Source: Candidatus Desulfatibia profunda (GTDB lineage Bacteria; Desulfobacterota; Desulfobacteria; Desulfobacterales; UBA11574). From it: 38,992 nucleotides of DNA. How positions within the stretch are numbered: the first letter of the stretch is position 1; the number at the start of each line of letters is the position of its first letter. This document shows, piece after piece, positions 1-38,992 of the stretch. The DNA lies in NCBI GenBank assembly GCA_014382665.1, contig JACNJH010000108.1:1-38992 (forward strand), given 5' to 3'. A model generated the notes under the pieces. The model ran no database searches, had not been told where the DNA came from, and saw only the letters and a list, made by a program, of their open reading frames with translations. A program made the position numbers and the translations under genes.

Positions 1-193
1 GGAGTTATCCCAGGTTTTTTGCCGGGGTGTGCCGAGAAATTTTTTTTTATAAAAACCCTTGGGGGCCCTTGGGTCCCTTTCCCCGGGGTCTTCCCGGGGT
101 TTCCCTTTTTCCTTTTGGGTGTGGTAAACTTTTTGGTTTTCCCCCTTTTTTCCCCCGGGGGAAAAAAATTCCCCCCCCCCCCCCCCCCCCCGA
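1..193. other. Unreliable low-complexity contig end
   Basis: This stretch is made of stretched homopolymers (runs of G, C, T and A) and ends in an uninterrupted run of 21 Cs at 171-191. Normal coding sequence of the neighbouring methyltransferase stops abruptly at this run and is followed by a glycine run and meaningless residues. That pattern is typical of failing base calls at a read or contig end rather than biology. No gene should be read from it. Confidence 0.85.
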
Positions 194-664
194 AAGCATG
201 CCTGAGGTCTTTTTGTAGAATGCCTTTCGATCCCAGAGATGAGACAGCATTTCGTTGCAAAACATGAGATCCGCCTTTCGTCCGGGGATATAAGTCATGA
301 TATCTTCGACAACCAGCTCGACTCGATCCATCGTATCGGAAACTCTGCGCCACGACTCAAGTGCGAGCCTGAATGCCGATATACGCTCCTCATCGAGATC
401 AACTCCATACACCTTCTCGGCCCCCAGCAAAGCAAACAGCATCGTGTTCTGACCCAGTCCACAACCCGCATCAATTACGGTTTTACCTCTAATGTCCATG
501 CTGCATTCTGACAAAATCATCCGTATGAACGCCAGTGCGTTCTGCACACTAACAGCGGTAAAAAACTGTTTTGCAGCTTCGGCCCATTGGTTATTGTGTA
601 GATTCGGCAGCATTGCTGCAAACCTCTGAAAAATAGGCCAAACAACTTGAAAGTCTCTTGACAT
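194..664 (-). CDS. Class I SAM-dependent methyltransferase, 3' part lost
   Basis: This is the start of a small-molecule methyltransferase acting in the surface-polysaccharide operon. Counting from the ATG at 664, the SAM-binding motif I (VIDAGCGLGQN) is at residues 63-73, followed about 25 residues later by an acidic motif II region (GVDLDEE). The start at 664 is preferred because a purine-rich ribosome binding site (GGAGAAAGG) lies 7 nt upstream; an in-frame ATG at 682 is also possible. The upstream methyltransferase gene ends at 715, leaving a gap of about 50 nt. About 157 codons are trustworthy; the rest runs into the bad sequence at the window end. Its acceptor substrate cannot be told; a sugar hydroxyl or carboxyl on the repeat unit is an inference from context. 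Confidence 0.75.
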
Positions 665-714
665 CGCTTTTCCTTTCTCCATCTTCTCCGACTGCTTATT
701 GACAGCATCTTGCC

Positions 715-1581
715 CTATTTTATGCCCATGTAACAGACCCCGCCACAAACTGGAGAATCCTTGAACTTATCTTTCATAAGCTTGTCCAAAAAGGCAAAGG
801 GATACAAAACCCACCCGGTCATGAATCGGAAAGCATAACTGAGGGAGGGCTTTCGCGAAAAACTGCCAGCAAGCGCCATCGTCATCTGCGCCCAAGTCCC
901 CATCGGGCCGGCACCCGTCGTCCCACCTTCAACCTCATGAAAACTGCTGAATACGGAGCGAAGCCCATCCAATGTATAGCGAAAATAGTCGTGCGGTGAG
1001 CCGTGGCGGGGTTGGATAAAGGGAACGGTCACCAGTACAAATCCACCCGGTTTCAATATTCGGTACACCTCATTGCTTACGGCAAAGGGACGGTTCAAAT
1101 GCTCCATTACCGCGCACAGCCAGACGCCGTCCAGACAACCGTCAATAAAAGGCAATTGATGTGCGTCACCGGCTACGTCCGTATTCCCATGCGGGTAGAT
1201 GTCAAAATCAATTAAACCCGGATGAGTCAACTCATTCTGAACCCCGCTTCCGAGGTTCAGTATCATCGCCTCGGGTGGAGCATTAAAGATGTAGGTATCA
1301 CGCAATCTGTCATGAAGCGTCGGTCTGGCTACAATAAAGTTAGGCAAAGGCAGGAACCGCTTGAGTCGGTTTTTCAGTGAACTCGGATCATGCTGAGCGT
1401 ATGCAACTTGCCCTTCATTCGCGATGGATTGGCTATTTTTGCTGAAAAGAACCGGCGTGTCACTGATAATGGGAAAATCCCGGTCACATGGACCGCATCT
1501 CAGCTTTCCATCAACAGAAGATAGGGATGTATGACAATCAGGGCAGGCCAACAGCTTTTGTAATTTGTTTTTTTTCATCAT
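715..1581 (-). CDS. Zinc-ribbon (Trm112-like) plus SAM methyltransferase
   Basis: A 288-residue methyltransferase. The N-terminus carries a zinc ribbon with cysteines at residues 13, 16, 29 and 32, of the Trm112-like kind often fused to type-11 methyltransferases. Motif I (ILNLGSG) is at residues 107-113 and the post-motif region (RILKPGGFVLVTVPF) is recognisable in the middle of the protein. The ATG overlaps the stop of the upstream heparinase C-terminal gene as ATGA, so translation is probably coupled; a second ATG follows immediately. It is one of four distinct methyltransferases in this operon. The family methylates many kinds of small molecules and sugars, so the substrate is unknown. 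Confidence 0.85.
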   Translation of the reverse strand: MMKKNKLQKLLACPDCHTSLSSVDGKLRCGPCDRDFPIISDTPVLFSKNSQSIANEGQVAYAQHDPSSLKNRLKRFLPLPNFIVARPTLHDRLRDTYIFNAPPEAMILNLGSGVQNELTHPGLIDFDIYPHGNTDVAGDAHQLPFIDGCLDGVWLCAVMEHLNRPFAVSNEVYRILKPGGFVLVTVPFIQPRHGSPHDYFRYTLDGLRSVFSSFHEVEGGTTGAGPMGTWAQMTMALAGSFSRKPSLSYAFRFMTGWVLYPFAFLDKLMKDKFKDSPVCGGVCYMGIK

Positions 1582-2354
1582 TCCTTTTCGTCCCCAAGAA
1601 AGTCGTCGTTAATAGAGATACGCTGCGTAAAAGAAGGGTTGGACGAAAGAACCGCAATTCCTTCAAAGCATACGATTTCGGCGCTTTCCCGTCGATTATA
1701 AGCCTTGGATACCCAACCTCGTTCTTTTCTCTGTATGATTTCAAAATCAGGCGCTTCAATTTCCAAAACGATTTTCCGGTCTTGCAATATGAATATTTTC
1801 CGAACCTCATTCTCGCTTTGAAGCCCCACATCCAAGTGGTAATACCATGCAAATGAGTGTTCCCCATCACCGATAAATGTATCGGTAATTTCAACCTCGT
1901 TTTTTCTTTTGTTCAGCAGAAACTGACGGCGATGGGTAACAGGCTCGGCTAACCTGGTATACCCCGTGTGCTCAGCCTCAAGCAGGTCATGGGTTTCCTC
2001 TGATTCCCATCGCAGAACCCTGACATCACCGTGCGGACTAGTTAGACCGAACATGCTGTTATGGATTTCAATCTGCTCCCTACCGTCGACAACTACGGTA
2101 TTGTGGTATTTGGTGGAGCGGAAAAGCCTTCGCATTTCCATATTGCCGGTATAGCAGAAGGTGCCGGGGTCAATAATGATCGGCTGGTCGTCAACACAAA
2201 GCTCAAAACTGAGCCAATCGTTGTGCTTGTGTGCGCCCACGCCGTTGATGCCGATGGGTTGGCAGGCAGCCAGCAAGTAAATATGTTCCGAGCGCATGAC
2301 ATAGATGCCGCCATCGGGAAGGGCTACGGAGTTCAAGGAAGATTTTTTTATCAT
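1578..2354 (-). CDS. Heparinase II/III C-terminal beta-sandwich half (split gene)
   Basis: A 258-residue protein matching only the C-terminal, beta-sandwich part of heparinase II/III-type polysaccharide lyases. The family-typical block (GVGAHKHNDWLSFEL, then IIDPGTFCYTG and FRSTKYHNTVVVDG) is complete; the conserved His/Asn residues there help form the active site in known lyases. The helical toroid half of the same enzyme is encoded separately at 3351-4577, in the same reading frame register, with a methyltransferase gene between the two. The ATG overlaps the methyltransferase stop (ATGA), so it is likely translated by coupling. It could work as a two-chain enzyme with the other half, or be a remnant. 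In polysaccharide loci such proteins are thought to trim or edit the glycan; that role is inferred. Confidence 0.8.
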   Translation of the reverse strand: MIKKSSLNSVALPDGGIYVMRSEHIYLLAACQPIGINGVGAHKHNDWLSFELCVDDQPIIIDPGTFCYTGNMEMRRLFRSTKYHNTVVVDGREQIEIHNSMFGLTSPHGDVRVLRWESEETHDLLEAEHTGYTRLAEPVTHRRQFLLNKRKNEVEITDTFIGDGEHSFAWYYHLDVGLQSENEVRKIFILQDRKIVLEIEAPDFEIIQRKERGWVSKAYNRRESAEIVCFEGIAVLSSNPSFTQRISINDDFLGDEKE

Positions 2355-3364
2355 TCTGGTTTCCGGTAGACTATCTTTGCCGAATCCCTATGGCTCGGAG
2401 GTGTAAAAAGAAACGAGACTGGAATCATCAAGCCGAAAACAAAATCAATAGTCCGCGTTATTACGCGGCTTTTTTCGATCCAGTTTGCTATTGCGCCAAG
2501 ACTGAACAAAACCGCATCCTTACCTTTGAAAGCCACAAGGTTCCTGTAACTTGTCACCGGCCTGAGATAGCCTTTATGAATGTCCGCAAGTTCAACAACC
2601 GGCAAAAATCCGGCTTTTCGAAATCGTTTGAAGTTGGCATCGGGGAGTTCCAAGCCGTAATGACCATACTCCTCCACATAGCATTTTGAAAAGAGTTCGG
2701 GATGTTTTTTTGCCCGTTTGTAAACGATGCTTTCCGAATCGCACTCAATACTGCTGAGCAGGTATCCCCCGGGCTTCAACACCCGATAAATTTCGTTGAT
2801 AACACTGGATTTTTGATGCAGCGGGATATGCCCGAAGACATGCGATGTGTAAACACAGTCAAAAGACGCATCCGGAAACGGCAAATGTTCTCCATCGATT
2901 TGATAAACCCGGTTGTAAAGACGGCGCGCTTCGAGCAACGATGACACGGAGAGATCTACGCCCGTTACGTACCCATGTTCCGGCAAAATCCCTGCCCCCC
3001 CCCCACAGCCAAAGTCGAGAATCCAGGCTTGATCGCCATGAATAATTTTCTTGAGCTGTTTTGAGAGAAAACGGGATTCAAAGGCCCCGATGCTTATTGA
3101 GCGGTAGAAGGCCTTGAATATTTTCTTCATTCCACTATTTTGGCCAAGTGACCAATCTTTGGTCTCGGTGAATTTACCTTCATAAAACGCATCTTCCGAT
3201 CCAAAACACAATATCCCATTTTTCGCTGAAAAGACCTTTCCGCATTTATGGCAATGGGCTTCGTCATCCATATAATCAAAATCAGCTTTACAAAAAGGAC
3301 AGACCACCATCGGACCGTCAATGTCGTGGTGTAAGCCCTTTAATTGTTTCTTATAACCGCCCAT
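2351..3364 (-). CDS. Zinc-ribbon SAM methyltransferase inserted between heparinase halves
   Basis: A 337-residue methyltransferase with an N-terminal zinc ribbon (cysteines 22, 25, 38 and 41) and a type-11 SAM domain: motif I WILDFGCGGG is at residues 114-123, followed by an acidic GVDLS motif and a RVLKPGGYLL post-motif. The start at 3364 is chosen because a CGGAG ribosome binding site sits 9 nt upstream and the zinc ribbon follows directly; an in-frame ATG at 3409 would add 15 unrelated residues. The gene overlaps the end of the heparinase N-terminal half by 14 nt and its stop overlaps the ATG of the C-terminal half, so it exactly fills the gap between two domains of one enzyme. The C-terminus has a hydrophobic stretch (FGLMIPVSFLF) that may touch the membrane. 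The substrate is unknown. Confidence 0.85.
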   Translation of the reverse strand: MGGYKKQLKGLHHDIDGPMVVCPFCKADFDYMDDEAHCHKCGKVFSAKNGILCFGSEDAFYEGKFTETKDWSLGQNSGMKKIFKAFYRSISIGAFESRFLSKQLKKIIHGDQAWILDFGCGGGAGILPEHGYVTGVDLSVSSLLEARRLYNRVYQIDGEHLPFPDASFDCVYTSHVFGHIPLHQKSSVINEIYRVLKPGGYLLSSIECDSESIVYKRAKKHPELFSKCYVEEYGHYGLELPDANFKRFRKAGFLPVVELADIHKGYLRPVTSYRNLVAFKGKDAVLFSLGAIANWIEKSRVITRTIDFVFGLMIPVSFLFTPPSHRDSAKIVYRKPE

Positions 3365-4577
3365 ACTGTTCAACTCCGTCCTCCCCAAATAACCAGAAGA
3401 TTTCCTCATGCGCTCTGCCGGCCATTAATTTGAGATCCGAACGTTTAAACAGAACCGCCCCGATTGAAAGGAGATAGCGGAAATCAGAGCGATCCCAATC
3501 ATAGTAATCAGCGAGGATAAAGAACCGACCATCGTCAGAGTCTCCAATCATAGGCATCAGGCCGTCTGGCCGCATGCAGTACATAATAAATTCAAACATT
3601 TTCTCAAGGCGCTGCCAGAAGGGTGCAGGGAGCACAATGTCATTTCTTTTGCAGAGAATTGCGGAATAGGTGAACAGTTCTAAAACCAGGCGATGGTAGG
3701 CTGTTGAGTTTTCAAAGCTGACTCCATCTGGATAAACCATCTCTTCCATGCACCGAATCAATTCCTGAACCCCAAATTTCTTCCATCGTTCAGCATCCTT
3801 GAAGTGAGGGAACATAATTCCAATGAACAATAATCCTACAATATCCGAAAGGTAGTGGTTTGTCCGAATGCCTCCCTTGTCTTCAAGATTGTTCTCAATG
3901 TACCAGCCATGCTGCCAGATGCTTTTCAAAAATTTATTGTCAAACGCTTCGGTCCATTCTGGATCATCCTTGAAGGCCCACCAGGCCCATATCCAGTTGC
4001 AGGCCCGGATCGCCACCTCCATGGCGCAGGTCCAGTTGATGCCGTACAAAAACTTGTTATTTTCAATCCAGTTGTAGATTTGCCTAACGGTTTCCTTAAT
4101 ATATTCGTCACCACCAGACGCAAAATATCCCTTTATGAGAAAAGGCAAATGCTGGGACCTGGATAATTCCCATGGCATTTTACAGTCTGTGTTTTCTGAA
4201 GAATTAGAAACCGTATAAAGGCGTTTATAATATTTCCTTCTCCATTCAAAGTCGCTTCGAGGATCAAGATGCCAGTTGATTTCGCTGCCTTCGTATTCTA
4301 AATCACAACCAAGGATGGCAAATTTCCGGTGTAATATAATTGAAGCTTCGTTTAGGATTTCAGACTTTCTTTCAGGATTCTTGTCAAAAATGCTTTTTGC
4401 CTTTGAAAAGCTTATAATCCAGTTAGCTGATTTTACAGAATTACTACTTTCAAGAGAGCTCTTGTACTTCAAATCATGAAGTTTTAGGACCTTGTGAAAT
4501 ACCAATGCGGCAATAGACCAAAGAAAACCCTCAAGCCTTATCCTGTATCCTTTTCCTCGTAAGGTGAAATACTTCAC
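3351..4577 (-). CDS. Heparinase II/III N-terminal toroid half (split gene)
   Basis: A 408-residue protein corresponding to the alpha/alpha-toroid half of heparinase II/III-type lyases. Family features include the segment MPWELSRSQHLPFL, the helix block WTCAMEVAIRACNWIWAW, the RTNHYLSD segment and, near the end, PMIGDSDDGRFF. It stops after GEDGVEQYGRL, where the intact family would continue through a short linker into the beta-sandwich; that second half lies at 1578-2354. The start is a GTG that overlaps the upstream stop as GTGA, so initiation is probably coupled. No signal peptide is obvious, although residues 18-29 are hydrophobic. Whether the two halves assemble is unknown. The role in glycan processing is inferred from the operon. 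Confidence 0.8.
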   Translation of the reverse strand: MKYFTLRGKGYRIRLEGFLWSIAALVFHKVLKLHDLKYKSSLESSNSVKSANWIISFSKAKSIFDKNPERKSEILNEASIILHRKFAILGCDLEYEGSEINWHLDPRSDFEWRRKYYKRLYTVSNSSENTDCKMPWELSRSQHLPFLIKGYFASGGDEYIKETVRQIYNWIENNKFLYGINWTCAMEVAIRACNWIWAWWAFKDDPEWTEAFDNKFLKSIWQHGWYIENNLEDKGGIRTNHYLSDIVGLLFIGIMFPHFKDAERWKKFGVQELIRCMEEMVYPDGVSFENSTAYHRLVLELFTYSAILCKRNDIVLPAPFWQRLEKMFEFIMYCMRPDGLMPMIGDSDDGRFFILADYYDWDRSDFRYLLSIGAVLFKRSDLKLMAGRAHEEIFWLFGEDGVEQYGRL

Positions 4578-4918
4578 AGGCCAACCATTTTACGTGCCAT
4601 GGTGCGGTAGCCACCACCCCCGGAAAACGCTACATTATGATAAAAGGTTTCAACAATATACCCGGTCGTCTCCGGATAAGCAGCCTCCCATCCATTTCTG
4701 AATGAAAAGCCTGCTGAGACTCCGCCACAATTTGTGATATCCTGTGCGAGGCATAACCAGCGCATTGCCGCAGACAAGGCTGCCTCTATTGAAGAGGGAG
4801 CTTTCTTGTTGGGAAAACATATAGCGTACAATTTGGAGCAATTTCTAATCCTGTACAGCCGATGATTCCTGATATCCCTTAGTGGCTGTATAATGCTTTT
4901 AAAATGACTTTTCCGCAT
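4574..4918 (-). pseudogene. Truncated toroid (prenyltransferase-like) protein, N-terminal fragment
   Basis: A 114-residue open frame. It resembles the beginning of a larger alpha/alpha-toroid protein found in exopolysaccharide clusters: a segment AAMRWLCLAQDITNCGGVSAG followed by a SYPETTGYI-like motif (here AYPETTGYIVETFYH). I recall the family as several hundred residues long, but this copy ends soon after RTMARKMV with a TGA that overlaps the GTG start of the heparinase N-half. It has a good ribosome binding site (AAGGGAACACT before ATG). It is most likely a gene cut short by rearrangement but kept in the operon; a functional short protein cannot be excluded. The family assignment is from memory of the motif, not a search. 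Confidence 0.5.
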
Positions 4919-4959
4919 AGTGTTCCCTTAAAACATTGAAGCGAGTGAAATAGCAGTCC

Positions 4960-5787
4960 TCATAAACGCTTATTGTAAACTGCCCAAATACCTGCCCGCC
5001 ATTTCGGAAAAAACCGATATATCACTGGCCTGTAGCAACCATGCCAAAATGCTTTCCACAAAAAAGTCCCCTTGGTTTTCGTTCCATGATCAAAAAATAT
5101 GGTGTTAGTGCTATCTCGTGAAAAACCCGACCAATTAGCCATGCGGTCAAGATCATTTATCGAATACAGCCTGTGATGTCCTAAAAATGGGATTTTACTC
5201 TCATAAAACATTTTGAGATTCCAGTAAGGCCAATCGCCTTTCCTAAACATCGTTAATCTGCTGCCGACGTTTCCTCCGTTCGGGGTGCAGATTACCAATG
5301 AACCGTCTCTTTTAAGAATCCGGCAGAATTCATCCAAGATTAGCCGGGGAGAGTGAGGCAAATGTTCAATTACGGCTTGAAAAACCACAACATCAATGGT
5401 TTCACTGCCTATTGGGATACTCAATTCAGGTGACATAAGGTCAACGTTAAGATATGCAACCTCATGATCTTCCATGAACTTCAAGGCATTGCCAAACAAA
5501 ACCTCATCAAAGTTGGACATATTGTCAACATTTATCGCTTCATATCCCATATCTCTGAATAGCGTACTCAGGATGCCAAGGTGCCCGCCCGCATCCAGGC
5601 ATTTAGCTTTCCTAGAACCAAAGGCTTCAATACGCTTTTTCATATACGCCAGAGTCATTGCATAATGGACAAACTCGCCTTTTGCATTATCCAGCAATCC
5701 AAAAGCATCCTTTCGGGACTTCATTGCGTAGTTCTGGTTGAAGTTGTTAAACGCCAACTCTAACTTAGTAACATAGTCATTTTTCAT
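4960..5787 (-). CDS. SAM-dependent methyltransferase, type 11
   Basis: A 275-residue class I methyltransferase without a zinc ribbon. Motif I is degenerate but recognisable (KCLDAGGHLG at residues 62-71), the acidic loop follows (NVDN), and the middle contains the usual VVVFQAVIEHLPHSPRLI and RILKRDGSLVICTPNGG blocks. The ATG overlaps the flippase stop as ATGA, so the two are translationally coupled. It is probably a tailoring enzyme for the polysaccharide made by this operon; the acceptor is unknown. A gap of 41 nt separates it from the truncated gene downstream. Confidence 0.85.
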   Translation of the reverse strand: MKNDYVTKLELAFNNFNQNYAMKSRKDAFGLLDNAKGEFVHYAMTLAYMKKRIEAFGSRKAKCLDAGGHLGILSTLFRDMGYEAINVDNMSNFDEVLFGNALKFMEDHEVAYLNVDLMSPELSIPIGSETIDVVVFQAVIEHLPHSPRLILDEFCRILKRDGSLVICTPNGGNVGSRLTMFRKGDWPYWNLKMFYESKIPFLGHHRLYSINDLDRMANWSGFSRDSTNTIFFDHGTKTKGTFLWKAFWHGCYRPVIYRFFPKWRAGIWAVYNKRL

Positions 5788-7106
5788 TTCTTAATTCCAA
5801 TAAGCTTAAAAGAGTGGTAGGTGACCCATAAACATAATACCAAATGGCTTGCCACCTGGATTGACGCTGCGCCTAAACCGCCAAAAACCGGTGTTACGGT
5901 TAATTGACCGGCGGCATTTATTGCGACAAAGATCAGCCCGCCTATGGCAATCAGTTTAAATTTATCCAACGCAAAAAGGATATTCACAGGCGGCGAGAGC
6001 AAAGTGCTTATTGCTGCCCCGAAAATCAAGATTTGCAACATAATGCATGCCCCGGAATAGCGCTCACCTGCAAACACCGAAATAAAAAAGCCGAGGAAAG
6101 GAATACTTACGAGCAAACAAACGGATACGACTGCAGTCCCCTTAAGGGTTTTCTTGAATGATTTTCTGAGGGCGCTGTTTTCTGTAATCCCGGAAAAAGT
6201 GGGAAGAAGCACTGAATTGATGGCGTTCATGAGCATGAGCGAAAGTCCGTAAATCTTATAAGCGAAACCATATAGCCCGATCTCCTGCATGGGGAAATAC
6301 CTCGAAAGAATAATCATGTGAAACTGACCGGAAAACCAAAGACAAAGCGTATAGCAAAGCAACCATCCATAATTAGAGCCCATCGAGGAAAGAAAGGCAG
6401 ACAAACGCTCCTTTCGTGCCTTTTTGAAGCCGTCTCTCAGCAACACAATCGCTATTATCGAAATGATTAGCGGTAGTGATACATAAACGATGGAAATAGC
6501 ACGGATACTGAACTGATCCATCATAAGAAAAAGAATAATAATTCCCAAATAGCATAAGGAGTGGCCCGCAGTAAAAACGGCATTCAGCCGGAACTTCATA
6601 AATGCCTGGAAAATTGCATTTCTATAGGTAAAAAGGATATTCCCCAATACCCCGATACTGCACAGGCGAAGGTAGAATAGAAGTTCCGGCTTATGGAAAA
6701 GGTTTTTTGAAAGGAAATCGGCGCCGAGATAGAGCCCAAGCGCCAAAATAAGGCCATATATGACTTCGATTTTGAGTACGGTTCCGGCGATATGCCAGGC
6801 TGTGGCAGGATCTTTTCTATGACTTGCCACTGACTTGACCATTGACCAATTGAACCCTGTGGTGATGAGTCCTGCCGAAACGCCTGCCACCATATCGAGA
6901 ATTGAAAAAATACCGTATTCGTCAGGAGTTAGATGTCGGACTAGTATCCATGTGGTGAGAAAGCCGATGGCTCTCGCCAGCACATTTCCACTAAAAACGG
7001 TTGAAACGTTTTTGAATAGAGCGCTCCGAAACATCCCCTTTAGTTTTGTTGTGGTCGGAACTGTAAGCCTTTCCGACACACGCAGAATGTTCGACCGTAT
7101 ATCCAT
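5784..7106 (-). CDS. Polysaccharide flippase (Wzx / MATE-like)
   Basis: A 440-residue membrane protein of the oligosaccharide flippase family, which moves lipid-linked repeat units from the cytoplasmic to the periplasmic face of the inner membrane. The first transmembrane helix region follows the typical VFSGNVLARAIGFLTTWILVRHLTPDEYGIFS opening (residues about 37-67), and about 12 hydrophobic segments can be followed to the C-terminus. The family-typical RYFPMQEIGLYGFA segment lies in the middle. The ATG shares one base with the asparagine synthase stop (TAATG), supporting this start. It is the only visible transport component; no polymerase is seen. Confidence 0.9.
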   Translation of the reverse strand: MDIRSNILRVSERLTVPTTTKLKGMFRSALFKNVSTVFSGNVLARAIGFLTTWILVRHLTPDEYGIFSILDMVAGVSAGLITTGFNWSMVKSVASHRKDPATAWHIAGTVLKIEVIYGLILALGLYLGADFLSKNLFHKPELLFYLRLCSIGVLGNILFTYRNAIFQAFMKFRLNAVFTAGHSLCYLGIIILFLMMDQFSIRAISIVYVSLPLIISIIAIVLLRDGFKKARKERLSAFLSSMGSNYGWLLCYTLCLWFSGQFHMIILSRYFPMQEIGLYGFAYKIYGLSLMLMNAINSVLLPTFSGITENSALRKSFKKTLKGTAVVSVCLLVSIPFLGFFISVFAGERYSGACIMLQILIFGAAISTLLSPPVNILFALDKFKLIAIGGLIFVAINAAGQLTVTPVFGGLGAASIQVASHLVLCLWVTYHSFKLIGIKK

Positions 7107-9094
7107 TACACCATATCTACAGCTTCCATATCTCCTTCAATCCACATGCGGTGCCAGTAGATGAAATTGATAATGATCCATGGAACTTGTTTTCTATTTA
7201 TGTACCTGGTAAGCGCAGTGGCATTAAAATAATCAGTATCTTTTAGAAAGCTGTCAGCTACACGGATAAAATGCTTATGCATGTGATCTTCATACCATTC
7301 GTTTACAGGAAGCTGGAAGCCTTGTTTCGGTCTGTTGATTATATCAGGGGGAAGAATGTCCTTTATTGCCTGCTTTAAAATATATTTAGTTTCATTCGTT
7401 TTTATCTTTGATTTTTGCGAGAGGCTCAACGCAAATTCAACCAGTCGATGGTCCAGAAAAGGTACCCTCCCCTCCAGGGAAACGGCCATGTTCAATTTAT
7501 CGAGCCGCATCAACAGTAATTCCGGTAAACGGATCTTGAGATCGATATAAGTCATCCAAGCTAGTGGATCTGGTAAAAAACAACGGTTGTTAAAACGGTC
7601 TTTATAATCTGAAATAATTTGCGGCGTTGCTTCATAAGTCAACTTATTCAAGCGAGGCGACAAAATAGCTCTTTTTGCGTATTCTCTATAACTTATCGCC
7701 CCTCCCCAGAATATTTCGTTATGATAAAAAGTATGGCAGCGATCATAGGTTCCCCAGCCTTTACCCAATAGGCGAGAGGCAAGATAAGAGGAGGCGAGCA
7801 TGGGAGCTCTTTTTATTTTTCCAAAAAAGGTGTCCGCTTCCGAGTAATCTTTCAAGGCGGTAAGCCAGGAAGGATAGCCGCAAAACAGTTCGTCACTCCC
7901 TTCACCGACCTGGCATACGCTTACGCCGTTGTCTTTTGCCAGCTTTGAGACAAAATAAACGGGTACGCACACTGAGTCGGCGATAGGTTCATCCTGGTGA
8001 AAAACAAGTTTGGGCAGAAACGAAATTGCATCTTGAGGGGAAATGATAACTTCATGATGGTTGGTCTTGAACAGCTTGGCTATCCGGTTGCTCCAGGATA
8101 GTTCGTTGTAAGCCGGTGCGTCTTTAAAACCTATTGAGAAGGTATTTACAGGTCGATCCAGAAAACGGCACATCATGGCAACATTGAGGCTGGAATCAAT
8201 GCCACCCGAAAGAAACGCCCCAAATGGCACATCGCTGATCATCCTTCGCTTTGTCGCATCTTGAAATAAATTGACAATTTCTTCGGTTATATCCTCTTCT
8301 GAACGGGCTAGAGATTCATTGTTCCTTTTCGCAAACATATCCCAGTATTCTACGGTCTTTATCTGGCTTGGTTCGTGAATGACCATGTAATGGCCCGATT
8401 CAACTTTTGAAATACCTTCAAACAAGGTTGCGGGCGGGGGAACACAGTGAAAAGAAAGGTAATGTCCAAAGGCTTCCAGATTAACCTTTCGAGGTATTCC
8501 AGGATACTGCAAAATAGCCTTTATTTCCGAAGCAAACACCAGCTTTGGCCCCAAGAAACAATAATATAGCGGTTTGATACCCACCCGGTCTCGGGCCAGG
8601 ATAATCCTACTTTTTGACTGGTCCCATATCGCAAAAGCGAACATCCCAATGAAGCGATCAAGCGATTTCATCCCCCATTGTTCATACGCGTGGATAATCA
8701 CTTCGGTATCGGTTTTGGAAAGAAAACGGTGACCGTATTTTTCAAGTTCAGTGCGGATTTCCTCGAAGTTATAGATTTCTCCGTTAAATGTAATCCAGAT
8801 CGTACCATCTTCGTTACACATGGGTTGGCGGCCAGCCGCTGTAAGGTCGATAATAGAGAGGCGACGATGGGCAAATCCTATGTTGAAGTTTGAATGACTC
8901 TTTCCCGTTCCAAATAGTTCTTCACACGTTCTGAATTGCACATATCTATTTGAATGCGATTTTCCGTTACCGGCCAGAAGAACTGCACCAAAGTCATCCG
9001 GACCTCTATGTAACATGGAATCGCGCATATTAAGTAAATCGGTCGCCGATACTGAATTGCCGGAAAAATCCACTATGCCTGCAATGCCGCACAT
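7106..9094 (-). CDS. asnB: Asparagine synthase (glutamine-hydrolysing), AsnB-type
   Basis: A 662-residue amidotransferase. The N-terminal class II glutaminase domain begins with the catalytic Cys2 (MCGIAGIVDFSG) and contains RGPDDFG and the FNGEIYN block. The C-terminal synthetase domain has the ATP pyrophosphatase motif FLSGGIDSS, then EGSDELFCGY and the VPFLDHRLVEFA block. In polysaccharide loci such enzymes commonly amidate a uronic acid of the repeat unit rather than make free asparagine; that use is inferred here. The start must be this ATG because Cys2 has to be exposed. Only one base separates it from the upstream stop. An extra segment of about 20 residues near residues 44-69 contains the motif GKSHSN twice. 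Confidence 0.92.
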   Translation of the reverse strand: MCGIAGIVDFSGNSVSATDLLNMRDSMLHRGPDDFGAVLLAGNGKSHSNRYVQFRTCEELFGTGKSHSNFNIGFAHRRLSIIDLTAAGRQPMCNEDGTIWITFNGEIYNFEEIRTELEKYGHRFLSKTDTEVIIHAYEQWGMKSLDRFIGMFAFAIWDQSKSRIILARDRVGIKPLYYCFLGPKLVFASEIKAILQYPGIPRKVNLEAFGHYLSFHCVPPPATLFEGISKVESGHYMVIHEPSQIKTVEYWDMFAKRNNESLARSEEDITEEIVNLFQDATKRRMISDVPFGAFLSGGIDSSLNVAMMCRFLDRPVNTFSIGFKDAPAYNELSWSNRIAKLFKTNHHEVIISPQDAISFLPKLVFHQDEPIADSVCVPVYFVSKLAKDNGVSVCQVGEGSDELFCGYPSWLTALKDYSEADTFFGKIKRAPMLASSYLASRLLGKGWGTYDRCHTFYHNEIFWGGAISYREYAKRAILSPRLNKLTYEATPQIISDYKDRFNNRCFLPDPLAWMTYIDLKIRLPELLLMRLDKLNMAVSLEGRVPFLDHRLVEFALSLSQKSKIKTNETKYILKQAIKDILPPDIINRPKQGFQLPVNEWYEDHMHKHFIRVADSFLKDTDYFNATALTRYINRKQVPWIIINFIYWHRMWIEGDMEAVDMV

Positions 9095-9095
9095 A

Positions 9096-11270
9096 CTATC
9101 TCTTTGCCTTTTCCAGGGTTATCATGGTTGTTTCAAACATACTTTCAATTGGAATTGGCCAGCCATCGGTCCTTTTCTTCAAACATTCATACAGGTCAAT
9201 AAGCTCCTCCAACTGCCCTTTGTCCTGGCGTTTTGTTTTGATGTTCGCAGTGTCAACGCTATATCCCCGGATAGATTTGTAGTCATCGACGATTATGCTT
9301 TTCTCATCAAAATGAACTTCCATGTATTCTTTCGGTATCTTACTGGAACCCACAGCAAAGTACTCCAATGTGGCGACCGACCCGTCTTCATATTCCAGAA
9401 TTATGCTTTTGTTGTCTGAGGAGCTGATGCTGTCTGTTTTGGGATGAAGGCTTGCACTGCTGAATGCTCTTACAGGCGAATCAATTAGGTATGAAAACAG
9501 ATCAATGATGTGGCATGCTTCACCGATAATTCTTCCGCCGCCTTCTTCTGTGTGCACCCAACTGTCCATGGGGCTATAACCGGCATTCATGCGATAATGG
9601 ATAAAAAGGGGATTGACCCGGTTCATGACGTGTTTTTTTATTTCGCGAGCATACTTTGAGAAACGCCGGTTGAAGCCTACCATGAGCAGTGGCAGTGCGG
9701 ATTGCGGATTGTTGTCATAGAAGTCCTTAATATGATCCAATTCGGCTTGTGTGGTGCAGAGGGGCTTTTCCACAAATGTGTGCTTTCCCGCCTTGAGGCT
9801 TTCCATGACCATTTGGCCGTGGAGATTGTGTCTGGTACAGATCATTGTCAGATCGATTTCAGGATCTTCCAGCACTTTTTTGTAATCGGCTGTGGCATAA
9901 GCGGCCCCGAATCGTTCGGCAATATCCGCAGCCTTTTGGCCGGTACGGTTGCATATGGCTCTGATGTCATATTTGTCCGCCAGTTTTTTAAGATTGGGAA
10001 GATGCATGCCGGTAGCGAAGTTCCCGGCGCCAATAATTCCCACACGTATCCGGTCATTTGAATTTATTGCATTCGGTCTTTTGATTTCAAGCGTGCTGGA
10101 TTTGTATCCTTCAGCATCTTCATTCTGGGTCTTGCCGTAATTGAGCAGAACCATGAGGGGTCTTTCAGGCTTACTCAGGGCTTCAAAGGCATTCGCTACA
10201 TCATTGAGAGGAAAGACGCCCTCTATCATGGCAGCCACATCTACAGCGCCGTTTGCGAGCAGGCGCAGATATTCCACCATGTTCCGATTTTCAGTCCACC
10301 GCACATAGGCGTAAGGGTAGTCCATCCCTTTTTGCTCATACGTTTCGTCGTAGCGACCCGGCCCGTATGAGGTGGAGATGAGAAAATCGATCTCTTTTTG
10401 ATAGATGTCGTCCCTTCGCAACTCCCGGCCGTAAACCCCCACCATAACCAAACGACCTTTCTTCCTGGTCATTTCAAATGCCTGAGTCAGCGCCAAAGAC
10501 TTTGTTGTGGCGGCAGTAAAAATGACGGTGTCTGCCCCATGGCCGGAAGTAAAATGAGAAACAGCAGCAACTGGATCATTTGTTTCGGATGAGTTTATGG
10601 TCATCTCCGCGCCAAAGTCTTTGGCCAACTTGAGCCGCCGTGAATCGATATCCACCGCAATACAGCGGCCACCTGCTGCTTTGACCAACTGCAACGCAAT
10701 TAGCCCGAGTATGCCGGTACCATAGATAACGACAAATTCGCCTAACTGAATTTGGGCACGCCTGACGCCTTGCATGGCGATGCCGCCAAGGGTGACCGTT
10801 GATGCCGTTTTGTAATCCAGACCTTCGGGGAGACGCATTACAAGATTTCGCGGCACATCCACAAATTCGGCATGGTTCGCAATGCCGGCGCCGGCGGCAG
10901 CCACTTTGTCGCCGGGCTTAAGGTCTATAACGCCTTCCCCTGCTGCCAAGACAACACCTGATAGAGAATAGCCCGTGGGCCTTGGCACACCCGCACTCTT
11001 TCTTTCGGTTTCAGCAAAGGTTTTGACCTTGACAACCGTTTTCATGAAACCTTCGGACTTGAACATGTTCCAGGCCTTTTCAACCTTTTCAGGTTGTTTC
11101 ATGGCTTTCCGGATAAGTGATGTTTTTTCGGATGATTGGATCCCACTGATCTCAGTGCCGGCTGAAATGCAGGAATAGATGACCCGGATCAGCACAGAGC
11201 CCTTTGATACAACAGGCGAGGGCACTTCTTTCGCCAGAACTCGGCCATCTTTTATTATCGCTTGGAGCAT
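9096..11270 (-). CDS. Two-domain oxidoreductase: zinc-type dehydrogenase fused to Gfo/Idh/MocA
   Basis: A 724-residue fusion. Residues 1 to about 370 form a medium-chain (zinc alcohol) dehydrogenase-like domain with a nucleotide-binding motif (YGTGILGLIALQLVKAAG). Residues from about 400 form a Gfo/Idh/MocA oxidoreductase with its own NAD-binding motif (RVGIIGAGNFATGMH) and the family EKP signature (HTFVEKPLCTT). This bi-domain architecture recurs in bacterial surface-polysaccharide clusters next to heparinase-like and asparagine synthase genes. It presumably oxidises or reduces a nucleotide sugar, but the reaction is not established. The ribosome binding site GAGGT is 8 nt before the ATG, and 26 nt separate it from wecB. 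Confidence 0.9.
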   Translation of the reverse strand: MLQAIIKDGRVLAKEVPSPVVSKGSVLIRVIYSCISAGTEISGIQSSEKTSLIRKAMKQPEKVEKAWNMFKSEGFMKTVVKVKTFAETERKSAGVPRPTGYSLSGVVLAAGEGVIDLKPGDKVAAAGAGIANHAEFVDVPRNLVMRLPEGLDYKTASTVTLGGIAMQGVRRAQIQLGEFVVIYGTGILGLIALQLVKAAGGRCIAVDIDSRRLKLAKDFGAEMTINSSETNDPVAAVSHFTSGHGADTVIFTAATTKSLALTQAFEMTRKKGRLVMVGVYGRELRRDDIYQKEIDFLISTSYGPGRYDETYEQKGMDYPYAYVRWTENRNMVEYLRLLANGAVDVAAMIEGVFPLNDVANAFEALSKPERPLMVLLNYGKTQNEDAEGYKSSTLEIKRPNAINSNDRIRVGIIGAGNFATGMHLPNLKKLADKYDIRAICNRTGQKAADIAERFGAAYATADYKKVLEDPEIDLTMICTRHNLHGQMVMESLKAGKHTFVEKPLCTTQAELDHIKDFYDNNPQSALPLLMVGFNRRFSKYAREIKKHVMNRVNPLFIHYRMNAGYSPMDSWVHTEEGGGRIIGEACHIIDLFSYLIDSPVRAFSSASLHPKTDSISSSDNKSIILEYEDGSVATLEYFAVGSSKIPKEYMEVHFDEKSIIVDDYKSIRGYSVDTANIKTKRQDKGQLEELIDLYECLKKRTDGWPIPIESMFETTMITLEKAKR

Positions 11271-11296
11271 GTTTGAATTACCTCGACTTGTCTTTT

Positions 11297-12451
11297 TTAT
11301 GGACGAATTTTAAATGGTTGGGAATCGGTGTCGGAAATGGAAGGACTAAATGGCATGGGTATGCCAAGCCCCCCCCCAATTGAATGAACAACCCTCTCGG
11401 CAGTCTTGCCATCCCACAGGTTAATGGCAGGTACGGTCTCATTGCCGGTTGAGAGCAAAAGCAATACTTTTTCTTCAAAATTTTCCACCCGGCAAAGCTG
11501 GTTGGTTCCCCGGGATATGGTGACAGGCCGCTCTGTATTGGGCCTCAGGGTCAAACAAGGGATTCCCAGATAGGTCGTCTCTTCCTGAATGCCCCCAGAA
11601 TCCGTAATGACAAGGCGACAGTTAAATACCAGATTCATGAAACGGATGTAGCCCAACGGTTCGAGAAGGAGGATGTCTTTCGCATTTTTCAGCATGAGCA
11701 TCATCGCGTTTTGTTCCAGATTCTTTCTTGTTCGTGGATGAATCGTAAATATCAATTTGATTTTCTCGGAAATACGGCTGAGTGATTCACAGATCTGTTT
11801 CAATTTTTTCGGGTTATCCACATTGGCAGGGCGATGAAGCGTTACGACGCCATACGCTCCCTTTTTCAATCCATATTCCCTGTAAACATCATGTTCATCA
11901 ATCGTTTTTCTGAGCATCTCAAGGGAATCGATCATGATGTTGCCCACTCGAACAATCTTTTCCTGTGAAATCCCTTCCCGTAATAAATTCTCATCTCCAT
12001 CAGGCGAAGGTGTCCAGAGGATGTCGGCCAATGCATCTGTCACCACTCGGTTGATCTCCTCGGGCATTGTGCGATCGAAAGATCGAAGGCCCGCCTCCAG
12101 GTGGGCAACCTTTATCCCAAGCTTAACTGAAGCAAGGGTGGCGGCAACTGTTGAATTTACATCACCCACAACAATCACAAGGTCCGGCCTATTTGCCATA
12201 AGACATTTTTCATAGGCCATCATGACCCGTCCGGTTTGCTCCGCGTGGGTCCCGCTTCCCACACCAAGATGAATGTGCGGCGTCGGAAGCTGAAGATCCT
12301 GAAAGAATGAATCAGACATGTTAATGTCGTAATGCTGCCCCGTGTGGACGATTTGCGGATCTGCCCAGGGCTCCTTCTTTAATGCATGGAAGAGAGGCGC
12401 GATTTTCATGAAATTGGGCCGTGCCGCGGCAATAAGATGGATATGTTTCAT
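11297..12451 (-). CDS. wecB: UDP-N-acetylglucosamine 2-epimerase (non-hydrolysing)
   Basis: A 384-residue cytosolic epimerase that interconverts UDP-GlcNAc and UDP-ManNAc, supplying an amino sugar to the polysaccharide. Recognisable motifs are AAARPNFMKIAPL at the start, HTGQHYD, LEAGLRSFDRTMPEEINR and DSGGIQEE. The start at 12451 (MKHIHLIAAARPN) is chosen because the family begins here; an upstream in-frame ATG at 12490 would add 13 unrelated residues. The last 26 or so residues after ERVVHSI are unlike the family and are read across a run of nine Cs (about 11369-11377), so a one-base length error or mutation may have changed the true C-terminus. It is the first gene of the long minus-strand operon. 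Confidence 0.93.
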   Translation of the reverse strand: MKHIHLIAAARPNFMKIAPLFHALKKEPWADPQIVHTGQHYDINMSDSFFQDLQLPTPHIHLGVGSGTHAEQTGRVMMAYEKCLMANRPDLVIVVGDVNSTVAATLASVKLGIKVAHLEAGLRSFDRTMPEEINRVVTDALADILWTPSPDGDENLLREGISQEKIVRVGNIMIDSLEMLRKTIDEHDVYREYGLKKGAYGVVTLHRPANVDNPKKLKQICESLSRISEKIKLIFTIHPRTRKNLEQNAMMLMLKNAKDILLLEPLGYIRFMNLVFNCRLVITDSGGIQEETTYLGIPCLTLRPNTERPVTISRGTNQLCRVENFEEKVLLLLSTGNETVPAINLWDGKTAERVVHSIGGGLGIPMPFSPSISDTDSQPFKIRP

Positions 12452-12544
12452 AACATTGAATTTGTGCTGAGAGTGAAGGACAGAGAGCATAAAGTGTTTT
12501 ATTGGCCCCGGTTAAATCCGCTACGCTACCACAGGCGAAAGCGT

Positions 12545-12574
12545 ATTGGAGTCACCCATTAAAGGGTATGTCAA
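12545..12574 (-). promoter_or_regulatory. Possible promoter of the polysaccharide operon
   Basis: Read on the minus strand, a perfect TTGACA (12574-12569) is followed after 18 nt by TCCAAT (12550-12545), a weak -10 match. It lies about 95 nt upstream of the wecB start, the first gene of the operon. The -35 is convincing and the -10 is not. Confidence 0.35.
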
Positions 12575-12890
12575 GAGAAAAAACACCCCTCCCTGAAAAA
12601 AATGCTGTCAATTTTTTTCTTGATCTTTACTCACAACAACGCGACATCGTTTCCGTTCTGTTCCGCACCCGTTATTTCGTTTTGATCGGTTCTCCGGTCA
12701 GCACATGCTGATCCGCACCAGCTTGGCGAGGCGAAGCTGATAAGCGAAGACTGGTCACCCATCGGGATCAAGGCAATTGTGTTTTAAGCATTTGGCGGTG
12801 CTTAACGCACCAAGCTTGAAAACACAGCCCCTGGTCCATTTGGACCCCAGAAAATCTTCGGTGCCATACCGTGTTCAATTGGATGGATTA
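12575..12890. other. Gene-free stretch with RNA-like hairpins downstream of IS110 transposase
   Basis: No coding frame is supported here. The part from 12778 to 12850 is strongly structured. The arms TGTGTTTTAAGC (12778-12789) and GCTTGAAAACACA (814-826 of the same kilobase) pair with one bulge and enclose a perfect GGTGC/GCACC hairpin with loop TTAAC (12797-12811). A second small hairpin, CTGG..TCC / GGA..CCAG, lies at 12831-12850. Such stacked hairpins beside an IS110-family transposase suggest part of the element's non-coding guide RNA or its end, but direction and ends are unknown. Confidence 0.4.
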
Positions 12891-13020
12891 CAAATCTTAT
12901 GGTTATTAGCCAACCCCTGATGGACTCACGGCATGGGCGAATCAGAGTCTAATAACGATTGCCGTCTGTTGTGTGGGTGCGGCCGATACCAATCAAACCT
13001 TATGGTTTTATGCCAACCCC
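12891..13020 (+). repeat. Degenerate direct repeat, about 103 nt apart
   Basis: A 27-nt unit starts at 12891 and again at 12994, with 4 mismatches (shared core CTTATGGTT and GCCAACCCC). Each copy contains a small hairpin with the same TTAT loop. In copy 2 the stem is AAACC/GGTTT; in copy 1 one C-G pair position is a T-G wobble, so most of the pairing is kept despite the changes. The repeats lie immediately downstream of the IS110 transposase gene. Confidence 0.6.
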
Positions 13021-13046
13021 AATACCGGTTCACTGCCGCACCCAAA
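12971..13046. ncRNA. Candidate structured RNA / end element of the IS110-type insertion sequence
   Basis: A perfect 10-bp inverted repeat, TGGGTGCGGC (12974-12983) and GCCGCACCCA (13035-13044), encloses about 50 nt that contain the AAACC-TTAT-GGTTT hairpin. The base of the stem is 6 nt past the transposase stop codon. IS110-family elements are known to carry a structured guide (bridge/seek) RNA in a non-coding end; in the IS1111 subgroup it lies downstream of the transposase. The position and folding fit that idea, but a transcription terminator or terminal repeat is also possible. Confidence 0.35.
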
Positions 13047-13050
13047 CAGA

Positions 13051-14067
13051 TTATTTAAAGAGCATCCCTTCATCAAACGGCACCTGATCACGCATGATGT
13101 AATAGGATGCTCTGGCGATCTTGTTGCTCAAAGCCTTAATCGCAACGATACCGTTGGTTTTGGCTTTTTTGCTTTGATAAAAACTATGGGCCTTAGTATT
13201 ATACCGGGCAGCGAAGTTGGCGGCTTCTACATAGGCCCAGGCTAAAAACTTATTGCCGTTCTTTTTGTTGTTCTCACCTTTTTTCTTGCCATCAGAAAGC
13301 CTTTGGCTTTTTACACACCGACAATATGAAGAGTAATTACCGACTTTCGCAAAACGATGGATATCCCCTACCTCCAGCATGATGGTCAGCGCCAGAATAT
13401 TTCCAACCCCGGGAATTGTCTGCAGCAGTACAAACTCTTTACGTAGCTTGACCTGAGACTTTACTTCTTTTTCAATACTCCTGATGATCTTTTTTAAAAA
13501 ATCTATTGCGGATAAACTGTTTTTGGCCATAAACACTAAATTGGGAGAATCAAACAGGTTTTCGGCATCCGTTTCTTTGAGTTTTTTAATTTCATTGTTT
13601 GACATCTTAAACCCCAGGTTTCTGGTGATCATACTTTGCAGACTCAAAATGTGAGCTGTTCGGTGCCGGACGAATAAAAGTCTGCGCCGCAATAAATCCC
13701 TTACCGGCCGATGCTCCCTTGGATAAATATACCCCTCGGGCAATATGTTTAACCGCAACATATGGGCCAGCCAGAAGGAATCCCACTTATCATCGGTATG
13801 TTTAAGTCCTCCATATTGCTTTATCGCTGCGGGATTGGCCAAATGGAGGTTGTATCCATGTTCCATCAGTCCGTCTACCAGCCAGTACCAATTATAAGTC
13901 GATTCAACAACAACCCCCACAAGCCGATCTTTAAACGGCTCCAGAGCCATCAACACACGACTTAATTCGTTCGGTATGCGTTTGCCATAAAGCCTTTTGT
14001 CATTATCATCGATAATGCCAAGGTAATTATTGCTTGAATGTAAATCGATTCCGGCATAAGCTTTCAT
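13051..14067 (-). CDS. IS110-family DEDD transposase
   Basis: A 338-residue transposase. The N-terminal RuvC-like domain shows the acidic residues expected for the DEDD set: Asp8 (YAGIDLHSS), Glu55 (VVVEST), Asp93 and Asp96 (TDDKWDSFWLA). The C-terminal Transposase_20 domain has the helix-hairpin-helix-like TIPGVGNILALTIMLEVGDI and a serine-containing VGNYSSYCRCVKS segment, where this family has its second catalytic residue. The length is normal and the frame is intact, so the element may be active. An AGGAGGT ribosome binding site lies 5 nt before the ATG but is partly locked in a hairpin. The non-coding flanks may encode the guide RNA of this family. Confidence 0.9.
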   Translation of the reverse strand: MKAYAGIDLHSSNNYLGIIDDNDKRLYGKRIPNELSRVLMALEPFKDRLVGVVVESTYNWYWLVDGLMEHGYNLHLANPAAIKQYGGLKHTDDKWDSFWLAHMLRLNILPEGYIYPREHRPVRDLLRRRLLFVRHRTAHILSLQSMITRNLGFKMSNNEIKKLKETDAENLFDSPNLVFMAKNSLSAIDFLKKIIRSIEKEVKSQVKLRKEFVLLQTIPGVGNILALTIMLEVGDIHRFAKVGNYSSYCRCVKSQRLSDGKKKGENNKKNGNKFLAWAYVEAANFAARYNTKAHSFYQSKKAKTNGIVAIKALSNKIARASYYIMRDQVPFDEGMLFK

Positions 14068-14138
14068 AAGACACCTCCTGGTTGATAGTGGGTTTTGGGG
14101 TAAATTGACTTTCCCACTTTAATCAGTAGAGGTGTCTT
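14068..14138 (-). promoter_or_regulatory. Leader hairpin sequestering the transposase ribosome binding site
   Basis: The transposase mRNA leader can fold with a perfect 10-bp stem, AAGACACCTC (14068-14077) against GAGGTGTCTT (14129-14138), around an inner 6-bp stem AGTGGG/CCCACT (14087-14092 and 14113-14118). The ribosome binding site AGGAGGT (complement of 14073-14079) lies largely in the outer stem. Only transcripts starting upstream of or inside this element would fold fully, the way some insertion sequences (IS10, IS50) block translation from read-through RNA. Confidence 0.6.
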
Positions 14139-14145
14139 TTATCAA

Positions 14146-14209
14146 GCGCGTCAGGCTGTAGTGACATTTAGCGAAGCGGTCCGTAAGGAAAATGTCACGC
14201 TTGACGCGC
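14146..14209. repeat. Imperfect long inverted repeat between two transposase genes
   Basis: The left arm starts GCGCGTCA and ends TGACATTT (14146-14168). The right arm reads AAATGTCACGCTTGACGCGC (14190-14209). They match at both ends with a few unpaired bases in the middle; the loop is about 20 nt. It lies between the IS110 leader and the REP-type transposase. It may be the end of one of the elements, a REP-like palindrome used by the tyrosine transposase, or a two-way transcription barrier. Confidence 0.55.
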
Positions 14210-14336
14210 AACCCCTAAAGATACAAAATCCTAAAGGGTATATAGTTTCTTCGACAATAAACCCTTTATATGAATATCAAACCTTGATCAGCATATTAAA
14301 TTGACATTCTGTTAATCATATGTTGCCAGAACAGAC

Positions 14337-15302
14337 ATGGCTAGACCGTGGCGAATTGAATTTGAAGGTGCTCTGTATCATATCCTTGCACGAGGCAATC
14401 AAAGGCAGGATATTTTCCTAAATGATGCTGATCGTCGCCTTTTTTTGGACACCCTTGGCCAGATGGCGTCCCGGTACGACATCGACATTTATGCCTATGT
14501 ATTGATGGGCAATCATTATCACCTTTTGTTAAAAACCCATAACGCCAATCTATCAAAAGCCATGCAGTGGTTTGGAACCACTTACACGCGGCGATTCAAT
14601 ATCGGTCACAACTGTTCCGGCCATTTATTTCAGGGCCGTTTTAAAAGTTTCATCGTTCAAAATGATGCTTACCTGACGCAGCTTTCCTGCTACATTCATC
14701 GAAATCCGCTTCGAGCGGGGATTGTTCAGCGGCTGGCCGATTATCATTGGAGCAGCTACCTGGTGTATGCTTACAGGAAGAAAGCTCCCAAGTGGCTCAA
14801 TATCGGTTTGATCTTGTCGCAATTTGGCATCAAAGATCCTCATCAAGCTTATCGAAGAAAGGTAAAAAATTATTCTAATGAAGAACGGTCTCTGTTTGAA
14901 GATTTGCGATACGGACTATTTTTGGGGACAAATAGCTTTGCCGATACGCTCAAGAAACAATTTGTAAAAACTACCCTGCAGTCGGACCTTCCCCAGCAAG
15001 TGAAGTTAGTCAAGGATCTTGATACTGAAACGACCCCAGAGAAACTTGCACAGGCACTTAATTGTCGCGTGGATAACTTTAGAAAGTCATTACGCATTTC
15101 CAAGGCAGATAAAATGAACCGGGATCTGATGCTTTATCTTTTATGGAATTCCGGGATTTTTACAAACCGGCAAATTGGCGAGTTGTTAGGGCTGTCGTAC
15201 TCATCTGTGAGCAGGCGTGCAGCCATGGTAAGAAAAAGCATCCAAAGGGATGAAGTTTTGCTGAATAAAGTTCAGCAACTAAATGCTTTAATCAAGGTCT
15301 GA
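14337..15302 (+). CDS. REP-associated tyrosine transposase (RAYT, Y1 family)
   Basis: A 321-residue single-strand DNA transposase of the IS200/REP type. The HUH-like metal motif is His60-Tyr61-His62 (MGNHYHLLL), and the likely catalytic tyrosine is Tyr119 in SCYIHRNPLRAG. The N-terminus MARPWRIEFEGALYHILARGN is typical of the RAYT branch. The C-terminal part carries a helix-turn-helix (FTNRQIGELLGLSYSSVSRR, residues about 274-293) like those found in many RAYT proteins. The family processes REP palindromes. Gene length is normal and the frame is intact. It is transcribed opposite to its neighbours and ends in a twin hairpin at 15321. Confidence 0.9.
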   Translation: MARPWRIEFEGALYHILARGNQRQDIFLNDADRRLFLDTLGQMASRYDIDIYAYVLMGNHYHLLLKTHNANLSKAMQWFGTTYTRRFNIGHNCSGHLFQGRFKSFIVQNDAYLTQLSCYIHRNPLRAGIVQRLADYHWSSYLVYAYRKKAPKWLNIGLILSQFGIKDPHQAYRRKVKNYSNEERSLFEDLRYGLFLGTNSFADTLKKQFVKTTLQSDLPQQVKLVKDLDTETTPEKLAQALNCRVDNFRKSLRISKADKMNRDLMLYLLWNSGIFTNRQIGELLGLSYSSVSRRAAMVRKSIQRDEVLLNKVQQLNALIKV

Positions 15303-15320
15303 CCCCATTTACTGTTCTGA

Positions 15321-15378
15321 TCCCGTCCTGCTGAAAACGGGACGGGAGTTGTATAAAATCGTGAAGCGATTTTATTTT
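15321..15378. terminator. Twin hairpins, bidirectional terminator
   Basis: The first hairpin pairs TCCCGTCC (15321-15328) with GGACGGGA (15340-15347). The second is a perfect 9-bp stem, ATAAAATCG/CGATTTTAT, with a 5-nt loop (15353-15375), followed by a TTTT run. It separates the convergent tyrosine transposase (plus) and the 65-residue protein gene (minus), and the AT-rich stem gives a T tract on either strand. Confidence 0.65.
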
Positions 15379-15574
15379 AAAGTTTAAACTTCCAGTTTTT
15401 TTCGGATGGTTGCAGAATGCGTTTTCTTTTGTTGACACAGCCGATACAATTGCAGCCTTTGGTTAATGGATGCGCGCCTAATTTTTCAGCCAGCTTGAAG
15501 CCGGCATCAATCATTTCAACGATCATCCGGTGTTGTACTGTGTATGAATTATCTTTTTTAACACGCTTCTTCAT
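15377..15574 (-). CDS. Small cysteine-containing protein of unknown function
   Basis: A 65-residue basic protein that I do not recognise. The middle is a predicted amphipathic helix (RMIVEMIDAGFKLAEKLGAH), followed by a compact cysteine motif CNCIGC and a KRKR stretch. The ATG overlaps the stop of the upstream nucleotidyltransferase (ATGA), so the two are surely co-translated. Being a small partner of a nucleotidyltransferase, it could be an antitoxin, but nothing in its sequence proves this. The three cysteines could bind a metal if the protein dimerises. Confidence 0.6.
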   Translation of the reverse strand: MKKRVKKDNSYTVQHRMIVEMIDAGFKLAEKLGAHPLTKGCNCIGCVNKRKRILQPSEKNWKFKL

Positions 15575-16191
15575 AATTTAAACGGCCCTTCTTCGTTTTC
15601 ATCATTTGAGACCCGATCAAGATATTTCTCGATCAGCTTTCTCTGACCGAAACGGTCTGCAAACAGGTATATCCTGGCTCTGTCAAGCGGTTCAAAATAG
15701 TCGGGAAGCAATCGGTTTCGATAAATCTGCATGAAGGCTGATAGATCCGCCTCATCTTTTATGCTCCGGTCAGGATTATTGGCAATAGCCATCATCTTTA
15801 AAATAATGTAGTCCGCCGGCTGAACAACAGGAAGTTTTCCCAGCAATTCGTCTTCAACGACAATACTGCGGTTTAAAATAGCTACTCCGTCCGGTGTGTT
15901 GACAAACATGAAATCAATATACCCCATAGCCCCGAGTTCAGATTCAAATTGAGCAAACGCATCCGTCTTTTGATAGCAGCTATATCCCAGCCTTTCCATT
16001 ATCGAATCAAGTGGGGGCCACAGGCGACCTTCGACGATCAGATCAATGTCAGATGTAAACCTGGGAAGGCCGTACAGCCCCAAGGCTATCGCCCCTATTA
16101 CCGCAAAAGGAATCTTATTTTGGGTTAAATTTCGCGAAATTATCTCCAATACTTTATTCAGCTTTTCGGTCAGGATTATATTATCCACCAC
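15571..16191 (-). CDS. Nucleotidyltransferase-fold protein (MNT / AbiEii-like)
   Basis: A 206-residue protein with the nucleotidyltransferase signature near the N-terminus: AVIGAIALGLYGLPRFTSDIDLIV (residues about 30-53), where the DID acids would bind magnesium. Later acids (YIDFMF) could supply the third catalytic carboxylate. It resembles the AbiEii/minimal nucleotidyltransferase group used in type IV toxin-antitoxin and abortive-infection systems, but also many uncharacterised relatives. The start is one of two adjacent GTG codons; AAGGA lies 6 nt upstream of the first. It is followed, overlapping, by a 65-residue partner gene. It sits downstream of the ring-nuclease gene in an island rich in transposases. 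Confidence 0.75.
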   Translation of the reverse strand: MVDNIILTEKLNKVLEIISRNLTQNKIPFAVIGAIALGLYGLPRFTSDIDLIVEGRLWPPLDSIMERLGYSCYQKTDAFAQFESELGAMGYIDFMFVNTPDGVAILNRSIVVEDELLGKLPVVQPADYIILKMMAIANNPDRSIKDEADLSAFMQIYRNRLLPDYFEPLDRARIYLFADRFGQRKLIEKYLDRVSNDENEEGPFKL

Positions 16192-16300
16192 ACACCATCC
16201 TTATAAACTCTTTCCTCCTTTTTGATTTGATTATTCACCTGTACGATAATCACTCGAAATTTGCAAGAAATGAAAGCCTTTAAGGCATTTAGGTAAAATA

Positions 16301-17425
16301 TCAAAATACAATTTCAATTTTTGCTTTGTCCATCAGAATGCCGTAGCGAGTGTTTGGCCGGTTTCCCACGGAAGCGATTTCAAGCTCTTTTAAGGCATAT
16401 GGGCCGAACCAGCTCTGAAGATTTTCTTTTATTCTGCTTTTATAGGAATTGAAGTTGTCCGCATTCAGGCCGGTGATGCCGGAATCGCTCATCTCGTTTA
16501 CGGGCCGCGTGCCGCAAACTTTGCGGTACAGATCCGTTATTTGATCTTGCTTGTCAAAAACAGTTTGAATGTCGATAAAACAATCGACGCAGTTGCCGCA
16601 ACTTTCAGTTTCCAAGGTGCAGTTTTTTTTCTGCATGGCGAAAAAAGCATACAGGGCCATGCGAGTCGGCATCATGTCGGATTCCAGGCCTTTATAGACA
16701 AGTTTTTTGGATACCAGGTTTACGACCAGGCGCGAGCGGTCTTCCTTGATCAAAGACAGCAGCAGCGTGCCCGGATCTTTGGGTTCTTTTAACAGATCCG
16801 CCGATAGCTGCTCTCGGATGGAGACAAAGGGAATGTGGATCAGGTTGATCTGGGCGTATTTGGTTTCCTTGTAAAAGGTCTGTCCATGGTTATTTCTAAG
16901 CTCGATAGTCCTGGATTCTTTGGGCGGGTAGAAAAAGTTGCGATTGCTTTCAAATTCCGGCGTGACCAGCACATGATAAAGACGATCTTGCGGGCGGCCA
17001 TACATCTGGGCCGCCAGGGTAAGACAGGAACTCATGGTCTTGCGGCCGCCGGCCACCGAAAAGAACACCGCCTTGTCCGGATCTTTGGTAAAGTGAAACG
17101 TCAATTCCAAGCATTTTTTTAGCAGATGTTCGTTATCCGATTCGCTTACGATATCCGAAATCTCGATGCCGTGTTCGTCGGAAATCACGTGAATATTGCG
17201 ATGGCCGAAATCGATGGCTGAAGCATCGAAACCGTATTCCGAGAGGTATCGGTAATAATGCCCTTCGTTTCCGCTGAGAAGCTCTGCATAGATCTTTTCT
17301 TTGCCGTCTCTGGTGGTGATCACATGGATGGCATCCACGCGGCGGTTGTCCTGATGCAAAGCATAAAGTGCTTCTGTAATCACCTGGGGGCTTAATCCGG
17401 TTACGGCCAGTAAAATGTGTTTCAT
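16301..17425 (-). CDS. CRISPR-associated CARF / ring-nuclease protein (NE0113 / Csm6-like family)
   Basis: A 374-residue protein of the family originally named after NE0113 and now regarded as CARF-domain, cyclic-oligoadenylate-responsive proteins. The N-terminus MKHILLAVTGLSPQVITEALYAL and the motif FFSVAGGRKTMSSCL (in the first half) are diagnostic; the latter lines the ligand site in CARF domains. The C-terminal third contains a Cys-rich cluster (CTLETESCGNCVDC) that may bind a metal. The start at 17425 overlaps the cas6 stop as ATGA; an in-frame upstream start at 17494 would add 23 unrelated residues. In intact systems it would sense or degrade the second messenger made by Cas10, but no cas10, effector or array is in the window. 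The frame is undamaged, unlike its cas6 neighbour. Confidence 0.8.
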   Translation of the reverse strand: MKHILLAVTGLSPQVITEALYALHQDNRRVDAIHVITTRDGKEKIYAELLSGNEGHYYRYLSEYGFDASAIDFGHRNIHVISDEHGIEISDIVSESDNEHLLKKCLELTFHFTKDPDKAVFFSVAGGRKTMSSCLTLAAQMYGRPQDRLYHVLVTPEFESNRNFFYPPKESRTIELRNNHGQTFYKETKYAQINLIHIPFVSIREQLSADLLKEPKDPGTLLLSLIKEDRSRLVVNLVSKKLVYKGLESDMMPTRMALYAFFAMQKKNCTLETESCGNCVDCFIDIQTVFDKQDQITDLYRKVCGTRPVNEMSDSGITGLNADNFNSYKSRIKENLQSWFGPYALKELEIASVGNRPNTRYGILMDKAKIEIVF

Positions 17426-18396
17426 GTCAATCGCTCCGCACTGATTTTCCCTAAGCCGAATGCGGTCTGCTTTCCCATGTGAACTTTGGAACAAAAATCA
17501 ATCAGCGGCATATATTCACCGATTTTTCCTTCGTAAGTTATTGAACCGATCAGGCCCCCCATAAGCATGGCCCGGTCCTGACGCTGTGAATATCGCTGCC
17601 AGTCAAACCAATCAAGATCGGCTTCAACAATCGAAACGTCCCGGGCTCTTTCTACAAGTCCACGGTAATCCATGTCCGGTTCGCCGTTTCCATAGTAATG
17701 CATCAGCGATGACACCCGCCTGAGCATCGCTCTGGCAAGAACATGAAACGGCAGATCAGCCTTGAGGCGATTTTCAAATTTTATGCGCAAAGGCGTATCT
17801 AAAATAACTTTGACTCTAAAAGTGCCTCCTATGTTTGCAGCTTGCTCGTTAAAGGAAAGTGTTCCCAAGACATCTGTTGTATTCAACTTTTGATCCGTGT
17901 CCGAGTATATAATGCGATCATCATATTTCACTGATTTCAGGACGAACTGGCCGCGACGCATGTTAATTTTTTTACCGATGCCGATTTTGCCCATTTGATC
18001 GATAGCGTAAACAAAGTAAGGAAGGCTGTTATTGACTTCACCGAATAGCAGCAGATTAAAATCAAAGTCCGATCCTTTCTTGAAATTGGTTTCAGGGGTT
18101 TGAGGAGGCTCAATCACAAATGGATGAGGCGGTGAATTGTCTCTAGAGCCCTCGACCGGCTGAAAAACCGATTGGGTTTCAAAAACCAGCGCATAGATGC
18201 AGCGCTCTTTAAGCAGGCACTCGTGACATTCCTGTCTTTTCAATGCACAGGCCACCTTTTTTAAGGCATGGCCGAATACGCCTCTGAATGTTGATCCCTA
18301 ACGAGGAGTTCGCTGTAGTGTTCAAAAACTCATCCGCAGGTAATCAAGTGGAATTTTATGGAATTTTGCTTGGATTTGTGCTTTACTGGACTTCAC
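17422..18396 (-). pseudogene. cas6: cas6 (pre-crRNA endoribonuclease) with two in-frame stops
   Basis: The frame from 18297 to 17422 encodes most of a Cas6 RAMP-type endoribonuclease: GSTFRGVFGHALKK, the paired cysteines of ECHECLLKERC, HPFVIEPP, and the glycine-rich C-terminal loop VHMGKQTAFGLGKI. Upstream in the same frame are a TAG (18298-18300) and a TGA (18322-18324). Beyond these the frame stays open to a GTG at 18396 with a perfect AGGAGG 9 nt before it, and this leader (ending IPLDYLRMSF) looks like a Cas6 N-terminus. Read through the stops, the protein would have the normal family length of about 320 residues. A GTG at 18255 could start a shortened protein but has no proper ribosome site and cuts into the conserved domain. 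The gene is probably dead. It overlaps the ring-nuclease gene by 4 nt. Confidence 0.75.
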
Positions 18397-18660
18397 TTGC
18401 GGTGGCCTCCTGGAATAGGTTGATTATTTGCCATATAATCGTTTTATAACCTTATTTCATAGGCCTCTGCAAGCTATTTACCTCTCATTTTTTCACTTTT
18501 TATGCAACTACAGGGTTACCTTTCATGATACCGAAATTGTCAGACTTTCCAAGCAGGGGTTGAAAATGGCACTGAGAGTATGACGGAAAAAATGGGGGCT
18601 CTGTAACCCGGCTTGGAGTTTTAAAGGAACGAGTTTTTAAATTTGGACAAAAGGAACAAA

Positions 18661-19137
18661 ATGAACAAGTATATATTCAAGACGTTAGTGATATTCTTGG
18701 CCCTGCTCATCTGCGGTTGCACCTCATGGGTTAAAGGCTACGGCAAGATCAGATACATGCGGGGCGAAAAAGATGCGGTGACGATTCAGGATTTAATCAA
18801 CAACTGGCAAGATTACGACATCTACTATGCCGGCCTGGATGTCCGGTTGCCGCTGGGCATTATGTTCGATCCTAAAAACAACACCACCGCGCTGGCAGGA
18901 AGGTGGTGGAAAAAGGTCGAGGATCAAAAAACCCTGATTGAAATCACCGAGTGGATTTATCCGCATACCCGATATTATCCGGAACTCAGCAAAATTTTAG
19001 GGCCGGATGATCAATTCTACGGCTACTTGTATCATTCCTATGGCTTCGTTTTTCTGAAGCTGATCGATGACAACAAGATGTATGTTTACGATCTTGAGGA
19101 CCCCAATGACAGGGGTGAAGGTTCGGACTCTTTTTAA
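18661..19137 (+). CDS. Small outer-membrane-type lipoprotein, Slp-like in size
   Basis: A 158-residue predicted lipoprotein that I do not recognise beyond its export signal. The signal peptide MNKYIFKTLVIFLALLICGC ends in a clear lipobox (LICGC), with the lipid-bearing cysteine at residue 20. The rest has several WW/Y-rich segments (AGRWWKKVED, FYGYLYHSYGFVFLKL) compatible with a beta-rich fold. The ATG at 18661 follows an AAGGA ribosome binding site 6 nt upstream; a TTG at 18643 is in frame but less likely. The 264 nt before it up to the cas6 start hold no recognisable gene. The MFS gene converges on it from the right. Confidence 0.7.
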   Translation: MNKYIFKTLVIFLALLICGCTSWVKGYGKIRYMRGEKDAVTIQDLINNWQDYDIYYAGLDVRLPLGIMFDPKNNTTALAGRWWKKVEDQKTLIEITEWIYPHTRYYPELSKILGPDDQFYGYLYHSYGFVFLKLIDDNKMYVYDLEDPNDRGEGSDSF

Positions 19138-19180
19138 CTGCGAGGATAACCGGACCAGACAGGTGAAACCGCAACGTTCG

Positions 19181-20473
19181 TCAATGCGGATACGTCTCTT
19201 TCATCAGAAAAGTACAGATCAGCGAGACCACGGAAGCCCCCAGCAGGATGAGGAGGAGCATTTTGTAGCCCTCCAGAGAATAGCCCCCGGCAGCTGTTTT
19301 AGGATAAGCATCCAAGACCCGGCCCAAAAGCGGCATGAATACGGCGCCGCCCAAGAATGGAAAGAGATTTACCATGCCGGTTGAGGTCCCGGCCATTTCC
19401 ATCGGAAAAAGCTCCTTGATCAAGGTAAACCCGATAATGACCACCGACGACGCGCAGATGGAAAAAACAAAGAACCAGATACCCAGGACGCCGGAGGAAA
19501 GGCCGTTCGGAAAAAGGTTGAGAAATACAAGCTCAACGACCAGCAGCAAGGCACAGAGAATAAAAGGCTTCTTGCGGCTCTTCATAATTTTATCCGACAA
19601 AAGTCCCAGCGGAGGGCTGCCCACAATCATGCCCCAGGCGATCATACTCAAGATGGCCCCGGCTTGGGATCTGGTCATGCCGTAGACATGCATGAGATAC
19701 GGTCCGCCCCAGAGGGCTCCGAAACCGAAAAATATCCCGCAATCGAAAAAAAACCAAATTGCCACCGGCCAGAAGTATTTTTCAGAGACAACCCGGCGCG
19801 CCCCTTCCAGCAAAGGGATCTGTTGCGGCACCTGAGAGGGTTCGCCATCCTTATGATCGATTTGGGGAATGGAAGGCCAGCCTTTATCCGCGGGGCGGTC
19901 CCTGACAATTATCCAGACCAGAGCTACGATGACGAAGGTGCCGGCACCGATCAGCTCAAAAGAGATTCGCCAGCCGAGCACTCCGGTTATCAACGCAAGC
20001 AGCCATGTGGCTGCCAGAACCCCTATTCCTCCGATTGCGTTCAAAATACCTGTCATGAATGCAAACTCGCGTGTTCGAAACCACTGGGAAAGGATCTTCA
20101 TGGTCGGGATAAAGACCATGGAAACACCCACTCCCACCATAACTCTGCCGATAAGCGCAACTCGGATGGTCGCTGCAAGGCCGAAAACAATGCTTCCGGC
20201 AGAGGCGATGATCAGGAAAAAGGCTACCGATTTTCTGGGGCCCAGGGAGTCTGATAAAAGTCCGGCCGGAAACTGCATGGCGGCATAGCAGTAAAAGTAG
20301 ACGGAGCCCAAAAACCCCATAACACTGGCGGTGGTTTGAAAATCCTTTATCAAATCATTGGCGACCACGGACAACGAAAGGCGATGAAAATACACAAAAA
20401 AATAGGCCAGGGCAAGTACCAGGAAAATCAGCCACCTGAAGCGCAACACCTTTGCAGCCAGAGTTTCATCCAT
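19181..20473 (-). CDS. Major facilitator superfamily transporter
   Basis: A 430-residue inner-membrane transporter with about 12 hydrophobic segments. The first cytoplasmic loop has the family motif GLLSDSLGPRKS (residues about 71-82), and the corresponding loop of the second half is GLLSDKIMKSRKK. The signature YFFVYFHRLSLSVV in helix 1 resembles anion/organophosphate or glycerol-3-phosphate-type MFS members, but the substrate cannot be read from the sequence. It has a purine-rich ribosome site (GGAAAAAGAG) directly before the ATG. It is monocistronic and divergent from the cNMP-binding gene, with about 500 nt between. Confidence 0.88.
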   Translation of the reverse strand: MDETLAAKVLRFRWLIFLVLALAYFFVYFHRLSLSVVANDLIKDFQTTASVMGFLGSVYFYCYAAMQFPAGLLSDSLGPRKSVAFFLIIASAGSIVFGLAATIRVALIGRVMVGVGVSMVFIPTMKILSQWFRTREFAFMTGILNAIGGIGVLAATWLLALITGVLGWRISFELIGAGTFVIVALVWIIVRDRPADKGWPSIPQIDHKDGEPSQVPQQIPLLEGARRVVSEKYFWPVAIWFFFDCGIFFGFGALWGGPYLMHVYGMTRSQAGAILSMIAWGMIVGSPPLGLLSDKIMKSRKKPFILCALLLVVELVFLNLFPNGLSSGVLGIWFFVFSICASSVVIIGFTLIKELFPMEMAGTSTGMVNLFPFLGGAVFMPLLGRVLDAYPKTAAGGYSLEGYKMLLLILLGASVVSLICTFLMKETYPH

Positions 20474-20768
20474 CTCTTTTTCCAGTCAAGGTTTTAGAGT
20501 TTTAATCAATGTCTGGGAAAGCATATAATAAAGAACTCGACCACTGATCATAAAAAATAAAACGCCCGAAACTCGCGTGGTTTCAAGGCCGGGTACCAAG
20601 CTTCATAACAGATCACAAACTTCGACTCAAGAAATAATGTACAAATATTCATATTTATTTAGGATTTCTCTGTTAATATTTTTTCGATGACGGCATGATC
20701 CGGATGGTCTAACACGAACTGCTGTTTGACTTCCACCACCGCTTATGATTGAGTATTACCTGAACCGA
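20474..20768. other. Gene-free upstream region of the MFS gene
   Basis: I see no coding frame here. The stretch is AT-rich (for example around 20630-20690) and presumably holds the MFS promoter on the minus strand, but no convincing -35/-10 pair can be assigned. Confidence 0.4.
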
Positions 20769-20848
20769 TGAAAAAGTGAAGCTCCCCGCCCTGAAGGGCG
20801 GGGGTTCTGACGTACGTCAGTGCTTTGCGGCGGGGAGCAGGCCGGTCA
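20769..20848 (+). repeat. 80-nt structured dispersed repeat, copy A
   Basis: This copy matches 32617-32696 at 75 of 80 positions. The 5' arm GCTCCCCGCC (20781-20790) can pair with GGCGGGGAGC (20829-20838), a perfect 10-bp outer stem, or its CCCCGCCC part can pair with the adjacent GGGCGGGG (20796-20803) across a TGAA loop. The two folds exclude each other. A perfect palindrome TGACGTACGTCA lies between (20808-20819). It lies between the divergent MFS and cNMP-binding genes. Confidence 0.9.
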
Positions 20849-20893
20849 GATAAATTCTTCATGTGAAATCCGCAACTTTGCCGCTTTTAGGCA

Positions 20894-20922
20894 TTGCCTT
20901 TTTGAATTGATTTTTATATAAT
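20894..20922 (+). promoter_or_regulatory. Sigma70-type promoter of the cNMP-binding / Hfq-like gene
   Basis: TTGCCT (20894-20899), a 17-nt spacer and a perfect TATAAT (20917-20922) lie 51 nt upstream of the start codon. A short inverted repeat TGTAA-N8-TTACA (20927-20944) overlaps the likely transcription start and could bind a regulator. Confidence 0.6.
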
Positions 20923-20972
20923 TTAATGTAACAAACATATTACACAATTTTTAAGGGGGAGGGGTTCCGATC

Positions 20973-21638
20973 ATGAACGCAATAGAACACTTTAAAAAAA
21001 ACAGCCTCTTTGATAAGATGGATGGGGATGAAAAAAAGCGCATTATGGAAAAATTCCAAAAAATAACGCTTTCATCCGGAGAATATATTTTCAGGGAAAA
21101 TGACCCCGGCGATACGTTGTACATCGTGGAAGAAGGTACGGTTTCCTTAAAAAAACTCATTATTAACGATTATGAAAAGACGCTGTTTGTTGCCACCGAA
21201 GGGTTGGTGTTTGGAGAATTCAGTTTTATAGACGGCAAAGAACGGTCCGCTTCTGCTTTTGCGGAAAAAGATTCCGTCCTTTTAAGCTTGAAACGCGAAG
21301 ATTTCGATACGTTTATCAAGGAACATCCTCTATCAGGAGCAAAACTGTATGATAACCTGCTTAGCACCATTGTAAAACGTCTGCGGCTAACAAATGAAGC
21401 CTACCGGGATGCAATCCGCTGGGGGATTGAGGCAACCGGGGCCGTAACCCTGAACTTTCAAAACATCATCACCGAAAACATAAACATTCGCGTAGAATTA
21501 AAGAACAGCCGAATCCTTGAAGGTCGAATCCTTCAGTTGGAACAAAGTGATGCCGGGTACGAGCTGGTTATTGCAGACCAGTCAGGCGCCCTCACGTTGG
21601 TACCCTATCATGCCATCAACTCTGTTTCTGTTCCTTAG
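20973..21638 (+). CDS. Cyclic-nucleotide-binding domain fused to Hfq/LSm-like domain
   Basis: A 221-residue cytosolic protein. Residues about 10-130 form a cNMP-binding (Crp-type effector) domain. Its phosphate-binding cassette is at residues 80-97 (FGEFSFIDGKERSASAFA), with the Glu82 and Arg91 needed to hold a cyclic nucleotide phosphate. In place of the Crp DNA-binding domain, residues about 159-221 form a short beta-rich domain. Its pattern (INIRVELKNSRILEGRI, then VPYHAINSVSVP) closely follows the Sm1 and Sm2 motifs of Hfq (VSIYLVNGIKLQGQI and YKHAISTVVP in E. coli, quoted from memory). The Hfq His57 equivalent is kept; Lys56 is replaced. A strong ribosome site (GGGGGAGGGG) lies 10 nt upstream. 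A role as a second-messenger-controlled RNA-binding protein is inferred. An EF-Tu-like gene follows 57 nt later. Confidence 0.8.
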   Translation: MNAIEHFKKNSLFDKMDGDEKKRIMEKFQKITLSSGEYIFRENDPGDTLYIVEEGTVSLKKLIINDYEKTLFVATEGLVFGEFSFIDGKERSASAFAEKDSVLLSLKREDFDTFIKEHPLSGAKLYDNLLSTIVKRLRLTNEAYRDAIRWGIEATGAVTLNFQNIITENINIRVELKNSRILEGRILQLEQSDAGYELVIADQSGALTLVPYHAINSVSVP

Positions 21639-21695
21639 GAAGAAGCGGCAATATCGTCTCTATATCTACTTTCAATTTTATCAGGAGGTAGAACC

Positions 21696-21953
21696 ATGAC
21701 TGAAGATCAAGTCGGTGTTGTTACCAATTTTTATGCCAAACTCGGTGTGGCTGCCATCCGTGTGACCGGCGGAACCGTTCGAAAGGGCGATCTGTTAAAA
21801 TACAAGGGCCATACCACCGATTTCACCGAAAAAGTGACCAGCATGCAAATTGAAAAACAAGGGGTGGAAGAAGCCAAAGCAGGTGACTTGATAGGGGTGA
21901 TCGTAAAAGAAAGGGTTCGAAAAAAAGATAAGGTTTATAAAGTGGTTGCATAA
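21696..21953 (+). CDS. Stand-alone EF-Tu domain II-like protein
   Basis: An 85-residue protein consisting only of the beta-barrel domain II seen in translational GTPases: GVVTNFYAKLGVAAIRVTGG, KGHTTDFTEKVTSMQIE and AKAGDLIGVIVKERV. There is no GTPase domain. Such stand-alone proteins are annotated as elongation-factor-like; in some genomes they neighbour U32 peptidases, which are absent here. It has an excellent AGGAGG ribosome binding site 8 nt before the ATG. It is the second gene after the cNMP/Hfq-like gene and probably shares its transcript. Its biochemical role is unknown; the domain binds aminoacyl ends or factor partners in the parent proteins. Confidence 0.85.
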   Translation: MTEDQVGVVTNFYAKLGVAAIRVTGGTVRKGDLLKYKGHTTDFTEKVTSMQIEKQGVEEAKAGDLIGVIVKERVRKKDKVYKVVA

Positions 21954-22450
21954 TCATTGAGCCCGATACGCCGGGGTTGCAACCTTGTCTTGTTAAAATA
22001 TTACGCCATATCAGACTGTTATACTAACTGTTGCAAGTTTTGGGTTGACCCGTCAACCCTTTAGTCCCGCTTTAGCCCGATTAAATCAAGTGGTTTTTAA
22101 AATCAACTTCCTCAAGGTACGCCTTTTTCTCCTTTTGAAAAGTTATTTGCTACTTTAGGTTATTTCATATATGAAAAGCAACGACTTTGACTGCAAACCG
22201 TATCACGGAATTTCTGCAAGCGGAAGCATGCGGAAAACAACGTGCATGATTGCTTTTTGCAAAATTATGGACAATGATATTGACACAGGTGGAATGCGCA
22301 ACGTTTCAATAAGTCCGGGTAAGCCGGGTATGCAGCATATTGCCGGACACCTGCGAAGCCTTTCCTCGACCTGAGCGGGGAGCGGGAATCCCGGTGCATT
22401 ATCCCGGGTTATTGCGAAATTACTGGAATCCAAAGGATCGCAACCGAAAA
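21954..22450. other. Gene-free stretch before mlaC, with one hairpin
   Basis: About 500 nt without a credible gene. A near-perfect palindrome GGGTTGACCCGTCAACCC (22042-22059) can form a 7-bp hairpin with a CCCG loop followed by TTT; it may end the EF-Tu-like transcript or bind a regulator. A TTGACA at 22280 is followed only by weak -10 candidates, so a promoter for the mlaC operon is plausible but not proved. Confidence 0.45.
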
Positions 22451-23077
22451 ATGAAAATAATGAAATTGAGTCTGAAAATCCTAATTTATGCTGTTTTGGC
22501 TTTGCTGATTTTGAATCAGGCCGTCGGTGCTGATGATAAACGCGATGCTGAAGAACTAATAAAAAGCAAGCTTGAAGCCGCGATTGCGGTCTTGCAGAAA
22601 AAAGAACTTGATAAGCAGCAAAAGAACAAAGAAATCATGGAGATCGTATCGCCGATCTGTGATTTTGAGCTGATGGCCAAGCTCAGCCTGGGGAAAAAGC
22701 ACTGGCCGGGTTTGACGGAAGCGCAACAAAAGAGGTTTGCGGAAGCTTTTATCAAGCGTTTGAAGGAAACCTATCTTGAAAAACTGAATCTTTATACCGA
22801 CGAGAAAATTACATATTTAGAGACCGTTGAGGTCAAGACAAAGGTACAGATTCCTACCGAACTGATTTCGAAAGGAAGTAAGATACAAATATTATACAAG
22901 CTTTATCAATCAGACCACAAGTGGAAAATCTATGATGTAGAGGTCGAGGGGGTCAGTATTATTTCAACCTATCGGTCGCAGTTTGACCAGGCTCTGACAA
23001 CCGGAACGATTGACGACCTTGTATATAAACTCGAACATCCCGAAACTGAACCTCCAAAGCAGGCGCAGACCAAATAG
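22451..23077 (+). CDS. mlaC: MlaC / Ttg2D-type periplasmic lipid-binding protein
   Basis: A 208-residue periplasmic phospholipid-carrier-type protein, also related to HpnM of hopanoid loci. An N-terminal signal peptide (LKILIYAVLALLILNQAVGA) is followed by family features: the ICDFELMAKLSLGKKHWPGL segment, QQKRFAEAFIKRLKETYLEKL, and the C-terminal WKIYDVEVEGVSIISTYRSQF block. ATG 22451 is the family start; the frame is open further upstream but has no homology. A second ATG at 22460 is possible. It is followed by an RND exporter gene (82 nt later) and mlaA, with no mlaE/F/D ABC genes, so it more likely works with the RND protein. Confidence 0.9.
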   Translation: MKIMKLSLKILIYAVLALLILNQAVGADDKRDAEELIKSKLEAAIAVLQKKELDKQQKNKEIMEIVSPICDFELMAKLSLGKKHWPGLTEAQQKRFAEAFIKRLKETYLEKLNLYTDEKITYLETVEVKTKVQIPTELISKGSKIQILYKLYQSDHKWKIYDVEVEGVSIISTYRSQFDQALTTGTIDDLVYKLEHPETEPPKQAQTK

Positions 23078-23159
23078 CCTGCTTCAGGACCGAACAGGAC
23101 GGAACCTTTTGCGGGGAATCTACCGCGGGGCGTTCTTTCCGTTCGGTGATGCAATCAAG

Positions 23160-25688
23160 ATGAAACACCTTTATTTACTGCCAGAACGGTTTTTTGACCG
23201 CATCATCCTCGCGCGACCGAGACTCGTGTTCTTTTGTCTGCTGCTGTTGGTCGCTTTTCTCGGCTATATGGCCAAAGACTTCCGGCTGGACGCTTCGGCG
23301 GAAACGCTGGTCCTGCAAAATGACAAGGATCTGCGTTACTCGCGTATGATTGACGAGCGCTACGGAATACAAGACTTTTTGTTGTTGAGCTACACGCCTA
23401 AAGACGGCCTGTTTTCCGACAAGGTCTTGGCCGATTTGAAACGGCTGCGGGATGAATTGAAGCAGATGAAACGAGTGTCGAGCGTAGTTTCCATACTCGA
23501 TGTCCCGCTGCTGGAAAGTCCGCCGGTGCCGGTCAAGGAACTGGCCGGCAACATCAGAACGCTCGAATCTGCGAACACCGACAAAAAGCTGGCTCGGATC
23601 GAGTTCGGCCAGAACCCCCTGTATCAAAATTTGCTGGTCAGTCCGGATCTGAAAACCACCGCTCTTCAGATCGTATTCCCGGCCGATGAGACCTACCAGA
23701 AGCTCTTGGCTCGTCGTAACCAGTTTCGGGAAAAACAGGCCACCGGGAAGCTTTCCGCCTCAGAAAGGGCAGAATTCAAAACAGTTTCCATGCAATTTCA
23801 GCAGCACCGTGATTTCATGAAGAAGAATCGGCATGAGGATATTGCCGCGATTCGTGCGATCATGAACAACTATCGTCAGGATGCCGAGCTTTTTTTGGGG
23901 GGCGTCAGCATGATTGCCGACGACCTGATCAGCTTTATCAAGAACGACTTGAAGGTCTTCGGTCTGGGCGTTTTGTTTTTTCTGATTTTGACCTTAAGCA
24001 TTATTTTTCGAAAAAAGCGCTGGATTTTATTGCCGATGCTCTGCTGCGCTCTTTCGGTCACCGCCATGATGGGCCTGCTGGGATTATTCGACTGGGAGGT
24101 AACGGTAATCTCATCCAATTTCATTTCCCTGCAACTGATTATCACCATGTCGCTTACGATCCATCTGGTCGTGCGCTACCGCGAACTCCATTTTGACAAT
24201 CCGGAGAAAGAGCATCGCCAACTGATCCTGGCTACCGTCTCTTCGATGCTGAAACCCTGCCTGTATGCCAGCCTGACGACCATTGCCGGGTTTGGTTCGC
24301 TGCTTTTTTGTGATATTCTGCCGGTCATAACCTTCGGATGGATGATGAGCGCCGGCATATCCGTTTCCATGGTGATGACCTTTCTTGTCTTTCCGTCCGT
24401 GTTGATGTTGATGCCCAAAAAAGAGCCGCCCCTCAGACGGAGCCCGCGTTTTGCCTTGACGGCCTTTTTTGCCCGATTTACTGAAAAGCACGGACTCCTG
24501 ATCCTATCCATCAGCGCCATCATCCTCGCCGTCGGTGCCGTGGGAGTTTCGCGCCTGGAGGTTGAAAACAGCTTTATCGATTACTTCAAACACACCACCG
24601 AGATTTACCGGGGGATGAAGGTTATCGATCAGAAACTGGGCGGCACCACCCCGCTGGATATCGTCGTCGACTTAAAAGAACCTCAAGCTTCCGTGCAGGC
24701 ACCGGTGCCTGAAAAAGAGGCGGAAAGCGACGAAGCGTTTGATAAATTCGATGAGTTCGACGCTGCCCAAGACGAGAAAAAATACTGGTTTACGTCCTAT
24801 AAGATGGCTCAGGTCAAAAAAATCCATCAATATATCGACAGCCTGCCCGAAACCGGCAAGATTCTGTCGCTGGCGACGATACTTCAGGTTGCCGAAAAGT
24901 TGAACGACGGCAAGCCGCTGGACAATTTTAAACTGGCCTTGCTATACAGCCAAATTCCCGACAAGTTCAAAAATTTGATACTGGACCCTTATGTGTCCGT
25001 GGAACATAACCAGGTCCGTTTCCTGGCCCGGGTCCGGGATTCTGAAAAAACGTTGAAGCGCGACAGATTTTTGAAAAAGGTCTCTCATGACCTGACAAAC
25101 CGACTGGAATTCAAACCCGAGCATGTCCATCTAACCGGAATGCTGGTGTTGTATAACAATATGCTGCAGAATCTGTTCGGCTCACAAATTCTGACCCTGG
25201 GAATCGTTGTGCTGGCGCTGATGGGCATGTTTCTGATCTTATTCCGGTCCGTGCTGGTTTCATTGATCGCCATTTTTCCCAGTCTTTTGTCGGTCGGTGC
25301 GGTTCTGGGCTTCATGGGCTGGATGAACATTCCTCTGGACATGATGACGATCACGATTGCGTCAATAAGTGTCGGGATTGCCGTTGACGACACGATTCAC
25401 TATATCCATCGGTTCAAACACGAAATCGAGATCGACCGGAACTATATTCAGTCCATGTATCGCTGCCACGGCAGCATCGGTCACGCCATGTATTATACCT
25501 CCGTAACCATTATCATCGGTTTTTCAATCCTGGTTCTGTCCAATTTCATTCCCAGTATCTACTTCGGCCTGCTGACGGGCCTGGCGATGCTGATCGCCCT
25601 CATCGCCGCCCTGACCCTGCTGCCGCAACTCATTGTCGTTGTGAAGCCGTTCGGCCCCGAAGGCATAAAAGCAAACGGAGCGCATTAA
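23160..25688 (+). CDS. RND-superfamily (MMPL/HpnN-type) lipid exporter
   Basis: An 842-residue inner-membrane protein with the two-fold RND layout. Transmembrane helix 1 is near residues 20-37, followed by a long periplasmic loop, then five helices (from VFGLGVLFFLILTLSIIF onward); the same pattern repeats in the second half, ending in helices with GIAVDDTIHYIHRFKHE. It belongs to the predicted hydrophobic-compound exporters that include HpnN, which moves hopanoids to the outer membrane. Between the halves of the second periplasmic loop lies an unusual acidic, Phe-rich stretch (about residues 517-545, including FDKFDEFD). The start at 23160 is used because the transmembrane region follows directly; upstream in-frame codons overlap mlaC. 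It forms an operon with mlaC and mlaA. Confidence 0.88.
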   Translation: MKHLYLLPERFFDRIILARPRLVFFCLLLLVAFLGYMAKDFRLDASAETLVLQNDKDLRYSRMIDERYGIQDFLLLSYTPKDGLFSDKVLADLKRLRDELKQMKRVSSVVSILDVPLLESPPVPVKELAGNIRTLESANTDKKLARIEFGQNPLYQNLLVSPDLKTTALQIVFPADETYQKLLARRNQFREKQATGKLSASERAEFKTVSMQFQQHRDFMKKNRHEDIAAIRAIMNNYRQDAELFLGGVSMIADDLISFIKNDLKVFGLGVLFFLILTLSIIFRKKRWILLPMLCCALSVTAMMGLLGLFDWEVTVISSNFISLQLIITMSLTIHLVVRYRELHFDNPEKEHRQLILATVSSMLKPCLYASLTTIAGFGSLLFCDILPVITFGWMMSAGISVSMVMTFLVFPSVLMLMPKKEPPLRRSPRFALTAFFARFTEKHGLLILSISAIILAVGAVGVSRLEVENSFIDYFKHTTEIYRGMKVIDQKLGGTTPLDIVVDLKEPQASVQAPVPEKEAESDEAFDKFDEFDAAQDEKKYWFTSYKMAQVKKIHQYIDSLPETGKILSLATILQVAEKLNDGKPLDNFKLALLYSQIPDKFKNLILDPYVSVEHNQVRFLARVRDSEKTLKRDRFLKKVSHDLTNRLEFKPEHVHLTGMLVLYNNMLQNLFGSQILTLGIVVLALMGMFLILFRSVLVSLIAIFPSLLSVGAVLGFMGWMNIPLDMMTITIASISVGIAVDDTIHYIHRFKHEIEIDRNYIQSMYRCHGSIGHAMYYTSVTIIIGFSILVLSNFIPSIYFGLLTGLAMLIALIAALTLLPQLIVVVKPFGPEGIKANGAH

Positions 25689-25693
25689 AGCGT

Positions 25694-26533
25694 ATGAATA
25701 AAAAAGACTTGATCCATCTACTGCTGCTGCTTTTGCTGGCAGCCTTTTTATCGAGCGGGTGTGCTCACAAGCCGGCGGCATCTTCCGGACCGGTGTCGCC
25801 CAATTCACGACTTCATCAGGACCGGCAAGTTACGACCGCCAAAGCCAAGCAGGCCCCCACCGATTCCGACATGGAAAGTGCGGCGGACAGCGATTTTTTT
25901 GACGATGAATTCGAAAAAGACAAAGTAACCATTGCAGATCCGCTTTATCACTGGAACCTGGCCATGTTTCATCTGAATGACAAACTTTACTTTTGCGTCT
26001 TGAAACCCCTGGCCGTGCTATACAAAGAACTTACCCCGGATATTTTCAGAACCGGGGTCAAAAATTTTTTTCGCAACATTACAGCCCCGATACGGCTGGT
26101 CAACTGTGTGCTTCAGGGGAAAAGGGAAGCGTTCGCCGTCGAGCTTACAAGGTTCGTGCTGAACACCACCGTTGGTGTCCTTGGCTTGGGAAGCCCGGCT
26201 GACGACCATCCCAAGCTAGGTCCTCCCGATGAAGAGGACCTGGGTCAGACCCTTGCCAAATACGGGCTAGGCAACGGGTTATACATCATATGGCCGGTCC
26301 TGGGGCCGTCCACCTTACGCGATTCCATCGGAATGACGGGAGACTTTTTTTTAAATCCTGTCAGCCATGTTGATCCTTGGGAGGACGAACTCGCGCTTAA
26401 GGGCTTCGAAAAAGTGAACAAAACCTCCTTTCAGATCGGAACTTACGAGGCTCTTAAAAAAGCAGCCATAGATCCTTACACAGCCCTTCGTGATGTCTAT
26501 CTTCAGTTTCGGAAAAACAAGGTGCAGCAATAA
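25694..26533 (+). CDS. mlaA: MlaA / VacJ outer-membrane lipoprotein
   Basis: A 279-residue lipoprotein of the MlaA family, which removes phospholipid from the outer leaflet of the outer membrane. The lipobox FLSSGC puts the lipidated cysteine at residue 23. After a low-complexity linker with an acidic, aromatic motif (DSDFFDDEFEKDK, residues 65-77) comes the conserved domain: DPLYHWNLAMFHLNDKLY, FFRNITAPIRLVNCVLQGK, LGSPADDHPKLGPPDEEDLGQTLAKYGLGNG and WPVLGPSTLRDSIG. The gene begins 5 nt after the RND stop, so it is co-transcribed. In this operon it would pass lipid to or take lipid from the MlaC-like carrier. Confidence 0.93.
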   Translation: MNKKDLIHLLLLLLLAAFLSSGCAHKPAASSGPVSPNSRLHQDRQVTTAKAKQAPTDSDMESAADSDFFDDEFEKDKVTIADPLYHWNLAMFHLNDKLYFCVLKPLAVLYKELTPDIFRTGVKNFFRNITAPIRLVNCVLQGKREAFAVELTRFVLNTTVGVLGLGSPADDHPKLGPPDEEDLGQTLAKYGLGNGLYIIWPVLGPSTLRDSIGMTGDFFLNPVSHVDPWEDELALKGFEKVNKTSFQIGTYEALKKAAIDPYTALRDVYLQFRKNKVQQ

Positions 26534-26716
26534 CTTTTGACCTTTTTCGCTTTAAAACTCCGCGACTGCTGATTCAGGTATAATTATAAAACTTTTGCAA
26601 ATGTTTATCGGAGAATTTTCAGACTAAAGTTTTTCTTAAAAAAGCCGATAGTTATCACAAGCCTGCCCGTTATAACAAAGTCCGTATGAGTTGAAATATG
26701 ACCTAAGGTTACTTAA

Positions 26717-29700
26717 ATGAAATTCAGTACCAGACTTACGTTGACCACCTTGTGTGCCGCCCTGCTGCCGCTGCTTTTGGCCATGATGGTATCACTGTGG
26801 CACAGCAGCCGGCAATTGCACGTATTAACCATAGAATCGGCCCAAGGCCACCTGCGGGCCGGGGCGGAAAAGTTGTCAGGATATTTTGCCCAGCGTATTA
26901 CCGAGAGTGCCTCCTATGCCAACAATCCTCTGGTTGGCACGATGGACTGGCAAAAAATTGGTCCTTTTTTACAAAAAGAGCTAAAGCGCCATGGAGGAAT
27001 CTACGAAAAACTCGTACTGGGAAATCCGGACTCTCATTACTACGTCACTTCCGGAGGAAATCCGGCCTATGGAGGACTGGCCAGTTTTGACGATTCTGAT
27101 CCACATGCCAAACTAAAATCGATTGCCAGTCGTGAGTACTGGCAGTATCTGGTGGGAAACAACCGCAAAGCCGAGTTCAGAACCTACGTGTCCGACCCTA
27201 TCATTTCCTACACCACCGGAGTGCGCCAGGTTCTGGTAGGTGCTACGGTTTTGTCCGCAGCCGGTGACAAGATTCTGGGCATGGTGGGCGGAACCATTCA
27301 ATGGAAAGAAATCGAGTCCCTGGTTAACAGCGTAAGGGATGAAATTCTCAAGGATTTCGGCCGAGCGGCCAAATTATGTCTGGTAACCCACAGCGGTATC
27401 TACACCTACCACTGGGATTCCGCCAAAGTCATTCATCTCCAGTTGGACGCCCAGGGTCAACCGATATTAAACGAAATCGGTGAAAAGACGGCGGTAATAG
27501 TGAAGATTACCGACGAGCCGTCCGCGGAACTGGCCCGAGCAGGCCGGGAGATGATCCTCGGCCGGAGCGGCATTGCCTTTTTCACCGACCCGGAAATCGG
27601 GCAAAAGATGGCCGTCATCTATGCGCCGGTTCGTTCGGCGAATTATTCCATGGCCATGATGATGCCCGAGGATCAGATCATGGCCCCGGTCAAAAGCCTG
27701 CGCTGGTTTTTTATCTTCATCACTTTGGCTTCCATTGGGTTATCCCTGGCGGTGTCCTTGATATTGGCCAAAAGAGTCACCAGTCCTGTGGAAGCTTTAA
27801 ATGCAGCGGCCAAAGATCTGGCCAAGGGAAACTGGCAGACCAGGCTTACCCCTATAGGAAGCGACGAAGTGAGCCAACTGGCCAGAGCCTTCAATGAAAT
27901 GGCCGACTCTCTGGAAAAACGCGAAGGGGCGCTTAAAGAGAGTGAAGAAAAATACAGGCTGCTGGTAAAAAACTTACCTAATATTATATACAAAGGATAT
28001 TTAGACTGGTCTGTTGAATTTGTGGATAATAAGATCGAGCTGTTAACCGGTTATACGAAAGATGAATTTAATTCCCGAAAGATTAAGTGGGCCGATATTG
28101 TTGTTAAAGAAGATATTAAAGGTGCAAAAGACAGTTTTATCCGGGCCTTAAAAACAAACACGTCATATGTTCGCGAATACAGGATCAAAGCAAGGTCCGG
28201 TAAGATCCTTTGGATTCAGGAAAGAGCATCTATTGTATGTGATGACGCCGGACAGGCTCAGTACGTGAGCGGAATATTTTTTGACATCACCGACAAGAAA
28301 CATGCCGAGCAGGCCCTGCGGGAGAGCGAAGAGGAGTACAAAAAACTTTACCAGGAATCAAAAAGAGCTGAAGAGGTCTATCGCAGCCTGCTGCATTCAT
28401 CCGCCGATGCCATCGTTATCTATGATATGAACGGAAGCACCGGCTATGTCAGCCCTGCGTTTACCCAAATATTCGGGTGGACATTGGAGGAAGTAAAGGG
28501 CAAACACATACCGTTTCTCCCGGAATCCGAAAGAGAAGACACCCTGGCCATTTTCAAGGATCTTGCTGAAAACGGTACAACCTGCCATGGCTTTGAAACC
28601 AAACGCTATACAAAAGACGGCTGCCTGCTGGACATCAGCATCAGTGCCTCGCGTTATCACGATCACGAAAATAAACCGGCGGGAATGCTGGAGGTTCTGC
28701 GTGACATTTCCAAAAAGAAACGGCTGGAAGCTCAACTCCAGCAGGCCCAAAGGCTGGAGGCTATTGGAACTCTGGCCGGCGGAATCGCTCATGATTTCAA
28801 CAACCTGATGATGGGCATGCTGGGAAACGTATCGTTAATTTTAAGTGATATCGAAACCACGCATCAACATTACCAAAAGCTGAAAAAGATTGAAAAGTTG
28901 ATTCAAAACGCCTCTAAATTGACCAACCAACTGCTCGGATATGCAAGGAAAGGTACATATGAGGTTAAACCGGTAAGTGTAAACCAGATCGTTGCAGAAA
29001 GCGCAGAAACGTTTGGCAGAACCAAAAAGGAAATTACGATTCACAGGGAGCTTGCTGAAGACGTGTTCGCCGTTAACGCAGACGAGGCTCAGCTCCAGCA
29101 GGTTTTGCTGAACCTATACATCAATGCTGCGGATGCCATGCCCGGCGGTGGAGATCTTTTTCTGAAAACCATAAACGTTACTCACCGAGAAATGAAAGAT
29201 AAATCCTATGCCCCCAAACCGGGTGACTATGTCCTGATAAAAGTGACAGACCATGGCACGGGTATGGATGCAAAAACCGCCGAGCGCATTTTTGATCCTT
29301 TTTTCACTACCAAGGAAATGGGGCGGGGAACGGGTCTAGGGTTGGCATCGGCATATGGAATTATCAAGGGTCATGGTGGCTACATTGATGTTGATACGGA
29401 AAAAGGGCGCGGAACCACTTTCAGCATTTACCTGCCGGCATCAAACCGACCGATTCCCAAAACCTTTGAGCTGCCTGATCGAATTAAAAAAGGAGATGAA
29501 ACCGTCCTGCTTGTGGATGATGAGGAAGTGGTCTTTGAGGTCGGCTCTCAAATGCTAGAAAGATTAGGATATCGCGTACTTGGAGCCAAAAGCGGCCGGG
29601 AAGCGCTGGAGATCTATGCCAAGAACAGGTATACGATCGATTTGGTGATACTGGACATGATCATGCCGGAAACAGGCGGCGGAGAGGCCTATGACAGACT

Positions 29701-29881
29701 GAAAGAACTCGATGCAGATGTAAAGGTATTGCTTTCAAGCGGCTACAGTATTAATGGACAGGCCACCGAGATCCTCAGGCGAGGTTGTAATGGTTTTATC
29801 CAAAAGCCGTTCAACATAAAGGATCTGTCACAGAAGATAAGGGAAATTTTAGACCCAAGATTAGCCTGCGCTAAGGCTTAA
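26717..29881 (+). CDS. Hybrid sensor histidine kinase (Cache-HAMP-PAS-PAS-HisKA-HATPase-REC)
   Basis: A 1054-residue membrane sensor. Transmembrane helix 1 is at about residues 10-28, an extracytoplasmic dCache-type sensor follows, and helix 2 is at about 330-351. Then come HAMP (352-405), PAS domain 1 (about 415-535), PAS domain 2 (about 555-680), the HisKA domain with phosphoacceptor His692 (GGIAHDFNNLM), and a HATPase domain with DHGTGMD and GRGTGLGLASAYGI boxes. The C-terminal receiver domain has phosphoacceptor Asp980 (VILDMIMP) and a conserved Lys (QKPFN). No DNA-binding partner is adjacent, so the output regulator is elsewhere. It has an AAGG ribosome site 8 nt upstream. The signal sensed is unknown. 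Confidence 0.92.
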   Translation: MKFSTRLTLTTLCAALLPLLLAMMVSLWHSSRQLHVLTIESAQGHLRAGAEKLSGYFAQRITESASYANNPLVGTMDWQKIGPFLQKELKRHGGIYEKLVLGNPDSHYYVTSGGNPAYGGLASFDDSDPHAKLKSIASREYWQYLVGNNRKAEFRTYVSDPIISYTTGVRQVLVGATVLSAAGDKILGMVGGTIQWKEIESLVNSVRDEILKDFGRAAKLCLVTHSGIYTYHWDSAKVIHLQLDAQGQPILNEIGEKTAVIVKITDEPSAELARAGREMILGRSGIAFFTDPEIGQKMAVIYAPVRSANYSMAMMMPEDQIMAPVKSLRWFFIFITLASIGLSLAVSLILAKRVTSPVEALNAAAKDLAKGNWQTRLTPIGSDEVSQLARAFNEMADSLEKREGALKESEEKYRLLVKNLPNIIYKGYLDWSVEFVDNKIELLTGYTKDEFNSRKIKWADIVVKEDIKGAKDSFIRALKTNTSYVREYRIKARSGKILWIQERASIVCDDAGQAQYVSGIFFDITDKKHAEQALRESEEEYKKLYQESKRAEEVYRSLLHSSADAIVIYDMNGSTGYVSPAFTQIFGWTLEEVKGKHIPFLPESEREDTLAIFKDLAENGTTCHGFETKRYTKDGCLLDISISASRYHDHENKPAGMLEVLRDISKKKRLEAQLQQAQRLEAIGTLAGGIAHDFNNLMMGMLGNVSLILSDIETTHQHYQKLKKIEKLIQNASKLTNQLLGYARKGTYEVKPVSVNQIVAESAETFGRTKKEITIHRELAEDVFAVNADEAQLQQVLLNLYINAADAMPGGGDLFLKTINVTHREMKDKSYAPKPGDYVLIKVTDHGTGMDAKTAERIFDPFFTTKEMGRGTGLGLASAYGIIKGHGGYIDVDTEKGRGTTFSIYLPASNRPIPKTFELPDRIKKGDETVLLVDDEEVVFEVGSQMLERLGYRVLGAKSGREALEIYAKNRYTIDLVILDMIMPETGGGEAYDRLKELDADVKVLLSSGYSINGQATEILRRGCNGFIQKPFNIKDLSQKIREILDPRLACAKA

Positions 29882-29969
29882 GATTTATCAGAACATCATT
29901 GACAGACAAAAAAAGAATCTGCTAAAGCCCTCTAAGGCAATGAAAATTGAAACAACAGGGGATCAAACT

Positions 29970-31040
29970 ATGGAAATCAGCGTGACCAAGTCCACAAAAA
30001 TCGGCCAAAAGCCCCGCCCAAAAGATTCCGAACTGGGTTTCGGCAAATACACCACGGATCATATGTTTCTGATGGATTTTAGCCGGGAAAAAGGGTGGCA
30101 CAGTGCGCGCATCGAACCCTATGGAAACCTGTCTCTCGATCCGGCCGCCATGGTGTTGCATTATAATCAGGAAGTGTTCGAAGGCCTAAAGGCCTATCAT
30201 TTGATGGACGGCGGTATCGGACTGTTTCGACCGGAAAAAAATATTGAACGCATGAACGCCTCCGCCCGCAGAATGGTCATGCCGGAAGTGGATCCCGACG
30301 TTATCCTGCGGGCCTTAAAAGAGCTGATTTTGCTTGAACGTGAATGGATCCCCAAGTCGGAAGGCACCTCGCTTTATATCCGGCCTACCATGATTGCCAC
30401 CGAGCCTGCGCTGGGCGTGAGGCCCGCGGAACAATACCTTTATTACATCATCCTCGGCCCGGTGGGTGCTTACTACCGTGAAGGGTTCAGCCCCACCAAG
30501 ATTTTCGTTTCCGACGAGTATGTTCGCGCCGCCAAGGGCGGTGCCGGAGAAGCGAAAACATCCGGCAACTACGGCCCCACGCTCCTGGCTTCCAAGCAGG
30601 CTGCCAAGAAAGGCTACACCCAGGTTCTATGGATAGATGCCAAGGAGCGTAAGTATGTGGAGGAAGTCGGCACCAGCAATATCTTCTTTTTGATCGACGA
30701 CGAGCTGGTCACTCCGCCCCTTGGAGGAACCATCCTGCCGGGTGTGACCAGGGATTCCGTGCTCCATATTGCTCGGGTCTGGGGGCTTAATGTTTCAGAA
30801 CGCCTTATCACCATCCAGGAAGTCGTTGACGACGCTAAAAGCGGAGCGCTCAAGGAAATGTTTGCAACCGGCACCGCTGCGGTCATTTCCCCTGTGGGCG
30901 AGATTTGCTACAAAGAAAACGTTTTTCAAATCGCCGACGGCAAGACCGGAGATCTTTCCCGAAAACTCTATGACGAAATTACCGGGATACAGGACGGGCG
31001 CAAGGAAGATCCCTTTGGCTGGCGGCTTCGTATTGGTTAA
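29970..31040 (+). CDS. ilvE: Branched-chain amino acid aminotransferase
   Basis: A 356-residue PLP enzyme of fold type IV that transfers the amino group between glutamate and the keto acids of valine, leucine and isoleucine. It is of the longer type: NQEVFEGLKAYHLMDG, FRPEKNIERMN, SLYIRPTMIATEPALGV, and the likely PLP lysine at residue 196 in GEAKTSGNYGP; VEEVGTSNIFF follows. The ATG at 29970 is preferred because a GGGG ribosome site lies 8 nt before it; an in-frame ATG at 29940 has an AAGG too close. It is monocistronic as far as visible. No other branched-chain biosynthesis gene is nearby. Confidence 0.93.
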   Translation: MEISVTKSTKIGQKPRPKDSELGFGKYTTDHMFLMDFSREKGWHSARIEPYGNLSLDPAAMVLHYNQEVFEGLKAYHLMDGGIGLFRPEKNIERMNASARRMVMPEVDPDVILRALKELILLEREWIPKSEGTSLYIRPTMIATEPALGVRPAEQYLYYIILGPVGAYYREGFSPTKIFVSDEYVRAAKGGAGEAKTSGNYGPTLLASKQAAKKGYTQVLWIDAKERKYVEEVGTSNIFFLIDDELVTPPLGGTILPGVTRDSVLHIARVWGLNVSERLITIQEVVDDAKSGALKEMFATGTAAVISPVGEICYKENVFQIADGKTGDLSRKLYDEITGIQDGRKEDPFGWRLRIG

Positions 31041-31291
31041 TTACCGTCTATCAATTCCTGCAATAGCTGGGCATGCCGGTTTTCTTCCGCTATGATCATA
31101 TCTAAATGATGTCTTTAATTAAAAACATGCGATGGTTCCCCAATCGGTCACCAATCAACACAGATGATCGGATAAAATATTTTTTGCCCCAAAACCGTTA
31201 AAATTTATTACTGAATGGCCAATCTATCCCGGATTTTTCACGAGATAGAGAAAAGGATACTTTGTCCTGATATTTTTTTTAATGCAGCCGG

Positions 31292-31687
31292 TCAACTGTC
31301 CAGTAAAACGGTTAGCGGGATGACATGAAGTTTATCTGATATTTCCTGGGTGAAACCGATTTGCCAGTCAATGCATTTGGCGCTCCCGTTAAGCAATTGA
31401 TCGATTTTTTCAACCAGGCCTTTGATATTGATAATTGGATGACGGGAAAAAACTTCCGGCAGTCCATAGGTGAGGCTGCAGTGAATGCATTTGCCCGGCC
31501 GCTGCGTAAGGTGCAGTTCAAATTCAATCCGGTTTTGCCCGAGCGTTTTGAATCTAAGGCTGATATCGTAAGCACCTTCGGCTGCATCGCCGTAGAGGGC
31601 GTCAAAAAACCGATCTGCGAGATCTTCCGGAAACAGTTTTTGCAGAACATCCGGAGTAAAAATGTCGTTAAAATTTTCCGGCCGCAT
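31292..31687 (-). CDS. Conserved small protein of unknown function
   Basis: A 131-residue protein that I know only as a recurring deltaproteobacterial hypothetical (sometimes given misleading homeobox names). It starts with MRPENFNDIFTPDVLQKLFP and contains DRFFDALYGDAAEGAYDISL and a basic, cysteine-containing segment RPGKCIHCSLTYGLP. It has no signal peptide. The start at 31687 has a good AGGAG site 9 nt upstream; an ATG at 31732 would add 15 residues without a good site. Its function is unknown. About 250 nt with no visible gene separate it from ilvE. Confidence 0.65.
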   Translation of the reverse strand: MRPENFNDIFTPDVLQKLFPEDLADRFFDALYGDAAEGAYDISLRFKTLGQNRIEFELHLTQRPGKCIHCSLTYGLPEVFSRHPIINIKGLVEKIDQLLNGSAKCIDWQIGFTQEISDKLHVIPLTVLLDS

Positions 31688-32114
31688 GGTCCTCAACTCC
31701 TGCTTTTCGTCATCAGTGCTGTCGCCATACATATGTTTTCAAGGCATTGCCTGTCAACCTGCATTTTAAACGGAGAATAATCTAAATTAACTAAAAAAAC
31801 CGAAACACCCCGTTCGATACAAATGAACCAAAAAAAATCGTTCAGGATTGTGGAATTTGAGACCTGAACGATTTTTGTGTTGATGACTTCCCCTGATGCC
31901 GTTATTGACCCCCGATGCACATCCGATTTTCCAAAGTCATTTTGGTTATTATGTTTGCAGATGACCGGCGGAAAAGATGCACGTACATCCGAGAAGCCTT
32001 TTAAGCCTTTTAAAATAATATCGGAACTTTCGTAAAAAACTTTAAAGATAAGTTAACGACATTGGGTTTCGAGTTGTAAACAAATGGATTTTACAGCTGG
32101 TTTCGTTTGGAGAT
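31688..32114. other. Gene-free stretch with a strong terminator
   Basis: No coding frame is supported. The only clear element is the long hairpin at 31833-31876, described separately. The rest is AT-rich intergenic sequence, probably including the promoter of the minus-strand gene ending at 31292. Confidence 0.5.
31833..31876 (-). terminator. Bidirectional intrinsic terminator, 14-bp stem
   Basis: AAAAATCGTTCAGG (31833-31846) and CCTGAACGATTTTT (31863-31876) form a perfect 14-bp stem with a 16-nt loop. Read on the minus strand the stem is followed by an uninterrupted T run of about eight, fitting termination of the gene at 32115-32576. Confidence 0.85.
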
Positions 32115-32576
32115 CTATAATTTTTGGATCTTATATCTTCTGTGATGGATCCGGATAAAGAATTGATCATCAACATTCTCTAAAAGGTCGGATATTTTGA
32201 TCAGGCCTTGCTCGGCGAACTTGATGCGTTCATCTTTAACACGCATGTACAAGCTGTCCGCTTTTATCTCAAGTTTTTTGGGGTTTAGCTTTATCTGTTT
32301 TCCGGTGTTCAATATGAGTGTGATAGCCTTGTCCTTGATGACATCGAAGACGAACAGGGCCGTATCTTCGTAATGAAAATAGACTTTTTCCCGGCAGTTT
32401 TCAATTGTCTGGCCGACATAATAGCCGCGCCGGTCTTTCTGTATGGATGCATGAAAGTAATCAATGATCTTTTTATGCTCGAATTTTCCATGTTGATTGC
32501 ACCAGCAGCCGTTTCGATCCAGCCAGAATACCGCTTTGTCTTTTGAGATGATTATTTCTTTTTGTTTTTTTGTCAT
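32115..32576 (-). CDS. DUF1285-like conserved protein
   Basis: A 153-residue cytosolic protein. Its layout (AVFWLDRNGCWCNQHGKFEHKKIIDYFHASI, then DRRGYYVGQ and EDTALFVFDVI) resembles DUF1285-type proteins, where an early W-H segment is followed by a short-helix and beta-rich core. Relatives in sulfate reducers are often mislabelled as transporters, although there is no membrane segment here. The start at 32576 (MTKKQKEIII) is preferred over a GTG at 32606; neither has a strong ribosome site. The dispersed 80-nt repeat copy B lies 41 nt upstream, in its presumed promoter region. The transcript ends at the terminator at 31833. Confidence 0.65.
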   Translation of the reverse strand: MTKKQKEIIISKDKAVFWLDRNGCWCNQHGKFEHKKIIDYFHASIQKDRRGYYVGQTIENCREKVYFHYEDTALFVFDVIKDKAITLILNTGKQIKLNPKKLEIKADSLYMRVKDERIKFAEQGLIKISDLLENVDDQFFIRIHHRRYKIQKL

Positions 32577-32616
32577 AACCAGCAACACCACTACAGCGTC
32601 AAACACTCAATTAGGG

Positions 32617-32696
32617 TGAAAATGTGAAGCTCCCCGCCCTGAAGGGCGGGGGTTTTGACGTGTGTCAGTGCTTCGCGGCGGGGAGCAGGCCGGTCA
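32617..32696 (+). repeat. 80-nt structured dispersed repeat, copy B
   Basis: It matches copy A at 20769-20848 in 75 of 80 positions, in the same orientation. The outer 10-bp stem (GCTCCCCGCC / GGCGGGGAGC) and the inner 8-bp hairpin (CCCCGCCC / GGGCGGGG) are both unchanged; the substitutions fall in the middle palindrome (now TGACGTGTGTCA), in a loop and near the 5' end. It sits just upstream of the gene at 32115-32576. Confidence 0.9.
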
Positions 32697-32791
32697 ATTT
32701 TTGCCAACATCCCGATGTGTTATTTTATTTGACACGCCGGCTGGCCTCGCCTATAGATATCTTAGCAGCAATAGAATTTAAAGAAACCGAA

Positions 32792-33025
32792 ATGAGCAGA
32801 AAGCCGAACCCGTTACTCAACGATTTTTTAGACAAAGGCCTTTCCCTGCCAAAAATCCATTGGGAAACCGTGCCGCCGGGGGTGAATCCTGCGGATGCCT
32901 GGGAGGCATTCGATCAGAAAAACGGCTATCGCAGCTTTTTGACCAGCCGGGCGACACGGGCGCCCAGCTTTTCGGCATTCTGCAGAGTCCCGGCATCCGG
33001 GGCACCCACGCAGGCTACGCCGTAA
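32792..33025 (+). pseudogene. Possible 5' remnant of a gene, converging on the flavodoxin
   Basis: From the ATG at 32792 a frame encodes about 45 plausible residues (opening MSRKPNPLLNDFLDKGLSLP, then ADAWEAFDQKNGY). It then runs antisense into the flavodoxin gene and reads arginine- and serine-rich nonsense until 33025. The plausible part ends at about the flavodoxin stop (32926). I do not recognise the family. It may be a gene cut off by a deletion, or chance. Confidence 0.3.
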
Positions 33026-33405
33026 TGGCCGGTGGCGTTCATCGGATCGCCGACAATGATCATCCCGTAAATCAGCATGGTTTGTATAATGGACATCATG
33101 GTAGTTTCCTTGCCGCCGGAGGCATCGCCGCCGGTGGCAAAGGCGGCGCCTACTTTATCTTCCATTTTCCTGCGCACGCCGACAAAATCGTCAAAAATCT
33201 TTTTCAGTTCCGCCGCCATCACACCGAAATAGACCGGTGATCCGGCAATGATTCCGCCGGATTCAACAAAATCTTCCTTGCCGACTTCATCGGTGGAACG
33301 CAGCCGGCAGCGAACACCTTCGACCGATTCGACACCCTGGCCTACAGCCTCGGCCAGTTTGCGGGTATTGCCGCCCCGGGAATAATAAAGCACCAGAATT
33401 TGCAT
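32926..33405 (-). CDS. Flavodoxin-family (WrbA-like) protein
   Basis: A 159-residue FMN-binding protein. The phosphate-binding loop is at the N-terminus (YYSRGGNTRKLAE), followed by GSPVYFGVMAAELKKIFDDF and the FATGGDASGGKETT segment expected for flavodoxin/NAD(P)H:quinone oxidoreductase relatives. It probably carries electrons or reduces quinones in the cytoplasm. It has a very good ribosome site (AAGGAGG, 10 nt before the ATG). It stands alone, with its 3' end overlapping the possible gene remnant on the other strand. Confidence 0.88.
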   Translation of the reverse strand: MQILVLYYSRGGNTRKLAEAVGQGVESVEGVRCRLRSTDEVGKEDFVESGGIIAGSPVYFGVMAAELKKIFDDFVGVRRKMEDKVGAAFATGGDASGGKETTMMSIIQTMLIYGMIIVGDPMNATGHYGVACVGAPDAGTLQNAEKLGARVARLVKKLR

Positions 33406-33598
33406 GGGTATCGCCCTCCTTAATTATTTTTTTAAGAGTATAGCATTGATGAAGCTGCCAATACAAAGGCAAATTATCGACAGCCTTTTTAGCCCGAATT
33501 TTTCGTAAAGAATTTATCAGCCTTTAAAATACTCCAAAAATATAGTATGGATACAGTCTATTATAATGCTGCCATCTTATTTTGAGAGCCAAACAGCC

Positions 33599-34465
33599 AT
33601 GCGCTATGCAATTATCACCAACCCTGTCTCCGGCAAAATGAGCGCTGTTCAGAAACGCCGGGCACTGGCACCGGCCGCAGAAATCCTGGATGCCGACATT
33701 TACGGGCTCGATACGGTTAGTGCAGCGGAATTTGTCCAATGCGCACGGGAAGTTGCCACCCGTTGCGACGTGCTGGTTGCCGCCGGAGGAGACGGGACGT
33801 TTTCGGACATCATCAATGCGGTCGATACGGCTCATATGTCTGTTGCCTACCTTCCATTGGGCACCGGTAACGCCATGCAGTGGGCATTGAAATACAAAGG
33901 TAATCTGGCCCGAATTGCAATGCGGATTAAAAACGGCAGGATTCATGCATACGATCTGGTTGACTGCGACACCAAAGCCCGGGCGTTTATGGTATCGGTG
34001 GGAATTGAAGGCACGGTAATCCGGCTCCGGGACGCTTATGCCGCCCGGGGCGGTACCGGCTTTGAAACGTATTTTAGAGCCGTTGTTGCTTCGTATTTCA
34101 AAGCTTATCGGCGCGCCAATGCTGCAATTACCATTGATGACGCAACGATTGAGGTTAACAACCTGCTGAGCCTGATGGTCGTCAAGCAGCCCTATTACGG
34201 GTTTGGGATGAATGTTGTGCCCAAGGCACGGTTCGACGATGGAAAGCTGCATATCTGTTGCATCAATTCGGGATTGTTTCAATCTGTTACCGGCGGGATC
34301 ACCGCATTTGCCAGCGGCAATCGCATCGGGCAATACCGCACCGGCCGCCGGTTGGTTGTAAAACTCGATCGACCGATATTACTGCAAGTTGACGGGAATG
34401 CGGGTTGGGAGGCGACGGCATTTACATTCACGGTTCTTCCAAAGGCGCTGAAGATCAAGTGCTAG
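33599..34465 (+). CDS. Diacylglycerol-kinase-like lipid kinase
   Basis: A 288-residue enzyme of the diacylglycerol/sphingosine kinase catalytic family. It shows the ATP-binding opening YAIITNPVSGKMSAVQKRR, the nucleotide-binding loop VAAGGDGTFSDIINAV, the LPLGTGNAM motif and the C-terminal VDGNAGWEA, where related enzymes have a conserved DGE. The start at 33599 (MRYAIITNP) is preferred over ATG 33566 because the family begins here; the ribosome site is weak. The natural lipid substrate is unknown. It is probably monocistronic, divergent from the flavodoxin gene. Confidence 0.88.
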   Translation: MRYAIITNPVSGKMSAVQKRRALAPAAEILDADIYGLDTVSAAEFVQCAREVATRCDVLVAAGGDGTFSDIINAVDTAHMSVAYLPLGTGNAMQWALKYKGNLARIAMRIKNGRIHAYDLVDCDTKARAFMVSVGIEGTVIRLRDAYAARGGTGFETYFRAVVASYFKAYRRANAAITIDDATIEVNNLLSLMVVKQPYYGFGMNVVPKARFDDGKLHICCINSGLFQSVTGGITAFASGNRIGQYRTGRRLVVKLDRPILLQVDGNAGWEATAFTFTVLPKALKIKC

Positions 34466-34600
34466 CCCGGATATTTTCTATGAAAAAGGCTTTTGAGTCT
34501 AACGGTCTTAATTTAAGTCAATAAAGTTGGCTGAACAGTGCTTGACCTTTGGTGATTGGCGGTGTAAGTCAATTTCAAACAAACCCATGGAAGGTGTTGA

Positions 34601-34984
34601 ATGCTGAGCGAATGGATCCTTTTTGAAGACGCAAGCTATCTGGTAGAACGGGCCTTTATCGTGGCTCCGGACAATACCGCGGTCGCCCTGGAGAAAGCTC
34701 TAATCACGATCAATACCGGCAAGAAGGGCAAAAAGCATTTATCCGGAAGCGGCCTGGTGCGCAACGAGTTGCTGGTGGAACTTTTAGAAGAGAGCGATGA
34801 ACTGGATCTGATTCTGGATTTAGGGGGTGAGTTCAAGTACCGGCTGAAAACGCCGAAGATTAGCGCCGGTAAAGTCTTTTCCCCGAAGGTGAAATCCACA
34901 CTTCAATTTGCGCCCACCAGCCCCTGGGATCAAATCCCGGAGTCCGAGTTCGAAAAGCTCCTGAGTCGATTGAAATTTTTGTAG
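34601..34984 (+). CDS. Conserved protein of unknown function
   Basis: A 127-residue acidic protein that I do not recognise. It has no signal peptide or membrane helix. Alternating strands and helices can be seen (ELLVELLEESDELDLILDLGG, KYRLKTPKISAGKVFSP). The ATG follows a good GGAAGG ribosome site, and a hairpin terminator at 35009 ends the transcript, which together support a real gene. Nothing around it suggests a job. Confidence 0.6.
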   Translation: MLSEWILFEDASYLVERAFIVAPDNTAVALEKALITINTGKKGKKHLSGSGLVRNELLVELLEESDELDLILDLGGEFKYRLKTPKISAGKVFSPKVKSTLQFAPTSPWDQIPESEFEKLLSRLKFL

Positions 34985-35008
34985 GACAATCAATGGCGAC
35001 AAAAATAG

Positions 35009-35031
35009 TGTTCCAATCGGAACATATTTTT
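35009..35031 (+). terminator. Intrinsic terminator
   Basis: TGTTCC (35009-35014), loop AATC, GGAACA (35019-35024), then TATTTTT. It lies 24 nt after the stop of the gene at 34601-34984, between convergent genes. Confidence 0.6.
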
Positions 35032-35066
35032 GAAAACTGCTATAAGATATTGACATAGATAGTCTT

Positions 35067-36017
35067 TTAAACGTGATTACGCAACTTAAGGGCGACCGGA
35101 TGCGGATTCAGATAGACCTGCTGCTTCAAATACGGCTGCCGGTATTTGTGTGCATAATGGTTGAGCAGCGTAATCGGAACGATCAGGGGGACATACTCTT
35201 TTCTATATTGATCGATAATCTCAAGCAGCTCCTGTTTTTCATCCAAAGACAGTTGATTTTGAAAATATCCCATGATGTGCTGCACGACATTGATATTTTT
35301 TTTCAAGGTGGTTTTCAACCTCAAGGCCTTTAGCAACAGGGTTTCATAGCGTTGAAACAAATCTTCGATCGCAAGGGATTTCCCTGCGGCAACGAGCTTG
35401 CCCATCGAGCGCAAATGGCCGGGACTGTGGGACAGGATCAGCAGTTTATGGCGGGTGTGGAAATCCACCAGGTTGGCCATATTTTTTCGTTCGGCCAAAG
35501 TTTCGCGCCAGCGTTTCAGGGTAAATATTTGTTCGATGAACATTTCTCTGAGTTTGGGGTCATGCAGCCGGCCCTCTTCTTCTACCGGAAGCAGAGGAAA
35601 GTGTTCTGAAAATATCCGAGCGAAAATGCCGCTTCCTTTTTTCTGGGGCATTCCCTTGAAATTTTTAACGGGAACATTGAACAATCCGCTGCTGGGTGAG
35701 TTTTTTTTGAAAACAAACCCGCACAGATCTTCCTTTTCCAGCTCCTTGGCCCGTTTTCGGGCCCATTGAGTCATTCGGTCGGTGTGGTCAATATTTGTTT
35801 TGGAAGTGACCAGGCGGGGATTGTCTGAGTGGCCCACAAGACGCAAGGTTTCTCTGGGAACCCCCAGTCCGCACTCCACTTCGGGGCAGACCGGGACATA
35901 GTCCACGTAAAGCCCCAGGGTATCGGTCAGATACCGGTCCCTGGCGTGCCCTCCGTTCCAGCGAACATTTTGGCCCAGCAGGCAGGCGCTGATCCCGATC
36001 TTGATCCTATTTTCCAT
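35067..36017 (-). CDS. DUF523-DUF1722 fusion protein (YbgA-like)
   Basis: A 316-residue protein of two known uncharacterised domains. The N-terminal DUF523 part has ISACLLGQNVRWNGGHARD, VPVCPEVECGLGVPRE and GFVFKKNSPSSG. The C-terminal DUF1722/YbgA part has DFHTRHKLLILSHSP and ends HYAHKYRQPYLKQQVYLNPHP. DUF1722 proteins are linked in some bacteria to DNA-repair and photolyase genes; none is nearby. The start at 36017 is used because it has GAGGAT 8 nt upstream and leaves a 13-nt gap from the preceding gene. It is the last gene of the minus-strand operon. Confidence 0.9.
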   Translation of the reverse strand: MENRIKIGISACLLGQNVRWNGGHARDRYLTDTLGLYVDYVPVCPEVECGLGVPRETLRLVGHSDNPRLVTSKTNIDHTDRMTQWARKRAKELEKEDLCGFVFKKNSPSSGLFNVPVKNFKGMPQKKGSGIFARIFSEHFPLLPVEEEGRLHDPKLREMFIEQIFTLKRWRETLAERKNMANLVDFHTRHKLLILSHSPGHLRSMGKLVAAGKSLAIEDLFQRYETLLLKALRLKTTLKKNINVVQHIMGYFQNQLSLDEKQELLEIIDQYRKEYVPLIVPITLLNHYAHKYRQPYLKQQVYLNPHPVALKLRNHV

Positions 36018-36030
36018 AAGCGTACATCCT

Positions 36031-37230
36031 CTATCCGTTTTTGCCATTTGTTAAGGATAGTTTGGCAAAAGGCAGTCCGGCATTCATTGCGTCGATGTAT
36101 TCCTGTTCCAGGCGGTTGATTTCATCGATGTGTCGCTGCATCATCAGTTGCAACCGCTGATCGTAAAACTTGTGCAGGCTGAAACCGGGAACAACCTCAA
36201 AGCCGCGCCGCAGCTTGTGGGCAGATCCGACCCCTGGGTCAAAGCGCTGAATGCCATGGGCAATGCCCCATTCGATCGGGCTGTAATAGCAGGCATTAAA
36301 ATGGAGGCTGTCGATGTCGCTGACACTGCCCCAATACCGCCCGAACAATAGATCCCCCTTGGTTAAAAACAAAGACAGGCCAACGGGAGATTCCTGATTC
36401 TCTTTCCGACAGGCGGCCATCAACAAAAGCCGGTGACGGTAGCGATCATAAAGGCCCTCGAAAAAATTTTTGGTGAGGTATTTGCAGTTCCAGATACCAT
36501 ACTGATCGTTGGTGCGGACATAAAATTGATACATCCGTGACAAAAATGAGCGGGGGATATCGCTGCCTTTAAACGGTTCCAATGTGAGGCCTTGATTCCG
36601 GATCTTTTTGCGCTCGCGCTTGATGTTTCGCCGCTGATTGGAGTTAAACACCGCCAGAAAATCCTCAAAGCTTTGGTAACCCCGGTTTTGCCAGGCATTA
36701 ACAGGGTGCAGCCAGCTGTTGAAATCATAGTCCAGCATCTGGAGCCGCCAATCCGGATCTACATAAAAAAAGCTGCATCCTGATATTCGGTTGCCAAGGC
36801 AGAACCGATCAATTTCGGCGACCATGAGTTGGATCAAACGCCCCTCGTCCTCTTGCGGATCGACCAGGAAACGATAGCCGACTACCGGCGTAACCGGGCT
36901 CATCCCTACAAGTTTGGGATAATATCCGATACCCAGCAGGCCGGCCAGGTCCGCCCAGGTATGGTCATACACAAATTCGCCGGCGCTGTGGTTCTTAAGA
37001 TACAGCGGCGCAGCCGCTACCAGCCTTTTTTCGGACCATACCGTTAGATGCTGCGGCGTCCAGCCCGTTGCCGGCGCGATGCTCCCGGAAACCTCCATCT
37101 GGTGAAGCCATTCCCATTCAAAAAACGGTGTTTTCAGGGGCACGGCCAGGGCGTCCCAGGCTGCCTGGTCCACTTTAGAAAGATTCTCCATCCAGAGGAT
37201 CGAGTAGCTGGATTTGCAGTATTTTGACAT
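36031..37230 (-). CDS. GNAT-like / FemAB-like protein (DUF482 family)
   Basis: A 399-residue protein of the DUF482 (peptidogalycan biosynthesis) family, distant relatives of FemAB and GNAT acyltransferases. Typical segments are TPFFEWEWLHQMEVSG, NSNQRRNIKRERKKI, GRYWGSVSDIDSLHFNACYYSPIEWGIAHG and RFDPGVGSAHKLRRGF. It is cytosolic, without a signal peptide. Its substrate is unproven; transfer to an amino group of a cell-wall or lipid precursor is suggested by the fold. It lies 9 nt after the decayed thioesterase in the operon. Confidence 0.88.
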   Translation of the reverse strand: MSKYCKSSYSILWMENLSKVDQAAWDALAVPLKTPFFEWEWLHQMEVSGSIAPATGWTPQHLTVWSEKRLVAAAPLYLKNHSAGEFVYDHTWADLAGLLGIGYYPKLVGMSPVTPVVGYRFLVDPQEDEGRLIQLMVAEIDRFCLGNRISGCSFFYVDPDWRLQMLDYDFNSWLHPVNAWQNRGYQSFEDFLAVFNSNQRRNIKRERKKIRNQGLTLEPFKGSDIPRSFLSRMYQFYVRTNDQYGIWNCKYLTKNFFEGLYDRYRHRLLLMAACRKENQESPVGLSLFLTKGDLLFGRYWGSVSDIDSLHFNACYYSPIEWGIAHGIQRFDPGVGSAHKLRRGFEVVPGFSLHKFYDQRLQLMMQRHIDEINRLEQEYIDAMNAGLPFAKLSLTNGKNG

Positions 37231-37239
37231 TATATACGT

Positions 37240-37424
37240 TTACTTTTCCGGCGGCATCATCTCGGGCGGCATTCGAACGGTTACAACTTCTCCGCGGGCG
37301 CAAAAACACAGACGCTGCCTTCACCATCCCAGTAGCTTTTGATGTGCAGGCCGTGCTCATTTAAACGCCCGCAGCCGAAGCAGTGGCTCAGAGCGTCCGG
37401 GTAGTAGTCCTGAAAAGCTTTCAT
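37240..37424 (-). pseudogene. Hotdog-fold thioesterase remnant with internal deletion
   Basis: From the ATG at 37424 a 47-codon frame encodes the start of a PaaI-like hotdog thioesterase (MKAFQDYYPDALSHCFGCGR, then LNEHGLHIKSYWDG) and stops at 37281. In another frame, ending at the TAA at 37242-37240, the sequence ARGEVVTVRMPPEMMPP looks like the C-terminal strand and tail of the same family. Roughly 100 central residues, including the catalytic hotdog helix, are missing. The most direct reading is an internal deletion that also shifted the frame. It is still spaced like an operon gene (18 nt after the previous gene, 9 nt before the next). Confidence 0.6.
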
Positions 37425-37442
37425 CTTTATCCATCGAGGCCT

Positions 37443-37628
37443 TTATGAATCCGGGTTTTGACGTTGAAGCTCAATAAAGTCTTTGATCTCATTTAAGACA
37501 AAATAACGGGTCAGTGCCCGGGCAATTTCGTCCTGGGTCGCCTCATGGCCGGTAACCGCTTTAATAAAATCATGGATGGTACCGATAGCTTCTAAAATAC
37601 TCTCATGAACCTTTTCAACCTTAGTCAT
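37443..37628 (-). CDS. Small helical conserved protein
   Basis: A 61-residue protein that I do not recognise, predicted to be almost entirely helical (VEKVHESILEAIGTIHDFIK and EIARALTRYFVLNEIKDFIE). A GAGGAT ribosome site lies immediately upstream, and it starts 14 nt after the radical-SAM stop, so it is part of the operon. It may form a helical dimer or be a subunit for a neighbour; that is inference. Confidence 0.65.
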   Translation of the reverse strand: MTKVEKVHESILEAIGTIHDFIKAVTGHEATQDEIARALTRYFVLNEIKDFIELQRQNPDS

Positions 37629-37642
37629 ATCCTCTGCCTTTG

Positions 37643-38695
37643 CTAAGTGTTTTGTTTTTCATAAAACTTTCTGATCTTGAGCGATACGGGGTCCAAGTTG
37701 GTCAGGCCGTACGCGTCGGCCCAGCGCATGGCCTCCAGGTATTCCTGTACGTTGATCCGGCGCCAAATTTCCGGATAGTCAAAGGCTTCGTAGTCCGGAG
37801 CATATTGATGCATGATGTTGATATAGGTTGTTTTTGGAAGGTTTTCAGCCACCCATCGGATGAATTTTTCGGTACCGGCGACCCGGTTGGGCATGACCAG
37901 GTGTCGAATCATCAATCCGCGGACGGCAATTCCCCGGCTGTCGGCCTGGTGCAGCCCGACCTGCCGGTGCATTTCGATAACCGCTTTCTGTGACACCTTG
38001 GGATAATCGGAAGCCTTGCCCAAATATTTTTCGGACTGATCGGCGTCCATAAATTTCATATCCGGCAGATAAATATCCACGATGCCGTCCAAAATGTTCA
38101 AGATCTCAAAGCGCTCGTAACCGCTGGTGTTGTACACCAAAGGAAGACGGAGCCCTTTCTTAAAGGCGATTCCAGTAGCATTGAGAATGTTCGGCATGAC
38201 ATGGGTGGGTGTAACCAGGTTGATATTGTGACATCCGATCTTTTGAAGATGCAGCATTATATCCGCCAGGGCTTCATCGGTCACTTCTTTGCCGTAACCT
38301 TTATGGGAAATAGGCCAATTTTGGCAGAAGACACAGCGCAGATTGCAATTGGAAAAAAAGATCGTGCCGGATCCTTCTTTGCCCACCAGCGATAGTTCTT
38401 CACCAAAATGGGGGTGTGAGGAATAGAGCATCGGTTTGGCGGTTGCCCGGCAAAAACCTTGCTCGCCATTGAGTCGATTTGTTCCGCACCGCCGGGGGCA
38501 AAGTTCGCATTCCTCGAAAATAGCGTAAGCCTGCTGGATTCTCTGAGCCAGCTTGCCTTCGCTTTCCAGTTTCCCGTAGGCCGGAAACCATGGGAGCCCT
38601 TTGTTATTAGAAGTGTAAAATGCCGCATTGGGAGCAAATAGAGAGCCGCCCAGTAAAAGCGATGATTTTATAAATTCGCGTCGCGTCAGTTCCAT
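37643..38695 (-). CDS. Radical SAM protein with Tat-type signal (PflA-like)
   Basis: A 350-residue radical SAM enzyme related to pyruvate-formate-lyase-activating-type proteins. The [4Fe-4S]-binding motif C-x3-C-x2-C is in SNCNLRCVFCQNW, and a second cysteine motif (CELCPRRCG) lies N-terminal to it, as in the PflA-like subfamily. It begins MELTRREFIKSSLLLGGSL, a twin-arginine-like signal (the pair is TRREF) which is unusual for a radical SAM enzyme. The start at 38695 has an excellent AAGGGGGTGA site upstream. It is the first gene of a minus-strand operon, behind a promoter at 38757-38784. The target protein or substrate is unknown. Confidence 0.88.
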   Translation of the reverse strand: MELTRREFIKSSLLLGGSLFAPNAAFYTSNNKGLPWFPAYGKLESEGKLAQRIQQAYAIFEECELCPRRCGTNRLNGEQGFCRATAKPMLYSSHPHFGEELSLVGKEGSGTIFFSNCNLRCVFCQNWPISHKGYGKEVTDEALADIMLHLQKIGCHNINLVTPTHVMPNILNATGIAFKKGLRLPLVYNTSGYERFEILNILDGIVDIYLPDMKFMDADQSEKYLGKASDYPKVSQKAVIEMHRQVGLHQADSRGIAVRGLMIRHLVMPNRVAGTEKFIRWVAENLPKTTYINIMHQYAPDYEAFDYPEIWRRINVQEYLEAMRWADAYGLTNLDPVSLKIRKFYEKQNT

Positions 38696-38756
38696 AAGCG
38701 TCACCCCCTTTCTGAAACGTCTCACATGCTGACGCTTTAACCCTCGTATAGAATAT

Positions 38757-38784
38757 TTGATACCGCTTTTTGTTTCTTTGTCAA
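38757..38784 (-). promoter_or_regulatory. Sigma70-type promoter of the radical-SAM operon
   Basis: On the minus strand TTGACA (38784-38779) and TATCAA (38762-38757) are separated by 16 nt. It lies about 60 nt upstream of the start at 38695. The -35 is perfect, the -10 matches 4 of 6. Confidence 0.5.
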
Positions 38785-38861
38785 GTTGGGAAATGCGACC
38801 GGTTGGCTTTTATTCCCGGTATATTCTTATGAGAAACTCGGGTCAGCTTTTTTCTGATTAT

Positions 38862-38992
38862 TTAATGGGGGGTAAACAATGCTGCGGCCAGTTCTTCGAT
38901 GAGGGTGTCGATCATGGTCTCGGCCAGGCGAAGCTGGTCGGCGCTATGGAACGTCGACACCATATTTTTGATCAGCTCGGGTACCCGGCTGC
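38862..38992 (-). CDS. C-terminal end of an unidentified protein
   Basis: The minus strand is open from the window end to a TAA at 38864-38862 and encodes 42 helix-rich residues (for example RVPELIKNMVSTFHSADQL and ETMIDTLIEELAAALF). It appears to be the 3' end of a gene lying outside the window. The family is not recognised. The intergenic gap to the radical-SAM gene (38696-38861) holds that gene's promoter. Confidence 0.45.
   Translation of the reverse strand, partial: SRVPELIKNMVSTFHSADQLRLAETMIDTLIEELAAALFTPH

Follow-up and report, generated by a model that had tools for sequence, protein, structure and literature searches.

The two domains of a heparinase II/III-type lyase in Candidatus Desulfatibia profunda are encoded by separate genes, with a complete methyltransferase gene between them. 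On balance, we favour an insertional fission after which the two chains, likely made by coupled translation, re-pair.

Organisation of the split locus

The window analysed here is an entire contig (C108, 38,992 nt) of a 3.85-Mb genome assembled in 293 contigs. The features considered are the following.

3351..4577 (-): N half, heparinase II/III-type (alpha/alpha) toroid, own gene (GTG start, 408 aa, TAA)
3351..3364 (-): 14-nt overlap of the N-half end and the methyltransferase start (ATGGGCGGTTATAA)
2351..3364 (-): complete zinc-ribbon class I SAM methyltransferase between the halves (337 aa)
2355..3353 (-): 999-nt insert, from the N-half linker codon Leu408 to the first C-half codon
2351..2354 (-): ATGA overlap of the methyltransferase stop and the C-half start
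1578..2354 (-): C half, heparinase II/III beta-sandwich, own gene (ATG start, 258 aa)
1578..1581 (-): ATGA overlap of the C-half stop and the second methyltransferase
715..1581 (-): second zinc-ribbon (Trm112p-like) methyltransferase, overlapping the C-half stop by ATGA

On the minus strand, frames of 408 aa (4577-3351), 352 aa (3409-2351) and 258 aa (2354-1578) follow one another. The initial annotation described them as two lyase halves with a complete zinc-ribbon methyltransferase between, and both the open reading frames and the Pfam domains agree with this. The N half matches PF16889 (Hepar_II_III_N) with 134.4 bits against a cut-off of 22 (profile positions 69-323 of 340) and the C half PF07940 (Hepar_II_III_C) with 161.2 bits against a cut-off of 24 (positions 5-226 of 237). 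The middle gene matches Methyltransf_11 with 73 bits, preceded by CxxC..CxxC motifs read from the sequence. The scores of all three genes are far beyond chance.

With its longest start, the methyltransferase frame opens at 3409 (352 aa). Since a GGAG is present upstream of the ATG at 3364, within the N-half reading frame, and none precedes 3409, the start is better placed at 3364. The protein is therefore 337 aa long and its gene overlaps the N half by exactly 14 nt, so that the overlaps first noted at every junction, 14 nt and then ATGA, hold. The halves also lie in one frame register, as had been observed, with 999 nt between the last N-half sense codon and the C-half ATG; this register is without coding meaning because each half has its own start and stop. 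The second methyltransferase (715..1581) is outside the lyase itself and probably shares an operon with the lyase halves.

Directly upstream of the N half, a 114-aa frame (4574-4918) looks like the front of a longer gene. It shares 51% identity over 65 aa with the beginning of a frame in another locus (L092) that measures at least 316 aa. It has no Pfam match and ends where the N half begins. This gene looks truncated, and the locus has therefore been rearranged. Other observations concern the contig more generally. Its left end (about 1-190) is of poor sequence, with homopolymers of 21 C and 9 T that break a methyltransferase frame (47-748), probably through an error of sequencing or assembly. 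Ten consecutive G (2995-3004, minus strand) fall in the SAM-binding loop of the inserted methyltransferase, where the frame is open and the count may be uncertain. Adjoining Cas6 and Cas_NE0113 genes are present at 16301-18255, and no CRISPR array was found near them in 12400-20000. Between the polysaccharide cluster and these cas genes lie an IS110-type transposase, a Y1 (IS200-like) transposase and an AbiEii-like nucleotidyltransferase (13051-16191).

The insert lies in the interdomain linker

We defined the linker as the stretch between the conserved motifs (F)W-x-F-G and P-x-x-G (S-x-x-G in L084). In the closest single-frame homologues (L075, L082 and L084) it is exactly 22 residues long. 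The N chain of the window continues for 10 residues past the first motif and its C chain has 12 ahead of the second, which also makes 22. Moreover, the joined window linker scores 47 against those of the three homologues, while the mean for shuffled tails and heads is -57, with no shuffle out of 20,000 as high as 47. The summed length and the matching residues thus indicate that the 999-nt insert entered without loss. A clean insertion into the interdomain linker, one of the readings offered in the initial annotation, is strongly supported by this exact length, by the linker similarity, by the domain boundary in solved structures and by the single-frame homologues. The locus shows what is expected of insertional fission: single-gene homologues are the rule, the two parts complement each other with neither overlap nor loss, and a foreign ORF separates them.

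Could the two halves have been brought apart by a false joining of contigs or strains across 2351-3409? The poor left contig end with its long homopolymers, the ten-G run in the methyltransferase and the fragmentation into 293 contigs would be compatible with such an error. However, two independent false joins would be needed, both falling at the domain boundary, both keeping a matching 22-residue linker and creating gene overlaps. In addition, no repeat linking the two junctions and no target-site duplication was found, the source genome holds no second copy of either half, and a split in the same linker occurs in other assemblies (see below). We consider an assembly artefact very improbable.

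As the 999-nt insert is a multiple of three, one could also imagine that the gap is bridged after transcription or translation, by an intron, a split intein or ribosome bypass, to give one chain. This is the least credible of the explanations considered. Neither a group I or II intron nor any other RNA family was detected in an Rfam scan of 1500-5000 (one sub-threshold match is likely due to chance). The junctions consist of native linker only, and the chain ends, which sum to that linker, leave no room for intein parts. Furthermore, a complete methyltransferase frame, which has a start site of its own, takes up the insert.

A PL12-type active site divided over two chains

Structure models were obtained for the N half (pLDDT 91, pTM 0.90) and the C half (pLDDT 87, pTM 0.87). 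On HepC (4mmh) the N model covers residues 32-384 (Z 16.9) and the C model 383-624 (Z 25.6, rmsd 2.3). Two other structures are covered end to end, Alg17c (4nei; N model 30-367, C model 367-667) and 4fnv (N model 46-416, Z 19.8; C model 415-668), and further solved structures are likewise matched by the two models together. By sequence, the best PDB matches are 4MMH/5JMD for the N half and heparinase III/HepC for both domains. On the HepC equivalog families NF045573 and NF045572 of NCBIfam, the N half scores 87 and 49 bits and the C half 25 and 25, against cut-offs of 700 and 600. Two-domain PL12-like lyases are single polypeptides; here the domains are in separate genes, each with a start and a stop, 999 nt apart.

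The catalytic residues of the PL12 heparinase III (4MMH) are Asn240, Tyr294 and His424 (PMC12088678). In our profile alignment these are chain positions 216, 270 and 400, with a constant offset of 24. Asn240 (3858-3860) and Tyr294 (3696-3698) of the N half are placed by this alignment, a comparison of sequences, opposite Asn240 and Tyr294 of HepIII, and His42 (2229-2231) of the C half opposite His424. All three catalytic positions are conserved. Since the Asn and Tyr are carried by one chain and the His by the other, the PL12-type active site is divided over two polypeptides. We infer that the chains of the window lyase must pair for activity, and a two-chain function appears likely. More broadly, the window retains 58 of 74 highly conserved columns in the toroid and 19 of 22 in the sandwich.

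Alternatively, the toroid chain alone could act as a one-domain lyase, similar to the PL5 and PL38 alginate lyases, the sandwich chain being now a separate binding or accessory protein. PL5-kind lyases use a toroid Asn, His and Tyr. The N half has an Asn-His pair (240-241) as well as Tyr294, and the one-domain toroid lyases 3nfv, 8bdq and 1qaz are found among its structural matches. Nevertheless, its sequence groups with two-domain heparinase III (PF16889, with 4mmh/5jmd as best matches), and the C half keeps the catalytic His together with adjoining invariant residues, which a mere binding protein would not need. This alternative therefore seems improbable.

The lyase is encoded by one gene in most relatives

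The initial annotation called for a search of related genomes for an intact single-gene version and for the same split; both were found. We scanned about 85,000 species, with one genome per species, for the toroid half and kept 80 loci. Toroid and sandwich are in one frame at 77 of these; a contig end truncates two more, and the remaining locus, L074, is split. Thus the halves do not normally exist as independent families, as the relatives normally have one gene. Among 395 genomes of the phylum, PF07940 had 57 matches, six of them in frames shorter than 300 aa (the window, two in genome G201, two in G430 and one at a contig edge). Relatives from the order and the phylum are nearly all single-frame, and no other split heparinase was seen among the matches listed from 389 genomes of the order. 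The searches gave no close relative of the window locus; a single-protein scan of genome contigs with the C half as query returned no relatives, and a search of viral contigs gave none. Mixed alignments were too diverse for motif patterns.

The short frames of the phylum were considered individually. In G430, the two short C-domain frames (L196 484-1143 and L197 5307-5933) were rejected as splits, as they are very similar pseudogenes whose toroid part is internally deleted. G201 has two C-half frames starting at the linker (L064 2211-2969 and L042 213-2168). One follows a shortened toroid frame after 78 nt and the other a low-complexity stretch at a contig end. Both fall in a distant subfamily and probably arose in events of their own.

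The same linker is interrupted in Methanophagales

In separate N and C trees, the rows nearest to both window halves are halves from Methanophagales (ANME-1). The gene is present in 3 of 53 Methanophagales genomes and is split in all three, in the same linker. In G525, an intact toroid frame is followed by a small frame of 96 aa (antitoxin-like by eye, without a Pfam family) and then by the sandwich frame. G554 has a toroid remnant, VapB-like and PIN-domain genes (PF01850, 2e-18) and the sandwich frame, and G560 a frameshifted toroid, a small frame of 84 aa and the sandwich frame. Remnants of one VapB start are retained in both G554 and G560, and ATGAC opens the sandwich frame at nearly the same place in all three genomes. 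It follows from these common remnants and the common start that the split predates at least G554 and G560. In the interrupted region (L164, reverse complement 4373-5063; L165, reverse complement 1347-1601; L074, 1474-1764), different small antitoxin-like or VapBC genes are found in each genome, that is, toxin-antitoxin gene turnover at one site.

Among the ANME-1 genomes, the sandwich has a dN/dS of 0.12-0.16 and the toroid one of 0.12-0.23. These values favour a sandwich chain that stayed functional once split off. The evidence on the toroid is mixed because it is broken in two of the three genomes, and part of the purifying selection may predate the split. As judged by the frameshifted toroid in one genome and the remnant in another, the split can lead to loss.

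In a 28-row tree, the window and ANME-1 fall on one side of a branch with weak support (59/22). When same-order relatives are added, the window moves beside a long-branched single-frame pair (90/94); in that tree, forcing the split rows into one group is 8.2 log units worse, a cost that does not reject a single origin (p-AU 0.144). The linker of heparinase II/III may tentatively be regarded as a recurrent natural site of fission or insertion. It would be used in bacteria and ANME-1 with different cargo (a methyltransferase, VapBC, other antitoxin-like genes), the two chains still forming one enzyme, so that split lyases with a divided active site persist. We put this forward as a possibility somewhat short of even.

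The inserted methyltransferase

The nearest relatives of the methyltransferase (METHYLTRANSFERASE) in the phylum, with 38 and 37% identity, are located in other polysaccharide clusters, next to glycosyltransferase, epimerase or FemAB-like genes (named by eye). No heparinase lies beside these two in the 3.7 kb read. The polysaccharide cluster of the window itself includes several methyltransferases, the inserted one among them. At the other split loci, the halves are separated by a toxin-antitoxin module or by no gene, and for this reason we prefer to read the methyltransferase as cargo and not as a third subunit. The earlier suggestion that it is made stoichiometrically with the lyase halves finds no support beyond the overlapping genes.

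Discussion

Taken together, these results make an evolved two-chain lyase plausible. We infer it from the complete halves, from the intact and divided catalytic residues and from the split nearest relatives, which are mostly under purifying selection. On this reading the ancestor carried, within an exopolysaccharide gene cluster, a single heparinase II/III-type gene of about 640-720 aa that encoded toroid, 22-residue linker and beta-sandwich. Sequence comparison shows that a methyltransferase gene entered the linker with no loss of linker codons; the upstream gene now stops after 10 linker residues and the downstream gene opens at an ATG 12 residues before the sandwich motif. The overlapping genes are probably translated from one message, and the sandwich chain may be re-initiated at the ATGA. 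The toroid chain (Asn240, Tyr294) and the sandwich chain (His42) would fold apart and pair across the normal interdomain interface to form one active site, neither chain alone holding the full PL12-type catalytic set. The methyltransferase, as cargo, probably modifies the same polysaccharide and would not be a lyase subunit.

The main rival to fission with re-pairing is decay. Here the insertion would have inactivated the lyase, the frames being still open because the event is recent, or one half persisting by chance, and only the methyltransferase would matter. Several observations are in line with this. Two of three ANME-1 genomes have a broken toroid half, the two G430 C-domain frames are internally deleted, the G201 toroid frame is shortened and the upstream neighbour in the window (4574-4918) is truncated. 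Moreover, of 48 highly conserved positions the window toroid has retained 39, fewer than the majority of single-frame relatives (median 98%). On the other hand, both window frames are full length and each has its start or its end at the domain edge. The catalytic residues are retained, and an overlapping ATGA opens the second chain. The separately encoded ANME-1 halves, for their part, diverged under purifying selection (dN/dS 0.12-0.23). We therefore regard decay as unlikely, while giving it serious weight, and retain fission with re-pairing as the preferred reading.

Compared with known systems, the window lyase shares its domains (PF16889 and PF07940), fold and catalytic Asn, Tyr and His positions with heparinase III/HepC of PL12 (4MMH, 5JMD, 4FNV). 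In contrast to HepC, which is one chain, it is encoded by two genes, falls far under the NCBIfam HepC cut-offs, has no clear signal peptide (by eye) and is located in an exopolysaccharide synthesis cluster. Its nearest single-chain relatives are heparinase II/III proteins of exopolysaccharide clusters (Nitrospira, Desulfallas, Omnitrophota and others; L075-L153). Many of these have the same sandwich His-Asn-Asp motif, and in the loci read the neighbours resemble those of the window (wecB-like epimerase, asparagine synthase, bi-domain oxidoreductase). Unlike the window genes, they are one uninterrupted frame of about 620-1080 aa. In the split ANME-1 heparinases (L074, L164, L165) the C half begins 10-11 residues before P-x-G-G, compared to 12 in the window. 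The genes between are a VapBC-type pair or small antitoxin-like frames instead of a methyltransferase, and the toroid is broken in two of three, whereas that of the window is a full-length frame.

Insertional fission has been described for the mitochondrial cox2 of Campsomeris, where inserted ORFs gave two complementary genes whose products are presumed to pair; the proposed agent was a nuclease ORF, and the paper reports evidence for transcription and translation of both genes (PMC5374615). The window resembles this case in that an insertion divided one gene into complementary genes, but cox2 concerns an animal mitochondrion and another protein. Split genes, including insertional fission with complementary products, are thus already known. 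A split heparinase-type lyase appears to be new, as no report of one was found in the open-access papers searched.

If both chains are made and pair, this would be a natural split polysaccharide lyase with its catalytic residues on two polypeptides. It would mark a place where the fold tolerates cutting, useful for the design of controllable split lyases, and would provide a clear example of a gene that survives being interrupted by a cargo gene. With the archaeal cases, decay and persistence can be compared at one site.
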